From positions 62,001-126,000 of the forward strand of contig PHAB01000005.1 in the NCBI GenBank assembly GCA_002840275.1: DNA of 64,000 nt, written 5' to 3'. Shown one piece after another: positions 1 through 64,000 of the stretch (position 1 is its first letter; each line of letters opens with the position of its first letter). The stretch is from Firmicutes bacterium HGW-Firmicutes-14 (GTDB taxonomy: Bacteria; Bacillota; Thermincolia; Thermincolales; UBA2595). The notes below the pieces were generated by a model, which saw only the letters and a list, made by a program, of their open reading frames with translations, did no database searches and was not told the DNA's origin. A program made the translations under genes and the position numbers.

Positions 1-1347
1 AGATGGTGGATTATCCCTGCACTGGCCGGAATCCTTGTTGTAGGCGCGGTTGCTTATTGGGGATACGGGGTAACCCGTGATAACCGGCAGTTGGTAACTT
101 ATCTTAACAACCGCAACCAAAGGTCCTTTTATGAGCTGATGGGGAACGTGGAACATATGGAGGTTATGCTGTCAAAAGGGATTGTTTCAGGATCTCCCAC
201 CCAGAGAATGATGATATTTTCCGATATCTGGCGGGAAGCCTATGCGGCCCAGGAAAACCTGACCAGTATACCTATAGCGGGTCCGAGCCTGACAAGGACT
301 TCAGCGTTTCTCAGCCAGACCGGTGATTACGCTTGGTCCCTGGCAAAGAAATATGCCAGGGGGATTGCTGTCAAACCGGAGGAACTCGATAAACTGAATG
401 AACTTCACACCGAAGCCGGTTACCTGGCTGCGGAATTACAAAAGATCGAAAAGAACGCCTCAGATGGGAGGCTTTTATGGTCAGAAATCAAAAGCCGCGG
501 TGACAAGACCCTGAAGGACCGCACCCCGGTGCCGGACAGTTTGACGGAAATCAACCGGAACATGGAAGAATTCCCCACTCTTATATATGACGGGCCGTTT
601 TCAGACCATATCCTGCAGCGGAAACCTCTTGGTTTGACCGGAAAGCAGATAACCAGGGCCCAGGCTTCCGATCTGGCCAGGAGGTTTGTGGAGGCGGGAG
701 TTAATACCAAGTACAGGGTGACAGATACAGAAACAGTGAACGGACTGATTCCGGCTTTCAGGATTCACCTTTTACCGGTAAACAATCCGGCCCCCCGTGT
801 GATTGTGGACGTATCGAAAAAAGGCGGTCATATACTGATGATGGTAAATACAAGGAGTGTTGGCAATGACCGCATATCACCGGAAAAGGCTGTTACTATA
901 GCCGGCAAGTTTCTCGCTGGCCGCCGGATAATGAACATGAAACCGACATACACAATTGAGCAGCAGAACACTGCGGTGGTCATTTTCGAATATGAGCAGG
1001 ACGGGGTTCTGATATACCCGGACCTGATGAAGGTCAAGGTTGCTCTTGACACCGGGGAAGTAGTCGGTTTCGAGGGGACAGGTTTTGTAATGAACCACCA
1101 CCCAAGAAACCTGCCCAAACCCAAGGTAAGCCGTAAGGAAGCGCTGGAAGCCGTAAACCCTGAACTGAAGGTCATGTCCGAAAAGCTGGCGGTAATTCCC
1201 CTGGAAAACCTGGAGGAAGTCCTGGTCTACGAATTCAGGGGGGACCTTAAAGGTGATACGTTTATAGTTTATATAAACGCCGTGACCGGGGAAGAGGAAC
1301 AGGTCCTTAAAGTAATTGACACAAACAGCGGCCCTGTGACGATGTAA
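1..1347 (+). CDS. ypeB: Germination protein YpeB (5' end outside window)
   Basis: Reading frame is open from base 1, so the start lies upstream. The first visible residues form a membrane-spanning segment (WWIIPALAGILVVGAVAYW) followed by a long extracytoplasmic part. The N-terminal helical region (QRSFYELMGNVEHMEVML) and the two C-terminal PepSY-like repeats (about residues 280-440 of the visible part) match the YpeB layout. In Bacillus, YpeB is made in the forespore, sits at the inner spore membrane and is needed for localisation and stability of the cortex-lytic enzyme SleB; sleB normally lies just upstream, which would be off the left edge here. Ends at TAA followed by a terminator hairpin. 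Function is inferred from family resemblance. Confidence 0.88.
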   Translation, partial: RWWIIPALAGILVVGAVAYWGYGVTRDNRQLVTYLNNRNQRSFYELMGNVEHMEVMLSKGIVSGSPTQRMMIFSDIWREAYAAQENLTSIPIAGPSLTRTSAFLSQTGDYAWSLAKKYARGIAVKPEELDKLNELHTEAGYLAAELQKIEKNASDGRLLWSEIKSRGDKTLKDRTPVPDSLTEINRNMEEFPTLIYDGPFSDHILQRKPLGLTGKQITRAQASDLARRFVEAGVNTKYRVTDTETVNGLIPAFRIHLLPVNNPAPRVIVDVSKKGGHILMMVNTRSVGNDRISPEKAVTIAGKFLAGRRIMNMKPTYTIEQQNTAVVIFEYEQDGVLIYPDLMKVKVALDTGEVVGFEGTGFVMNHHPRNLPKPKVSRKEALEAVNPELKVMSEKLAVIPLENLEEVLVYEFRGDLKGDTFIVYINAVTGEEEQVLKVIDTNSGPVTM

Positions 1348-1351
1348 CCGT

Positions 1352-1384
1352 AAGGAGGTCCAGATAACGGGGCCTCCTTTTTAT
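1352..1384. terminator. Intrinsic terminator between convergent ypeB and PBP gene
   Basis: AAGGAGG at 1352-1358 pairs with CCTCCTT at 1373-1379 and is followed by a T run on the plus strand. The hairpin sits between the ypeB stop and the 3' end of the convergent PBP gene, so it can serve both. Confidence 0.6.
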
Positions 1385-1385
1385 C

Positions 1386-3380
1386 TTAGGGTCGGAAATA
1401 CCTGTCATTCCAGATCCAATCAAAAAAATCCCGGTGCCACATTTCTTCCCTTTCCGGGAAGCTGTGGGTACTGCAGTACTGTTTGGGTTCTGTTCCCCTA
1501 ATGAAAGCGGCATCGATTGTATTTGGCGAATAGGGTGTTGCCAGAAGCCCGGAATCAGAACAGATTATTTCCCTGGTGATCCCGTAAGGGACCGGGAATT
1601 CTGAAGGGGGGGTATCTTCTAGGGCTTTTTTAATGAAGTCTGTCCATATAGGGGCGGCAATTTTTCCACCTGAAATCCCCACCGACCTTTTCGGGTCATC
1701 ATATCCAATGTAGATTCCTGCGGTCAGTTCAGGGGTATAACCGACAAACCAGGCATCCCGGTAATTTTGGGTTGTCCCCGTTTTACCGGCTGCCGGACGG
1801 GATATTATCCCCGATACCGAACCTGCTGTTCCGCCTGGCTGCAGGACTCCTGTAAGCATGTCTGTCACCAGGTAAGCCGTTGTTTCTTTCAGGACCCGTT
1901 CCTTGATAGGGTCATTTTCTTCTATGATTTTTCCATTCCTGTCGGTTATTTTCGTAATCATAAGAGGTTCCGTCCTAATCCCGTTTGACGCCAGGGTTCC
2001 ATAGGCAGATGTCAGCTCCAGGGGGGTGACTTCCGATGTCCCGAGAGCGATAGAAAGATAAGGCCTGAGGTCACTTTTAATCCCCATCCTGCGGGCAAAG
2101 TCTGCCACGGCGGAAGGGCCGGTTTCCCGGGCCAGTTTGACGGCCACCACGTTGTCGGAAACGGCCAGGGCTTCTTTCAGGGTGAAGTCCCTGTAATGAT
2201 AAGATTGTTGGCCGTAATCAGTGGGTTTATAGGGCTGCCCGTTACCCTGGGGAAACTCAACCGGTTCACAAGCCAGGGTGGTTGCCTGAGTGTAGCCCAT
2301 ATCAATTGCAGAGGTATAAAGAAACGGTTTAAAAGCAGAACCGGGCTGCCGGTGAGCCTGGACGGTCCGGTTAAATTTTGACCTGGAAAAATCCCGCCCC
2401 CCCACCATGGCCTTAACATGGCCGTTTGAGGGGTCGATGGCCACAAGAGCCCCTTCAATATCGGTACCATACCTGTCGAGTGTGCTGCTGAACGCGTCTT
2501 CCGCAGCCTTCTGCATACCCAGATCCAGGGTTGTATATACAGATATCCCCTCAGCAAAAAGCATCTGGGCTCCGTCTTCATATTCATCTGTAATATATTT
2601 GATTATTTCATTTACAAAATAGGGGGCCTGTCCGGATTTCCCCCCGCCCTGTTTAAATACCAGTTTCTCCCGGACGGCTTCATCTGCTTCTTCTTTGGTT
2701 ATCAAGCCTGTTTCAACCATACGGCTCAGTACGGTTTGCTGCCTCTTTTTGGCCTCTTCCCAGTTGTTAAAAGGAGAATATGTATTAGGGGCTTTGGGCA
2801 GGCCCGCCAGCAGCGCGCTTTCGGCCAGGTCCAGTTCAGAAGCGTGTTTATTGAAATAAGTCTGGGCAGCTACCTCTATTCCATAAGCCCCGTGGCCGAA
2901 ATATATCTGATTAAGATAAAGTTCAAGGATTTGCTTTTTGGTATATTTTCTCTCCATGAGAATGGCCATCCAGGCTTCCGACAGCTTGCGGCCAAAAGTT
3001 TTCTTCCGGGAGAGGTACAGGTTTTTTACGGTCTGCTGGGTTATAGTGCTTCCGCCCTGGACAATTCTGCCCGCTCTCAGATTTCTCCAGGCAGCTGCGA
3101 TTATCCGGGCGGGGTCAAGACCGAAATGACTGTAGAACCGTGCGTCTTCAACGGCGATAAAGGCATTTTGAGTTGCTTCCGGGATATTACCGACCTGCAC
3201 TTCTATCCGGTTTTCCCTGTAAAGGGTTGTAATTACCCGTTCATTGCAGTCATATACCTTTGATGTAACTGCCACCTTGGGACTGGGCAGGGATAACAGG
3301 CTGCAGCCGCTGAACAGCATGGCCCCCGCCAAAAAGCAGAAAAAAATCGTATATCTTATTAATAGCTTTTTTAATACCAC
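1386..3380 (-). CDS. Class A penicillin-binding protein (PBP1A family)
   Basis: Bifunctional cell-wall synthase of about 664 residues. After a short cytoplasmic tail there is a hydrophobic anchor ending in a lipobox-like LFSGC. The glycosyltransferase 51 domain follows with the EDARFYSHFG motif near residue 80 and the GGSTITQQ motif near 115. The transpeptidase domain has SAFK near residue 350, SDN near 410 and KTGT near 537, so all three penicillin-binding motifs are intact. It polymerises and cross-links peptidoglycan on the outer face of the membrane. I chose GTG at 3380 because GGTGA lies five bases upstream; TTG at 3392 or GTG at 3389 in the same frame are alternatives. Its neighbours are transcribed in other directions, so it is monocistronic. 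Confidence 0.93.
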   Translation of the reverse strand: MVLKKLLIRYTIFFCFLAGAMLFSGCSLLSLPSPKVAVTSKVYDCNERVITTLYRENRIEVQVGNIPEATQNAFIAVEDARFYSHFGLDPARIIAAAWRNLRAGRIVQGGSTITQQTVKNLYLSRKKTFGRKLSEAWMAILMERKYTKKQILELYLNQIYFGHGAYGIEVAAQTYFNKHASELDLAESALLAGLPKAPNTYSPFNNWEEAKKRQQTVLSRMVETGLITKEEADEAVREKLVFKQGGGKSGQAPYFVNEIIKYITDEYEDGAQMLFAEGISVYTTLDLGMQKAAEDAFSSTLDRYGTDIEGALVAIDPSNGHVKAMVGGRDFSRSKFNRTVQAHRQPGSAFKPFLYTSAIDMGYTQATTLACEPVEFPQGNGQPYKPTDYGQQSYHYRDFTLKEALAVSDNVVAVKLARETGPSAVADFARRMGIKSDLRPYLSIALGTSEVTPLELTSAYGTLASNGIRTEPLMITKITDRNGKIIEENDPIKERVLKETTAYLVTDMLTGVLQPGGTAGSVSGIISRPAAGKTGTTQNYRDAWFVGYTPELTAGIYIGYDDPKRSVGISGGKIAAPIWTDFIKKALEDTPPSEFPVPYGITREIICSDSGLLATPYSPNTIDAAFIRGTEPKQYCSTHSFPEREEMWHRDFFDWIWNDRYFRP

Positions 3381-3566
3381 AGATATCACCAACCTAATAC
3401 CGGTTTACAAGTATTATATCAAAAAAGCCTAGAGCTATGTGGGTTACAACACTAAATGACAAAGTTTTTAGAATATTAAGGAATTAGGAAGGATTTTTCA
3501 TTAGGTACGGCGAAAGGGATAATGACTTATTGAATATTTTTCCTATGTGTTGGGGGTGACTTCGGG

Positions 3567-5126
3567 TTGATTCTTGAACATAATGAATGTTCCAACACAC
3601 CTGCCCATATTGCCGGCAAACAGTTCCGCATCCTTGTGGCTGACCCTGGTGGGAAGCTGAAGCTGGCAAGGTGGAGGCTTATGAGTGATGGCTACCGGGT
3701 TGATTATAGCAGGGATTGGTCTGTGATTGAATCATTAATCCGCGAGGAAGAGTTTCATATTGTGCTGGTCAATATCGGTGGGCATAATGATTTTGAATTG
3801 ATAAAAAGAATTAATTACGTCGAAAAAGAATATGAAATCATTGGGATAACAGATCCTAAGGCGAAGGACCTGTCAAAGCTTGTTTCTGCCCTCGGGATAA
3901 AAATAACTGTCAGCAGGCCTGTTGATTTTCCTGTGCTTAGCGCAGTTGTCAGGAAAGAGCTGGAGGGGATAAAGGAACGGGAAAGAAAAAAGATTGTTTT
4001 TGAGCGGTTTAAAAAGACGATAACATTGCCCCAGAACATTAGAAATCTGTTCAAAAGCGTGTTGGAGCTTCTGAAAACCAGGGTCATTGTACTGGATGAA
4101 TCCGGGGAGATTGTCTTTGTTAATGATTCTATGAGCAGGATGTTGGGACTGAAAGGTCCTGGCGTTGTGGGCAAACACTTTTCGGATGTTTTTACCGATG
4201 AATCATCCGACTGTGAATTGAAATCGTGTGTGCCAAATTCATACTGCCCGGGCGGGTGTGTCTTGCATTCTGTTCTGTCCCGGACGTTTAATGAGGAGAA
4301 CGCTTCTCACAGTGAGGTTACGATATCCATGGAATCGGAAGAGGTTCTGCGCTGTCAGGCGGAGGTTTACCCGATAACCGATAGTAGTGGAGAGTTTATC
4401 GGGGCCCTTGTCACTATGGATGATGAAGCAGGTGACACCAAAGTGAGCCGGGGACTGGCCCAGTCCGAGAAACTGGCGATGGTGGGCCAGCTGGCTGCCG
4501 GTGTTGCCCATGAGATAAAAAACCCGCTTACATCAGTGAAGGGATTTATTCAATTGCTTCAACACGATTTGGACGGGACTCCCAAGGGAGAATACATTGA
4601 TATCATCATAACTGAAATAGACAGGGTCAATAAGATTGTTGAGGATTTTTTGAAGCTGGCCAAACCCGCGGTCTCCAACAGGAAGGAGTGTGATCTTTAC
4701 AAACTGTTCAAAGATATCCGTGTCCTTATTGACAGTGAGGCCTTCCTTAAGAATGTAGAAATTGCCGAGAATTTTTCTGAGCCGCTGCCACGGGTACACA
4801 TTGACCCGGAACAGATTACCCAGGTAATTATAAATATTATAAGAAACTCCTTTGATGCCATGCCAAAGGGGGGCACGATAACCTTCCAGGCCTTTAACCT
4901 GGAAAGCGAAAGTAAAGTTTGCCTGGAAATATCCGATACGGGGGAAGGAATGAATGACGAGACCCTAAAAAGGATATTTAAACCTTTTTTCACTACCAAA
5001 GACCACGGAACAGGCCTTGGCCTGGCTGTTTCGCAGGCTATAATGGACAGCCATGGCGGGCGGATAGAGATGAAGAGCAATGAGGGTATAGGAACGACCA
5101 CCCGTCTTTATTTCCCCTGCATGTAG
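3567..5126 (+). CDS. PAS-domain sensor histidine kinase with receiver-like N-terminus
   Basis: 519-residue kinase. Residues about 20-130 fold-match a response-regulator receiver (RILVADPGG start) but lack the usual phosphoacceptor aspartate context, so this may be a degenerate receiver. A PAS domain follows (about 160-285) and carries four cysteines, C216, C221, C227 and C231. The HisKA region has the phosphorylatable H315 in AHEIKNP. The HATPase domain shows NIIRNSFDAM, DTGEGM and GTGLGLAVS boxes. No transmembrane segment is visible, so it is probably a cytoplasmic sensor. Start TTG follows GGGGGTGA at a good distance. No response regulator is adjacent; in this lineage such orphan kinases may feed the Spo0A phosphorelay (a Spo0F homologue is at 25.1 kb), but the partner is inference. 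Confidence 0.88.
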   Translation: MILEHNECSNTPAHIAGKQFRILVADPGGKLKLARWRLMSDGYRVDYSRDWSVIESLIREEEFHIVLVNIGGHNDFELIKRINYVEKEYEIIGITDPKAKDLSKLVSALGIKITVSRPVDFPVLSAVVRKELEGIKERERKKIVFERFKKTITLPQNIRNLFKSVLELLKTRVIVLDESGEIVFVNDSMSRMLGLKGPGVVGKHFSDVFTDESSDCELKSCVPNSYCPGGCVLHSVLSRTFNEENASHSEVTISMESEEVLRCQAEVYPITDSSGEFIGALVTMDDEAGDTKVSRGLAQSEKLAMVGQLAAGVAHEIKNPLTSVKGFIQLLQHDLDGTPKGEYIDIIITEIDRVNKIVEDFLKLAKPAVSNRKECDLYKLFKDIRVLIDSEAFLKNVEIAENFSEPLPRVHIDPEQITQVIINIIRNSFDAMPKGGTITFQAFNLESESKVCLEISDTGEGMNDETLKRIFKPFFTTKDHGTGLGLAVSQAIMDSHGGRIEMKSNEGIGTTTRLYFPCM

Positions 5127-5167
5127 ACAAACCGGGTTCGTTTGTTTAATTACAAATTTTTGACCAT

Positions 5168-5222
5168 AAACCCAAGGAGTGGCAGACATGTTTCAGAATA
5201 TGTCTGCCACTCCTTGGGTTTT
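5168..5222 (+). terminator. Long perfect hairpin terminator after the histidine kinase
   Basis: A 22-bp perfect stem (5168-5189 with 5200-5221) with a 10-nt loop ends in a T run. It is placed 40 bases after the kinase stop and is a strong intrinsic terminator. Its arm sequence, with the block GTGGCAGACAT, resembles the arms of the hairpin element at 31933 (GTGGCAGATAC), which suggests it may be the same kind of arm without a core. Confidence 0.85.
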
Positions 5223-5241
5223 CACAGCTAAAAGAAAGGTT

Positions 5242-5422
5242 GTGGCTTGTTGACAAAATCTTTTGATTAAGGACCGGGCAGGTATGTTCCTAAGCGGGGC
5301 TTAAATCGTCCATCGGTCGGCGAACCGCATTGCGGGAGCCGTTCCCGATGGAGATTTCGCCCAGAGCGTGGAATATACCGGCCCGGTCCTTAATCCAATA
5401 CCTATTTTTGTTAACAAGCCAC
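5242..5422. repeat. 181-bp palindromic element with a structured core (type II)
   Basis: The ends are complementary: GTGGCTTGTTGACAAAA at 5242-5258 against TTTTGTTAACAAGCCAC at 5406-5422, continuing inward with GATTAAGGACCGGGC against GCCCGGTCCTTAATC. The core between them folds again (GTCCATCGG with CCCGATGGA, and an inner CCGCA/GCGGG hairpin). The arm block GGGCAGGTATGTTCC is shared with the element at 15307. The core is unrelated in sequence to the 70-nt core of the four other elements. No coding potential was seen. Confidence 0.75.
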
Positions 5423-5520
5423 AATAATGGAACCATTACTGTTTTTTCAATGTATAGTTACCGGATTCCCCGGCGGAAAGTGGGCAAAATAAACTGTAAT
5501 AAAAATTGGGGGTGATTCTG

Positions 5521-5727
5521 TTGGCAAGTACTGTTTTACATGTGGAGGGAATGACCTGTAATCACTGCAAGATGTCGGTGGAACAGGCCTTAAAAACCCT
5601 GGACGGGGTCAAAGAGGCCCAGGTTGATCTGGCTGCCAAAACCGTAGCGATCGAATTTGACCCTGGCACAGTTAATGAGGAAGGCCTTAAGAAGACAATA
5701 AGCGCCACCGGTTATGAAGTTCAATAA
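5521..5727 (+). CDS. CopZ-like heavy-metal-associated (HMA) protein
   Basis: A 68-residue single HMA domain with the metal-binding motif GMTCNHC near the N-terminus and the usual ferredoxin-like pattern ending ISATGYEV. Family members bind Cu(I) or other soft metals with two cysteines and pass them to P-type ATPases. No copper ATPase or CsoR/CopY regulator is adjacent, so the partner is unknown. TTG at 5521 is the best start because GGGGGTGA sits about six bases upstream; the in-frame TTG at 5506 lacks a ribosome site. The gene stands alone between hairpin structures. Confidence 0.85.
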   Translation: MASTVLHVEGMTCNHCKMSVEQALKTLDGVKEAQVDLAAKTVAIEFDPGTVNEEGLKKTISATGYEVQ

Positions 5728-5743
5728 AAGCCGACTTTTTATG

Positions 5744-5777
5744 TGCCGTATAGGGGTCGGCCGGCCCCTATACGGCA
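5744..5777. repeat. Near-perfect 34-bp palindrome upstream of the UbiB-like gene
   Basis: TGCCGTATAGGGGTCGG (5744-5760) is followed directly by CCGGCCCCTATACGGCA, giving a long stem with almost no loop. It ends 6 bases before the GGGAGGGGG ribosome site of the next gene. No T run follows on the plus strand; on the minus strand the bases beyond it (5736-5740) read AAAAAG. It could terminate the CopZ-like gene or act as an operator or leader hairpin; the sequence does not decide. Confidence 0.55.
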
Positions 5778-5792
5778 TGGGAGGGGGAAATT

Positions 5793-7424
5793 TTGGCTAA
5801 GACATACCATAGGGTGTCCCGGTATACAGAAATTGCCAGGATTTTGGCCGGTCATGGGTTTAGCTGTTTGATGGAAAATTCCGGCCTAAAAAGCCGGCGG
5901 AAACGGGCTGATTCATACCCGGAAAGAATAAGAATGATTTTTGAAGACCTCGGTCCCACCTATGTAAAACTGGGCCAATTACTGAGTTCCAGGCCGGACC
6001 TGGTGCCCAGGGATTATGTGGCGGAATTCAGCAGGCTTCAGGATGATGTGGAAGAAGTCCCTAAAGGAGACATAGAAGCCCAGTTTATAAAAGAAATGGG
6101 CAGACTGCCTGAAGAGATATTTCTTCATTTTGATTACATGCCCCTTGCAAGTGCTTCCATTGGCCAGGTTCACGAAGCTGTCCTCCCCGGGGGAGAAAAA
6201 GCTGTTGTGAAGGTCCAGCGGCCTCATTTGATTCAGCTCGTAGACGGTGATATCAGGATTCTTAAAAAGTTTTCCGGCATTATCCAGAACCGTACGGTAA
6301 TCGGACAGGTCTGCAATATACATGAGATTATTGAGGTTTTTACCCGCCAGATCCATAAGGAGCTTGATTACCAGACGGAGGCCGTAAGTACAGAGGCTTT
6401 TTACCGGGAATTCTGTGATAACGATAAAGTTGTTGTGCCAAGGATTTTTTCAGAATACACTTCGGGACAGATTCTGACCATGGAATATGTTGAAGGAATC
6501 AGGGTCGAAGAATTTGAAACCCACAATTATTCGTATGAGGACAGGGCCCAATATGCAGGGAATGTACTGCAGGCTGTCTTTAAACCTCTGTTTCACAGGG
6601 GGATATTTCACGGTGACCCTCATCCGGGGAACATCCTGTTCCAGGATGATTACAGGGTTGTATTGATCGACTTTGGAATTGTGGGCAGATTTGATGAGAG
6701 CCATCGCCGGCTGGTGGCTGAACTCATAGTTGCCTTGTCAGAAAGGGACGTATCCGCTGTCATGAATATCATCCTGGAAACCGGGATAACTACCCGGAGA
6801 ATTCACCGGCAGTATTTCTATGAAGATGTGTTTGAGATTGTGGAAAAAGCCAATGGAGTGACAAGTGGGGGCATTAAGCTGAGTGAGCTGATTAACGGGA
6901 TGATTACAATTTCCATAAACCATGGGATAAAAATGCCTGACAGCCTGTTTATCCTGGGCAAGACGGTTATGATTACCGAGAATACGGCCAGGAGAATCTG
7001 CCCTGAGCTTGATATCACCGAGGTGATAAAGCCCCTGGCCGTTGAATTTTTGAAGGAAACACTGCGGCCGGGTTTATATACCGGGAACCTGTATAAGCAG
7101 ATTTCTACTGTTTCAGAGGGGATTATGAATCTGCCCAAAGACCTTTGCCGGGCTGTCAAAAACCTGGCAAACAATGACACACGGATAACTTTTTACCACA
7201 GGAACCTTAACTGGTTATATGATATGCTGGACATCTCATCCTCCAGGATCTCATTCGGTCTTATCCTTGCAGCCCTGATTGTCGGGTCATCTGTTATCAT
7301 GCACACCGGAAGAGGGCCTCTCCTGTGGGGTTATCCGGCACTGGGCACGGCAGGATATGTGATTTCGGGACTACTGGGGGTGCTGGTCCTGTTTTCGATG
7401 CTTCGTTCCGGGAGGCTGAGATAA
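5793..7424 (+). CDS. UbiB/AarF (ABC1) family atypical protein kinase
   Basis: 543 residues. The N-terminal KxGQ signature is present (YVKLGQLLSSRPDLVP), as is the alanine-rich nucleotide loop ASASIGQVHEA, a VKVQRP lysine motif, the catalytic HGDPHPGNI and the DFGIVG metal-binding box. Two C-terminal membrane helices (about 485-535) anchor it. Family members are atypical kinase/ATPases linked to isoprenoid quinone biosynthesis or lipid homeostasis; in a Gram-positive anaerobe the menaquinone link is inference. The TTG start is preceded by GGGAGGGGG. No quinone biosynthesis gene lies next to it. Confidence 0.9.
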   Translation: MAKTYHRVSRYTEIARILAGHGFSCLMENSGLKSRRKRADSYPERIRMIFEDLGPTYVKLGQLLSSRPDLVPRDYVAEFSRLQDDVEEVPKGDIEAQFIKEMGRLPEEIFLHFDYMPLASASIGQVHEAVLPGGEKAVVKVQRPHLIQLVDGDIRILKKFSGIIQNRTVIGQVCNIHEIIEVFTRQIHKELDYQTEAVSTEAFYREFCDNDKVVVPRIFSEYTSGQILTMEYVEGIRVEEFETHNYSYEDRAQYAGNVLQAVFKPLFHRGIFHGDPHPGNILFQDDYRVVLIDFGIVGRFDESHRRLVAELIVALSERDVSAVMNIILETGITTRRIHRQYFYEDVFEIVEKANGVTSGGIKLSELINGMITISINHGIKMPDSLFILGKTVMITENTARRICPELDITEVIKPLAVEFLKETLRPGLYTGNLYKQISTVSEGIMNLPKDLCRAVKNLANNDTRITFYHRNLNWLYDMLDISSSRISFGLILAALIVGSSVIMHTGRGPLLWGYPALGTAGYVISGLLGVLVLFSMLRSGRLR

Positions 7425-7518
7425 ATAATATTTTCGGTGCTAACAAAAAAATGGCGCCATGGACGGAATAGACTTGCCCTGTGTAAGCCAGTCAAAGAAG
7501 TGCCATTGAGGGCGGAAT

Positions 7519-7560
7519 TTAATTGTTTCGATCATAGTTGTTGCACAACGAAAAAAGTAG
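7519..7560 (+). pseudogene. Decayed holin-like type I toxin remnant
   Basis: The 3' end of a toxin-like peptide (LIVSIIVVAQRKK then TAG) remains in frame, but the frame is closed by TGA at 7508 and there is no ATG or ribosome site. It aligns with the C-terminal half of the intact peptide at 7902-7988 and is followed by the same 3' region, so this is a broken tandem copy. Confidence 0.6.
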
Positions 7561-7680
7561 CCCACCGCTACTAAGGTAGCTACTTTTTTCGTAGTATTAC
7601 TCTATGACCGCCCATCAGGCGGATGTTGTACCTAGCCGGGTGTAAGCGCACCCGGTTATTTAATTATGCGCTTCATCTAA
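7548..7680 (-). ncRNA. Putative antisense RNA of the decayed toxin copy
   Basis: A minus-strand promoter is visible: -35 TTGCGT (plus 7708-7713), 16-bp spacer and -10 TATAAT (plus 7686-7691). Transcription leftwards would pass the CCGGGTG hairpin and end at the GTAGC/GCTAC hairpin followed by a T run. The same arrangement is kept in copy B. Extents are predicted from promoter and terminator only. Confidence 0.5.
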
Positions 7681-7785
7681 CCTTAATTATACACAAAACT
7701 GCGTAAAACGCAAGTTGAGTGATCCCTTTCCATGGTGACATTTTCTCACGATAATTGACAGGGTGACAATATCACAAGATAAGCA
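7548..7785. repeat. Direct repeat copy A (toxin 3' region plus antisense promoter)
   Basis: About 235 bases closely match copy B at 7976-8209. Shared landmarks in order are AGTAGCCCACC, a GTAGC/GCTAC hairpin, ATGACCGCCCA, a CCGGGTG/CACCCGG hairpin, TATACACAAAACTGCG, ACGCAAGTTGAGT, and the end block GGTGACATTTTCTCACGATAA followed by GGGTGACAATATCACAAG. The end block has two related GGTGACA..TC.CA..GATAA units, which looks like a mobile-element end, but there is no transposase. Confidence 0.85.
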
Positions 7786-7805
7786 TATCTTTACCAAACA
7801 AATGT

Positions 7806-7834
7806 TTGAATGAATTGGGGAAATATGGTATAAT
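7806..7834 (+). promoter_or_regulatory. Promoter of the type I toxin mRNA
   Basis: TTGAAT (7806-7811), 17-bp spacer and TATAAT (7829-7834), with TGG directly before the -10 box (extended -10). The predicted start near 7841 leaves a 60-nt leader before the toxin ATG. Confidence 0.7.
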
Positions 7835-7862
7835 AACACCGGTACAACAACATAGGCGCAGG

Positions 7863-7894
7863 GTGGGCGGTCATTACCTCCGGTGAAAGGAGGT
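7863..7894 (+). promoter_or_regulatory. Toxin mRNA leader: sequestered ribosome site and long-range pairing element
   Basis: ACCTCC (7876-7881) pairs with GGAGGT (7889-7894), hiding the Shine-Dalgarno sequence of the toxin in a short hairpin. Just upstream, the 12 bases GTGGGCGGTCAT (7863-7874) are an exact complement of ATGACCGCCCAC at 8031-8042 in the 3' untranslated region. Both features are typical translation-silencing devices of type I toxin mRNAs. Confidence 0.65.
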
Positions 7895-7901
7895 GGTGAT
7901 T

Positions 7902-7988
7902 ATGAGTGTATTTCAATCATTGATGCTAATGATTTCGTTTGGTACATTAATTGTAGCATTAATTACTGTAACAAAACGGGAAAAGTAG
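7902..7988 (+). CDS. Holin-like type I toxin peptide (28 aa)
   Basis: The peptide starts MSVFQSLMLMISFGT, has one hydrophobic helix (LIVALITV) and ends TKREK. This matches the layout of the small putative holin-like toxins (Hol_Tox type, related to TxpA/BsrG-style peptides) that insert in the membrane. The ATG follows a strong AGGAGGTGGTG site at good spacing. The gene has its own promoter at 7806-7834, and its ribosome site is inside a hairpin. A convergent antisense RNA starts about 120 bases beyond the stop and overlaps the 3' end, the arrangement of TxpA/RatA and BsrG/SR4. A degraded copy lies immediately upstream. Toxicity is inferred from family resemblance and architecture. Confidence 0.72.
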   Translation: MSVFQSLMLMISFGTLIVALITVTKREK

Positions 7989-8107
7989 CCCACCCCCATA
8001 AGGAAAGCTACTTTTCCTTAAGCTTTCACTATGACCGCCCACTTGGTGCGGAAGTTGTACCTAACCGGGTGTTAGCGCACCCGGTCATTTCAATTATACA
8101 CCATTTA
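7975..8107 (-). ncRNA. Putative antisense antitoxin RNA
   Basis: Minus-strand promoter with -35 TTGCGC (plus GCGCAA 8131-8134 region; alternative register TTGCGT as ACGCAA at 8136-8141), 16-bp spacer from that register and -10 TATAAT (plus 8114-8119). The RNA would run from about 8107 to the GTAGC/GCTAC hairpin near 7975 and so be complementary to the toxin 3' untranslated region and last codons. It also covers the 8031-8042 element that pairs with the toxin leader. Ends are predicted, not measured. Confidence 0.6.
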
Positions 8108-8209
8108 CCTATAATTATACACAAAACTGCGCAAAACGCAAGTTGAGTAATCCCTGTCCATGGTGACATTTTCTCACGATAATTGATAGGGTGACAATAT
8201 CACAAGATA
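7976..8209. repeat. Direct repeat copy B (toxin 3' region plus antisense promoter)
   Basis: Intact partner of copy A (7548-7785), with the same order of hairpins, antisense promoter and GGTGACA-type end block. It follows the intact toxin gene. The duplication therefore covers the toxin 3' half, the antitoxin RNA gene and the end block. Confidence 0.85.
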
Positions 8210-8233
8210 AACACAAACTGCATATTAATATTA

Positions 8234-8262
8234 TTGACAGCAAATCAGGATAGTGATATAAT
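8234..8262 (+). promoter_or_regulatory. Consensus sigma-A promoter of the T-box operon
   Basis: TTGACA (8234-8239), exactly 17 bp, then TATAAT (8257-8262). It is a perfect match to the housekeeping consensus and places the transcript start near 8269. Confidence 0.88.
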
Positions 8263-8268
8263 CGTAAG

Positions 8269-8530
8269 AAATTTAGGTTTAACGGAACTTCATAAATCAA
8301 TGGCAATGAAGGGAACAGTAAGTATTTCGCAGCCTTTACAGAGAGCCGGGGCAGCTGCAAGCCGGCAGGGGCGGATTACTGAAAGCCATCCCTGAGTCGC
8401 TGAGCTGAAACCAAGTAAGCTTGGCCGTCCTCCCGGGCGTTAACGGGTCAGAGTTGGGCCGCCGGGCGGCGGCCAATTAGGGTGGTACCGCGTGAGGAGA
8501 ACTCTCGTCCCTTTGGGATGGGAGTTTATT
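8269..8530 (+). ncRNA. T-box leader, probable alanine specifier (GCC)
   Basis: The T-box sequence AGGGTGGTACCGCG is at 8479-8492 and the terminator stem AACTCTCGTCCC/GGGATGGGAGTT at 8500-8526 is followed by a T-rich run. Stem I landmarks are AGTA, AGAGAGCCGGGG and a lower GGGA/TCCC helix with K-turn-like ATGA/TGA. The specifier-loop 3' side reads GAAA-GCC-A-TCCCTGAG, which lines up with GAAA-GGC-A-TTCTTGAG of the B. subtilis glyQS T-box, so GCC (Ala) is the likely codon. The antiterminator bulge TGGT fits a tRNA ending ACCA (A73), as in tRNA-Ala. Uncharged tRNA would allow read-through into the regulator and aminotransferase genes. Confidence 0.88.
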
Positions 8531-8548
8531 TATTACTAGGGGGAGTTG

Positions 8549-9046
8549 GTGACTTTGGATAAGAAAGACAGGGAAATTTTAGAGATTCTTCAGGACAACA
8601 GCCGGTTGAAGCCTGAGCAGATAGCGGTGATGCTTGGACTGGAAATCAGAGAGATCGAAAAACGTATAAAGGCTCTGGAAGAAGACAAGATTATTGTTAA
8701 ATATCATACCCTGATTAACTGGGAGAATGCGGGTGAAGAAGTTGTTTCGGCACTGATTGAGGTGAAGGTTGCCCCCCAAAGAGGCGCCGGGTTTGACAAG
8801 GTGGCCGAAAGAATCTACAGGTTTCCGGAGGTCAAGTCAGTGTACCTGATGTCCGGGAGGTATGACTTGTCTGTACTTATTGAAGGCAAAACAATGAAAG
8901 AGGTTGCCCTGTTTGTAAGCACCAAACTGGCCACAATCGAGGATGTGCATAGTACCGCCACTCATTTTGTGCTAAAAAAATACAAACAGGAGGGCATCAT
9001 TCTTGAGGATGGGGAAAAAGACAGAAGGTTGGTGATATCGCCATGA
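8549..9046 (+). CDS. Lrp/AsnC family transcriptional regulator
   Basis: About 165 residues. The N-terminal winged helix-turn-helix (DREILEILQDNSRLKPEQIA) is followed by an AsnC-type ligand-binding domain (about 70-145). Family members sense amino acids and form octameric DNA-wrapping discs. It is the first gene after the T-box and its stop overlaps the start of the aminotransferase by four bases, so the two are translationally coupled. GTG at 8549 is preferred since AGGGGGA lies just upstream; TTG at 8546 or 8555 are alternatives. It probably regulates the aminotransferase or related amino-acid genes, which is inference from context. Confidence 0.88.
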   Translation: MTLDKKDREILEILQDNSRLKPEQIAVMLGLEIREIEKRIKALEEDKIIVKYHTLINWENAGEEVVSALIEVKVAPQRGAGFDKVAERIYRFPEVKSVYLMSGRYDLSVLIEGKTMKEVALFVSTKLATIEDVHSTATHFVLKKYKQEGIILEDGEKDRRLVISP

Positions 9047-10245
9047 TCAACTGGCATGAGAAATTATCCCCAATGGTAAAAAAAGTCCCATGGTCAGGTA
9101 TACGTAAATATTTTGACCTGGTATCTGAGATGAAAGGGGTTGTTTCCCTGGGTGTGGGGGAGCCGGATTTTGTGACCCCCTGGCATATCAGGGAAGCCTG
9201 TATCTATTCACTGGAAAAGGGATATACCATGTATACATCCAACTGGGGCCTTCTGGAGCTTAGAGAGGAGATAGCCCGGTACCTTTATAATACTTATAAG
9301 GTAATATATGAGCCCCGGAACGAAGTGCTTATCACTGTAGGTGTGAGTGAAGGTATGGACCTGGCCCTTAGGGCTGTCACTGCCCCTGGGGACGAGGTGC
9401 TCGTCCCTGAGCCGTGCTATGTATCTTATGCCCCATGTACCAGCATGGCCGGCGGGGTGCCGGTTTCGATCCCTGCTTCCGCAGAAAACGATTTTCGGGT
9501 GACCGCTGCCCAGATTGAGGAAAAAATTACCCCGAGAACAAAGGCGCTTATCCTCAGCTACCCAAATAACCCTACAGGGGCTGTTATATCAAGGGAAGAA
9601 TTGATGGAAATAGCGAAAGTGGTCAAAAAACATGACCTGATTGTAATCTCAGACGAAATATATCACAACCTTACATATGAAGGGAAACACACCTGCTTTG
9701 CTTCCCTTCCGGCCATGAGAAGCAGGACGATTTTGCTCAACGGCTTTTCAAAGGCTTATGCTATGACAGGATGGAGGCTGGGTTATGCCTGCGGCCACCC
9801 TGATGTCATCGGACATATGACAAAGATTCATCAGTATACCATGTTATGTGCCCCTGTAACTGCCCAGATGGCAGCTCTTGAAGCCCTGCAGAACGGCACT
9901 GAGGAAATGGCCAAAATGGTTGCTGAATATGACCGGCGCAGAAAACTGGTGTTGAAAGGGTTCTGTGAAATAGGGCTTGAGTGTTTTGAGCCTAAGGGAG
10001 CCTTTTACGCATTTCCATCTATTAAGAACACAGGTATGACCTCAGAGGAGTTCGCCGAAAAACTTTTGTTGGAGGCCAAGGTTGCCGTAGTACCCGGGAA
10101 TGTGTTTGGGGCAAACGGTGAGGGCCATATCAGATGTTCTTATGCTGCCTCTGTTGCAGACCTTACCGAAGCCATCGAACGTATGGGAATATTTCTTCAG
10201 AAATATACAGGGGAGCAGAATAAAGCTGCTGCTGCAAGCGGCTAA
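9043..10245 (+). CDS. PLP-dependent aminotransferase, class I/II (candidate alanine transaminase)
   Basis: 400 residues, the usual length for fold-type I aminotransferases. Motifs are NNPTG (175-179), SDEIY (203-207) and the PLP lysine K237 in SKAYAMTGWRLG. It transfers amino groups between amino acids and 2-oxoacids in the cytoplasm. Overlap with the Lrp gene (ATGA) and the upstream T-box indicate control by tRNA charging. If the T-box specifier is GCC, the likely role is alanine synthesis from pyruvate. The nearby iorAB and paaK genes would otherwise suggest an aromatic aminotransferase. Substrate cannot be read from the sequence alone. Confidence 0.85.
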   Translation: MINWHEKLSPMVKKVPWSGIRKYFDLVSEMKGVVSLGVGEPDFVTPWHIREACIYSLEKGYTMYTSNWGLLELREEIARYLYNTYKVIYEPRNEVLITVGVSEGMDLALRAVTAPGDEVLVPEPCYVSYAPCTSMAGGVPVSIPASAENDFRVTAAQIEEKITPRTKALILSYPNNPTGAVISREELMEIAKVVKKHDLIVISDEIYHNLTYEGKHTCFASLPAMRSRTILLNGFSKAYAMTGWRLGYACGHPDVIGHMTKIHQYTMLCAPVTAQMAALEALQNGTEEMAKMVAEYDRRRKLVLKGFCEIGLECFEPKGAFYAFPSIKNTGMTSEEFAEKLLLEAKVAVVPGNVFGANGEGHIRCSYAASVADLTEAIERMGIFLQKYTGEQNKAAAASG

Positions 10246-10266
10246 TCAATGAAAATCAGATTAAAG

Positions 10267-10297
10267 GGGCATGGGCTTGGCGGACCATGCCTTTTTT
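10267..10297 (+). terminator. Intrinsic terminator after the aminotransferase
   Basis: GGCATGG (10268-10274) pairs with CCATGCC (10285-10291) and is followed by six Ts. It ends the T-box operon, so paaK and iorAB are not in the same transcript unless there is read-through. Confidence 0.85.
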
Positions 10298-10529
10298 GCT
10301 GTCGACTCCCGGCAGATAAGGGCGGGCAGTTAAGAGAATTTTAGAAATTATCAGATAGATATGGCAATCCGGAGAAGGAAAAGAAAACCTGGTGTAGAAG
10401 TATTAAAGGTTATTGATGTATTAGGTGACACAATGACCAACAAGGCACCCCACAATCCTTATCCGGGCTTAATACAGATAGAAAAAATAAATGACAGATG
10501 ATATGCGTCAGAATAGGGAGATGATGAAA

Positions 10530-11831
10530 ATGATTTGGGAATCGCATTACGAATCCATGAACAGGGAGGACATGCAGACAATTCAGCTTGACAGGCTGCA
10601 GGCAGTTGTTCACAGTGTTTACGAAACAGTGCCATATTACCGAAAGGTGTTTGACGAACGTGGAATTAAGCCTCAGGATATATCCAGGCTGGAAGATATC
10701 CGAAAACTTCCTTTTACTGAAAAAGACGCCCTGATAAACAACTATCCTTTTGGGCTTTTTGCAGTACCTATGAAAGATGTCGTGCGCCTTCATGCCTCAT
10801 CTGGCACCACGGGCAGGCAGAAAGTAATCGGATATACCAAGAGGGATATCCGCACATGGTCCAACCTGATTGCCCGTATTGTTTCCATGGCCGGGGTGAC
10901 GGATGAAGATGTTGTCCAGATATGTTTCGGTTATGGCCTATTTACCGGTGGGTTTGGCCTGCATTACGGCCTGGAAAAGGTAGGAGCGACCATTATACCC
11001 GCATCAACAGGCAATACCGAAAGGCAGATTGCCATGATGCAGGATTTCAGTACAACCGCTCTGGTTTCAACACCCTCTTATGCCCTGTATATGGCTGAAG
11101 CGGCGGAAGATATGGGAGTCGATATGTCCCGGCTGAAACTCAGGGTCGGCCTGTTTGGGGGAGAACCCTGCAGTGAAAACATGAAAAAAGAAATCGAACT
11201 GCGATGGCATATGAAGGCCACTGATAACTACGGCCTGAGTGAAGTCGGCGGGCCGGGGGTGGCCGGTGAGTGTGAGTTTGGCGGTGGCCTGCATATAAAT
11301 GAAGACCATTTTTATCCGGAAATAATTGACCCTGAAACAGGGGAGGTTCTGGGTTTGGGCGAAACCGGTGAACTTGTGCTCACTGCCCTGACAAAAGAAG
11401 CCTTTCCCATCTTAAGGTACCGTACCAGGGATCTGACTGCCCTGACTGATGAACCGTGTCCCTGCGGCCGGACTATGGTGAGAATGAAGAAGGTCTCCCA
11501 CAGGGCTGATGATATGCTGATTATCAGGGGTGTCAATGTCTATCCGGCCCAGATAGAAGGGGTTATCATGGATACAGAGGGGATCGGGCCCCATTACCAG
11601 TTAATTGTCACCAAAAAAGGTTATCTTGACGACCTGGAAGTACAGGTAGAACTTTCCGGGGACAGGTTCACAGGAAAATTCAAGGAACTTGAAGAACTGG
11701 AAAGAAACCTTAGAGCAAAACTGCAGAAAACCCTTTCTATCAGTGCAAAAGTTAAACTGGTTGAACCGAGGTCCATTGAAAGGACCGTGGGTAAAGCCAA
11801 AAGGATTATTGACCTGAGACCAACTGACTAG
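10530..11831 (+). CDS. paaK: Phenylacetate-CoA ligase
   Basis: About 433 residues of the PaaK branch of the AMP-binding superfamily. The nucleotide loop is SSGTTGRQKV, the adenylate-binding region is DNYGLSEVGGPG and the YRTRDL motif is present, as is the short C-terminal domain ending RTVGKAKR. It activates phenylacetate or a related aryl acetate to its CoA thioester with ATP, giving AMP and PPi. Start ATG 10530 has AGGGAG nine bases upstream; the in-frame ATGs at 10491, 10521 and 10524 are less well placed. It is followed 60 bases later by iorA. Together they suggest interconversion of arylpyruvates, aryl-acetyl-CoA and aryl acetates. Confidence 0.93.
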   Translation: MIWESHYESMNREDMQTIQLDRLQAVVHSVYETVPYYRKVFDERGIKPQDISRLEDIRKLPFTEKDALINNYPFGLFAVPMKDVVRLHASSGTTGRQKVIGYTKRDIRTWSNLIARIVSMAGVTDEDVVQICFGYGLFTGGFGLHYGLEKVGATIIPASTGNTERQIAMMQDFSTTALVSTPSYALYMAEAAEDMGVDMSRLKLRVGLFGGEPCSENMKKEIELRWHMKATDNYGLSEVGGPGVAGECEFGGGLHINEDHFYPEIIDPETGEVLGLGETGELVLTALTKEAFPILRYRTRDLTALTDEPCPCGRTMVRMKKVSHRADDMLIIRGVNVYPAQIEGVIMDTEGIGPHYQLIVTKKGYLDDLEVQVELSGDRFTGKFKELEELERNLRAKLQKTLSISAKVKLVEPRSIERTVGKAKRIIDLRPTD

Positions 11832-11890
11832 TGCCTCTTTGAGTAACGTTGACCATTATTTTAATACGATGATAAACTGGAGGTTGGGAA

Positions 11891-13663
11891 ATGAAGGAAC
11901 TGCTGACAGGAAATGAGGCAATAGCGCGCGGGGCCTACGAATCAGGGGTTAAAGTGGCTGCCGCTTATCCCGGGACACCCAGTACCGAGATACTGGAAAA
12001 CCTCGTCCGGTACCCGGGGGTATATGCCCAGTGGTCGCCCAATGAAAAAGTCGCCCTTGAAGTTGGCCTGGGGGCTGCCATCAGTGGGGCCAGAACCCTT
12101 GTGACAATGAAACATGTGGGGGTCAATGTTGCCGCTGACCCGCTGTTCACCCTATCGTATACCGGTGTGAACGGGGGACTGGTGCTGGTCAGTGCTGATG
12201 ACCCGGGAATGCACAGCTCCCAGAATGAACAGGATAACCGCAATTATGCCAGGTTCGCCAAGATTCCAATGCTTGAACCCAGTAACAGCCGGGAATGCAA
12301 GGAGATGGTGGCCCTGGGGCTGGAAATAAGTGAAAAGTTTGATACCCCGGTAATGCTCAGGACTACCACCAGGGTGGCTCATTCCCAGAGTTTTGTTGAA
12401 CTGGGTGAAAGAAATGAAATTGGGGTTAAACCATATGTAAAGAATCCTCAGAAATACGTGATGGTCCCTGCCCATGCCCGGGGACGGCATGTTGTTGTCG
12501 AGGAACGGAGACAGAAACTCCTGGAATATGCTAACAATTGCCCGGCAAACAGGGTTGAATGGGCAGATAAAGGTATTGGAATTATAACCGGCGGTATCGT
12601 ATATGAGTATGTCAAGGAGGTTGTTCCCCATGCATCGGTATTAAAACTGGGAATGACATTCCCCCTGCCGGAGAAAATCATCAGGGAATTCGCCTCCCGG
12701 GTTGATGAACTTTATGTCATCGAGGAGCTTGAACCCTTCCTTGAGGAACAGATACGCCTCATGGGAATCGGTGTTAAAGGCAAAGAACTCTTCCCCAGGA
12801 TAGGCGAAATCTCAGAGCAAATGATTGCCGCCAGGATTTTGTCCGTTACCGGGTATAAGGATCTTATCCATGATTCGCTGCTTGTTCCCGGGGTAGAAGA
12901 GGAAAAAGACCTGCCTGTCCCGCCCCGGCCGCCGGTAATGTGCCCGGGATGCCCCCACAGGGGAGTATTCTATACGCTGAACCGGCTAAAAATGACGGTC
13001 ATGGGAGACATCGGGTGCTATACCCTTGGCGCGCTGCCCCCCCTTTCAGCTATGGATTCATGTATATGTATGGGGGCCAGCATAGGTTCGGCTATGGGAG
13101 TCGAAAAAGCCCATCCAGAGATGCACGGCAAAGTGGTTTCTGTCATTGGGGATTCCACGTTCCTGCACTCGGGAATAACAGGATTGATGGATATCGCCTA
13201 TAACAAGGGCGCTACCACTACCCTTATTCTCGATAACCGAACAACAGCCATGACCGGTCACCAGGACCATGCTGCTACAGGCCGGACCCTGAGCAAACAG
13301 CCTGCCGGGGAAGTTGATTTTGCCGCCCTGGCAAGAGCATTAGGGATTAAACGGGTTGTGGAAACCGACCCCTTCGACCTCGAGACCCTCAAAAGGGTAA
13401 TAGAAGAGGAGGCGGCTGCAGAGGAACCTTCAGTAGTGATCACAAAACGCCCGTGCGCCCTGCTGATTAAAGAGAAGAGCCCAGCCTACCGGGTAGACGA
13501 ATCCTGTATTAATTGCCAGAAGTGTATGAAACTTGGCTGCCCGGCGCTGGTTTCCGGTGCTGATGCGGTTGCGGTAAATGATACTTTATGTACGGGCTGC
13601 GGCCTGTGTGCCCAGCTTTGCCCATCGGGAGCGCTTAAGAAGGAGGGTGAAGCCATTGGATAA
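11891..13663 (+). CDS. iorA: Indolepyruvate ferredoxin oxidoreductase, alpha subunit
   Basis: 590 residues. The N-terminal pyrimidine-binding half and the C-terminal TPP-binding half (GDIGCYTLGALPP then GDSTFLHSGI) are in the order typical of IorA. The C-terminus has two 4Fe-4S motifs, CINCQKCMKLGCP and CTGCGLCAQLCP. With IorB it oxidatively decarboxylates arylpyruvates (from Trp, Phe, Tyr) to aryl-acetyl-CoA and reduces ferredoxin. The enzyme is oxygen-sensitive and typical of anaerobes. AGGTTGGG-type ribosome site upstream. Its 3' end overlaps iorB by eight bases. Confidence 0.96.
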   Translation: MKELLTGNEAIARGAYESGVKVAAAYPGTPSTEILENLVRYPGVYAQWSPNEKVALEVGLGAAISGARTLVTMKHVGVNVAADPLFTLSYTGVNGGLVLVSADDPGMHSSQNEQDNRNYARFAKIPMLEPSNSRECKEMVALGLEISEKFDTPVMLRTTTRVAHSQSFVELGERNEIGVKPYVKNPQKYVMVPAHARGRHVVVEERRQKLLEYANNCPANRVEWADKGIGIITGGIVYEYVKEVVPHASVLKLGMTFPLPEKIIREFASRVDELYVIEELEPFLEEQIRLMGIGVKGKELFPRIGEISEQMIAARILSVTGYKDLIHDSLLVPGVEEEKDLPVPPRPPVMCPGCPHRGVFYTLNRLKMTVMGDIGCYTLGALPPLSAMDSCICMGASIGSAMGVEKAHPEMHGKVVSVIGDSTFLHSGITGLMDIAYNKGATTTLILDNRTTAMTGHQDHAATGRTLSKQPAGEVDFAALARALGIKRVVETDPFDLETLKRVIEEEAAAEEPSVVITKRPCALLIKEKSPAYRVDESCINCQKCMKLGCPALVSGADAVAVNDTLCTGCGLCAQLCPSGALKKEGEAIG

Positions 13664-14246
13664 CGGAAAAGTAACCAATGTCCTTATAGTGGGAGTGGGA
13701 GGTCAGGGGACAATCCTGGCCAGCAGGATATTATCTTACCTCGGGCACCGGTCAGGTTTTGATGTAAAGGTATCTGAGATTCATGGAATGGCCCAGCGGG
13801 GAGGAAGTGTTGTCACCCAGGTAAGGATGGGGGAAAAGGTATATTCTCCCCTTATCGGTGTCGGACAGGCGGATATTATTCTTGCCTTTGAACGGCTGGA
13901 AGCCCTGCGCTGGATACATTACCTGAAAAAAGACGGGACAATTATCATTAATGATCAGGCTATCGAACCGGTTCCCGTAATCATGGGCCTGATGGAGTAT
14001 CCGAAAGGTATTGTAGACCGGATCAGGGGCAGGGTCAGGGACACAATTGCCATTGATGCCCTGTCACTGGCCAGGAAACACGGGAATGATAAGGCATCCA
14101 ACGTGGTATTGATGGGTGTTTTGGCCAGGAAAATGGGGTTTAGCAAAGAGGATTGCACGAATGCCCTCGAAGCCAAGGTCCCGCCCAAATTCCTGGAATT
14201 AAACAAAAAAGCCTTCGATGAAGGCTGGAATGCGGAATTGGCTTAA
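13656..14246 (+). CDS. iorB: Indolepyruvate ferredoxin oxidoreductase, beta subunit
   Basis: About 197 residues, the 2-oxoacid oxidoreductase gamma-type domain, starting with the GVGGQGTILASRIL signature and containing GMAQRGGSV. It completes the IorAB enzyme with the preceding gene. TTG at 13656 is the start: AAGGAGGG lies eight bases upstream and it overlaps the iorA stop; the longer in-frame extension upstream is iorA sequence in another frame. The convergent gene downstream is reverse rubrerythrin. Confidence 0.95.
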   Translation: MDNGKVTNVLIVGVGGQGTILASRILSYLGHRSGFDVKVSEIHGMAQRGGSVVTQVRMGEKVYSPLIGVGQADIILAFERLEALRWIHYLKKDGTIIINDQAIEPVPVIMGLMEYPKGIVDRIRGRVRDTIAIDALSLARKHGNDKASNVVLMGVLARKMGFSKEDCTNALEAKVPPKFLELNKKAFDEGWNAELA

Positions 14247-14273
14247 CCCTGTTTAATTTTTAAGACAGGACCT

Positions 14274-14322
14274 GTTTAGGTTTTAATCTAAACAAGGCCT
14301 TAGTTTAGGTTTCAACCTAAAC
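14274..14322. repeat. Two adjacent 20-bp palindromes
   Basis: GTTTAGGTTTTAATCTAAAC (14274-14293) and GTTTAGGTTTCAACCTAAAC (14303-14322) are near-identical inverted repeats 29 bases apart. A further short CCTGT/ACAGG hairpin lies just upstream (14248-14269). They sit between two convergent genes, so they are not in an obvious promoter. They could be protein-binding sites or degenerate terminator hairpins. Confidence 0.6.
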
Positions 14323-14376
14323 TATAACTGTTTTGGTGATAAGTTTTCCGTCAGAACTGAACCATGTCACAAAAAA

Positions 14377-14425
14377 AGCTCATCCTCCGGAGAAACCTTG
14401 GGTTTCGCCGGAGGATGAGCTTTCA
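14377..14425. terminator. Bidirectional terminator between iorB and reverse rubrerythrin
   Basis: AGCTCATCCTCCGG and CCGGAGGATGAGCT form a long stem, extended by AAACC/GGTTT near a 3-nt loop. On the minus strand it is followed by a long T run (A run at 14371-14377), so it ends the rubrerythrin transcript. Confidence 0.85.
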
Positions 14426-14439
14426 GCAAATAATTAGCC

Positions 14440-14964
14440 TTATTTATACAGATTAGTCAGCATCAGGTGTTCTGTCTCGATTTCGGCCAGGTTTCTGAAG
14501 ATATACGAAACTTCAGGTTCGCCTCCTTTTTCAGCATCAGTGGCGGCTTTAAGGTAAAACTCAATGGCCACATCTTCGTGTTCATGAGCCTCCACGAAAT
14601 TTTCACCGTCTGACTCTTTGCAGCTGCCGGCAGGCAGCTGGGGTATTTCGATACCCATGGCTTTAGCCAGCAGTTCGGCATGTTCCATCTCTTGTTTAAA
14701 AAGTCTCTTAAAGATGGCCTGGGAAACCCGGTTGGCAGCTTTCGAGGCGGCACACTTATAAAAAGCCGCATTATTGAGTTCCAGATCCAAAGACTTCTGG
14801 CAGTTCTCGTAGCTCTGTGGGCTCATACTTACTTTTCCCCGTTCATACCAGAGAGACGCTTTTTTCAATTCAGCCCCTGCTGCTCCGCAGAACGGGCACC
14901 GGTCAGGAGGCGATTCTCCCAGATAAGTTTCTCCACACACCTGGCATCTGTATGGGTGTATCAT
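14440..14964 (-). CDS. Reverse rubrerythrin (rubredoxin-ferritin-like fusion)
   Basis: 174 residues. A rubredoxin-like zinc/iron site is at the N-terminus (YRCQVCG then RCPFCG) and a ferritin-like four-helix domain follows with LELNNAAFY, KQEMEHAE, EAHEHED and EIETEHL carboxylate/histidine motifs for a di-iron centre. Domain order is reversed relative to classical rubrerythrin, as in the clostridial revRbr proteins that reduce peroxide and oxygen with NADH-derived electrons. It is monocistronic, with ATG preceded by GGAGGT. The region upstream is occupied by a hairpin element at 15090-15227. Oxidative-stress role is from family knowledge. Confidence 0.9.
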   Translation of the reverse strand: MIHPYRCQVCGETYLGESPPDRCPFCGAAGAELKKASLWYERGKVSMSPQSYENCQKSLDLELNNAAFYKCAASKAANRVSQAIFKRLFKQEMEHAELLAKAMGIEIPQLPAGSCKESDGENFVEAHEHEDVAIEFYLKAATDAEKGGEPEVSYIFRNLAEIETEHLMLTNLYK

Positions 14965-15089
14965 AATTATACCTCCGATTCAAGTTTTTGTGTAATTTCT
15001 GCACTTGCTGTTGATACTCCTGTTAGCAGCTGTCAAATTAATTATTTTGTAATAGTTGCATAATTATTCATGGGGCACCATTTTTTAAG

Positions 15090-15227
15090 CAAAGAAAAGA
15101 AGGAGGTGATACATTCATTCCATGACGGCTACAACTCAGCTCGTTACCCAATCGCGCTCACGCGCTCCTGGACGAGCGGACGTCAGACTCGTCATGGAAT
15201 GAACATATCACTTCTTCATGGTCTTTG
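15090..15227 (-). repeat. Hairpin element copy 1 with 70-nt conserved core
   Basis: Core 15124-15193 (read on the minus strand from GACGAGTCTGACG to GCCGTC) is flanked by complementary arms 15098-15123 and 15194-15216, further extended by CAAAG/CTTTG. The internal helix is GCTCG paired with CGAGC, and the tip hairpin is GCGC-GTGA-GCGC with a GNRA loop. It lies upstream of reverse rubrerythrin and in the same orientation. Confidence 0.85.
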
Positions 15228-15306
15228 TAGCTTCAAAAGTTAAAGCCAGTGTACAAGGTATCTATAATAAATGAGCAACTATTCAAATTATAATTAGAGA
15301 AGTATT

Positions 15307-15428
15307 GGGGGAGGCAGGTATGTTCCGGTGGGACGAGTCTGATGTCCGTTTGTCCAAGAGCGCGTAAGCGCGATTGGGTAACAAACTGAATTGTTGCCGT
15401 CCCACCGGAACATACCTGCCTCTCCCCC
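15307..15428 (+). repeat. Hairpin element copy 2 with 70-nt conserved core
   Basis: Core 15332-15401 between complementary arms 15307-15331 and 15402-15428 (GGGGGAGGCAGGTATGTTCC against GGAACATACCTGCCTCTCCC). The internal helix is GTTTG (core 17-21) with CAAAC (core 51-55), and the tip is GCGC-GTAA-GCGC. A short T run follows on the plus strand. It lies about 65 bases beyond the stop of the minus-strand membrane-protein gene. Confidence 0.87.
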
Positions 15429-15439
15429 GCTTTTCTAAG

Positions 15440-15477
15440 CTAAAAGAAAAGGTATCCCATTTATTATGGGACACCTT
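15440..15477 (-). terminator. Terminator of the minus-strand membrane-protein operon
   Basis: AAGGTGTCCCAT pairs with ATGGGATACCTT on the minus strand, followed by TTTTCTTTT. It lies 16 bases after the stop of the gene at 15494. Confidence 0.8.
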
Positions 15478-15493
15478 AAAATTCTAATTACCT

Positions 15494-16492
15494 TTAATAC
15501 CTGGAATGCAGGCGAATCGGGCTGGTTTTGCCCGAGTGGTTGGAAACAGTCAGCCAGAACAAGAGCCAGAAACCCAGCATCAGGGATAATCCCTGGCTTC
15601 CTGAAGGAGTCAGGATAGCTGAACCGATCATTCCATCGGTAAAGTGCTGTATTGCAGTCCAGACGGCCAGGGTTAAAGCAGTGCAGCCAAGGGTAAACAT
15701 AATACCAAAAGGCCGTTCCCCTTTGAACCACTTGGTAGGGATATAACCATAGTAATTGAAGAAAGCAATAATGGTTATTGCCCAGATGATGAAATCAAAA
15801 GACAGCTGTGGCATTGCCAGGTTCATCCGTCTGAAGAGGGTTTCAATAACAAAGGCAATTACCAGGCTCATAAGCAATGCAGACAGTTTTTCATCTTTCA
15901 TATGCCTGGCCGGAATGACAGGCCTCGCCTGGTGCTGGCCGATGCCAAGCCATGACAGAAGGGTTATAAACCATATTCCTCCCGCATTAATGCCTATGGA
16001 CAGGTGGCCAAAAGCTGTGCTCAGGATATAATTTGCGCCCGAGAATTCAGTTGTCATCCTGGCAAATGCCAGGTTGGCCCCTATTGTGAGGACAGCGGCT
16101 GCCAGGAGACCTACCAGCCGGTGTTTTACCAGGTCCATCTTACCTGGGAAACCCAGGTACCAGCTGATCCAGATAAACCACATAATTGCTGCCAGGGCAA
16201 AGGTTATGCCCATTACCGGAGCGCCCGCATAGTCGCCGGGTTTGGCCCAAATCCTCATATTCTCACTAAGGGCCACGGATTCGGGCACGGTTTTCAGCTT
16301 GGGAATGATCCCGCAGGACCACTGGGTGAATTCCCTGGCATTGATATCCAGGGCGGTTTCAATAACCTGAACATTTCCCTTGCCTATTGAATTGTCAACA
16401 AAGAATAAGCCCGCCAGGTTTAAGGCTGCCAGTGACAGAGAAACCAGAATTGCAATGATTGTGTTTAAAGCTCGTTTGTTCATCTTAATCAC
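15494..16492 (-). CDS. Uncharacterised multi-pass membrane protein
   Basis: 332 residues with about eight hydrophobic segments and a roughly 70-residue extracytoplasmic-like region after the first helix. The repeated pattern of Trp/Ile-rich helices (MWFIWISWYLGFPGK) is distinctive. I do not recognise the family. GTG at 16492 has GGAG five bases upstream. It overlaps the preceding small membrane-protein gene by eight bases, so the pair is almost certainly co-translated and may form a complex. A transporter or enzyme-anchor role is possible but nothing in the sequence shows it. Confidence 0.75.
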   Translation of the reverse strand: MIKMNKRALNTIIAILVSLSLAALNLAGLFFVDNSIGKGNVQVIETALDINAREFTQWSCGIIPKLKTVPESVALSENMRIWAKPGDYAGAPVMGITFALAAIMWFIWISWYLGFPGKMDLVKHRLVGLLAAAVLTIGANLAFARMTTEFSGANYILSTAFGHLSIGINAGGIWFITLLSWLGIGQHQARPVIPARHMKDEKLSALLMSLVIAFVIETLFRRMNLAMPQLSFDFIIWAITIIAFFNYYGYIPTKWFKGERPFGIMFTLGCTALTLAVWTAIQHFTDGMIGSAILTPSGSQGLSLMLGFWLLFWLTVSNHSGKTSPIRLHSRY

Positions 16493-16733
16493 AACTGCTC
16501 CACCAATAATTTACCCCGTATACCGCCAGAAGCCCGTAAAGCCAGGCCCCGCTCCATGTCAGACCTGCATGGCTGCTGCCCTTGCCCATACTGAAAAGGG
16601 CGCCGATAACCGGTATTGACAGCAGGACGGTAAACAAAACGATTATTGCAACCTTTAAGACCTCTATCAACCTGGCAGTCTGTCTTTCCAGAGATACTAA
16701 ACTGTGTTCTGATATTTCCCGTTTTTGATCCAT
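16485..16733 (-). CDS. Small membrane protein, partner of the downstream membrane protein
   Basis: 82 residues with a charged N-terminus (MDQKREISEHSL) and two hydrophobic helices. ATG at 16733 follows GGGGGGAG at ideal distance. The gene is first in a two-gene operon with the 332-residue membrane protein, overlapping by eight bases. No known family recognised; a small subunit of a membrane complex is the simplest guess. Confidence 0.7.
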   Translation of the reverse strand: MDQKREISEHSLVSLERQTARLIEVLKVAIIVLFTVLLSIPVIGALFSMGKGSSHAGLTWSGAWLYGLLAVYGVNYWWSSCD

Positions 16734-16769
16734 TGTTTCTCCCCCCAAGGAAAACTAGGATTTTATAAA

Positions 16770-16787
16770 GTGAAAACTTCTTTTCAC
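16770..16787. promoter_or_regulatory. 18-bp perfect palindrome upstream of the small membrane protein
   Basis: GTGAAAACTTCTTTTCAC has two perfect 7-base arms and lies 37 bases upstream of the start codon, next to a TATAAA-like box on the minus strand. Position fits an operator, but no binding protein can be named. Confidence 0.45.
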
Positions 16788-16898
16788 CCCCGCAACTTTT
16801 TCTTAAAGTTGGCTAGAAAAATCACCAATATAATTATTACTCTTGTAGTGAAATAATGCACTTATTTTTCCTTCGACGGCAAGAAATGGCACCTGAAA

Positions 16899-16940
16899 GG
16901 TCGAAAACAAGGGGCGAACGGTCAAAATCGAGGGGTGACC
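16899..16940. repeat. Two 21-bp tandem units
   Basis: A 21-base unit beginning GGTCGAAAACAAGGGG (16899-16919) is followed by one beginning GGTCAAAATCGAGGGG (16920-16940), then a partial third GGTAAAAAGAG. The second unit has complementary ends, GGTC/GACC. Purpose unknown. Confidence 0.45.
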
Positions 16941-16945
16941 GGTAA

Positions 16946-16977
16946 AAAGAGCCGCACCACGGACAAACGTGGTGCGG
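16946..16977 (-). terminator. Terminator of the MFS transporter transcript
   Basis: On the minus strand CCGCACCACG pairs with CGTGGTGCGG and is followed by CTCTTTTT. It lies 30 bases after the transporter stop and separates it from the two membrane-protein genes further along. Confidence 0.85.
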
Positions 16978-17009
16978 TACTGAGAGGGATAAATAACCCG
17001 TTAAACGGG

Positions 17010-18278
17010 TTATTCATCTTTGGTTAAAGGATTAACGGTTGCAGGTATAGTCTTGGGAACCGATACAGCCTGCGGCGCCTTGGTAATGAAGGTCAGGGCT
17101 GCCTGCAGCAGGCAGATAACAACGGCGACCATAAAGGAAGCATGATAACTCTGGGTTATATCGAAGATTTTACCGGCAACCATACCGCCGAAGATTCCGC
17201 CGACACCCCAGGAGGTGAAGACCAGGCCGTAGTTAACTCCAAGGTTTTTAGTGCCGTAATAGTCCGCAGTTGTGGACGGGAACAGGGAGAGGTTTGCTCC
17301 ATAGAAGGCTCCGACAGAAGCAGAACCAATGGCCAGGAGGATATCACTGGTAAAGTACTTGAAGAGGAAGAGAACTATTGCCTGGCCCAGGGCGATTAAC
17401 AGGATTGTACGGGTCCGGCCAAGCTTGTCGGAGAGGAATCCCGCGGCAATCCGTCCGCCGGCATTTCCGGCTGCCAGAATGGCTACGAAGATAGGCGCCA
17501 GTACGGTAGAAGGATTCTGGATAGCTGCCATCTTAGCCAGACTGCCGATAACCATCAGACCGGCAAAAGAGCCGAAACCGAACATCAGCCAGAGGAGGTA
17601 GAACTGGGGAGTTCTGACCATTTCATGCCATTCGTATTGATGCCCGGCGGGAATGTGTTTGGGACTGCCGGTTGCAGGCATGCCGAGCGGTATGTAACCG
17701 GCCGGGGGATTGACCAGGTTTTGCGAAAAGAGGAGAATGGTGATCAGGAAGAAAACACCCAGGATCATGAAAGTTTTGTTAATCGCATAAAGCCCAAGAA
17801 GCTTTGTGGTCAGGGGGGCCAGGTAAACAGACGCACATCCGTAGCCGGCCACCACAAGACCTGTGATCAAGCCCTTTTTATAAGGTGGGAACCACTTCTG
17901 GGCGGGTGGTGTGGCAGACCCGTAACCAAATCCCATTCCGGTACCTGCCAGGACGCCGAAACCGATGATCATCGGGAGAATTTGATCAGCATTGCCTAAA
18001 CCGGAAATAATCATCCCGGCTCCGATGAACACCCCGCCAAGGGAGGCCACGATCCGGGGTCCTATTTTATCCTGGAGCCTGCCGCCGACAACCATCATCA
18101 CGGCAAAGACTCCACAGGCAACGGCATAAGGTATGTTAGCCCTGGCTGCCGACCAGCCCCATTCTGCCGTCAAGGCTTTACCTATAACGCTCCAGGCGTA
18201 CAATACCCCCAGGCAGAGGTTGATGGCTGTTCCCGATAAGGCTACACTCCAGGCTTTTGCATTACTTTGTGCAGTCAT
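17010..18278 (-). CDS. MFS transporter, OFA (oxalate/formate antiporter) family
   Basis: About 422 residues with 12 predicted helices. The N-terminal half has the OFA pattern (NLCLGVLYAWSV, then GWS and GGRLQDKIGPR between helices 2 and 3), and the central loop is long. Family members exchange small carboxylates such as oxalate/formate or monocarboxylates; the substrate here is unknown. ATG 18278 follows GGAGGTG. The transcript begins near 18592 and carries a 314-nt leader with an intrinsic terminator-like hairpin, so expression is probably controlled by attenuation. Confidence 0.88.
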   Translation of the reverse strand: MTAQSNAKAWSVALSGTAINLCLGVLYAWSVIGKALTAEWGWSAARANIPYAVACGVFAVMMVVGGRLQDKIGPRIVASLGGVFIGAGMIISGLGNADQILPMIIGFGVLAGTGMGFGYGSATPPAQKWFPPYKKGLITGLVVAGYGCASVYLAPLTTKLLGLYAINKTFMILGVFFLITILLFSQNLVNPPAGYIPLGMPATGSPKHIPAGHQYEWHEMVRTPQFYLLWLMFGFGSFAGLMVIGSLAKMAAIQNPSTVLAPIFVAILAAGNAGGRIAAGFLSDKLGRTRTILLIALGQAIVLFLFKYFTSDILLAIGSASVGAFYGANLSLFPSTTADYYGTKNLGVNYGLVFTSWGVGGIFGGMVAGKIFDITQSYHASFMVAVVICLLQAALTFITKAPQAVSVPKTIPATVNPLTKDE

Positions 18279-18592
18279 TATTGACACCTCCAAAATTTAA
18301 TTAAATAAAGAATTTGCAAAAAATCATATCAAGAATGATTCAGCAGATTATAAGTCCGCAGATTCCGCGCAAACCGGCAGTACATCTGTTGTCTTTAAAC
18401 CGGTTTGCAGTTATAGAACCCATCGGCAACCCCCCCTTAGAAGCCAGACTTGCATGTATCCGGAAACAGAAAAAGCTGCTGCGTATTCCGCAACAGCCTC
18501 TGGGCGAAAATGCCTCCGGACTTAAAATAAAAGAGACCCAAAGCTAAAGACCGGCAGCGCGTGCCGGTCTCCGGGCTCTGGGCCTCAGGACT
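18279..18592 (-). promoter_or_regulatory. Structured 5' leader with attenuator ahead of the MFS gene
   Basis: On the minus strand the leader begins with an AGACCGGCA/TGCCGGTCT hairpin (18549-18573). About 100 nt from the start there is a GGCTGTTGCG/CGCAGCAGC stem (18475-18497) followed by TTTTT (18470-18474), which is an intrinsic terminator well before the gene. Two related blocks, AAGTCCTGAGGC and AAGTCCGGAGGC, occur upstream of the terminator. There is no T-box motif and I do not recognise a known riboswitch class. No credible reading frame fills the interval. Confidence 0.6.
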
Positions 18593-18598
18593 TTATTG

Positions 18599-18627
18599 AT
18601 TATATTGTATCGGGGTTTTCTCAATAA
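18599..18627 (-). promoter_or_regulatory. Promoter of the MFS transporter
   Basis: On the minus strand, -35 TTATTG (plus 18622-18627), 17-bp spacer and -10 TATAAT (plus 18599-18604). Confidence 0.6.
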
Positions 18628-18816
18628 TGCACTTGTTTTCAGCCCAATCGCTGCTTTTTTGCGGTTAATGGTCAATAGACCAGTCCCAGCGGCGGATTGT
18701 TCCACTTATTGCAACTTGCCGGGTATCAAGCGGGTGTTTTTGGCCTGCGAACGGTTCCTGATTACTGGATTCTTATTTAAGGAAAACAATTTGGTGTAGC
18801 AGGTGCATTTTTCTGG

Positions 18817-18822
18817 TATAAT
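18817..18822 (+). promoter_or_regulatory. Extended -10 box of the ywiB-argS operon
   Basis: TGG precedes TATAAT at 18817-18822, 24 bases before the first gene. A good -35 box at 17 bp is not evident, which fits an extended -10 promoter. Confidence 0.45.
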
Positions 18823-18845
18823 AATTTAATAAACCGAAAGCAGGC

Positions 18846-19277
18846 TTGTTAAGGGTGAATAAAAACGTAATCATTAATGTTACGGGAATTCAGATAAATG
18901 AATATGGTGAAAGAGATGCCCAGGAATTTATTACCACCGGCAGTTATTATGCGAAAAAAGGGGCCTATTTCATTATATATAATGAATCCGAGGTTACCGG
19001 GATGCCCGGAACCACAACTTCACTTAAAGCGGAACCTGCCAGGGTTATTCTGAACAGGATGGGGACCTCCCAGCTGAGACAGGTATTTGAAACAGGCATG
19101 AGGCACCAGGGAAACTATGTTACCCCTTATGGCACAATGTATATGTCAGTTACGCCTTCCAGGGTGGAAGTGAACTTGACAGATGCCGGGGGGAGTATTA
19201 ATCTTGAATATGAACTGGAAATTGAAAATGAAAAGGTAAGTGACAATACCCTGTTGCTTACAGTGAGGGAGGCATAA
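18846..19277 (+). CDS. ywiB: YwiB/DUF1934 family beta-barrel protein
   Basis: About 143 residues with the DUF1934 pattern: alternating beta strands, SYYAKKGAYFIIYNESEVTGMPGT and a C-terminal INLEYELE strand. The calycin-like fold is known but the molecular role is not. It sits one base upstream of argS, the same order as in B. subtilis (ywiB-argS), which supports the call. Start is TTG 18846 or GTG 18855; both have weak ribosome sites. Confidence 0.85.
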   Translation: MLRVNKNVIINVTGIQINEYGERDAQEFITTGSYYAKKGAYFIIYNESEVTGMPGTTTSLKAEPARVILNRMGTSQLRQVFETGMRHQGNYVTPYGTMYMSVTPSRVEVNLTDAGGSINLEYELEIENEKVSDNTLLLTVREA

Positions 19278-19278
19278 G

Positions 19279-20964
19279 ATGGAGTCGGTTCTTGAATCTG
19301 TAAAAAGCGGGATAATCAGGGCAATCACCGGTGCCGCCGAAAAAGCAAGGGCGGAAGGGAAAATCGATTTTGAAACCCTGCCTGAGTTTGTCCTTGAGGT
19401 GCCAAGGGAGAAGGGACATGGGGATTTTGCCACAAATATTGCGATGCTCCTGGCGCGGCACGTAAAGATGCAGCCCCGGCGGGTGGCAGAGATGATAAAT
19501 GAATACCTTGATACCGCGGGCACCTGGGTAGCGAGAAGAGAGATTGCCGGACCCGGGTTTATTAATTTTTTCCTCGACAGTGGCTGGATGTATGCTGTCC
19601 TGCCCCGGATTGAGGAGCAGGGAAACAGGTATGGCAGCAGTGATACAGGCCGGGGCAAAAAGGTCCAGGTGGAATTTGTCAGCGCCAATCCTACCGGATT
19701 ATTACATATGGGAAATGCCCGGGGAGCTGCCCTGGGGGATACCATGGCCAGCCTGCTTCAGGCTGCCGGGTTCGATGTATCCAGGGAGTTCTATATTAAT
19801 GATGCCGGAAACCAGATCGAAAATTTCGGCAAATCCCTGGAGGCCAGGTACCTCCAGCAGCTTGGGCATGAAGTCCCTTTTCCGGAAGACGGGTATCATG
19901 GGCAGGACATAATCGATACGGTCACAGGGATTATCAAAAATGACGGGGATAAATATGTCGATGTGGATCCTGTCCTTCGCAGGGAGTTTTTTATAAAACA
20001 TGCCCTGGAGGAAAAACTTAACGCCATCAAGAGGTCCCTGGAGAACTTCGGAGTGAAATATGACAACTGGTTCAGTGAACAGACCTTGCACGAATCCGGG
20101 GCCATCGACAAAGTACTGGATGAACTGCGGGAAAGAGGGTCTATATATGAAAATGATAATGCCCTTTGGTTTAAGAGCACTGAATTTGGGGATGAGAAGG
20201 ATGAAGTTGTAGTCAGGAGCAACGGGACGCCGACTTATTTTGCCGCAGACATCGCATATCATAAAAACAAATTCGAACGGGGATTTGAATGGCTTATCAA
20301 TATCTGGGGTGCGGACCACCACGGGCATGTCAGGAGGCTGAAAGGAGCTGTGGAGGCGCTGGGATACGATCCGGACAACCTGGACATTGTCCTGATGCAG
20401 CTGGTCCGCCTGTTCAGGGACGGCGAAATTATCCGAATGTCAAAACGTTCAGGGGAATTTGTGACCCTTGATGACCTGGTCGAAGAAGTCGGCAGGGATG
20501 CTGCCAGGTATTTCTTCGTAATGCGGAGCGCTGACAGCCATCTTGATTTTGATATGGACCTGGCCAAGTCCCAGTCGACAGATAACCCTGTTTATTATAT
20601 TCAATATGCCCATGCCAGGATATGCAGCATAATCCGCCAATTGGAAGAAAAGGGCGGGGCACTGCCGGAAGCCCGTGACTGCAATCTGCTGCTGTTAAAA
20701 GAAACGGCTGAAATGGACCTTATCAGGAAAATGATTGATTTTCCGGAAGAGGTGTCTGAAGCGGCCGTTAACCTTGAGCCGCACCGGATAGCCAGGTATG
20801 CCCATGAACTGGCCGGGCTTTTTCACAGTTTCTATAACAGCCACCGGGTGATTGTAGAAGACCGGGAACTGCAGGATGCCCGGCTGGCCCTGGTTATAAG
20901 TACCAGGACTGTGGTGGGCAGGGCGCTGGAACTTCTGGGCCTGACGGCGCCGGAATCAATGTGA
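19279..20964 (+). CDS. argS: Arginyl-tRNA synthetase
   Basis: 561 residues, class I synthetase. The N-terminal Add-1 domain is followed by the HIGH-type motif in PTGLLHMGNARGAALGD, the KMSKS-type motif in RMSKRSGEF and a DALR anticodon-binding domain at the C-terminus. It charges tRNA-Arg with ATP in the cytoplasm. The ATG lies one base after the ywiB stop. Confidence 0.97.
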   Translation: MESVLESVKSGIIRAITGAAEKARAEGKIDFETLPEFVLEVPREKGHGDFATNIAMLLARHVKMQPRRVAEMINEYLDTAGTWVARREIAGPGFINFFLDSGWMYAVLPRIEEQGNRYGSSDTGRGKKVQVEFVSANPTGLLHMGNARGAALGDTMASLLQAAGFDVSREFYINDAGNQIENFGKSLEARYLQQLGHEVPFPEDGYHGQDIIDTVTGIIKNDGDKYVDVDPVLRREFFIKHALEEKLNAIKRSLENFGVKYDNWFSEQTLHESGAIDKVLDELRERGSIYENDNALWFKSTEFGDEKDEVVVRSNGTPTYFAADIAYHKNKFERGFEWLINIWGADHHGHVRRLKGAVEALGYDPDNLDIVLMQLVRLFRDGEIIRMSKRSGEFVTLDDLVEEVGRDAARYFFVMRSADSHLDFDMDLAKSQSTDNPVYYIQYAHARICSIIRQLEEKGGALPEARDCNLLLLKETAEMDLIRKMIDFPEEVSEAAVNLEPHRIARYAHELAGLFHSFYNSHRVIVEDRELQDARLALVISTRTVVGRALELLGLTAPESM

Positions 20965-20989
20965 TTTTGATGGAATGAAATCTTAACCT

Positions 20990-21023
20990 GCCCGGCCGCT
21001 GTTTGGCCGGGCGCTTTTCTTTC
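20990..21023 (+). terminator. Terminator after argS
   Basis: GCCCGGCC pairs with GGCCGGGC across a 7-nt loop and is followed by GCTTTTCTTTC. Confidence 0.8.
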
Positions 21024-21137
21024 AAAATCCTACAAATTAGGACAAATATTTTGGCTAAGAGGAAGGAAAATACTCCCACAGGGTCGAATAATCGAAATTG
21101 GTAAGCAAATAATCTGCCTTGGGGGAAGGTGATAAAT

Positions 21138-21431
21138 ATGACTATCTTAACGGGGGGAGAGCGGAACCGGAACATATCGGAGGCGGATGTTGCCCATGCC
21201 ATCCTTAAAGCAAAAGGTGCTCCCATATATTTTCGGGATTTATTTGAGGAAGTTATGACTTTAAAACCGGTAAACGGAAAGGATAAGGTACATATTATGG
21301 CAGGCATACATACAGACCTGAACCTTGATACCCGGTTTGTCCACATGGGCAACGGGGTTTGGGGGTTAAGAGAATGGACGCCTGAACGACGTTCGTATGT
21401 TTATCAACCGGAGGAAGAATTGGAAATCTAA
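21138..21431 (+). CDS. rpoE: RNA polymerase delta subunit-like protein (HARE-HTH)
   Basis: 97 residues with the HARE-HTH domain (SEADVAHAILKAKGAPIYFRD through VWGLREW). The delta subunit of Firmicutes binds RNA polymerase and modulates recycling and promoter selectivity. The acidic C-terminal tail of Bacillus delta is almost absent here (only PEEELEI). ATG 21138 has GGGGGAAGG eight bases upstream; the in-frame GTG at 21129 is inside that ribosome site. It precedes pyrG as in many Firmicutes. Confidence 0.85.
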   Translation: MTILTGGERNRNISEADVAHAILKAKGAPIYFRDLFEEVMTLKPVNGKDKVHIMAGIHTDLNLDTRFVHMGNGVWGLREWTPERRSYVYQPEEELEI

Positions 21432-21457
21432 TGCGTGGGTGCCCCACGCACTTTTTA
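21432..21457 (+). terminator. Terminator after rpoE
   Basis: TGCGTGGG pairs with CCCACGCA with a 3-nt loop and is followed by CTTTTT, starting right at the rpoE stop codon. Confidence 0.85.
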
Positions 21458-21464
21458 TGAGGTC

Positions 21465-21493
21465 TTGACAGGCAACTTTTCAGAGGATAGAAT
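21465..21493 (+). promoter_or_regulatory. pyrG promoter
   Basis: TTGACA (21465-21470), 17 bp, TAGAAT (21488-21493). It leaves a leader of about 60 nt before pyrG. Confidence 0.75.
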
Positions 21494-21562
21494 GTTGTAG
21501 ATGGTTTTGAGTCTGTGATATTAAAATGAGGGTTCAAACCCGTTTAAGATAGGAGGAACACT

Positions 21563-23179
21563 ATGACTAAATTCGTTTTCGTCACTGGAGGAGTTGTTTC
21601 ATCACTGGGAAAAGGAATTACAGCCGCTTCTCTTGGTTGCCTTCTTAAAAGCAGGGGTCTTAAAGTGGCTATTCAAAAATTTGATCCTTATATAAACGTT
21701 GATCCGGGGACAATGAGCCCTTATCAGCACGGGGAAGTCTTCGTAACCGATGACGGGGCAGAGACAGACCTGGACTTGGGTCATTACGAAAGGTTTATTG
21801 ATATAAGCCTGAGCAAAAGCAGCAATGTCACTACTGGGAAGATTTACTGGTCAATTATCTCCAAGGAGCGCAAAGGGGATTTCCTTGGAGGGACAGTACA
21901 GGTAATCCCTCATGTTACCAATGAGATTAAAGACCGCATCCTCAGGGTGGCCAAAGAAAGTAAGCCTGATGTGGTGATTACTGAAATAGGCGGTACGGTG
22001 GGTGACATAGAGTCACTTCCCTTCCTGGAAGCAATCCGTCAGATGAAAAGCGATATAGGCCGGGAGAACGTAATGTATATCCACGTTACTCTTGTGCCCT
22101 TCCTAAAGGTTTCCGAAGAACTTAAAACTAAGCCCACCCAGCATAGTGTAAAAGAACTTCGCAGTATCGGTATTCAGCCGGATGTTATTGTCTGCCGTTC
22201 TGAAAGGCCGTTTCCAAAGGAAATGGAAGAGAAGATTGCCCTTTTCTGTGATATCGATAAAGATGCTGTCATTCAGGCAGTGGATGCCTGCACTATTTAT
22301 GAAGTGCCCCTGAATATGAAGGAAGAGGGGCTTGACGATATTGTTATTGAGCGGCTGGGACTTAAATGCAGGGACGCTGATATGACAGAATGGGTCAAAA
22401 TAGTAGAAAAGATTAAGAACCCTAAATACAGGACCACCATTGCGATTGTGGGAAAATATATAGAACTGCCCGATGCCTATATGAGTGTGGTTGAAGCTCT
22501 GCGGCATGGCGGACTTTGCTATGATTCAGCAATAGATATCAAGTGGGTGAATGCCGTGGAACTGGAAAAGGGTGAAGATATTGTAAATGAACAGCTGGCA
22601 TGTGCCGATGGCATCCTCGTACCGGGCGGTTTTGGAGACCGCGGAATTGAAGGGAAGATCAGGGCCATAACTTATGCCAGGGAAAATAAGATTCCCTTCC
22701 TGGGTATCTGCCTGGGAATGCAGTGTGCGGTAGTTGAGTTTGGCCGCTATATCGGCCTGAAAAAAGCCAACAGCTCAGAGTTTGACCCAAAGACACCCCA
22801 TCCTGTTATAGACCTGCTTCCCGAACAAAAGGATATTGAAGATAAGGGTGGCACCATGAGACTGGGGTTATATCCATGTAAGATGGCCGAAGGGACCAAA
22901 GCCTACGAATCATATAAGGAAGGCCTGATTTATGAGCGGCACCGTCACCGGTTTGAATTCAACAATGAATACCGCGACCTTATGATCTCAAAAGGGATGA
23001 TTATTTCCGGTACTTCTCCCAATGAACGCCTGGTTGAAATTATTGAACTAAAGGACCATCCCTGGTTTATCGGCACCCAGTTCCACCCGGAGTTCAAATC
23101 CCGGCCAAATCGTCCTCACCCGTTATTCAGAGACTTTGTGGGTATGGCCCATAAACTTAAACAGGAAAAACCGCAATAA
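21563..23179 (+). CDS. pyrG: CTP synthase
   Basis: 538 residues, the standard length. The N-terminal synthetase domain starts with [14 protein letters not shown] (P-loop) and the C-terminal glutamine amidotransferase has the nucleophile in [13 protein letters not shown] and the catalytic HPE in FHPEFKSRP. It makes CTP from UTP, ATP and glutamine. ATG follows GGAGGA. It has its own promoter; no obvious run of Gs at the start, so the CTP-sensing reiterative mechanism known for B. subtilis pyrG is not evident. Confidence 0.97.
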
Positions 23180-23202
23180 CCGCAATAACCGGGAAGGAGA
23201 AC

Positions 23203-23290
23203 AAGGCTGTTAAAGACATGTTCTGGCATACCTGTGGGGACAAACCGGCAGGCTTTGTGCTATACTTGTTTTTAACAGCCTTATTTTTAT
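23203..23290 (+). terminator. Large hairpin after pyrG
   Basis: AAGGCTGTTAAA (23203-23214) pairs with TTTAACAGCCTT (23271-23282), enclosing about 56 bases that contain an inner CCTG/CAGG pair. A T-rich run follows. It probably terminates pyrG, though the large interior is unusual for a simple terminator. Confidence 0.6.
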
Positions 23291-23344
23291 TTATAATGGT
23301 TAATTTGCTATCTGGAAATAACTAAGGTGGAAGTGAAATAAAAT

Positions 23345-24298
23345 TTGGAGGTGTCAGAGATAAATAAGAAACTTGTGGTAGGGGTGATAACGGGAATAGT
23401 ATTAATCTCCCTGGCGATAGCTTTTGCTGTGAAACCTGACCCGGCACGAAACCGCGTCAATGGAGAACGTATAGGAGTCATATATATTGAAGGGATTATC
23501 ACCGGCGGAAGGGGAGAAGGAGGAGTCTTTGGCGTTCAGGCCTCAGGTCCGGTTATACTTACCCATCTAAGGCAGGCCGGGGAGGACGATTCTATCAAGG
23601 CGGTACTGATAAGAATCAACAGCCCCGGAGGCAGTGCTGCCGCATCTCAGGAAATAGGAGATGAAATCGATAAGGTCCGGAAGGAAGGCAAGTTGGTAAT
23701 TGCCTCTATGGGAGATGTGGCTGCATCGGGAGGGTACTGGATAGCCGCCCGGGCGGACCGGATTATTGCCAATCCGGCAACCATGACAGGAAGTATCGGG
23801 GTAATTATGGAAACACAGGATATGCAGGAGCTTTTTGATAAGATAGGGATATCGCCTCAGACAATCAAAAGCGGTCCCCACAAAGACATGGGTTCTCCCA
23901 ACAGGCCTCTCACCACTGAAGAAAGGGATATCCTGCAGGATATGGTCAATGACATCTACGACCAGTTTGTGGACGTTGTAGCCGATGGCCGGAAGATGGA
24001 CAGGCAGAAGGTGATGGACCTGGCGGACGGAAGGATATTTACAGGACGCCAGGCTAAAGAGAACGGGCTGGTGGATGAGTTGGGCAACTATTATGACGCG
24101 GTCGACCTGGCTGCCAGGCTGGCGAAAATAAAGGGGGACCCGGTTATTTATGAATATGGACCCAAAAGCGCTTTTGAGCGGCTTTTTGGGGGATTATCAG
24201 GCCTTTCAGGCCTGAATGGGCGTTTTTCCGGAATATCACCCGGGGAGATTCAGGGTTATCTCGAATTGCTCATGACAAAACGGGAGGCGCCAAGATGA
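23345..24298 (+). CDS. sppA: Signal peptide peptidase SppA
   Basis: About 317 residues, the short Gram-positive form. An N-terminal anchor (VGVITGIVLISLAIAF) is followed by a ClpP/crotonase-fold serine protease with INSPGGSAAAS, the nucleophile serine in VAASGGYW and the general-base lysine in IKSGPHKDMG. It cleaves leftover signal peptides in the membrane. The start is uncertain: GGAGGTG at 23347-23353 would place initiation about 23360, where the codon is ATA; TTG 23345 lies before this site and GTG 23378 after it. It overlaps the next gene by four bases. Confidence 0.92.
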   Translation: MEVSEINKKLVVGVITGIVLISLAIAFAVKPDPARNRVNGERIGVIYIEGIITGGRGEGGVFGVQASGPVILTHLRQAGEDDSIKAVLIRINSPGGSAAASQEIGDEIDKVRKEGKLVIASMGDVAASGGYWIAARADRIIANPATMTGSIGVIMETQDMQELFDKIGISPQTIKSGPHKDMGSPNRPLTTEERDILQDMVNDIYDQFVDVVADGRKMDRQKVMDLADGRIFTGRQAKENGLVDELGNYYDAVDLAARLAKIKGDPVIYEYGPKSAFERLFGGLSGLSGLNGRFSGISPGEIQGYLELLMTKREAPR

Positions 24299-24921
24299 AC
24301 GAAACAAAACCTGTAATTACCGAACTAATATATGGGGCGCTGTTTGCACCGGCCTCAACTTTCAGGAGAATCTCCGGAGACCCGCCCCTGTTTTACAGTT
24401 TTATTGTCTTTCTGGCAGTACTTGTACTGACATCCCTGGTTCAGATTGTCATCCCGCAGCAGGTGGGTAACCTGCCGCCTGAGCTGGCAGATGCTCTGTC
24501 CGGGACAGGGCCGTACCTTGGAATAATAGGGGCCGTGTTTTCAGTTATCGGTTGGTTTATCCAGGCAGGCGTATTTCAGGTATTTGCAGAGCTTTTCGGG
24601 GGACGGGGCCGGGCGGCCGAAGTACTGACAGTTTTGGCATTTGCCTCTGTACCGGGAGTAGTGATTATTCCTTTCAGGATATTTAGCTACTATACGCCGG
24701 ATTCGCTTCTCAGCAGCTTTCTGACGATGGCTGTAACGTTAGCCGTTATAGTGTGGCGAATTGCCATTTTGACAATAGGTTTGAGAGAAACCCATCAGTT
24801 TTCAACAGGAAAAGCCCTGGCTGCAATTTTTGTGCCGGGGGCTGTTATCCTGCTGGCAGCTGGCATACTGGCAGCATCCCTTATAGGTCTTTTTGTCCCG
24901 TTTCTTAACCAGGTATTTTAA
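24295..24921 (+). CDS. Yip1-family membrane protein
   Basis: 208 residues with five hydrophobic helices and the Yip1 domain pattern (LIYGALFAPASTFRRI at the N-terminus, VLTVLAFASVPGVV in the middle). Bacterial members have no established role; some lie next to exported-protein processing genes. The ATGA overlap with sppA means coupled translation, so a link to membrane protein quality control is plausible but inferred. Confidence 0.8.
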   Translation: MNETKPVITELIYGALFAPASTFRRISGDPPLFYSFIVFLAVLVLTSLVQIVIPQQVGNLPPELADALSGTGPYLGIIGAVFSVIGWFIQAGVFQVFAELFGGRGRAAEVLTVLAFASVPGVVIIPFRIFSYYTPDSLLSSFLTMAVTLAVIVWRIAILTIGLRETHQFSTGKALAAIFVPGAVILLAAGILAASLIGLFVPFLNQVF

Positions 24922-25077
24922 GTCCGCTATGATACTAAAGCGATAGATAAATTAAGGCGATAAAAGATGTAGAATGGTGCCGGAATATCGCGACTCATTT
25001 ATTTTACCAAAAGAAGGAATATCAGTTTTCACCTCGAAGTATTTTTTATTTCTCGGCTGAGGAAAGGGGGATTAAAT

Positions 25078-25467
25078 TTGGAGGTTAAATTGCTGGTTGT
25101 TGATGACCAAATGGGTGTCAGGAGACTGCTGTACGAGGCATTTAAAGAAGAAGGATACAAGGTCGAACTGGCCGGCAGCGGGCTGGAGGCCCTTGAAAAG
25201 GTGAAATCCGAAATGCCTGACATTATTCTGATGGATATGAAAATGCCAGGAATGAACGGTCTGGAAACCCTTCATGAGATAAAGAAAGTTAATGATTCCA
25301 TCCTTGTGGTTATGATGACTGCATATGGAGAGTTGGAAATCATTTCTGAAGCCATGAAACTGGGAATCAATGAGTATATTACCAAACCTTTTGATATCAA
25401 TGAACTTAGAAGTGTTGTGAAAAAGGTGTTGGATAAGAACCTGAATCGTTTAAAAATAAAAGCCTGA
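25078..25467 (+). CDS. spo0F: Spo0F-like single-domain response regulator
   Basis: 129 residues, a lone receiver domain with the acid pair D9/D10, phosphoacceptor D53 in LMDMKMPG, conserved T82 and K103 in TKPF. There is no output domain. It lies upstream of fba with one gene between, close to the spo0F-fbaA order of Bacillus. In the phosphorelay Spo0F takes phosphate from sensor kinases and passes it to Spo0B; many Clostridia lack Spo0B, so the downstream partner here is not certain. TTG start follows AAAGGGGGA. Confidence 0.82.
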   Translation: MEVKLLVVDDQMGVRRLLYEAFKEEGYKVELAGSGLEALEKVKSEMPDIILMDMKMPGMNGLETLHEIKKVNDSILVVMMTAYGELEIISEAMKLGINEYITKPFDINELRSVVKKVLDKNLNRLKIKA

Positions 25468-25555
25468 AATTTGCATGCCCATCCAGCAACATATTTGATA
25501 AAAAGAGGAATTTTATTCTCGGTGGCGAAGTAAAAATATTAGAGGAGGGTTTGCC

Positions 25556-27126
<1,571 letters not shown>

Positions 27127-27160
27127 AAAGAATAACAAAACAATGAAGAAAAAGAATAAT

Positions 27161-27190
27161 AAAAAGCGGCCCAGGTCGCTTTTTATTTTA
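27161..27190 (+). terminator. Terminator after fba
   Basis: AAAAAGCG (27161-27168) pairs perfectly with CGCTTTTT (27177-27184), followed by ATTTT. Confidence 0.8.
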
Positions 27191-27211
27191 ACCCTGCGCA
27201 CATGGAATTAT

Positions 27212-27730
27212 ATGGAACCATTGAAACAGGTGGTTAAAAACGGACAAACACTGGCGGACCAACTGGATGTACCGGCCCAGGCCGTTAACGGCAGGACCCT
27301 GGTGCCTGTGCGCTTTGTCACTGAAAATCTGGGGGCAGATGTTAGCTGGGACCAATCTACATATACCGTGGTTATTGCTTTTTCTGAAGAACGTGACGGG
27401 ATGACCCCCGAAGAACTGATGCTGAAAAGCAATGAAGAATTGATGAAATACAATACATATAAATTTGAAGGCTCCGGGACAATCGAAATACAGATCCAGG
27501 ATATGAATATCACTTCCGGTGTAACAATGGAAGGGCAATATAAGAAGTCTGGGGACAAACAGGAGGTATACCTGGCCCAGACGGTTGAATTTCCTGCCAT
27601 TGATGGGTCGCCCGGCAGGAATTGCCAATAACCGGTGATATCAGTGAATTGATGCAGAACCAAGACCCCCAGAAGGCCATTGAGATGATGGAAGAATTCG
27701 GCCTGGTCCTGATTTTGGGGCAAAAGTGAC
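27212..27730 (+). pseudogene. Remnant of a copper-amine-oxidase-type stalk domain protein
   Basis: The frame from 27212 contains VNGRTLVPVRFVTENLGAD, the hallmark of the 'copper amine oxidase N-terminal' domain found in many exported proteins of this lineage, but signal peptide and ribosome site are missing. The frame ends at 27631, while the protein-like sequence continues in another frame (LPITGDISELMQNQDPQKAI to 27730), so a frameshift is present as well as a 5' truncation. The fba terminator lies just upstream. Confidence 0.65.
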
Positions 27731-27901
27731 GATGCCTGACGTAACGGCATAAATATTTATCCGGAGCAGTATTAAAAAGGTATTAAAAGCCGGGGCCTGG
27801 GGCATAGGAAGAAGGCCCCGGGTCCCGGCAATATTGTCTTTAAACGGTGTATAACCGGTATCGGTTTTACAGAAACTTTATAATGGGAGGTGATTAGTGC
27901 A

Positions 27902-28549
27902 ATGAAAATTTTTATCGATACTGCCAATATAGAAGAAATAAAGAAGGCAAACAGGCTTGGGGTCATTAGCGGTGTAACCACCAATCCTTCCCTTATCGCC
28001 CGGGAAGGACGTAATTTCAGGGAAGTTGTACAGGAAATTTGTGAAATAGTTGACGGCCCCATTAGTGCCGAGGTAATCAGCCTTGAATCAGCAGGAATGG
28101 TATCAGAGGCCCAGGAACTGGTCAGGATTCATCCTAATATAGTCATCAAAATTCCTATGACAGCTGAGGGCTTGACAGCAACCAAAATACTTTCGGAAAA
28201 GGGCATAAAGACAAATGTTACCCTGATATTTTCTGCCAACCAGGCCCTGCTGGCCGCTTTGGCCGGTGCAACCTATGTCAGCCCGTTTGTGGGGAGGCTT
28301 GATGATATAGGTCAGGATGGGATGGAGCTGGTCAGGGAGGCTGTACAGATTTATGAGATATATGACTTCAACACCCAGATTATTGCGGCCAGCATAAGGC
28401 ATCCCATCCACGTAACTCAGGCGGCAAAAGCCGGGGCTCATATCGCCACTGTTCCGTACAAGATTATTATGCAGATGACCAAACATTCCCTTACTGATAT
28501 CGGTATAGAAAAATTCCTTTCAGACTGGGAAACGGTCAAAAATAAATAA
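27902..28549 (+). CDS. fsa: Transaldolase-like fructose-6-phosphate aldolase
   Basis: About 215 residues, the short MipB/TalC form. Schiff-base lysine in [10 protein letters not shown], and TTNPSLI and [11 protein letters not shown] motifs are present. It acts in the non-oxidative pentose phosphate pathway or splits fructose-6-phosphate; the short family includes both activities and the sequence does not settle which. ATG 27902 is favoured because GGGAGGTGAT is about eight bases upstream; the in-frame GTG at 27890 overlaps that site. Confidence 0.9.
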
Positions 28550-28722
28550 TATGAGGCGCCGGTTGTACAGGTATTAAATTTTACCCCAAAAATTACTGTG
28601 CGGCCGGCGCTTAAAATTTCGTTCTTCAGGAAGGAACAGCTGCATATAAGGTAGAAAGTAAATATAGCATAACACAATGAAGCATAGTGCCATACTTTTA
28701 ATAAACTATAGGAGGGGTTAAT

Positions 28723-29688
28723 TTGATTCGCGAATTGGCAATGGAATTTGCCCGGGTAACGGAAGCGGCAGCTATAGCCTCAGCCCGCTGGATGGGCCGG
28801 GGAGATAAAGATGCGGCTGACGATGCAGCAGTTGTTGCTATGAGGACAGTTTTCAGTACGGTACAGATCGATGGGACGGTAGTTATCGGTGAAGGTGAAA
28901 TGGATGAAGCGCCGATGTTGTACATAGGTGAAAAGGTCGGGACCGGCTCTGACCCAAAAGTTGATATAGCAGTGGACCCGGTTGAAGGAACCAATAATGT
29001 GGCCAGGGGGCTGAATAATGCCATTGCCGTTGTGGCTGTGGCAGAAACGGGAGGTTTCCTCCACGCTCCCGACATGTATATGGATAAAATAGCCGTGGGA
29101 CCTAAAGCCAAAGGGAAAATCCATCTGGATGCACCGGTGGCAGAAAACTTGAAAGCCGTGGCTGAAGCAAACGAGAAGGATATTGAGGACCTGACAGTGG
29201 TTATCCTTAAAAGACCGAGACATGAAAAACTTATTAACGAGGTACGTGCCCTGGGTGCCCGTATCCAGCTTATCCAGGACGGCGACGTGGCCCCGGCTGT
29301 TGCAGCGGCCATGGGCGGTACAGGTGTGGATATACTGATGGGGATAGGCGGGGCCCCGGAAGGGGTACTGGCTGCCGCAGCTTTAAAGTGCCTGGGTGGC
29401 GAGATGCAGGGACGCCTTTGGCCTGAGGATGATGAAGACATTGAAAGGGCTAAAAAACTGGGTATTGGGGATGTTGACAGGCTATTGACCATGAAAGACC
29501 TGGTTAAAACCGATGATGTTGTATTTGCCGCGACAGGGATAACTGACGGTGACCTGGTTCAGGGAGTAAGGTTCTTTGGTAACGGTGCCAGGACCCATAC
29601 TGTTGTTATGCGGTCAGTGACAGGCACAGTAAGGTTTATTGATGCTATTCACCGGCTGGATAAGAAACCTTTTATTTATAGAAGATAA
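28723..29688 (+). CDS. glpX: Class II fructose-1,6-bisphosphatase
   Basis: 321 residues of the GlpX type. Metal and substrate motifs are [20 protein letters not shown] and [18 protein letters not shown]. It hydrolyses fructose-1,6-bisphosphate in gluconeogenesis, which matches an autotrophic or organic-acid lifestyle. TTG start with GGAGGGG upstream. Confidence 0.95.
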
Positions 29689-29985
29689 CTTCACAGAAAG
29701 CAAAAGAACCTCGTGAAAAGGAGATTCAAAATGCAGCATAGGACCTCGCCTTGACGAGGGAAATTGCTAATGATATACTTATTTTGCCGGTTTATCAAGG
29801 GGGTTTCACTGGAGGAACAGTGGTCAGACGGAGGGTTAGATACAATCTTATCAGGCTCTTCAGATTGCAAGGGGCCCCGGGGAAATTAGCCCTGGGCTTT
29901 GCTGTTTGATGGGTATATGGTTAAACGGCACAGGCAGGAGATACTGAAGTGGCTCGTTGACAGGCAGACGTAGGAGGAGAAGTAT
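29689..29985. other. Intergenic region without a convincing gene
   Basis: 297 bases. A GGCCCCGGGG...GCCCTGGGC imperfect stem with a T-rich tail lies near 29870-29905 and could be a terminator. Short open stretches (for example an 18-codon frame MVKRHRQEILKWLVDRQT ending 29972) lack ribosome sites and were not called. Confidence 0.5.
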
Positions 29986-30483
29986 TTGCGGCTGTATAGG
30001 TATATGAAATACCAGTATTATAAAATGATCAGGCTAAAAGATACCCCTGCAAAAGTTGCCCAGGGTGGTGGTTTGGGATTTGCCATGGATTTTGCCGTAC
30101 CTATTCCCATGGTGAGCATTTTCATAGCCTTTATTGTTGCGCGGATACTTAAGGTAAACAGCCTTGCAGCGGTAATATCGGCAACATCCCTGAAGCCTTT
30201 TTTCCCGGCTATTGTGGCACTTAATATTTACGTCCAATCTATGCTGGTTTCAACTTTTCCTGTCCTGGGAGAACTGGTTCTGCCAAGGATGGCAGATACG
30301 ACTCATCTTGATAAAGCAATTAACAAGGTCCTGTCAGGGGGGGTTCCCTACCTGATGGCTGGGGCCATTAACGGTCTCCTGATATTTATCATTTCTTATT
30401 TTATTATTTATCAGATTCTCTCATTGCGGATAGACAGGATTAAAAACAGGAAGAAAAAAAAAAATAAAAAACGGCGCCTCTAA
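29986..30483 (+). CDS. DUF2062 domain membrane protein
   Basis: 165 residues. The DUF2062 pattern is seen (MKYQYYKMIRLKDTPAKVAQ then a glycine-rich helix), with three to four hydrophobic segments and a very basic C-terminal tail (KNRKKKKNKKRRL). Function unknown. TTG start follows AGGAGGAG at good spacing. Confidence 0.78.
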   Translation: MRLYRYMKYQYYKMIRLKDTPAKVAQGGGLGFAMDFAVPIPMVSIFIAFIVARILKVNSLAAVISATSLKPFFPAIVALNIYVQSMLVSTFPVLGELVLPRMADTTHLDKAINKVLSGGVPYLMAGAINGLLIFIISYFIIYQILSLRIDRIKNRKKKKNKKRRL

Positions 30484-30649
30484 TAAGGCCTATGACAAAG
30501 TGTGATGCGAAAGGGAAGGATATGTTCCGCAAGCAGTGGGGTGTTCCTCCCCTTTTATGCTCTTTGGGGACTTTTTAGACGGCTTTATGAATAAGCTTTT
30601 TACCGGCAGGGTATACTACAGGTAATTACGGATTTAGGAGGGGAAGTAT

Positions 30650-31906
30650 TTGAACGCTTCCGATTTGGAAAACAAAACGATAGTGGAATTGTACGAAATA
30701 GCAAGACAGCTGGAAATACAGGGATATTACAAGCTGCGGAAAAAGGAACTTATTTTTGAAATTACCAAGGTAAAGACCCAACAGGACCAAACTCTTTTTG
30801 CCGAAGGAGTGCTGGAGATTTTGCCTGACGGATATGGGTTCCTCCGGCCGTTCAGTTACCTTCCCAGCCTGGATGACATTTATGTATCTCCATCTCAGAT
30901 CAGGAGGTTTGACCTCAGGACCGGGGATCTTGTAGGCGGACAGGTAAGGCCGCCCAAGGATAATGAAAAGTATTTTGCCTTACTCAGGGTTGAAGAGATA
31001 AACGGGACAGGTATTGAAAAATCTGCTCAGAGAATACATTTTGATGCACTTACCCCCATCTACCCAAATAAACGTATAAACCTTGAAGTCGGCCCCGAAC
31101 TTGCAGTGACAAGACTGATTGACCTGATTGCCCCAATCGGAAAAGGCCAGAGAGGCCTGATTGTATCTCCGCCAAAAGCCGGCAAAACTGTTCTTCTTAA
31201 ACAAATCGCCAACAGTATTACAACCAACTATCCGGATATGCACCTTATCGTATTGTTAATTGATGAGCGGCCTGAAGAGGTTACAGACATGCAGAGGTCA
31301 GTGAAAGGTGAGGTAATTAGTTCAACCTTTGACGAACCGGCTGAGAATCATGTGAAGGTTGCGGAAATGGTGCTCGAGCGGGCCAAAAGACTTGTGGAGC
31401 ATGGGAGAGATGTAGTAATACTTTTAGACAGCATCACAAGGCTTGCCAGGGCCTACAACCTGGTAGAGCCATCCAGCGGCAGGACCCTGTCAGGGGGTGT
31501 TGACCCCAGTGCTTTGCATAAGCCCAAAAGGTTCTTCGGGGCTGCCCGGAACATTGAAGAGGGCGGAAGCATGACAATACTTGCCACTGCCCTGGTAGAA
31601 ACGGGAAGCAGGATGGATGACGTGATATTTGAAGAGTTCAAGGGGACCGGCAATATGGAACTTATACTTGACCGTAAGCTTGCTGACAGGAGAATCTTCC
31701 CCGCCATTGATATCAAGCGTTCCGGCACCCGCAAAGAGGAACTTCTTCTGAGTAAGGAAGAGATGGACCTGATGTGGAGCCTTCGCAAGACCTTCAGCCA
31801 GTCTACAACAACAGAAGCCATTGAGCTCTTGTCCGAAATAATGAGGAAGACCAAATCCAACAGGGAGATTATGCTGAAAACACTGGATTTTTGTAAAGTT
31901 GTTTAG
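30650..31906 (+). CDS. rho: Transcription termination factor Rho
   Basis: 418 residues. An N-terminal SAP-like domain, a cold-shock RNA-binding domain ([15 protein letters not shown]), Walker A in [10 protein letters not shown] and Walker B in [16 protein letters not shown], plus the Q/R-loop [20 protein letters not shown], are all intact. The hexameric helicase ends transcripts at C-rich rut sites. TTG start with AGGAGGGG. A hairpin element begins 27 bases after the stop. Confidence 0.97.
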
Positions 31907-31932
31907 GGCAGCCTAATCAAATTGGTCAAATG

Positions 31933-32057
31933 CAAGAGGTGGCAGATACAATTCCTCCAGGACGGCAACGATTCAGCCAGTTACCCAATCGCGCTTACGC
32001 GCTCTTGGACTGGCGGACATCAGACTCGTCCTGGAGGAATAGTATCTGCCACCCTTG
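31933..32057 (-). repeat. Hairpin element copy 3 with 70-nt conserved core
   Basis: Core 31961-32030 (minus orientation) between arms 31933-31960 and 32031-32057 (CAAGAGGTGGCAGATAC against GTATCTGCCACCCTTG). The internal helix is GCCAG with CTGGC, and the tip is GCGC-GTAA-GCGC. A TTTTTG run follows on the plus strand, so it can act as the rho terminator. Confidence 0.87.
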
Positions 32058-32108
32058 TTTTTGTTAAGTCTTAAGTTTGAGTTAGGCTTCTCTATGTAGG
32101 GAAAGGCA

Positions 32109-32507
32109 TTATCTGCTGCTTTCCAGGATGCTTAAAAATTCCTGGGGTGAAATAACTACCGGTCCCCTGGGGAAATGTTTTATGTTCCCTGTTACCAGAT
32201 ATGCCCCGGCGCTTTGGGCAACCTCATAAAACTTCTTATCATCTTCATCCTCAAATACGTCAGAAATTGGCTCAGGTACTATTGAGATCCCCGTTCGGAC
32301 AATATAATCAACAACCTGCCTGGCTGCTTTCCATTCAAACCCAAATTTAGGACGGCGGAGCACATCCTGATTTTCTGCTATAATACGGCTGTCAAAGCAT
32401 ATAGTGATATTACCGTTAAGTACATGGTCTAAGACCTTTGCAGGATTGCCAGACGGTGACAGTAATGCAGAAACAAGAATATTTGTATCTAACACAGCCT
32501 TTATCAT
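32109..32507 (-). CDS. PIN-domain toxin of a type II toxin-antitoxin pair
   Basis: 132 residues. The N-terminal LDTNILVSALLS, the central E in AENQDVL and the acidic EDEDDKKF plus LVTGN near the C-terminus make up the metal-binding PIN active site (COG1569-type putative toxin). Such proteins are RNases. The gene overlaps the antitoxin gene by four bases and is downstream of it, the usual order. Confidence 0.88.
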   Translation of the reverse strand: MIKAVLDTNILVSALLSPSGNPAKVLDHVLNGNITICFDSRIIAENQDVLRRPKFGFEWKAARQVVDYIVRTGISIVPEPISDVFEDEDDKKFYEVAQSAGAYLVTGNIKHFPRGPVVISPQEFLSILESSR

Positions 32508-32791
32508 TTCTGCTTTTCCTGCCGTACCCTGGATATTTCCGCATTAATTTCATCCATTGTCATATCTGCCTTACCATTACGCAGAGAAGAAAGACGCAGC
32601 TTGTTGACCGCCCTCATAGTCATTGATTGTCTGACACTGGCCAGTATATCCTCAAGATTTTCATCATCTATTTCAATCATCAGCGCACTTGGTTTTCCAT
32701 TATTGGTAATTATAACTTCATGAACTTCTGAAAGCTTCTCCCAAACCTTGCGCGGGTGTGTCCGTAAGTCCCTGACAGTATAGAAATTCAT
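32504..32791 (-). CDS. Phd/YefM-type antitoxin
   Basis: 95 residues. The N-terminal DNA-binding fold has TVRDLRTHPRKVWEKL and the short strand EVIITNNGKPSALM typical of Phd/YefM. The C-terminal half is charged and would wrap the toxin. A -10 box TATAAT lies on the minus strand about 37 bases upstream. Likely represses its own operon. Confidence 0.87.
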   Translation of the reverse strand: MNFYTVRDLRTHPRKVWEKLSEVHEVIITNNGKPSALMIEIDDENLEDILASVRQSMTMRAVNKLRLSSLRNGKADMTMDEINAEISRVRQEKQK

Positions 32792-32929
32792 TTAATATCA
32801 CCTCAAAATTTGTTTTCTTAAATTATACTATATTGTCACCCAATCGTCTACTTTTTATTCATTTGTGTATAAAAAGCGTGGGTAGGGGAAAAATAAAAAG
32901 GAACTTGCTTTTTGGAGAGGTGATATTGA

Positions 32930-33793
32930 ATGAAATCGAAGAGAATTACGAGAGAAAAAATTATAAAATGGGTAGCGGCAGGGGTGCTGGCAGCATTTCT
33001 TAGTGCTGCCGCCGGTGCAGGCACCTGGGCTGCACCGGAGCAGGAAGAAGGCGGGCGCGTTACTGACCCCGAACTTTATAAATATACCGTGGCCAGGGGT
33101 GACTGCCTGTGGTCTGTCGCCAGGAAATTCGGAATAGATGCAGACTGCCTGGCAGAGAACAACGGGCTTGACAGTGACAGCCTGTTGTTTGAGGGACAAA
33201 GCCTGGTTATCCCCGGAAGGGAAACAATGACCTATACGGTCAGCCATGGTGATACCCTATGGGGTATCGCCCGCAGATTTAACACTTCAGTGGATACAAT
33301 GTTACAGGAGAATAATCTGAAATCTCCGGAACTCCTTCTTCCAGGACAGGTACTCACTGTTCCTGCTGCCTTACAAGCAGCCGCGACTGATAAAAAAAGC
33401 CGTCTGGGTTTAATTCCCCAATTGGCAATACACCCTGTAACCGGGATTATCTCATCGGTATTTGGCGTGAGAGAGGGCCGGATGCATGAAGGTATTGATA
33501 TTGCGGCAGAGCACGGTTCGCCGATAAAGGCGGTTGCGGCCGGAACAGTTGTGTTTGCGGGTGAACGCGGTTCATACGGAAACGCTGTGATAATCAATCA
33601 CGGCGCGGGCTTCAGGAGTCTATACGGTCATGCATCCAGGCTGGAAGTAGAACAAGGCCAGCAGGTTAAAGAAGGGCAGGTAATTGCCAGGGTAGGCAGT
33701 ACGGGACGTTCAACAGGTCCTCACCTGCACCTGGAACTGCTGTTCAAGGGTATTCCGCTGAATCCTGGGTTATACCTGCCGGGGCAGTTGTAG
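32930..33793 (+). CDS. LysM-M23 peptidoglycan endopeptidase
   Basis: 287 residues. Signal peptide ending near AAAGAGTWA, two LysM domains (about 47-95 and 102-145) and a C-terminal M23 metallopeptidase with the zinc ligands in MHEGIDIA and GPHLHLEL. The LysM modules bind glycan and M23 cuts peptide cross-links; homologues act in wall turnover or spore formation. Monocistronic, with a GGAGAGGTGAT ribosome site. Confidence 0.92.
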   Translation: MKSKRITREKIIKWVAAGVLAAFLSAAAGAGTWAAPEQEEGGRVTDPELYKYTVARGDCLWSVARKFGIDADCLAENNGLDSDSLLFEGQSLVIPGRETMTYTVSHGDTLWGIARRFNTSVDTMLQENNLKSPELLLPGQVLTVPAALQAAATDKKSRLGLIPQLAIHPVTGIISSVFGVREGRMHEGIDIAAEHGSPIKAVAAGTVVFAGERGSYGNAVIINHGAGFRSLYGHASRLEVEQGQQVKEGQVIARVGSTGRSTGPHLHLELLFKGIPLNPGLYLPGQL

Positions 33794-33883
33794 AGAACTT
33801 ACTGCGGTCTTTTTCAAATAGAACTTCAAAAAAAGAAATATGGGTGCTCTGTGAACAACTGAGAACCCAATTTGACCATTTGT

Positions 33884-34010
33884 GAGGGACCGGCAGATTT
33901 GTTCTTCCGTGACGAGTCTGACATCCGCTTGTCCAATCGCGCACGTGCGCGATTGGGTAACAAGCTGAGTTGTTGCCGTCATGGAAGAATTTATCTGCCG
34001 GTCCCTGCTC
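33884..34010 (+). repeat. Hairpin element copy 4 with 70-nt conserved core
   Basis: Core 33911-33980 between arms 33884-33910 and 33981-34010 (GAGGGACCGGCAGAT against ATCTGCCGGTCCCTGCTC). The internal helix is GCTTG with CAAGC. Here the tip differs: AATCGCGC and GCGCGATT pair fully around ACGT. It lies 90 bases after the LysM-M23 gene. Confidence 0.87.
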
Positions 34011-34051
34011 TTTATGAGTAAAAAGGGGAATCCAGGGAGTCTGCATTTACT

Positions 34052-34079
34052 TTGATTTTTTAAAAAAAGGTAATATAAT
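34052..34079 (+). promoter_or_regulatory. Promoter of the radical SAM gene
   Basis: TTGATT (34052-34057), 16 bp, TATAAT (34074-34079). Confidence 0.65.
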
Positions 34080-34158
34080 TGAAAGGAAGCTCTTACCTGA
34101 GCGAACAAGCCAGGAACATAGCGATACCGTATATTTTAAGATAAGGGGACTATATTCC

Positions 34159-35430
34159 ATGTTTCAAATGCTTTATGCGGACTCCGGGGGCAAAATGTAT
34201 GAGCACCCGGACCTTTCAGCCGGTGGCCGCACCGGCAGCCTTTATACAGAACTCCGGGCAGAAGATGCAGTACTGCTGCCGGGAGGGGCTTCCCTGGTAT
34301 TGATTCCTCAAGGCACTCCGGTGGGCATCAAAGAAGGAGGCCGTTTTACGGGGTTTTCCCGCGGCTTTCGGGGAGAACCTGTCTTTGCAGTCGGGGCCCT
34401 TCTTCCCCAGGGGTATACCAGGACACTGTTCCCTGCCTTTACACGTGATGAACCTTCCCCCCTGCCTCTTTTTGGCTATGCTGCGGTTGGATGGAAGGAC
34501 GGAAAGGTTTATACCGCGGCCCTGAAGACCGATGACCCTTATAAATGGGACCCGGTAAATTACTGCACTCCGGAACTGGCCGGCCTGGTGGAGCAGAGAA
34601 CATCTGAAAATGCCGGGAACCGGATTATCAGGCAGTTGGGGAAGTGTGCCCTTGAATACCGGTGTTTCACGGCCCAGAACATCTTTTACCGGAGGTGGGA
34701 AGGAGGAATTCCTGTATCTCCCGCCTGTAATGCCAGGTGTATGGGCTGTATTTCCCTCCAGCCTGCCGAATGCTGCCCCTCTCCCCAGAACAGGATAAGT
34801 TTCACTCCTTCGGTTGAAGAGATTGTGGAAATTGCACTGCCCCATCTGGAGGAAGCTGAGGATGCCATCATAAGTTTTGGCCAGGGCTGTGAGGGCGAAC
34901 CGTCCCTGGCGGCCCGGGAGGTATCCGGGGCGGTTGAACGGCTGCGCGGCAGGACCGGCAGAGGGACCATAAACATGAACACAAATGCCGGTTATACCGA
35001 GGGCATAAGGGAAATTTGTTCTGCCGGGATAGATTCTCTCCGGGTCAGTACCGTCAGCGCCATAGAAGATACATACAATGCGTATTATATGCCCCAGGGG
35101 TATACCTGGAATAATGTCTGTTCATCAATTTCCCTGGCAAGGGAGCAGGGGGTCTATGTCTCATTAAACCTGCTGACTTTTCCGGGGTTGACAGACCTGG
35201 AGAGAGAGGTTGCGGCCATGGCAGACTTTATCAGGGAATATGATATCAATATGGTCCAGGTAAGAAACCTGAATATTGACCCCGATTTCCTGGCATCCCG
35301 CCTGGCTGTTGCCGGGGGCAAAGGTCCCGGCGGGGATGAACCCCTTGGAATAGATGTCTTTCTTAGAATACTCAGGGAGGAAATACCCGGGCTGGAAATC
35401 GGAAACTATTCAAAACCGGTGGCAAAATGA
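34159..35430 (+). CDS. Radical SAM protein of unknown substrate
   Basis: 423 residues. The N-terminal about 190 residues are beta-rich with no recognised domain. The radical SAM cluster motif is CNARCMGC (CxxxCxxC) near residue 195, with extra cysteines in ECCPSP just after. The glycine-rich SAM-binding segment (IISFGQGCEGEPSL) and the barrel pattern follow. It should bind a 4Fe-4S cluster and cleave SAM. Gene order beside rho and rpmE gives no clear pathway. Substrate unknown. Confidence 0.82.
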   Translation: MFQMLYADSGGKMYEHPDLSAGGRTGSLYTELRAEDAVLLPGGASLVLIPQGTPVGIKEGGRFTGFSRGFRGEPVFAVGALLPQGYTRTLFPAFTRDEPSPLPLFGYAAVGWKDGKVYTAALKTDDPYKWDPVNYCTPELAGLVEQRTSENAGNRIIRQLGKCALEYRCFTAQNIFYRRWEGGIPVSPACNARCMGCISLQPAECCPSPQNRISFTPSVEEIVEIALPHLEEAEDAIISFGQGCEGEPSLAAREVSGAVERLRGRTGRGTINMNTNAGYTEGIREICSAGIDSLRVSTVSAIEDTYNAYYMPQGYTWNNVCSSISLAREQGVYVSLNLLTFPGLTDLEREVAAMADFIREYDINMVQVRNLNIDPDFLASRLAVAGGKGPGGDEPLGIDVFLRILREEIPGLEIGNYSKPVAK

Positions 35431-35462
35431 ACGTGTCTGAAAATGAAGTATCTGAAAAGTAG

Positions 35463-35491
35463 TTGCATCCCCATAATCGTTATGTTATAAT
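35463..35491 (+). promoter_or_regulatory. rpmE promoter
   Basis: TTGCAT (35463-35468), 17 bp, TATAAT (35486-35491). Confidence 0.7.
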
Positions 35492-35539
35492 ATTTAAAGT
35501 TTATGATTTGGTGATATTCCCAGAAAAGAGGTGAAGGCC

Positions 35540-35737
35540 ATGAAAAAAGAAATTCATCCACAGTACGAATCTGCACGGGTTACGTGTGCTTGCGGAGAAA
35601 CTTTTGAGACAGGGTCGACGAAAAAAGACCTCAGGGTTGAAATTTGCTCAAAATGCCATCCTTTTTTTACAGGTAAACAAAAATTTGTGGATACAAGTGG
35701 CCGGGTGGATAAATTCAAGAAAAAATATGGTATGTAA
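35540..35737 (+). CDS. rpmE: 50S ribosomal protein L31 (zinc-binding form)
   Basis: 65 residues starting MKKEIHPQY. It keeps the zinc cysteines (CACG and CSKCHPF), so it is the C+ form, then [20 protein letters not shown] 35540 has GAGGTGA six bases upstream; the in-frame GTG 35531 is inside that site. Followed by a terminator. Confidence 0.96.
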
Positions 35738-35741
35738 TCAT

Positions 35742-35769
35742 AGCAGAGCACCAGGCTCTGCTCTTTTTA
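35742..35769 (+). terminator. Terminator after rpmE
   Basis: AGCAGAGC pairs with GCTCTGCT across a 5-nt loop and is followed by CTTTTT. Confidence 0.88.
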
Positions 35770-35855
35770 ATATGCAGAGACGGGCCCGGGATGCCGGGGA
35801 GACAGGATCCCGGTAATACCGGGAAAAGGAATTAAACTATGAGGAGTTGTACTTT

Positions 35856-36800
35856 TTGGGTAATAAAATTCAGTATGGCGGCCAGGCAGTTATCGAAGGG
35901 GTTATGATGCGGGGCCGCCGGGCCATTGCCATTGCCGTTAGGAAGCCTGATAATGAAATAATAATTGAACAGCGTCCGGTTAAATCTATTACTGAAAAAC
36001 TGCCTTTTCTTAAATGGCCGTTTTTCAGGGGGGTTGTTATGCTCTTCGAATCCCTTATAATCGGTATCCAGGCCCTGGCTTTTTCGGCAAACCAGGCTGC
36101 TGAGGATGAGGGAGAGGAACTAAGTCCGTGGGAGATGACACTGACTATCGGTATCGCGCTGGTTCTGGGTATACTGCTGTTCGTAGTTGCCCCCACCACT
36201 GTGGCCAGGTTTCTTTATTTTTTGGAGAATGTCATTTTGATCAATTTCTTTGAAGGACTTATCAGGATAGCTATTTTCCTGTTATATGTGGTGGCAATAT
36301 CCAGGATGAAGGATATCCTGCGGGTTTTCCAGTATCATGGGGCGGAACACAAGGTAATCAACACATTTGAGGCAAACGAGGAACTGAAAGTCGAAAACGT
36401 AAGGAAATACTCGCAATTGCATCCCCGTTGCGGCACCAGTTTCCTGCTCATAGTCATGGTAATAATGATACTCATCTTCAGTTTTCTGGGTAAACCCGAC
36501 CTGGTCACAAGAATCGTGTCAAGAATACTTTTATTGCCGGTGGTTGCAGGAGTTTCGTACGAAATATTGAAATTATCAGGTAAATACTGCAATTCTCCAA
36601 TAATGAGAATTATCATTACTCCGGGGCTGTGGCTGCAGAAACTCACCACCAGGGAACCGGATGACAGCCAGATAGAAGTTGCGATACGGTCTTTACAGAC
36701 GGTTTTGCAGGCTGAAGATGTTATACATGCAGAAAATGAGGGGACCGAATCTGTATCACAGAATGTAACAAACCAACAAGTCCGGGAGTGTGAAAGATGA
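35856..36800 (+). CDS. yqhQ: DUF1385 (YqhQ-like) membrane protein
   Basis: About 314 residues with the family signature [14 protein letters not shown] at the N-terminus, [15 protein letters not shown] in the middle, [10 protein letters not shown] and three to four membrane helices. Function unknown. It overlaps prfA by four bases and precedes prfA-prmC as in many Firmicutes. TTG 35856 has GAGGAG nine bases upstream; TTG 35847 in the same frame is too close to it. Confidence 0.88.
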
Positions 36801-37864
36801 TAGACAAACTGCAGGCCCTTGAGGATAAGTATGAACAGTTAGGAAGCCTGTTAAGCGATCCTGATGTAATAAGCAACCAGGTGGAATGGCAGAAACATGC
36901 GAAAGCCCATGCGTCCCTGACAGACGTCGTCACTGTATTCAGGGATTATAAAAAAACCTCCGCAGGGATTGACGAAGCACGGGAAATGCTGGAGGAAAAA
37001 CTTGACGACGATTTCCGGGAAATGGTTGAAACTGAACTGGAAGACCTCAAAACCAGGCGGGAAGAACTGGAGCAGAAACTGAAAATTCTGTTGCTGCCGA
37101 AGGACCCCAATGATGAAAAAAACGTTATTGTTGAGATTAGGGCGGGGGCCGGCGGTGAAGAGGCAGCCCTGTTTGCCGGCGACCTGTTGCGTATGTACAG
37201 CAAATATGCCGAAATAAAAGGGTGGAAGACGGAAATTCTCAGCTCAAATATTACAGATATCGGCGGATTTAAAGAAATTGCCTTCCTTATTGAGGGACAT
37301 GGCGCATACAGCATGCTGAAATTTGAGAGCGGTGTCCACAGGGTTCAGCGGGTACCTGATACGGAATCATCAGGACGCATCCACACATCGACAGTTACTG
37401 TGGCAGTGCTTCCTGAAGCGGAAGAAGTGGATGTGGCCATTGACCCTAATGATTTAAGGATTGATGTGTTCTGTTCCAGCGGCCCCGGCGGGCAGTCGGT
37501 AAACACCACCCAGTCGGCTGTGCGGGTTACCCACATCCCGACCGGTATAGTAGTCTCCTGCCAGGATGAGAAGTCCCAGCATAAGAATAAGGATAAAGCC
37601 ATGAAGGTCCTCAGGGCCAGGCTGCTTGACAAGGCCCAGGAGGAACAGAGTGCTCAGCTGGCCAGTACCAGAAAGAGCCAGGTCGGCACAGGTGACCGGA
37701 GTGAGAGGATAAGGACATACAACTTTCCCCAGGGCCGGGTGACCGACCACCGGATAGGACTTACCCTGCACAGGCTTGGACAGGTTCTGGAAGGGGAGCT
37801 GGAGGACATTATCCAGGCGCTTATCACCACTGACCAGGCGGAAAAGCTGAAGCAGGTGGAGTAA
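36797..37864 (+). CDS. prfA: Peptide chain release factor 1
   Basis: 355 residues. The GGQ motif in [18 protein letters not shown] contacts the peptidyl-transferase centre and the anticodon-like PxT region is in the preceding domain ([15 protein letters not shown]). Recognises UAA and UAG. Overlaps yqhQ and prmC by four and one base. Confidence 0.97.
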
Positions 37865-38748
37865 TGTCACCATTGACCATTGGAGAAGCCCTGGCCGGGG
37901 CGGCGGAGACACTGCGCAGCCGGGGCATTGATACTGCACGCCTGGATGCGGAAGTCCTGCTTGCTTTTGTTTTAAATACCTCCCGGCTGGATTTGCACGT
38001 AAATTCAAGGGAGGTTTTGCCGGACGGTATTTGGCATGGCTATAATACTCTGATTGAAAGACGGGCCGGGCGGGAACCTGTTGCATATATAACCGGGGAG
38101 AAGGAATTCATGTCCCTGGCCTTTTATGTGGACAGGAATGTGCTTGTTCCGCGGCCGGAAACTGAAATACTGGTAGAATGGATCATTGAGAAGATAAGGG
38201 AAAGGCCGGGTTTTTCCACCCGGAGACCTGTAATTATGGATGTTGGGACAGGCAGCGGCAGTATTGCGGTCAGCCTGGCTAAATATGTATCCCGGGCCGA
38301 GGTCTGGGCAGTTGACATTTCGGAAAAAGCCCTGGATACAGCCTGTAGAAATGCCAGGACCCACAAAGTGGATGACAGGATAAGTTTTCTGCAGAGTGAC
38401 CTTTTGACCGGCATTCCCGCCGGATTAAAGGGAAGGGTAGATTTCATGGCTGCCAACCTGCCGTATATACCGTCGCGGGAGATCCCACATTTGATGGCTG
38501 AGGTTGCGGGTTTTGAACCTTATATTGCTCTAAACGGAGGAGGTGATGGCCTGGACTTGTACCGGAAGCTTATTCCACAAGCCCGGGAGGTTTTGCATAC
38601 CTGTGGATGGCTGGGCATGGAAGTGGGTGCCGCTCAGGCTGAAAAGCTGGCACCACTGCTGTCTGAACGTATTTGGGGGGAAAGTGCTGTTGTATTGAAG
38701 GACTACACCGGGGTTGACAGGTTTGTAGTCGTGCAAAAGAAAAACTAA
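37864..38748 (+). CDS. prmC: Release factor glutamine methyltransferase
   Basis: 294 residues. An N-terminal helical domain is followed by a SAM-binding Rossmann domain (DVGTGSGSIAVSLAK). The substrate-glutamine motif normally NPPY reads NLPYIP here. It methylates the GGQ glutamine of the release factor encoded just upstream, overlapping its stop codon. Confidence 0.93.
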   Translation: MSPLTIGEALAGAAETLRSRGIDTARLDAEVLLAFVLNTSRLDLHVNSREVLPDGIWHGYNTLIERRAGREPVAYITGEKEFMSLAFYVDRNVLVPRPETEILVEWIIEKIRERPGFSTRRPVIMDVGTGSGSIAVSLAKYVSRAEVWAVDISEKALDTACRNARTHKVDDRISFLQSDLLTGIPAGLKGRVDFMAANLPYIPSREIPHLMAEVAGFEPYIALNGGGDGLDLYRKLIPQAREVLHTCGWLGMEVGAAQAEKLAPLLSERIWGESAVVLKDYTGVDRFVVVQKKN

Positions 38749-38766
38749 AGAAGAGAGGTTTAGTCT

Positions 38767-40050
38767 ATGGAGAGCCAAATTCAGGCCTATATAGCCGTGG
38801 TTGTCTTTTTGCTGACCTATGCCTTAATTATTTCAGAAAAGATTCACCGGACAGTAGTTGCTTTGATGGGCGGTTTACTGCTCATATTCCTCGGAATCCT
38901 GCACCAGGGTACGGCAGTGGAGATGATTGACTTCAATACCCTGGGACTTCTGACGGGGATGATGATTATCGTTGGTATTACCAAGCGCACCGGTGTATTT
39001 GAGTTTCTGGCCATTAAATCTGCCAAGTGGGCAGAGGGAGACCCGTGGAAGCTGATGCTGGCCCTGTCTTTAATTACAGCTGTGGGTTCAGCTTTCCTCG
39101 ATAATGTGACAACAGTCCTCCTCATCGTACCGGTTACTTTCTCCATTACCGAAGAATTAAAAGTCCCACCCCTTCCGTTCCTGATTACGGAGATAATTGC
39201 CTCAAATGTGGGCGGAACTGCAACCCTGATCGGAGACCCGCCCAATATCATGATTGGCAGCCAGACCCACCTGGGTTTTATGGATTTTGTTATCAACCTT
39301 ACCCCTGTGGTAATTCCTATTTTTATCCTTACCATGTTATGCCTGAAGTTTATTTATGGCAGACGGATGAAGGTGGAAGAGGAACTTAAACAGAAGATAA
39401 TGGAATTCGATGAGTATGCTGCCATCAAGGATTCCGGACTTTTGAAAAAATGCCTGTTTATATTAGGCTTAACTATATTGGGCTTTATCCTTCACCAGTT
39501 TGTACATATGGAATCAGCGACCATTGCCCTGGGCGGGGGGACCCTCCTGATGCTGATCACCAGGACGAACCCTGAACACGCCCTGCATGAAGTGGAGTGG
39601 CCTGTCATTTTCTTCTTTATAGGCCTGTTTGTCCTGGTCGGAGGACTGGAAGAAACCGGTATAATTGAGGGTCTGGCCAAGAGGGCCCTGGAGTTCACCG
39701 GCGGGGAGATGGTATCTACCGCTATGATAGTTCTGTGGCTGTCGGCCATTGCCTCGGCTTTTGTCGATAACATACCGTTCGTGGCTACCATGATTCCCCT
39801 GCTCAAAACCATGGGTGAGCTCGGCGGTATGGGTAACATCGACCCCCTGTGGTGGTCCCTGGCCCTGGGCGCCTGCCTGGGCGGCAACGGGACACTGATT
39901 GGGGCGTCGGCTAATGTCATAGTTGCAGGGATGGCCGAACACCGCAAACACCCGATATCATTCCTTGGGTTCATGAAAGTGGCCTTTCCGCTGATGATTA
40001 TGTCTATTATTATTTCATCAGTATACGTATATTTCCGTTACTTAATGTAA
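38767..40050 (+). CDS. ArsB/NhaD-type ion transporter, copy 1
   Basis: 427 residues, about 11 membrane helices. Family motifs are FNTLGLLTGMMIIVG, SAFLDNVTTVLLIVP, GGTATLIGDPPNI and the C-terminal SAFVDNIPFVATMIP and GNGTLIGASANV; the two DN(V/I)-containing re-entrant-like segments mark the ion-transporter superfamily. Substrate could be Na+/H+, arsenite or a carboxylate. No ars genes are near. ATG after GAGAGGTTTAG. Copy 2 follows 137 bases later. Confidence 0.87.
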   Translation: MESQIQAYIAVVVFLLTYALIISEKIHRTVVALMGGLLLIFLGILHQGTAVEMIDFNTLGLLTGMMIIVGITKRTGVFEFLAIKSAKWAEGDPWKLMLALSLITAVGSAFLDNVTTVLLIVPVTFSITEELKVPPLPFLITEIIASNVGGTATLIGDPPNIMIGSQTHLGFMDFVINLTPVVIPIFILTMLCLKFIYGRRMKVEEELKQKIMEFDEYAAIKDSGLLKKCLFILGLTILGFILHQFVHMESATIALGGGTLLMLITRTNPEHALHEVEWPVIFFFIGLFVLVGGLEETGIIEGLAKRALEFTGGEMVSTAMIVLWLSAIASAFVDNIPFVATMIPLLKTMGELGGMGNIDPLWWSLALGACLGGNGTLIGASANVIVAGMAEHRKHPISFLGFMKVAFPLMIMSIIISSVYVYFRYLM

Positions 40051-40186
40051 AAATTTATTGAAGATAAATTTACTGAATATAAGTTTATTAAAGATAATTG
40101 AAATTTTTCAGAATGAGAGGTGAAAAAAATGAACATATATTATGGTATCGGGTGACACTGGAGGACAACATTAAAAGGAGGTTAAA

Positions 40187-41458
40187 ATGCAGGCATATAT
40201 AGCGATAGCGGTATTTTTGATAACATATGCACTGATTATTTCCGAAAAGATTCACCGGACGGTAGTTGCCCTTCTGGGGGGGCTGCTGGTTATTTTCCTG
40301 GGGATACTTCACCAGGAAACAGCGGTTGAGATGATCGACTTCAATACCCTCGGGCTGTTGACCGGGATGATGATCATAGTTGGGATTACCAAGCGCACGG
40401 GTGTATTTGAATACCTGGCAATAAAGTCTGCCAAGTGGGCCAAGGGAGACCCGTGGATGCTCATGCTGGCCCTGGCCACCATCACGGCAGTGGGGTCGGC
40501 CCTGCTGGACAATGTAACAACGGTGCTGCTCATCGTACCGGTTACGTTCTCTATTACAGAAGAATTGAAGATTCATCCCATGCCTTTCCTCATCACTGAG
40601 ATTATTGCTTCAAATGTGGGAGGAACGGCAACCCTTATCGGGGACCCGCCCAATATCATGATTGGCAGCCAGACCCATCTTGGTTTTATGGATTTCCTGG
40701 TTAACCTGGCTCCCGTGGCTGTTGTCGTTTATATACTGACAATGATCTGCCTGAAATATATTTATGGCAGGCATCTTCATGTTGAAGAGAGCCAAAAACA
40801 GAAAATAATGCGATTTGATGAATTTGCGGCTATAAAGGATACCAGTCTCCTGAAGAAATGCCTTTTTGTCCTGGGTCTTACCATCCTGGGGTTTGTCCTT
40901 CACCAGTTCATCCACATGGAATCGGCGACTATTGCCCTGGGCGGTGGCGTTCTGCTGATGCTGATTACCAGGACAGATCCGGACAAAGTGCTGCATGAAG
41001 TTGAATGGCCGGTTATATTCTTCTTCATCGGGTTGTTTGTCTTGGTCGGCGGGCTGGAGGAAACAGGTGTCATCGAGAACCTGGCCGTACAGTCCCTGGA
41101 ACTGACCGGCGGAGATATGACGGCTACAGCACTGATTATACTGTGGCTGTCGGCCATTGCCTCAGCCTTTGTTGACAACATACCCTTTGTGGCCACCATG
41201 ATTCCCCTGCTCCATACCATGGGTGAACTGGGGGGCCTGGGGAATATTGACCCCCTGTGGTGGTCCCTGGCCCTGGGCGCCTGCCTGGGAGGTAACGGGA
41301 CCCTTATCGGGGCATCAGCCAACGTCATAGTGGCAGGCATGGCTGAACACAGGAAATATCCCATTTCATTCTTAGGATTCATGAAAGTTGCCTTCCCGTT
41401 AATGATAATGTCCATTATAGTTTCTTCGGGATATGTTTACCTGCGGTACCTTATGTGA
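40187..41458 (+). CDS. ArsB/NhaD-type ion transporter, copy 2
   Basis: 423 residues, colinear and largely identical to copy 1 over its full length, including all family motifs. The divergence is concentrated in the N-terminal residues, the cytoplasmic loop after helix 6 (FIYGRRMKVEEELKQK against YIYGRHLHVEESQKQK) and a few helices. Strong AAAGGAGG ribosome site. The pair is a tandem duplication with both copies apparently functional. Confidence 0.87.
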   Translation: MQAYIAIAVFLITYALIISEKIHRTVVALLGGLLVIFLGILHQETAVEMIDFNTLGLLTGMMIIVGITKRTGVFEYLAIKSAKWAKGDPWMLMLALATITAVGSALLDNVTTVLLIVPVTFSITEELKIHPMPFLITEIIASNVGGTATLIGDPPNIMIGSQTHLGFMDFLVNLAPVAVVVYILTMICLKYIYGRHLHVEESQKQKIMRFDEFAAIKDTSLLKKCLFVLGLTILGFVLHQFIHMESATIALGGGVLLMLITRTDPDKVLHEVEWPVIFFFIGLFVLVGGLEETGVIENLAVQSLELTGGDMTATALIILWLSAIASAFVDNIPFVATMIPLLHTMGELGGLGNIDPLWWSLALGACLGGNGTLIGASANVIVAGMAEHRKYPISFLGFMKVAFPLMIMSIIVSSGYVYLRYLM

Positions 41459-41608
41459 AAAATCGGAGAACTTTTACCTAATGTAAGGCGCTTAGTTAAG
41501 GTATATAATAACCGGGTAACTGGGGGAACTCGCAAGAGTTTCCCTTTGCCGTTAGGTGGTATGAAAAGCGTCTGCAGGGTATAATTGTGGTGATGGGGTG
41601 AAATTCAG

Positions 41609-42646
41609 GTGGATATGGTAAAAACCGAAGTAATCAAAATAACGGGTCCCGGATTTAAAATGGCCGGTGCGGCACAGGTCATAAAGGACGGGGGACTGGT
41701 GGCTTTCCCCACGGAAACGGTCTACGGGCTGGGGGCCAATGCACTGGACCCGGGGGCAGTGGCCGGGATATTCCGCGCCAAGGGGAGGCCGTCAGATAAT
41801 CCCCTGATAGTACATATCTCGGATATTGACCAGGTGGATGAGCTTTCCGATGATGTTACAGTACCGGCCAGGCGGCTGATGGAGGCTTTCTGGCCCGGGC
41901 CCCTGACGTTGGTCCTTCATAAAAAGCCCCATATTCCCGATGCTATAACAGCAGGGCTTGATACGGTAGCTGTACGTATGCCTGACCATCCTGCCGCCCT
42001 TGAATTAATAAGGACTGCAGGAGTCCCCGTGGCCGCGCCTTCGGCAAACAGTTCAGGGAAACCCAGTCCCACCACTGCCCGGCACGTACTGGAAGACCTG
42101 GATGGAAAGATAGAGATGATTTTGGACGGGGGGGCCTGCCGGGTCGGACTGGAATCAACAGTAATGGACATGACCGCCGAGCCGCCGGTTATACTGCGCC
42201 CGGGAGGGGTAACAAGAGAAGAAATCGAAAGCGTTATCGGACACGTGGAAACGGCATTTTGGCAGGGGACGGTGCCGAGGTCTCCGGGTATGAAGTACAG
42301 GCATTACTCTCCCCGGGCTGAGGTAATTGTTGTGGCAGGCGACGACTATGAGAGGATTTACGAAAAAACTGCCGTCCTGCTCCGGAAATACCGTTCTCTC
42401 AACAAAAAAACAGGAATTCTGGCTTCTGCGGAAACGGCCAGGGGTTATCCTGCGGAAGAGGTTTTCACTGTGGGATCCCGCAGCAGCCTGGAAACCGTTG
42501 CCCAAAACCTCTTCTACGGGCTGCGCTTCCTGGATTTGCAGGGGGTTGATATCATAATCGCCGAGGGGTATCCTGAAACAGGTATAGGTACAGCCATCAT
42601 GAACCGGTTGAAGAAAGCTGCGGGGAACAACGTTATCCAGGCTTAA
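41609..42646 (+). CDS. ywlC: L-threonylcarbamoyladenylate synthase
   Basis: 345 residues: a YrdC/Sua5 domain (about 15-205, with KGRPSDNPLIVHI and SANSSGKPSPT) plus the C-terminal Sua5 domain joined by SPGMKYRHYSP. It makes TC-AMP from threonine, bicarbonate and ATP for the t6A37 modification of ANN-decoding tRNAs. GTG start after GGGGTGA. First of a ywlC-mntP-ywlE-rpiB-glyA run like B. subtilis. Confidence 0.95.
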   Translation: MDMVKTEVIKITGPGFKMAGAAQVIKDGGLVAFPTETVYGLGANALDPGAVAGIFRAKGRPSDNPLIVHISDIDQVDELSDDVTVPARRLMEAFWPGPLTLVLHKKPHIPDAITAGLDTVAVRMPDHPAALELIRTAGVPVAAPSANSSGKPSPTTARHVLEDLDGKIEMILDGGACRVGLESTVMDMTAEPPVILRPGGVTREEIESVIGHVETAFWQGTVPRSPGMKYRHYSPRAEVIVVAGDDYERIYEKTAVLLRKYRSLNKKTGILASAETARGYPAEEVFTVGSRSSLETVAQNLFYGLRFLDLQGVDIIIAEGYPETGIGTAIMNRLKKAAGNNVIQA

Positions 42647-42738
42647 ATGAGTCTCCGGGCTTAAACCGGTCTCCTGGGCCGGTTACATATATTTTCCCTT
42701 TTCACAAAGACTATTAGTATTAGAAGGGGGGAACCGGT

Positions 42739-43281
42739 TTGAGCCTGTATACGATTTTGGCCTTATCCTTTGCCCTGAGTGCAGATGCCTTTTCCTTTTC
42801 CCTTGGCCTGGGCATGACCGGGGTCAGCCGCAGGCAGATTATAATTATCAGCCTGACGGTACTGGCATTTCATATAATCATGCCCCTTACCGGGTATTTT
42901 GCCGGTGGGTTTTTTAAGTCCTTTACAGGCACATGGGCCGGTATAACAGGGGCGGCGGTCCTGGTCCTCCTGGGCCTGAGGATGGTTTGGGAGAGCCTGT
43001 CAGATAAAGAAGAGAATATTTCACGCTATGTGCTTACCAGTGTCTATGGGATTGTACTGCTGGGAGCCGCGGTCAGCCTTGATGCCTTGAGCGTGGGTTT
43101 CACCCTTGGCACCCAGCGGGCTGCCCTGGGGTTGGCGACCGTTGCAATAGGCTTGGTTGCCGGGGCCATGACATATATCGGGCTGGGTTTTGGGCGGAAA
43201 TTCGGGGAGTGGCTTGGCCAAAGGGCTGTCCTTTTAGGAGGATTTGTCCTTATATTTATAGGCATTAAACTTGCGTTATAA
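42739..43281 (+). CDS. mntP: Manganese efflux pump MntP
   Basis: 180 residues, six helices. The duplicated DUF204 signatures are visible: ALSADAFSFSLGLGM in the first half and AVSLDALSVGFTLG in the second, each with the conserved aspartate. Exports Mn2+. TTG start with GGGGGG upstream. Same place as ywlD in Bacillus. Confidence 0.93.
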   Translation: MSLYTILALSFALSADAFSFSLGLGMTGVSRRQIIIISLTVLAFHIIMPLTGYFAGGFFKSFTGTWAGITGAAVLVLLGLRMVWESLSDKEENISRYVLTSVYGIVLLGAAVSLDALSVGFTLGTQRAALGLATVAIGLVAGAMTYIGLGFGRKFGEWLGQRAVLLGGFVLIFIGIKLAL

Positions 43282-43300
43282 CGTAATGGGGGTGGTTGCC

Positions 43301-43771
43301 ATGAAGATTGTTTTTGTCTGTACGGGAAATACCTGCCGCAGTCCCATGGCAGAAGCCCTGGCCCGTAAATGGTGCAGCCTGAACGTTCCTGAAAGAGGGG
43401 ATATCCGGGTAATGTCGGCCGGCCTGGCGGCCCTGGCGGGGTCCCCTGTTTCTTCACCTGCGCTGGAGGTCATGAAAAATGAAGGTATCAGCCTCACCGG
43501 CCACCGGGCCAGGCGGTTTTCAGAGGAACTGGCCCGGGACAGTGACTTAATCCTGACCATGTCAGGAAGCCATAAGAAAACGCTGGTCAAAATGTTCCCT
43601 GAAGCGGCTGAAAAAATATTCACCCTGAGAGAATTCGCCGGTGAGGGGAATACTGATATTGCAGACCCCTTTGGACAGTCTGCTGCGGTCTACTGGTCCT
43701 GTGCTGTGGAAATCAAGGAACTGATAGATAAGATATTTCATAAGATAATAAAACCAACCCAGGGAACTTAA
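43301..43771 (+). CDS. ywlE: Low-molecular-weight protein arginine phosphatase (YwlE-like)
   Basis: 156 residues. The P-loop is CTGNTCRSP with nucleophile C7 and R13; the threonine at position 11 is the residue known to favour phosphoarginine over phosphotyrosine in YwlE. General-acid DPFGQS follows near residue 118. It opposes McsB kinase; mcsB is not in this window. ATG 43301 has GGGGGTGG upstream. Confidence 0.92.
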   Translation: MKIVFVCTGNTCRSPMAEALARKWCSLNVPERGDIRVMSAGLAALAGSPVSSPALEVMKNEGISLTGHRARRFSEELARDSDLILTMSGSHKKTLVKMFPEAAEKIFTLREFAGEGNTDIADPFGQSAAVYWSCAVEIKELIDKIFHKIIKPTQGT

Positions 43772-43873
43772 AGAATTATTTTTATTTTATAACAAACAAA
43801 AAGGGAAACGACCTTTGGTGTAGAAAATTAAAATTTATGCAGAAAATCGACAATTTATCGGGAGGCAGATTAA

Positions 43874-44329
43874 GTGAGCAGTCTTAAGATAGCCATTGGT
43901 TCTGACCATGCCGGTTTCAGGCTTAAGGAAGAAATTATCAGGATGCTTAACGGGCAGCAGTACAAAATTAAAGATTTTGGGACATTTTCCGAGGAATCCG
44001 TTGATTATCCGGATATAGCCCTGGAAGTGGCCAGGGGCGTGAGAGACGGAGGTTTTGACCGGGGGATCCTTATCTGCGGGACAGGTATCGGAATAGGGAT
44101 TGCCGCCAATAAAATGCAAGGGATCAGAGCTGCCCTCTGCCACGATACTTTCTCAGCCAAGGCTTCCCGGGAGCATAATGATGCTAATATCCTGACTATG
44201 GGAGAACGGATTATCGGTCCCGGTCTGGCCATGGATATTGTGAAAGTGTGGCTGGAGACCGGTTTTGCCGGAGGGCGCCATGGCCGAAGGGTACAAAAAA
44301 TTATGGATATCGAAAACACTGGTATATAG
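43874..44329 (+). CDS. rpiB: Ribose-5-phosphate isomerase B
   Basis: 151 residues. [12 protein letters not shown] and the active-site cysteine in [16 protein letters not shown] mark RpiB. Interconverts ribose-5-P and ribulose-5-P. GTG start after GGGAGG. Confidence 0.95.
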
Positions 44330-44348
44330 TTGCGGGGAGGAAAAAGAT

Positions 44349-45596
44349 GTGGATGATGAACTCTATTTTGTCAAACAAATTGACCCGGAAGTTGCTGAAG
44401 CAATTGCCAAAGAAAAACACAGGCAGCAGAACAATATAGAACTTATAGCATCGGAGAACTTCGTCAGCCGGGCGGTAATGGCCGCCCAGGGGGCAGTGCT
44501 GACTAATAAGTATGCCGAAGGATACCCCGGGAAACGGTATTACGGAGGCTGTGAATATGTCGATATAGTTGAGGAACTGGCTATTGAAAGGGCGAAAAAA
44601 CTGTTTGATGCCGAACATGCCAATGCCCAGCCCCACTCGGGCGCCCAGGCCAACATGGCAGTTTACTTTGCGGCCATCAAGCCCGGGGATACGGTCCTCG
44701 GGATGAACCTCAGCCATGGCGGGCACCTTACCCACGGCAGTCCTGTTAACATGTCAGGCAAGTACTTCAACTTTGTACCATACGGAGTGGAGGAAGATAC
44801 CGGCAGGATAAATTATGAGAAGGTCTTCAGCCAGGCATTTCAGCACAAGCCCAAACTCATAGTGGCCGGGGCCAGCGCTTACCCGAGGATAATTGATTTT
44901 GTACAGCTGAAGGAAATAGCTGAGGAAGTGGGAGCCATGCTGATGGTGGACATGGCCCATATCGCGGGCCTGGTAGCCGCGGGGCTTCACCCCACACCGG
45001 TCCCCCATGCTGATTTTGTAACCACTACCACCCATAAGACCCTCCGCGGGCCAAGGGGGGGAATGATCCTCTGCAAGCAAAAATATGCGGCAGCCATAGA
45101 TAAAGCAGTATTCCCCGGAATCCAGGGAGGACCGCTGATGCATGTTATAGCCGCCAAGGCGGTGGCTCTTAAAGAAGCCCTGACCCCGGAGTTCAGGGAA
45201 TACCAGGTACAGGTTGTGAAAAATGCCCAGGCCCTTGCGGGTGCGCTGATGAAACGCGATTTCTGCATCGTGTCCGGCGGCACCGACAACCACCTGATGC
45301 TTGTTGACCTGAGAAACAAGGAAATTACAGGCAAAGAAGGAGAAGAAGTACTGGACAAGATCGGTGTGACCGTGAATAAAAATGCCATTCCTTTTGACCC
45401 CCAAAGCCCGGCTGTTACCAGTGGTATCAGAATCGGGACACCGGCGGCGACCAGCAGGGGCATGAAGGAAGAGGCCATGGAAAAGGTGGCTGAAATTATA
45501 GATATAGCGGTAACTAACCGGGATAAAGAGATTTACCTGGCCAAAGCCAAAAATATGGTTCGGGATTTATGTGAGCAATATCCTCTGTATAATTAA
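44349..45596 (+). CDS. glyA: Serine hydroxymethyltransferase
   Basis: 415 residues, matching the family's usual length. The PLP lysine is in [14 protein letters not shown], and [23 protein letters not shown] and DMAHIAGLV are intact. It converts serine and THF to glycine and methylene-THF. GTG 44349 has GGGGAGG eight bases upstream; the longer frame upstream overlaps rpiB and is not needed. Confidence 0.97.
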
Positions 45597-45658
45597 TCCG
45601 GCTGCCAGGTTTGTTGACAGATAATGGGTTGTTCAACGGATAATATTGAGGTGAAATT

Positions 45659-46813
45659 GTGGACAAACTTAAAGTACTTGCTGTTTTTGGGACTCGTCCG
45701 GAAGCGATAAAAATGGCTCCTCTGGTCAAGGAACTGCAGAACCGTCCAGGCCGGATATCCTGCAAAGTGGCCGTGACTGCCCAGCACCGGGAAATGTTAG
45801 ACCAGGTTTTGGAATTATTTGATATCAAACCGGCATATGATTTAAACATAATGCTTCCCAACCAGACACTGTATGAAATAACAACAAGGGCGCTGACAGG
45901 CCTGAATGAAATACTGGAACAGGAAAAACCGGACATTGTCCTGGTCCACGGGGATACGACCACAACCTTTGCCGCCAGTCTGGCTGCCTTTTACCGGCAG
46001 ATAAAGGTAGGGCATGTGGAGGCCGGTCTTCGCACGGGAAATAAATATTCCCCGTATCCTGAGGAGATGAACAGGAAGCTGACAGGCACATTGGCGGATA
46101 TTCACTTTGCACCTACCACAAATGCAAGGGATAACCTTCTCAAGGAGGGTGCAGACCCCGGAACGATACTGGTTACAGGGAATACCGTTATTGATGCCCT
46201 TATGGCAACAATCAGGGATAATTATGTCTTTGGCGACCCTGTCCTGGATGGGATTGATTTTCAGAAGAAAAGGGTCCTGGTGGTTACCACCCACCGCCGG
46301 GAAAACCTCGGCGACCCCTTATACAGTGTGTACTGTGCATTAAAATCGGTGGTGGAAAGATATCCGGATGTGGAGGTGGTTTTTCCGGTTCACAAAAACC
46401 CAAAAGTCAGGGAAATGGCGGAATCTGTCCTTGGCGGTCTTCCGGGGGTTCACCTGATAGACCCGCTGGAATATTCGCCATTTGTAAACCTGATGAACAA
46501 ATCTTATATGGTTTTAACAGATTCCGGGGGTCTTCAGGAAGAAGCTCCTTCTCTGGGTAAACCGGTACTGGTCCTGAGGGATACCACTGAAAGGCCTGAG
46601 GCTGTGGAGGCAGGCACTGTTTTGATGGCGGGGACAGACAGGGATGTGGTAAACAGGGCATGTACAGAACTGCTGGAAGATGCCGGCAAATATAAAATGA
46701 TGGCCAATGCGGTTAACCCATATGGGGATGGGAAAGCCAGCGGAAGGATAGCAGCGGGGCTTGAGCATTTCTTTGGTCTCAGTGACAGGAAACCGGAGGA
46801 ATTTACGGTATAA
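45659..46813 (+). CDS. wecB: UDP-N-acetylglucosamine 2-epimerase (non-hydrolysing)
   Basis: 384 residues, GT-B fold. Motifs FGTRPEAIKMAPLV, GHVEAGLRT, EEMNRKL, THRRENLG and TDSGGLQEEAPSLG are intact. Supplies UDP-ManNAc for wall teichoic acid or polysaccharide. GTG after GAGGTGA. It lies just before the ATP synthase operon as mnaA does in Bacillus. Confidence 0.96.
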   Translation: MDKLKVLAVFGTRPEAIKMAPLVKELQNRPGRISCKVAVTAQHREMLDQVLELFDIKPAYDLNIMLPNQTLYEITTRALTGLNEILEQEKPDIVLVHGDTTTTFAASLAAFYRQIKVGHVEAGLRTGNKYSPYPEEMNRKLTGTLADIHFAPTTNARDNLLKEGADPGTILVTGNTVIDALMATIRDNYVFGDPVLDGIDFQKKRVLVVTTHRRENLGDPLYSVYCALKSVVERYPDVEVVFPVHKNPKVREMAESVLGGLPGVHLIDPLEYSPFVNLMNKSYMVLTDSGGLQEEAPSLGKPVLVLRDTTERPEAVEAGTVLMAGTDRDVVNRACTELLEDAGKYKMMANAVNPYGDGKASGRIAAGLEHFFGLSDRKPEEFTV

Positions 46814-46898
46814 CCTTTTTTTAAAAAATTATTTAAAAAATATCCTTAAAAAAAAGGAATTTGTAAAAAAACAGAGAATACAGTTTATGTTATATTTT

Positions 46899-46927
46899 TT
46901 GTCAAAACCCCGGACATACAATATATG
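46899..46927 (+). promoter_or_regulatory. Candidate promoter of the atp operon
   Basis: TTGTCA (46899-46904), 17 bp, TATATG (46922-46927). It would give a leader of about 165 nt before atpZ. No terminator-like structure is clear in the leader. Confidence 0.5.
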
Positions 46928-47097
46928 CCTCTTGCTTGCGGGAGGGATTATATTTATGTCTTTTTATAAGGGTATTGAGTTCGAAAAATTTTGAGAATTG
47001 AGAAATATTTTCCCCCGCAATACATATAAATGTACAGAAATTGCCGGCACCGGTCCCGAGAATGTTCTTTCCAGAAGCCCCTAAAGAGGGTGAAAAT

Positions 47098-47322
47098 ATG
47101 AAAGACAATGATAAGTACCAGGGCTATAGGGCCGTCGGGCTTATAATGTCCGCGGGTATGACCATGGCAGCTTCGGTCTTATTCGGCTACCTGGCCGGGA
47201 ATTGGCTGGACAAATATTTCGGTACAAAGCCCTGGTTGACATTAATTATGTTTCTCCTGGGGACAGCGGCAGGTCTCAAAGCATTATATGACCTGGCCTT
47301 TCCCAAAAAGGGAGGGGACTAG
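47098..47322 (+). CDS. AtpZ/AtpI family protein
   Basis: 74 residues with two membrane helices (AGMTMAASVLFGYLAGNWLD and the second near TLIMFLLGTAAGLKAL). Small proteins of this kind head atp operons and are thought to help assembly or Mg2+/Ca2+ entry. ATG 47098 follows AGAGGGTGAA. Three bases separate it from the next gene. Confidence 0.85.
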   Translation: MKDNDKYQGYRAVGLIMSAGMTMAASVLFGYLAGNWLDKYFGTKPWLTLIMFLLGTAAGLKALYDLAFPKKGGD

Positions 47323-47325
47323 TGC

Positions 47326-47856
47326 ATGGCAGTGGATACACCCCAAGTACAGCGGGGGATAGCCAAGTGGACCTTTTTGACAACATTTATTATCGGTGTG
47401 GTGACATACCTTCTTGGTGCAAAGCAGTTTAGCTTCGGACTGGTCTTTGGGGTTGTCCTTAGTGTTATTAATTACAGAGTTATCAGTGTAATACTTGACG
47501 TGGCTTTTCGTACGGCTTCGGCCGATTTGGCAAGGGTAATAAGTTTTGCAAGTTACCATGTGCGGTTCTGGCTCATAGTCATCATTTTATATATTGTTAT
47601 ACCAAGGACCCACTACCTTTTCGGGGTGGGCACGTTCGCAGGCATATTACTGCCAAAGATGATAATGGGTGTATATGTAGTTAAGAGTACCGATGAGGAG
47701 TGGTGGGCCCGGCCGAAAGAAACCGATGCTCAGCCTGATGAAGAGATTCACAAACCTGTGATGAAAAAAAAGGACGAACCGGATATGATACGGTTCCCGG
47801 GATTGGATTTTGACGACCGTTATAAAAATGATCCCCGGTATGATGACAAAGGATGA
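47326..47856 (+). CDS. atpI: ATP synthase subunit I (AtpI)
   Basis: 176 residues: four membrane helices in the first 125 residues, then a charged cytoplasmic tail (KETDAQPDEEIHKPVMKKK). AtpI is involved in c-ring assembly. The tail is longer than in many family members. Located between atpZ and atpB. Confidence 0.85.
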   Translation: MAVDTPQVQRGIAKWTFLTTFIIGVVTYLLGAKQFSFGLVFGVVLSVINYRVISVILDVAFRTASADLARVISFASYHVRFWLIVIILYIVIPRTHYLFGVGTFAGILLPKMIMGVYVVKSTDEEWWARPKETDAQPDEEIHKPVMKKKDEPDMIRFPGLDFDDRYKNDPRYDDKG

Positions 47857-47908
47857 TAAATCATTTGGATTATCAGATAAAGCAGTTTAAGTGAAGGAGG
47901 TGGAAAAT

Positions 47909-48920
<1,012 letters not shown>

Positions 48921-49043
48921 GTGATTACTTATTCAGTTTCTTATATCTACTAAGGCGATAGAGATCAGGGAAGGTATAACCTTGGTCTCTTTTCGCCTAA
49001 AACAAGGTTTTTGAATGATTGCAGAGAGGGGGTTTTCGGATAG

Positions 49044-49553
49044 ATGGGATCAATTCTCGAAAGCTTGGGCTTTGAATTCCCCAAGTTCCTCTGGCAGGTA
49101 GTGAACTTCCTGATTTTGCTGTTTATTTTAAAGAAACTGGCCTATAAACCCATTCTCAATATGCTGGACGAGCGTAAGAAATCAATTGAAGATGCCATAA
49201 ACAATGCAGAAACAGCCAAAACTGAAGCAGAGAAACTGAGAAAAGACTATGAAGCCCGTCTGGCTGAAGCAAAACAGGAAGCCCAGGATATCATTGCCAA
49301 AGCAACAAAACTGGGTGAAGAAATGAAAAACGAAATAGTCACAAAAGCACAAAATGAAGCCTCAAAGGCTATCCAAAAGGCCCAGGAAGAAATTACCCGG
49401 GAGAAAGACCAGGCTATTGCTGCCCTGCGTGACGAAGTTGCCATATTGGCAGTGATGGCTGCAGGCAAAATAATTGGCAAATCCATTACCGTGGAAGACC
49501 ACGAAAAACTGGTTAAAGAATTTGTAGCAGAGGTGGGCGAGCTCAAATGCTAG
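49044..49553 (+). CDS. atpF: ATP synthase subunit b
   Basis: 169 residues: one N-terminal helix (FLWQVVNFLILLFIL) and a long charged coiled coil with alanine/glutamate heptads. It is the peripheral stalk. Seven-base overlap with atpH. Confidence 0.95.
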   Translation: MGSILESLGFEFPKFLWQVVNFLILLFILKKLAYKPILNMLDERKKSIEDAINNAETAKTEAEKLRKDYEARLAEAKQEAQDIIAKATKLGEEMKNEIVTKAQNEASKAIQKAQEEITREKDQAIAALRDEVAILAVMAAGKIIGKSITVEDHEKLVKEFVAEVGELKC

Positions 49554-50113
49554 AGAATGCCGTTGCACGCAGGTACGCCCAGGCTTTTTTTGGTATTGCA
49601 CAGGACCGGAGTATGGTAGACAAACTTGAAACAGAGCTCAAAACAGTTGTCGAAACAATTGACGGGAATGAAGAACTCCGGAGGGTTATGGACCACCAGC
49701 TTGTATCTCCTGTGGAGAAAAAGGCCATTGTCAATAAAATATTTTCTGAGGAAATTTCCGAAATTACTGTAAATTTCCTTGATATCGTCATTGATAAATA
49801 CCGGGCTACATATATCCCCGCAATTTATGAAGAGTTTGTTTCATATGCCAATGAAAACAGGAACATGGCAGATGCCCGGGTAAAAACAGCAGCCGAATTA
49901 ACTGAAGCAGACCTTGAAGCCCTGAAGGATAAGCTCAATGCGGTGACCGGAAAGAATGTCAGGCTGCAGCCTGAAGTGGACCCCAGCTTAATTGGTGGGG
50001 TTATGGTACGTATCGGGGACAAGGTCATTGACGGCAGTTTACTGGGAAGATTGGAGAAACTTAAAGAAAATCTTCTGCATACTGAAGTTAAGGAGATAGG
50101 GGTGAGGAACTAA
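49547..50113 (+). CDS. atpH: ATP synthase subunit delta
   Basis: 188 residues. N-terminal helical bundle (ARRYAQAFFGIA) and C-terminal VRLQPEVDPSLIGGVMVRIGDKVIDGS region typical of delta/OSCP, split in two by a helical link. Connects stalk to F1. Its stop abuts the atpA start. Confidence 0.95.
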   Translation: MLENAVARRYAQAFFGIAQDRSMVDKLETELKTVVETIDGNEELRRVMDHQLVSPVEKKAIVNKIFSEEISEITVNFLDIVIDKYRATYIPAIYEEFVSYANENRNMADARVKTAAELTEADLEALKDKLNAVTGKNVRLQPEVDPSLIGGVMVRIGDKVIDGSLLGRLEKLKENLLHTEVKEIGVRN

Positions 50114-51619
<1,506 letters not shown>

Positions 51620-51667
51620 GAGCAGGTATGTAAGATAACACACTGATAAAGGTGGTGAGAAATCAAC

Positions 51668-52513
51668 ATGGCAAGCGCACGGGATTTGAGGAGAAGGATT
51701 AAGAGTATTAAGAGTACCCAGCAGATAACCAAGGCAATGAAGATGGTTGCCGCGGCAAAACTGCGCAGGGCTCAGGAACGGGTTGTTGCGGCCAGGCCTT
51801 TTGCCGGTAAAATAAAAGAGGTTCTGGCCCGCCTGACTGCTTCCAGTTCAGGGGTAAGCCATCCCCTGCTGGAGGTCCGCGAACCCAAGAATATATGTTA
51901 TGTCCTCATTTCTGCCGACAGGGGTCTTTGTGGCGGATATAATGCCAACATCCTCAGGCTGAATTATAATCTGATTTATAATAAACCGGGCAGCCTTGTT
52001 ACCATAGGCCGGAAAGGGCGGGACTTTTTCCGCCGCCGCGGTTATGATATAAAATCTGAATTTGTCGGCCTCGGAGAAGATATATCCTTTGGTGTTGCCA
52101 AAGAAATCGGTCAGACCCTGGTTGACTACTATGTCAAAGGGATTTTTGACGAGGTATACCTCGTATATACCGAATTCAAGTCAGCTATGACCCAGAATCC
52201 GGTCAGCATGAAACTGCTGCCTGTTGAACCGCCCACTGAAGGCGGAGGGACTCAGATAGATTATATTTACGAGCCCGACCCGGAGACAATGCTGTCGGAA
52301 CTGCTGCCCAAATATATTGATACCACAATATACAGGGCCCTGCTGGAAGCCAAGGCCAGTGAACAGGGTGCCAGGATGACGGCAATGGGTTCAGCTACTG
52401 ACAATGCGTCAGAGATGATAGACAGGCTGACCCTTTCCCTGAACAGGGCCCGGCAGGCTGCCATTACCAAGGAAATCTCCGAAATTGTCGGTGGTGCCAA
52501 CGCACTAGATTAA
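51668..52513 (+). CDS. atpG: ATP synthase subunit gamma
   Basis: 281 residues. N-terminal [20 protein letters not shown] helix and C-terminal [19 protein letters not shown] helix make the rotor coiled coil. Strong AAAGGTGG site. Confidence 0.97.
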
Positions 52514-53962
<1,449 letters not shown>

Positions 53963-53964
53963 TC

Positions 53965-54372
53965 ATGGCTGACAAGAATTTAGATGTCGAGATTGTCACA
54001 CCGGAACGGGTTGTTTTCAGAGAGCCGGTAGACTTTGTCGTAGTACCCGGTATCGAGGGTTATCTCGGTATCCTGCCCATGCATGCTCCTATTGTTTCAG
54101 GCCTCAATATAGGGGTACTGAAAGTTATCAATAAGGGAAAAGAAACCAAACTTGCCATAAGCGGCGGATTCATGGAAGTAAACAAGGACAAAGTGGTTAT
54201 CCTTGCTGATACAGCTGAAAGCAGTGACGAGATTGATGTTGAACGGGCTAAAGCCGCCCGTGAGCGGGCCCAGAACAGGCTGGCCAATCGCACCCATGAT
54301 ATTGATGTGATCAGGGCAGAAATGGCGCTGCGCCGGGCTCTTACCCGCTTGAAAGCGGTAGGCCGCGAATAG
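53965..54372 (+). CDS. atpC: ATP synthase subunit epsilon
   Basis: 135 residues: N-terminal beta sandwich (VVPGIEGYLGILPMHAPIVS) and C-terminal helical hairpin (ERAKAARERAQNRL). Regulates F1 and links gamma to the c-ring. Last gene of the operon, followed by two terminators. Confidence 0.96.
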   Translation: MADKNLDVEIVTPERVVFREPVDFVVVPGIEGYLGILPMHAPIVSGLNIGVLKVINKGKETKLAISGGFMEVNKDKVVILADTAESSDEIDVERAKAARERAQNRLANRTHDIDVIRAEMALRRALTRLKAVGRE

Positions 54373-54381
54373 AAATAATTT

Positions 54382-54412
54382 CAAGAGTGTCCCGTTTGGG
54401 GCGCTCTTGTTT
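54382..54412 (+). terminator. First terminator of the atp operon
   Basis: CAAGAG pairs with CTCTTG with inner CCC/GGG and is followed by TTTG. Confidence 0.7.
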
Positions 54413-54429
54413 GCTTATGGGACCAAGAT

Positions 54430-54470
54430 GGCTGGCCATAAGAGCTGACCATAAGAGCCGGCCTTTTTTC
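54430..54470 (+). terminator. Second terminator of the atp operon
   Basis: GGCTGGC pairs with GCCGGCC and is followed by TTTTTTC. The loop holds a GACCATAAGAG-type direct repeat. Confidence 0.75.
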
Positions 54471-54476
54471 TTCGCT

Positions 54477-54701
54477 GAATCAAAAAGATGTTATCAGGCA
54501 ACGAAAACCTGATGGAGTGTCTATGTTGCAGTAAATCTTGACGGATGAAAAACTATCGTCCCGGCGCATGGTCGTCCATGACCAGCGCCGGGGCTCCGGG
54601 CATCCTGCCCTCCGCTGCTCTGCTTTTCATCCGTCTTCGATAACTGCAACAAAGACACTCCATTTAAGGTTTACTTATACCTGATAACATCTTTTTGATT
54701 C
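54477..54701. repeat. 225-bp long palindromic element after the atp operon
   Basis: The outer 22 bases are a perfect inverted repeat (54477-54498 with 54680-54701). Pairing continues inward with interruptions: GATGGAGTGTCT with AGACACTCCAT, GTTGCAGT with ACTGCAAC and GACGGATGAAAA with TTTTCATCCGTC. A GC-rich core hairpin (CCGGCGC with GCGCCGG) sits at 54550-54592. No reading frame or target duplication was recognised. It resembles a MITE-like or structural element. Confidence 0.75.
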
Positions 54702-54734
54702 AAGACAAAAATAAACGACTTTGCAGATGGTCAG

Positions 54735-55145
54735 CTATCTTTCCATCGGATCAAGAATCATCAAGTTTTCAAACTGATTAATTTTATGAAAGTCAACTGG
54801 ATTATGAGTTACCAGAGTTGCATTTTCTATTATAGCTGTCGCCGCTATTAAGGCATCAGGGAGTTTAATTTTAGATCCAAGGGCCTTCCCTTTTGCCCTA
54901 ATTTCGCCTGCTTTTCTGGCAATATCTGAACTCACTTCAATAATATCTGCCTCAGATAATACATCTTCAATAAATTTTTTTGCCTTTTCTGACATTGTGA
55001 TTGAAAAAAGCTCAGCTTCAATAATTACAGAACATAAGAAATCCTTTGATTGGTCAACATACATTTGCTCCATAAAGGAAACCGCCTTTTCATCTCCTTT
55101 GGTAGTAAAGATGATGATATTGGTATCGATCAAATACTTATTCAA
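54735..55145 (-). CDS. vapC: VapC-type PIN-domain toxin
   Basis: 136 residues. LIDTNIIIFTTKGD at the N-terminus, IIEAELFSI in the middle and KLPDALIAATAI with LVTHNPVDF at the C-terminus give the PIN acidic residues. VapC toxins cut tRNA or rRNA. TTG 55145 is the likely start, with GAGGTGG upstream and an eight-base overlap with the antitoxin; the longer in-frame version starting 55172 runs into it. Confidence 0.87.
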   Translation of the reverse strand: MNKYLIDTNIIIFTTKGDEKAVSFMEQMYVDQSKDFLCSVIIEAELFSITMSEKAKKFIEDVLSEADIIEVSSDIARKAGEIRAKGKALGSKIKLPDALIAATAIIENATLVTHNPVDFHKINQFENLMILDPMER

Positions 55146-55404
55146 GTGGTTCCACCTCACGGTCTTCCTCATCCCGAAGGCTTAATATTGCATTCGCAAT
55201 GTCCTCATGATCTTTTAAACAGCCTACAAGTCTCCTTAGAGTTTCAATATTCCTGGGTTTTTGTTGATGTCTAACGACAACGCCATTACCCTTAATCTCA
55301 AATGTAAGGTGCTGCCCTTCTTTAATAGACAATACATCAACTACCTCTTTAGGCAGCGAAACAACCAGGCTATTTCCCGAGCGAAAAACCTTTCTTATTT
55401 CCAT
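55138..55404 (-). CDS. vapB: AbrB/SpoVT-type VapB antitoxin
   Basis: 88 residues. The swapped-hairpin DNA-binding domain is RKVFRSGNSLVVSLPKEVVD, followed by a charged C-terminus that would block the toxin. A 19-bp perfect palindrome covers its promoter (see 55422), indicating autoregulation. Confidence 0.87.
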   Translation of the reverse strand: MEIRKVFRSGNSLVVSLPKEVVDVLSIKEGQHLTFEIKGNGVVVRHQQKPRNIETLRRLVGCLKDHEDIANAILSLRDEEDREVEPLE

Positions 55405-55421
55405 TTTCTCACCACCAACCT

Positions 55422-55447
55422 TGTATAGATTATCTATACATAGTATA
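55422..55447 (-). promoter_or_regulatory. Promoter and operator of vapBC
   Basis: TGTATAGATTATCTATACA (55422-55440) is a perfect palindrome directly downstream of a -10 box TATACT (plus 55442-55447). A TTGATT -35 lies about 15 bp further out. A toxin-antitoxin complex binding here would block transcription. Confidence 0.65.
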
Positions 55448-55609
55448 CCATGGTTTTGGAAAAATCAACAGAAGTATTCTGGAATATACCTACCACCTTT
55501 TTGTCTAAAAGGTATATGAAGAGGCAATATTATTAATGGTGAAGAAAATGAATGGACAGGCAGCCGGAAGGCGCAGCCCTGGTAAATATTACCGCATATT
55601 CCCCGAAAA

Positions 55610-55649
55610 TTCGACAGCAGTTGACAATGGGAGAGGAGTCAGTTAATAT
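55610..55649 (+). promoter_or_regulatory. murA promoter with a possible Spo0A box
   Basis: TTGACA (55621-55626), 17 bp, TAATAT (55644-55649). Just upstream, TTCGACA (55610-55616 region) matches the 0A-box consensus TGNCGAA in reverse. A TATAAT also occurs at 55666. The 300 bases upstream hold only a TATACCT/AGGTATA hairpin (about 55484-55514) and no gene. Confidence 0.5.
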
Positions 55650-55767
55650 AAATATGGCGGTAAGATATAATTCTCTTGAAAACAAAACCTTAGTATATGT
55701 CGGGTCCCCTCTAATCACAACAGAATATTAATTTGCTTGAAGAAAGATCAAAACAGGGGGAAATAGA

Positions 55768-57018
55768 GTGGAGAAACTGGTTATACGGGGAGGAAAACCA
55801 TTAACAGGCAGGGTCCGTATCAGTGGAGCCAAAAATGCCGTGCTTCCAGTAATTGCTTCCACACTGCTGGTAAATGGTACCTGCTGCATCAGGGGAGTCC
55901 CATGCCTCACAGATGTAAGGATGATGGTCGACCTGTTGGGTTACATGGGCGCCGATATCAGTTGGGAGGGGGAAACTCTTTCCGTCAGGGCAGGAAATTT
56001 GAATAACCGTGAGGCTCCTTTCGAATATGTAAGCAAAATGAGGGCCTCTTTTCTCATTATGGGGCCGCTGCTGGCCCGGTTTGGACAGGCAAGGATATTC
56101 ATGCCCGGCGGGTGTAATATCGGTACCAGACCTATAGACCTTCACCTTAAAGGGTTTGTTTCCCTGGGGGCTGAAGTGATAAAAGAAAAGGGGTATGTGG
56201 AGGCCAGAATCAGGGACAGGCTCAAAGGGACCAGGGTGTACCTTGATTTCCCCAGTGTAGGGGCCACCGAGAATATTATGATGGCTGCTGTAATGGCAGA
56301 GGGGACCACACACATCCAAAATGCGGCTGAAGAGCCGGAGATTGTGGACCTGGCGAACTTCCTCAATGCCATGGGGGGCAGGGTCAGCGGGGCCGGGACC
56401 AACCTGATTACCATTGAAGGGGTCCCTTCCCTGAGAGGCAGTACCCATACCGTAATTCCCGACAGGGTTGAAGCAGGGACTTACATGGTGGCTGCCACCC
56501 TGACCGGCGGGGAAGTTTACCTGGAAAATGTTATTTCTGAACACCTTAAACCTGTAATAGCAAAACTTGAAGAAGTTGGTGCAAAGATTAAGAACGGCGG
56601 GGCAGGAGTGCGGGTTACCGCGCCTGACAAGATACTGCCGATAAATTTACAGACCCTCCCTTATCCCGGCTTTCCAACGGACATGCAGTCCCAGATGACC
56701 TCACTCCTGGCCGTGGCCGACGGCACCAGCATCATCACTGAGACGGTATTTGAAAACAGGTTTATGCACACTGAGGAACTAATCCGTATGGGTGCAGATA
56801 TAAAAGTTGATGGCCGCATTGCCGTTATAAAGGGGGTTTCCAGGCTTAGCGGCGCGCGAGTGCAGGCCACAGACCTGCGGGGCGGGGCTGCCCTTATTAT
56901 AGCCGCCCTTGCCGCCAGCGGTCAGACAGAGATCGGTTATGTCTACCATGTTGACCGGGGATATGAAAGACTTGAGGAAAAGCTGGGAGGTCTCGGGGCT
57001 GATATAAGCAGGGCGTGA
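55768..57018 (+). CDS. murA: UDP-N-acetylglucosamine 1-carboxyvinyltransferase
   Basis: 416 residues. K22 in SGAKNAVLP and the catalytic, fosfomycin-target C116 in GGCNIGTRP are present. First committed step of peptidoglycan synthesis. GTG start. Precedes spoIID, the order murAA-spoIID of Bacillus. Confidence 0.96.
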
Positions 57019-57040
57019 CGGTCAATAATCAGGGAATATG

Positions 57041-57070
57041 AAAAAACATGGTCTATGGCCGTGTTTTTTT
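57041..57070 (+). terminator. Terminator after murA
   Basis: AAAAAACATGG pairs with CCGTGTTTTTT (one wobble) and runs into a T tract. Confidence 0.75.
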
Positions 57071-57114
57071 TATATCTATAATGATATACAGAAAATATGC
57101 CGGGGGGACTGGGG

Positions 57115-58131
57115 ATGAAAAGGATACTGGCGCTGTTGTCCGGCGTGTTTTTCATCTGTCTGCTGGTCATGCCTGTGTGGATAGTTGCCGGTGCCGGGGA
57201 ATCGGCCGGGGGACAGGATTCAATGCCCGGTAACCGGGACAAAACCGGGGAAAGTTTGGGAGAACCGGTTGTACGGGTACTTGATACCGGGACAGGCAAA
57301 GTAATAAATATGTTTCTTGAAGAATACCTGGTGGGGGTCGTGGCCGCGGAGATGCCGGCAGAATTTGAACTGGATGCCCTTAAAGCCCAGGCAGTGGCAG
57401 CCCGAACTTATATTGTCAGGCGAATGTTCCTGTTTGGGGCAAAGCCTGATGAGGCGCATGGGGATGCGGAAATATGTACTGATCCCACCCACTGCCAGGC
57501 CTGGCACAGCTCTGATGAGCTCAGGGAAAAATGGGGACTGGTAAAATACTGGCGGTATTATGATAAAATAAAGACTGCTGTCCGGTTGACCCGGGGACTG
57601 GTGATTACCCACGGTGGAACGCTGATTGACCCGGTTTATCACGGGGCTTGCGGCGGCAAGGGGACGGAAAACTCAGGGGATGTCTGGTCCCGGGAAACGC
57701 CTTATCTCAAAGGTGTTGATTGCCCTTTGGAATATAAGGCCCCGGAGCATACCTGTACCGTCGAAATGGAACCCGAACAGCTGATTGAAGCTGTCGCTGC
57801 CAAAAAGGGTATAACGGCTGTTCCTGTTGCAGCGGGGAATGCTGTGCCGGTAGCGGCTATTTCCAGAAGTCCTGCCGGAAGGATTATTAAAGCAAGTATA
57901 TATGGAATCAGTGTGACCGGGACGGAATTGCGGCAGGCCCTGGGCCTTACATCCACATTCCTGGCCTGGGAAATTTCCGGCCGGACAATCCGGATCACCT
58001 CGTTTGGCAAAGGGCACGCGGTGGGAATGTGCCAGTATGGGGCCAATGGAATGGCCCTAAAGGGAAATGATTTCCGGGATATCATTACCCATTACTATAC
58101 CGGGGTCAAGCTGCAAAAAATAAAGTATTGA
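57115..58131 (+). CDS. spoIID: Stage II sporulation protein D
   Basis: About 338 residues. N-terminal membrane anchor, then the SpoIID/LytB domain with VVAAEMPAEFELDALKAQAV, HGACGGKGTENSG and FGKGHAVGMCQYGA. It is the lytic transglycosylase of the engulfment complex with SpoIIP and SpoIIM. ATG 57115 has GGGG upstream; the longer TTG version adds only six residues. Confidence 0.96.
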   Translation: MKRILALLSGVFFICLLVMPVWIVAGAGESAGGQDSMPGNRDKTGESLGEPVVRVLDTGTGKVINMFLEEYLVGVVAAEMPAEFELDALKAQAVAARTYIVRRMFLFGAKPDEAHGDAEICTDPTHCQAWHSSDELREKWGLVKYWRYYDKIKTAVRLTRGLVITHGGTLIDPVYHGACGGKGTENSGDVWSRETPYLKGVDCPLEYKAPEHTCTVEMEPEQLIEAVAAKKGITAVPVAAGNAVPVAAISRSPAGRIIKASIYGISVTGTELRQALGLTSTFLAWEISGRTIRITSFGKGHAVGMCQYGANGMALKGNDFRDIITHYYTGVKLQKIKY

Positions 58132-58165
58132 ACAAATAAGCCGGGGCTTTTTTACGCATTTATTC

Positions 58166-58206
58166 ACCCCCCTTGCATATATATTTATTAGTAATCAAGG
58201 GGGGGT
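58166..58206 (+). promoter_or_regulatory. Inverted repeat covering the spoIIID ribosome site
   Basis: ACCCCCCTTG (58166-58175) pairs with CAAGGGGGG(G)T (58196-58206), 10 bp with a 20-nt AT-rich loop. The right arm is the Shine-Dalgarno sequence of spoIIID, six bases from its ATG. It could silence translation or serve as the spoIID terminator. Confidence 0.55.
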
Positions 58207-58212
58207 AAACAA

Positions 58213-58467
58213 ATGCAAGAATACATTAGGAAACGTGTGCTCGATATCAGTTCGTATATCATCGATTCAAGATCTACAGTTCGCCAGGCTGCCTCCGTTT
58301 TTGGGGTAAGCAAAAGCACGGTTCACAAGGATATGACTGAAAGGCTGCCCAGTATAAATAAGAAGCTTGCCACCCGGGTAAAAGAGGTCCTGGATTTTAA
58401 CAAGGCCGAACGGCACCTCCGCGGTGGAGAGGCAACAAGAAAAAAATATCAGGAATTAGCGGAATAG
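58213..58467 (+). CDS. spoIIID: Sporulation transcriptional regulator SpoIIID
   Basis: 84 residues with helix-turn-helix TVRQAASVFGVSKSTVHKDM and a basic C-terminal helix. It activates and represses mother-cell genes in the SigE regulon. Position between spoIID and mbl matches other endospore formers. Confidence 0.97.
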   Translation: MQEYIRKRVLDISSYIIDSRSTVRQAASVFGVSKSTVHKDMTERLPSINKKLATRVKEVLDFNKAERHLRGGEATRKKYQELAE

Positions 58468-58604
58468 TTCAAAAAAAAGAGGAATTTTCCCCTATGTGTA
58501 GAATGATTTAACCTAGTAAATTCTGGTCAGTTTTGCTTAAGTTTACATAGAATGATTCAGTCATGTTCTGCATTAAATTCTTACACTGGAAAGGGGAAAA
58601 CTTA

Positions 58605-59630
58605 ATGTTCTGGTTTGGAGCAGATATCGGTGTAGATTTAGGGACCGCCACCGTTCTTGTTTTTGTAAAGGGAAAGGGAATTGTTCTGAGAGAACCGTCT
58701 GTTGTTGCTATGGACAGAGATTCGGGAAAAATCATTGCCCTGGGTGAAGAAGCCCGGCGTATGTTAGGACGTACCCCCGGCAATATAATTGCCACCCGCC
58801 CCCTGCGTGAAGGGGTTATTGCTGATTACGACGTTACCGAAAAAATGCTTCGTCACTTTATAACCAAAGCCTGCGGCAGGTCCTTCTTCTTCCGGCCGCG
58901 CATAATGGTCTGTATCCCTTCGGGGGTTACGGGGGTGGAAGAGAGGGCAGTCCGGCAGGCTGCTCTGCAGGCAGGGGCAAGACAAGCCCACCTGATAGAG
59001 GAACCTCTGGCCGCTGCCCTGGGAGCCGGTCTCGAAATTTCCGAACCCAGTGGATGTATGGTTGTCGATATTGGCGGCGGGACGACAGATGTGGCCGTCC
59101 TTTCCCTGGGCGGGATTGTCGCCAGCGCTTCTTTACGGGTTGGCGGGGACAAGTTTGATGAGTCAATCGTCAGGTATATCCGGCGGGAATTTAACCTGAT
59201 GATCGGGGAGAGGACCGCTGAAGAGCTGAAGATAAATATCGGCACCGCTTATCCCCAAGGTAAGACAGACAATAGTTCCCTGGACATTCGCGGTCGTGAC
59301 CTGGTAACCGGGTTGCCGAAGACAGTCACCGTGACAAGCCAGCAAACCTTTGATGCCATGCAGGAGACTGTGGAAGCAGTGGTCGGTGCAGTAAAAGAGG
59401 TCCTGGAGAAGACTCCCCCGGAGCTTTCCGCCGATATTATCAACAAGGGGATTGTCATGACCGGCGGCGGGGCGCTCCTAAACGGCCTGGATACCCTGAT
59501 CAGCAAAGAAACAGCCCTGCCGGTTTATGTTGCTGATGACCCCCTGTCCTGTGTCGCCACAGGTACCGGGAAAGCCCTTTCAATGATCGGACTGCTGCCG
59601 GAATCCAAGCTGGCCAAGAAGGTAATCTAA
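58605..59630 (+). CDS. mbl: Actin-like rod-shape protein (MreB/Mbl)
   Basis: 342 residues. Actin-fold phosphate loops IGVDLGTATVLVFV and VVDIGGGTTDVAVLS and the adenosine motif IVMTGGGALLNGLD. It directs lateral wall synthesis. The gene lies between spoIIID and flhO, as mbl does. ATG 58605 is after GGAAAGGGGA; the in-frame ATG 58563 lacks a site. Confidence 0.95.
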   Translation: MFWFGADIGVDLGTATVLVFVKGKGIVLREPSVVAMDRDSGKIIALGEEARRMLGRTPGNIIATRPLREGVIADYDVTEKMLRHFITKACGRSFFFRPRIMVCIPSGVTGVEERAVRQAALQAGARQAHLIEEPLAAALGAGLEISEPSGCMVVDIGGGTTDVAVLSLGGIVASASLRVGGDKFDESIVRYIRREFNLMIGERTAEELKINIGTAYPQGKTDNSSLDIRGRDLVTGLPKTVTVTSQQTFDAMQETVEAVVGAVKEVLEKTPPELSADIINKGIVMTGGGALLNGLDTLISKETALPVYVADDPLSCVATGTGKALSMIGLLPESKLAKKVI

Positions 59631-59739
59631 TAGTTCTAAAGAAAAAAGGCAAATATAACGATATTATATAAAGGATAATTTTGAGGGATATTTCAACATA
59701 GATAAATTAATAGAAATTAGGCTGCGGGGAGGTGAGAAA

Positions 59740-60492
59740 TTGATAAGAGGACTCTATACAGCCTCATCCGGGATGATGGTTGAAATGAACAAAAACGATA
59801 TTTCAGCCAGCAACCTGGCGAATGTGAACACAACCGGGTACAAAAGGGATACCGTGGTGACAGGTTCATTCCCGGAGATGCTTTTGCAGAGGGTCAATGA
59901 CCAGAGGTTAAATGATGTAAGCAGACCGCCCGCTGTGGGGAACTTGGGGACAGGGGCCATAGTGGACGAGGTTGTTACAGTTTATGAACAGGGGCAGCTG
60001 CGGGAGAGTACCAACCCCTTTGACCTGGCCATATCAGGGGACGGGTTTTTCACGGTCAGCAACCAGAACGGGACGTTCCTTACCCGGAACGGGAGCTTTA
60101 CCCTTGACAGTGAAGGATACCTGGTAACATCCCGGGGAGACATGGTACAGGGAGAGGCCGGACCGATAAGATTAAATGACGCAGCTGATATCGAGGTCGA
60201 TTCTTCGGGAACTATAAAAGCAGACGGGATGACTGTTGCGACCCTGAGACTGGTAACAGTGGCCGACACGGCACAGCTGACCAAAGCGGGGGATTCCCTT
60301 TTTACCGGTGGACAGGCTGTGGCCGGTATCACCGGACAGGTCAGGCAGAGATTTGTTGAAGGCTCCAATGTAAATGTGATAACGGAAATGGTTAACATGA
60401 TTACCATAATGCGGGCCTATGAAGCCAACCAGAGAATAATTTCCGGGTATGATTCCACCCTGTCCCAGGCCATGGATGTGGGCAGGAAATAA
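59740..60492 (+). CDS. flhO: Flagellar rod protein FlhO (FlgF-like)
   Basis: 250 residues. N-terminal RGLYTASSGMMVEMNKNDIS with ASNLANVNTTGYKRD and C-terminal VEGSNVNVITEMVNMI and YEANQRII are the conserved rod/hook coiled-coil ends, surrounding a central D1 domain with DLAISGDGFFTV. It forms the distal rod. TTG start after GGGGAGGTG. Confidence 0.93.
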   Translation: MIRGLYTASSGMMVEMNKNDISASNLANVNTTGYKRDTVVTGSFPEMLLQRVNDQRLNDVSRPPAVGNLGTGAIVDEVVTVYEQGQLRESTNPFDLAISGDGFFTVSNQNGTFLTRNGSFTLDSEGYLVTSRGDMVQGEAGPIRLNDAADIEVDSSGTIKADGMTVATLRLVTVADTAQLTKAGDSLFTGGQAVAGITGQVRQRFVEGSNVNVITEMVNMITIMRAYEANQRIISGYDSTLSQAMDVGRK

Positions 60493-60602
60493 CAATTGAA
60501 ACGGGGCCGGACCGCAGCGCGGAAGCCCCCTCCACCGCCGACCGACCGAGGCGGTACGTTTTATGAGCTTTTTTAGCTGTTCTTAGGAAGGAGGGTAACG
60601 AT

Positions 60603-61781
60603 ATGATGCAGGCGTTATGGTCGGCAAGCTCAGGAATGCTTGCCCAGCAGACAGCCATGGACAATGTTGCCAATAACCTGGCCAATGTGAACACTAATGG
60701 CTATAAAAAAAGCCGGACAGAATTTCAGGACCTGCTTTATTCCCAGGTCAGGGACCCGGGACTCAGGACCGGCAGGGGACAGGTTGTTCAGAACGGAGTT
60801 CAGGTGGGGACCGGGACCAGGCCGGCTGCGACCCAGATGCTGTTCGAGCAGGGTTCACTGCAGCCGACGGGGAACGTCCACGATTTTGCACTCTTTGGCA
60901 ACGGGTTTTTTGAAATTCTGCTTCCTGACGGGTCCAGGGCATACACCAGGGACGGTTCTTTTAAGATCGATGCTGATGGATACATGGTGACTTCAGAGGG
61001 TTATATAGTAAATATGGATACCCCTGACGGCGGGCTTGTCACATTTGCCGGCGAAACATCGGAAGTTGTAATTGATAAAGACGGAAAAATATACCAGGAA
61101 AAAGAGCTGCTTCAACTGGAACCATATACCTTTACCTCACCGGGAGACCTGGAACAGGTTGAGCCGGGCATGTTCAGGCCGACGGAAGAGTCCGGTGAGG
61201 CGGTCCTGATTTCAGAAATGGAATATGAAGAAGATGATGAATATGAATATGATGAAGACGGGAACCTGATATCTTCACCGGAAAAAAAGGAGTACCAGGC
61301 ATATTACGAAGTTATGCTGCCCAGCGGGGAGACGGCCTTCACCACCGAAAACAGTTTCCGGATAGATGAAGAAGGAAGGCTGGTTACCGCAAATAAGGGC
61401 TACCCCCTGGAACCCGAAGTGTATGTTGACCTGGAAGCGGAAGATAATACTCTTAAAAGCGGGGACCTTTTATCAGCCGATATTGAAGGGGCTATTAGTA
61501 TGCCAGTAGAGGCCGGCAGGCTGAATATAGTCACTTTCCCCAACCCGGCAGGTCTGGAAAAGGCGGGAGGCAACCTGTACATACAGACCGAAAATTCCGG
61601 CGCCGTCCGGGCTGCCGGAGATTTCACCATTAGCCAGGGTTTTCTCGAATCATCCAATGTCCAGTTGGCAGATGAAATGGTCAGTATGATGCTGGCCCAG
61701 AGGGCCTATGAACTGTGTTCCCGTTCCATCAGGACTTCTGATGAGATGCTGGGAAAGGCCAATGAACTGCTCAGGCGTTAA
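60603..61781 (+). CDS. flhP: Flagellar rod protein FlhP/FlgG with duplicated D1 domain
   Basis: 392 residues, about 130 more than the usual 260. The ends are standard (QALWSASSGMLAQQTAMDNV, NNLANVNTNGYKK; SNVQLADEMVSMM, RAYELCSRSIRTSDEML). The middle contains two homologous modules: residues about 102-201 (LLPDGSRAYTRDGSFKID to TEESGEAV) and about 235-335 (MLPSGETAFTTENSFRID to TENSGAV). They are joined by an acidic linker (EYEEDDEYEYDEDGN). So the D1 region has been duplicated in one gene. Confidence 0.92.
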   Translation: MMQALWSASSGMLAQQTAMDNVANNLANVNTNGYKKSRTEFQDLLYSQVRDPGLRTGRGQVVQNGVQVGTGTRPAATQMLFEQGSLQPTGNVHDFALFGNGFFEILLPDGSRAYTRDGSFKIDADGYMVTSEGYIVNMDTPDGGLVTFAGETSEVVIDKDGKIYQEKELLQLEPYTFTSPGDLEQVEPGMFRPTEESGEAVLISEMEYEEDDEYEYDEDGNLISSPEKKEYQAYYEVMLPSGETAFTTENSFRIDEEGRLVTANKGYPLEPEVYVDLEAEDNTLKSGDLLSADIEGAISMPVEAGRLNIVTFPNPAGLEKAGGNLYIQTENSGAVRAAGDFTISQGFLESSNVQLADEMVSMMLAQRAYELCSRSIRTSDEMLGKANELLRR

Positions 61782-61874
61782 TTGATCAGTGATGCCAATA
61801 AACTGGCAGGTGCTATAAAGCAGCAGATGAATCAGCTTAAGCCTGTAAAGCATTAACGAAAGTGGGTGGGTTAA

Positions 61875-62225
61875 ATGAGGATTGACGGACTTGGGTCAAT
61901 GGTCCCGGGACCGCTGAACGGAAAAGATTCTAAACCTGTCGAAACAAAACCCGCCGAACAGGAATTTAGACAGGCCCTGGAAAAGGCTGCGGCTTCCGGA
62001 GAGGATAAACAGCTCAAGGAGGCGGCAAACCAGTTTGAGGCCCTGTTCATTTACCGGATGCTGTCCCAGATGAGACAGACCGTAGTCAAGGGAGGGCTGT
62101 TTGAAGAGTCCTTCGGGGAAAACCTGTTCCGTGATATGCTGGACCACGAAATAAGCCAGAAGGCTGCCGAGTCAGGGCAGCTTGGCCTGGCGGACCTCAT
62201 TTATCAGCAATTGAAGAAAAAATAA
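61875..62225 (+). CDS. FlgJ N-terminal-like rod-binding protein
   Basis: 116 residues. The rod-binding motif LKEAANQFEALFIYRMLSQM and the C-terminal GLADLIYQQL are typical of the FlgJ/CheL N domain; there is no muramidase domain, as usual in Firmicutes. It caps or scaffolds rod assembly. Directly follows the rod gene. Confidence 0.92.
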   Translation: MRIDGLGSMVPGPLNGKDSKPVETKPAEQEFRQALEKAAASGEDKQLKEAANQFEALFIYRMLSQMRQTVVKGGLFEESFGENLFRDMLDHEISQKAAESGQLGLADLIYQQLKKK

Positions 62226-62313
62226 ACATTTTTGCCCTTCAGATTCTTAAGTTGTATGTTTTTTCCTCCTGCGGCCAATAATATGTATTGTTTGGCCTAA
62301 AGGAGGATTTTCT

Positions 62314-63306
62314 ATGAGACGACAGGGTTTTAAGGTGCCCCTGGTGATTTCCGGCCTGTTTCTTGGTGCATGGATGGCTTCCATGGGGGCGGTTTTTTTC
62401 CAGGCGCCGTTTTTCGGCAATATATTTCCGGAAGGGCTGAATTCCTTCAGCCGCCAGGCGATGGAACGGCTGAACAGGGAAAAACAGCCTGATATACCGG
62501 TGGCTGTCCTGCCCCTGGAGGGGCATTGGCTCAGAACTGAACAGGACAAGGGGTATGTACCGGCATCCCTGATAATCAGGAAAGACCGCGGCCGGTTTTC
62601 CGGCGGCCGGCAGAAGGTTCTCAGCCTGGAAGAGGCAAGGACGGCCCTGAACCGGAAAACGAACAGCCTCAACGTCATGTACATATGGACTGATGATGAG
62701 GAACTAAAAGTCATTTCTGTAACGAGTTTTAATAAGGATACAAAAAAAGCTGCAATTGTGGTGGTTCCCCTGCATACCGCAGTAAACAACGGGAACAGGG
62801 TTGTCCTTGGGGAAAGGTATCTGACTGTCCGCGACCTATATAGGGAAAAGGGCCGGGAAGGGGTCAGGGCATTTCTTGAGAAAAGGCTTGACCTGAAGAT
62901 AGTCAATTATGTCCATGTTAACCAGGCAGCTCTCAGAAAACTGAGTAACATTATCGGTCCTATAGAAGTTAACGGGGACCGGACCACCATGCTGGAATCC
63001 TTTGAACAGACCGCCGCCGGGGTCCGGACGGACGACCGGGACGTGGTCAGGGCAGTAGCTTCCCAGGTGCTTCAGCCGCGTATGCTGAAGGAAGTGCCCA
63101 CCCTTATCGGGATTTTTACCCGTGAAATTAGGACGAATTTCACTAATACGGAGATGATAAGGGTTTTCCACCTGAGCAGGCAGATGGACCTGAAACAGAT
63201 GTGTAAAACGGCCCTGCCGGGAAGAGAGCATTCAGCCGGTGACCTGAGGTATCTTTTTATTTCTGATCAAACGTGGAAAAATATAATTTATGAAATAACG
63301 CAGTAG
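62314..63306 (+). CDS. LCP-like (LytR-CpsA-Psr) protein, divergent
   Basis: 330 residues. An N-terminal anchor (VPLVISGLFLGAWMASMGAVF) is followed by an LCP-like domain with VISVTSFNKDTKKAAIVVVP, LTVRDLYREKG, YVHVNQAALRKLSNIIGPIEV and VRAVASQVLQ. LCP enzymes attach teichoic acids or glycopolymers to peptidoglycan. Several usual basic residues are weakly conserved, so enzymatic activity is not assured. Confidence 0.75.
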   Translation: MRRQGFKVPLVISGLFLGAWMASMGAVFFQAPFFGNIFPEGLNSFSRQAMERLNREKQPDIPVAVLPLEGHWLRTEQDKGYVPASLIIRKDRGRFSGGRQKVLSLEEARTALNRKTNSLNVMYIWTDDEELKVISVTSFNKDTKKAAIVVVPLHTAVNNGNRVVLGERYLTVRDLYREKGREGVRAFLEKRLDLKIVNYVHVNQAALRKLSNIIGPIEVNGDRTTMLESFEQTAAGVRTDDRDVVRAVASQVLQPRMLKEVPTLIGIFTREIRTNFTNTEMIRVFHLSRQMDLKQMCKTALPGREHSAGDLRYLFISDQTWKNIIYEITQ

Positions 63307-63383
63307 ACAATTTTCACCGAACAAAAAGGAAAAGGAGAGTGTTTCTCGAATTTATATATATCACCACCTGAGGAGGAAATTTT

Positions 63384-63605
63384 ATGTCCGGGGAAAAAAT
63401 GCTTTTACTGGGGACCGTTATCGTTCTGACCATATTTGGATTTGTTTTCGGGCAGGTAGTTAATGCTGCCATCGGCAGCCCGGGAAGTGATTCCGACCCC
63501 CTGGTGACCAAGAGTTATATAGACGGTGAGGTCGGCAAACTGCAGACCCAGATTGATACCCTTAAGGCAGAAGTCGAAAAACTGAAGGAAGCGGCGAAGC
63601 AATAA
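63384..63605 (+). CDS. Small exported protein with coiled coil
   Basis: 73 residues: signal peptide or anchor (LLLGTVIVLTIFGFVFG), then GSPGSDSDPLVTKSYIDGEV and a short coiled coil. The same segment pattern opens the next gene (NPVISKSYADQVL and coiled coil), so this looks like a shortened paralogue lacking the SLH repeats. Strong GAGGAGG site. Function unknown. Confidence 0.78.
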   Translation: MSGEKMLLLGTVIVLTIFGFVFGQVVNAAIGSPGSDSDPLVTKSYIDGEVGKLQTQIDTLKAEVEKLKEAAKQ

Positions 63606-63681
63606 ATAGAAAAAAGCATCGAAGTAACAAATAAGATGCACAGAAACCTTGAACAAAAAGCTAAAGCAGGTGGATTTACTA

Positions 63682-64000
63682 ATGATATTCAGAAAAAAGG
63701 GATACCTCCTTTTGGTGCCGGTACTGCTGGGCTTCCTGGTTTCCCAGGCCGTGTCCGCAGGTTCGGATGTGCCGGGCAGCAGTACTAACCCGGTCATCTC
63801 CAAAAGCTATGCGGACCAGGTGCTGAAACCCCTGCAGGAACAGATAGATTCTTTCGCTGTCGAAGTTGCCCGCCTCAAGGAGATAGCCTCCCGCCAAGAT
63901 TTACCCAAGTTTATAGATGTGCCCACCACCCACTGGGGGTATGCCGATATCCAGTTCATGGTTGAAAAAGGCATCATAAGCGGTATGGGTGACGGTAAGT
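63682..64000 (+). CDS. S-layer-homology (SLH) domain protein, 3' end outside window
   Basis: Visible 106 residues: signal peptide (LLLVPVLLGFLVSQAVSA), a short PGSSTNPVISKSYADQ segment with coiled coil, and the beginning of an SLH domain (DVPTTHWGYADIQFMVEKGI then GDGK). SLH domains bind pyruvylated wall polymers and hold proteins on the cell surface. Frame remains open to the last base. Confidence 0.82.
   Translation, partial: MIFRKKGYLLLVPVLLGFLVSQAVSAGSDVPGSSTNPVISKSYADQVLKPLQEQIDSFAVEVARLKEIASRQDLPKFIDVPTTHWGYADIQFMVEKGIISGMGDGK

Follow-up and report, generated by a model that had tools for sequence, protein, structure and literature searches.

The window, by which we mean the whole 64,000-nt stretch of DNA analysed here, encodes on its minus strand an MFS transporter of the L-lactate type (SfMCT/OFA). 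The gene is preceded by a leader that runs from a -10-like word to the start codon and leaves about 190 nt between its last terminator and the gene (Table 1). Against the NCBIfam model for the L-lactate MFS transporter SfMCT the protein scores 414.9 bits (cut-off 320), and it falls below the cut-offs of the oxalate/formate models. The sequence-only reading had proposed an OFA transporter of small acids; the gene is closest to the L-lactate transporters (SfMCT) rather than to an oxalate/formate antiporter. Two membrane-like ORFs downstream probably belong to the same operon, and a DUF1934 gene diverges from the other side of the leader.

Table 1. Features of the transporter locus and of two Rfam matches elsewhere in the window
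Feature	Position	Strand	Remarks
DUF1934 gene (divergent)	start near 18855		other side of the leader
-10-like TACAAT	18604..18609	-	by eye; absent from the consensus promoter scan; upstream end of the leader
TATAAT word overlapping TACAAT	18599-18604	-	by eye
Units 1 and 2 in tandem	18592-18471	-	includes the unit 2 terminator
Unit 1	18592-18567	-	AGTCCTGAGGC-CCAGA-GCCCGGAGAC; leads into the two-part hairpin
Unit 1, half-site M1	18582..18592	-	AGTCCTGAGGC
Unit 1, half-site M2	18567..18576	-	GCCCGGAGAC; GAGAC supplies the 5' arm for the inner stem of the terminator
Unit 1, terminator-like two-part hairpin	18533..18586	-	by folding; inner stem 18572-18546
Unit 1, tail of the hairpin	18532-18524	-	UUUUAUUUU
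Unit 2	18522-18496	-	AGTCCGGAGGC-ATTTTC-GCCCAGAGGC; leads into the 13-bp terminator
Unit 2, half-site M1	18512..18522	-	AGTCCGGAGGC
Unit 2, half-site M2	18496..18505	-	GCCCAGAGGC; overlaps the terminator 5' arm
Unit 2, intrinsic terminator	18471..18501	-	stem of 13 bp, 3' end and tail rich in U; also recovered by the terminator scan
Short upstream ORF behind a G-rich Shine-Dalgarno-like run	18340..18436	-	27 codons
Transporter Shine-Dalgarno sequence GGAGGTG	18291-18285	-
L-lactate-type (SfMCT/OFA) MFS transporter	17010..18278	-	422 aa; ATG at 18278; the presumed regulated gene
87-aa membrane-like ORF	16485..16748	-	probably same operon; without family match
332-aa membrane-like ORF	15494..16492	-	probably same operon; without family match
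T-box (Rfam)	8297-8515	+
BsrG (Rfam)	7841-8085	+

The leader holds two tandem copies of an RNA unit. Each copy consists of two half-sites of the form AGYCCnGAGRC, which we call M1 and M2, separated by a gap of 4-6 nt; M2 at the same time serves as the 5' arm of an intrinsic terminator. Two AAGTCC(T/G)GAGGC blocks, a GC hairpin at the start of the leader and a full intrinsic terminator ahead of the gene had already been seen in the sequence-only reading, and all of them are there: the blocks are the two M1 half-sites, the hairpin is that of unit 1 and the terminator is that of unit 2. The count of blocks was incomplete, as each has a partner and the half-sites number four; the earlier account also lacked the point that the first hairpin is itself terminator-like, with its own tail. 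The segment from 18606 to 18464 folds with a z-score of -6.7 (0 of 200 shuffles folded as well), and the whole leader with a z-score of -5.7 (0 of 100). A search for copies of the whole leader in its own genome returned, besides the leader itself, chance-level pieces only.

We searched 61 genomes, the window's own and 60 relatives, for homologues of the transporter and found them in 18. Seven loci, all from the window's family and one per genome, have a leader with both units (loci L009, L010, L012-L015 and L033, in genomes G000 and G003-G008). Both units are thus kept in seven of the nine sampled genomes of the family, or before the orthologous gene in six of the eight others. They are reduced to a remnant in G001 (L011) and are missing from G002 (L017), so the leader is conserved in the family and yet can be lost; the refuting condition set in the sequence-only reading, a leader not conserved in homologues, does not hold for the seven, but these two lack the units. 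No unit was found before more distant homologues of the transporter, among those whose upstream DNA was read. In the seven leaders the hairpin of unit 1 is conserved with some compensatory change, the terminator of unit 2 is conserved, and a TAnAAT word lies at the same place upstream of unit 1 (by eye).

A consensus fold of the whole leader from these seven sequences has a small covariation term (-1.75). Two possible sets of pairs were not retained. Long-range pairs to the gene-proximal end were set aside, given the small covariation term and an alignment row for the window that ends about 60 nt before the gene. Pairing of the 3' arm of hairpin 1 with the 5' arm of hairpin 2, weighed by eye, was dropped, as a change in L033 follows the pairing within hairpin 1.

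The unit is not specific to the transporter. Using the pattern AGTCYNGAGRCN{3,8}GYCCNGAGRC, we found matches in 21 of 101 genomes (the window's own and its relatives) and, across the phylum, 102 exact matches in 29 of 398 genomes from 14 families; the reversed pattern, searched as a control in the same 398 genomes, gave two. The sites are mostly arrays in the leaders of multiheme c-type cytochrome operons. Among 18 loci inspected, which were chosen from the pattern matches and not drawn at random, 14 have genes with at least six CxxCH haem motifs; models of DmsE-like decahaem, NrfH-like and other cytochromes match some of these genes. At the cytochrome loci a leader of up to about 2 kb carries several matches, placed before, between and after small ORFs. 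Other genes with units are an AAA/VWA operon, a nuo-type operon and a locus with NifX/Mrp-like ORFs, and a further site precedes a small WPP-type ORF followed by a spoIIGA-like ORF (L124), the NifX/Mrp and spoIIGA likenesses being judged by eye. A covariance model built from 82 units and run on the window's genome located eight, of which two are those of the window, five share one locus (C35) and one stands before the AAA/VWA operon (C22).

Several family members have a unit directly ahead of the first gene in an operon of an AAA-ATPase (BchI-like) and a VWA protein (L108:713-3860 and L122:3347-8431, both on the minus strand, L086 and L092). Small membrane-like proteins of about 65 aa that end in WPP recur in unit-bearing leaders (L107:7247-7702, L113:4171-4371, L114:6119-6313, L124:4839-5042 and others); scans of two of them returned no Pfam or NCBIfam family.

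No Rfam family matches the transporter leader at the gathering score, in keeping with the earlier statement that it has no T-box features, and raising the limit to E = 5 brings one meaningless match and none to pyr elements. The leaders of the orthologous and paralogous loci have no Rfam match either, nor do the units of ten other loci that were searched; in those loci the matches lie away from the units and are tRNAs, glycine riboswitches and T-boxes. The sequence-only reading had left the choice between a riboswitch and a protein-dependent attenuator. The attenuator reading is supported, since promoter and gene are separated, here and in the orthologues, by two terminator units that are conserved and covary. 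Of the two alternatives, sensing of a small molecule, lactate or another, by the RNA itself, as in a riboswitch, would suit a long structured leader ahead of a transporter, but the conserved core of about 27 nt, with its stem of 3-4 bp, is too small for a typical aptamer, no Rfam family matches it at the gathering score in the loci searched, and it also stands before unrelated genes. Because the unit precedes such genes and tracks a family of zinc-ribbon proteins (below), a small-acid aptamer is disfavoured and protein dependence fits far better; we hold the protein-free account to be scarcely credible.

To examine the structure of the unit we compared 91 distinct copies; the second unit of L013, which reads AGTCT, lies outside the pattern used for this count. 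The R at position 10 of M1 and the corresponding Y of M2 form A-U in 64 units, G-C in 17 and G-U in 10, with no A-C. Omitting seven units in overlapping arrays left 84 for the terminator count. In 79 of these the terminator begins inside the second half-site, compared with a mean of 9.0 and a maximum of 18 when the downstream sequence was shuffled; five had no terminator by the test used. The final alignment of 82 units omits two more (L126 and L114:5339), both without a terminator, which slightly favours its terminator counts. In this alignment no unit is broken at the inner-stem R/Y pair, the cells of the inner stem and terminator are 90.0% paired, and their covariation is 0.361 against 0.193 for shuffled alignments (0 of 500 shuffles reached it), far above that of slid versions. 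The presumed antiterminator also has an outer stem, GUC with GRC, that could pair throughout (100%), with a 5' side that is nearly invariant and hence gives no covariation support. The alternative of two separate hairpins with CNGA tetraloops, one per half-site, has no covariation and six non-pairing cells among the 82 units, and a stem between the half-sites is therefore preferred.

These results bear on another account, in which the units are plain strong terminators, insulating or in tandem, the half-sites are a habit of terminator sequence and the promoter lies downstream of 18471. There is room for such a promoter in the roughly 190 nt that separate the last terminator from the gene, and the start position is a predicted one. 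The account sits poorly with M1, which is conserved although a terminator of the unit 2 type does not need it, and which covaries with M2; a -10-like element that, by eye, shortly precedes unit 1 in all seven leaders with both units also points the other way. We consider it quite improbable.

Each unit can form two hairpins, an intrinsic terminator and an imperfect half-site hairpin that would act as antiterminator, with an inner stem of GRC and GYC, a symmetric CNGA/CNGA internal loop and the outer stem. They are mutually exclusive and lie between promoter and gene, the arrangement of an attenuator, the outer stem of the antiterminator being the part without covariation. On average the computed energy is about -2.7 kcal/mol for the antiterminator and -19.7 kcal/mol for the terminator region, and the terminator region is the more stable of the two in 83 of 84 units. 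Termination is therefore the expected default by computation, and the half-site hairpin needs a stabiliser.

A published precedent for the arrangement is EutV: the part of PMC3369931 that treats it describes dual hairpins, the second overlapping a terminator, interspersed through the eut operon. The same logic would let an ANTAR-domain antiterminator read the unit. The half-sites likewise precede and overlap an intrinsic terminator and recur through operons, overlap of a terminator by the second element being the ANTAR-target feature seen in the 79 of 84 units, and ANTAR genes occur in 25 of the 29 unit-bearing genomes. The tracking is loose, however, since 201 of all 398 genomes have such a gene and four unit-bearing genomes have no match. 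Moreover, the hexaloops with A1 and G4 that define ANTAR targets are missing from the units, in which a half-site loop would be CNGA, and the covariation speaks for a single hairpin in which the half-sites pair with each other, not for two separate ones. We give an ANTAR reader very little credence.

Regulators of the BglG/SacY/LicT group act on a RAT, described in the same portion of PMC3369931 as one imperfect hairpin of about 29-30 nt that overlaps a terminator, and the unit resembles it in being a single imperfect hairpin in that position. A reader with the corresponding CAT_RBD domain was rejected: the domain is found in only 2 of the 29 unit-bearing genomes and not in the window's genome. 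The RAT sequence also differs from that of the half-sites.

A better candidate comes from the small ORFs in the cytochrome loci. Such ORFs, mostly of about 50-75 aa, occur at least once per locus in 14 of the 18 loci inspected, the same 14 that have multiheme cytochromes. Their alignment (33 sequences) gives the consensus xDxRCxCGKIVCQ...IIIKCRHCKRF, and we call them Com-like for reasons given below. None exceeded the cut-off of a Pfam family (eight proteins scanned) or an NCBIfam family (five scanned). A profile of the family matched ORFs in 43 of the 398 genomes at 1e-6 and in 35 at 1e-10. At the stricter threshold a Com-like ORF is present in 27 of the 29 unit-bearing genomes and 8 of the 369 others, a co-occurrence for which common descent and the cytochrome operons themselves are confounders. 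Fisher p-values, here as for the R/Y pair of the half-sites, take no account of shared ancestry and are not read as probabilities. The two unit-bearing genomes without a match (G005 and G006) have completeness of 61% and 63%. At closer range, 74 of the 102 unit matches lie no more than 2.5 kb from a Com-like ORF, and of the 88 Com-like ORFs at E < 1e-10, only 50 have a unit within that distance.

A second subtype of the protein, CKK...CRHCKRYIHI (L174, L175, L176, L177, L178 and L180), is found in genomes that lack units. In the stretches read, six of the genomes with Com-like ORFs and no units (G055, G093, G158, G166, G389 and G124) have the CKK...RYIHI subtype only; of the other two, G175 is of the CGK type and G082 of an odd type. 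G118, with only CKK-type ORFs in the stretch read, does have a unit match, and this match is among the five that have no terminator. The targets of these small zinc proteins may therefore be of more than one kind.

The Com-like profile aligns with Com of phage Mu (record AF083977) over 31 columns, with 39% identity and an hhalign probability of 94.8; a rubredoxin-type domain used as a control scores 1.4. Homology of the zinc-ribbon ORFs to Mu Com is likely on this one comparison. The Pfam model for Com, PF10122, gave one match among ten proteins scanned (eight Com-like and two WPP-type), and its 11.7 bits fall short of the cut-off, 22.9. A search by sequence for relatives of solved structure produced nothing useful (two KMT2D chains, E 0.012), and Foldseek with a model of the Com-like protein (pLDDT 83) found no match below E 0.27. 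The modelled fold is zinc-ribbon-like and no more specific than that.

In the sections of Nowacka et al. (2019; PMC6483171) that we draw on, the RNAs picked out by a Mu-like Com carry a pair of GAG(N)2CC cores, one on each side of a stem of 3-4 nt, and the target of the protein is CC(N)2-3GAG, often bipartite, in a hairpin loop whose closing pair is always C-G. The GA is crucial, two motifs are bound better than one, and binding is weaker when the motif lies in a duplex, the same text citing an opposite result on duplex binding (PMC6483171). As in these excerpts, the candidate reader of our unit is a small zinc-knuckle protein and the half-sites contain CC...GAG, with a C-G closing pair; two CC(N)GAG half-sites flank a stem of 3-4 bp, as in the bipartite target. 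The spacing differs, with one nucleotide between CC and GAG where the sections cited give two or three, and the covarying structure of the unit is duplex-like whereas the binding reported there is weaker to the duplex form. The published target, CC(N)2-3GAG in a loop closed by C-G, is thus not matched by the units, which have CC(N)1GAG. The first knuckle of the Com-like proteins is CxC, that of Com CxxC; Com activates translation of mom, whereas the unit overlaps intrinsic terminators. The agreement with the published target is close without being exact.

Taking these lines together, we think it rather likely that the leader attenuates transcription in two stages and in dependence on a protein, a Com-like one that holds the half-site hairpin and prevents termination. 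By default RNA polymerase would stop at both terminators before the lactate transporter. A Com-like zinc-ribbon protein made from a cytochrome locus elsewhere in the genome would, when abundant or activated, bind the paired CC-N-GAG half-sites as each unit emerges; the bound antiterminator would remove the 5' arm of the terminator, and polymerase would read through to the transporter. At the cytochrome loci the arrays of units interleaved with Com-like genes would repeat this logic, much as terminators do in the eut operon under EutV in the account excerpted from PMC3369931, and the transporter would share one regulon with the multiheme cytochrome operons. We infer the binding by the Com-like protein, its acting by antitermination rather than by enforced termination, and the signal, which is possibly the electron-acceptor, redox or metal state.

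The same element and protein could also work with the opposite sign, binding promoting termination as PyrR does, so that the transporter and the cytochromes are repressed and the protein limits its own synthesis. Com-like genes inside unit-bearing leaders would suit negative feedback as well as positive. The 3' strand of the half-site hairpin, however, is the 5' arm of the terminator, so that termination should be impeded while the hairpin is held. The terminator has by far the greater stability as it is, and no separate anti-antiterminator was seen. We regard this sign as unlikely. The loop bound by PyrR, with the consensus ARUCCNGNGAGGYU, does resemble one half-site, but it is two nucleotides longer, and the genes regulated by the unit are not pyrimidine genes.

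While protein-dependent antitermination is already known, the RNA unit, the candidate regulator and the regulon appear to be new; our searches of open-licence literature yielded no description of the unit or of the Com-like family, and none, at this level, of the control of multiheme cytochromes in electroactive Gram-positives. We hold a broader proposal with about as much confidence as doubt: that this is a new system of Gram-positive electron-transferring bacteria, in which tiny Com-type zinc-ribbon antiterminators act on paired CC-N-GAG half-sites, are encoded in multiple copies between their own attenuators, and tie lactate uptake to the synthesis of multiheme cytochromes. If true, this would be the first case known to us in which a Com-type protein has a chromosomal role beyond Mu-like phages, and also the first in which its role is directed at terminators. 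The comparison further suggests that cells possess relatives of the phage Mu Com fold that serve another task. The RNA unit and its candidate regulator define a testable regulon in 29 sampled genomes, the lactate transporter included, and offer a compact protein-RNA antitermination module.

Several observations lie outside this argument. The BsrG match in the window is oddly placed, just upstream of the T-box leader; BsrG is the antisense RNA of a toxin-antitoxin pair. A paralogous lactate-type transporter of the same genome (L029, G000:C46:17975-19234) has a different conserved leader, with the words ACCGAGAAGC ... CCTTGGGGGGAGAG ... ACGG ... GCTTC (by eye), shared with L016, L028, L030, L031 and L032. 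This leader has no Rfam match, and its conserved words are possibly those of another RNA element.

Between the last terminator and the transporter, a strong G-rich run resembling a Shine-Dalgarno sequence leads, in seven of ten orthologous leaders (L010, L011, L012, L013, L014, L015 and L033), into AUG-NNN-stop, in which both NNN and the stop codon vary. The upstream ORF has three codons in L017, four in L039 and 27 in the window. That the two-codon ORF is kept despite changes in its letters suggests selection, perhaps for a stabiliser of the mRNA or a ribosome trap. Upstream of the promoter (18850-18600 in the window, and the corresponding DNA of the orthologues) there are shared, repeated words resembling TTGACC or TTAACC, and a GTGCAA-like word at about -35 is common to the orthologous leaders (both by eye). 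These shared words suggest an additional, DNA-binding regulator.
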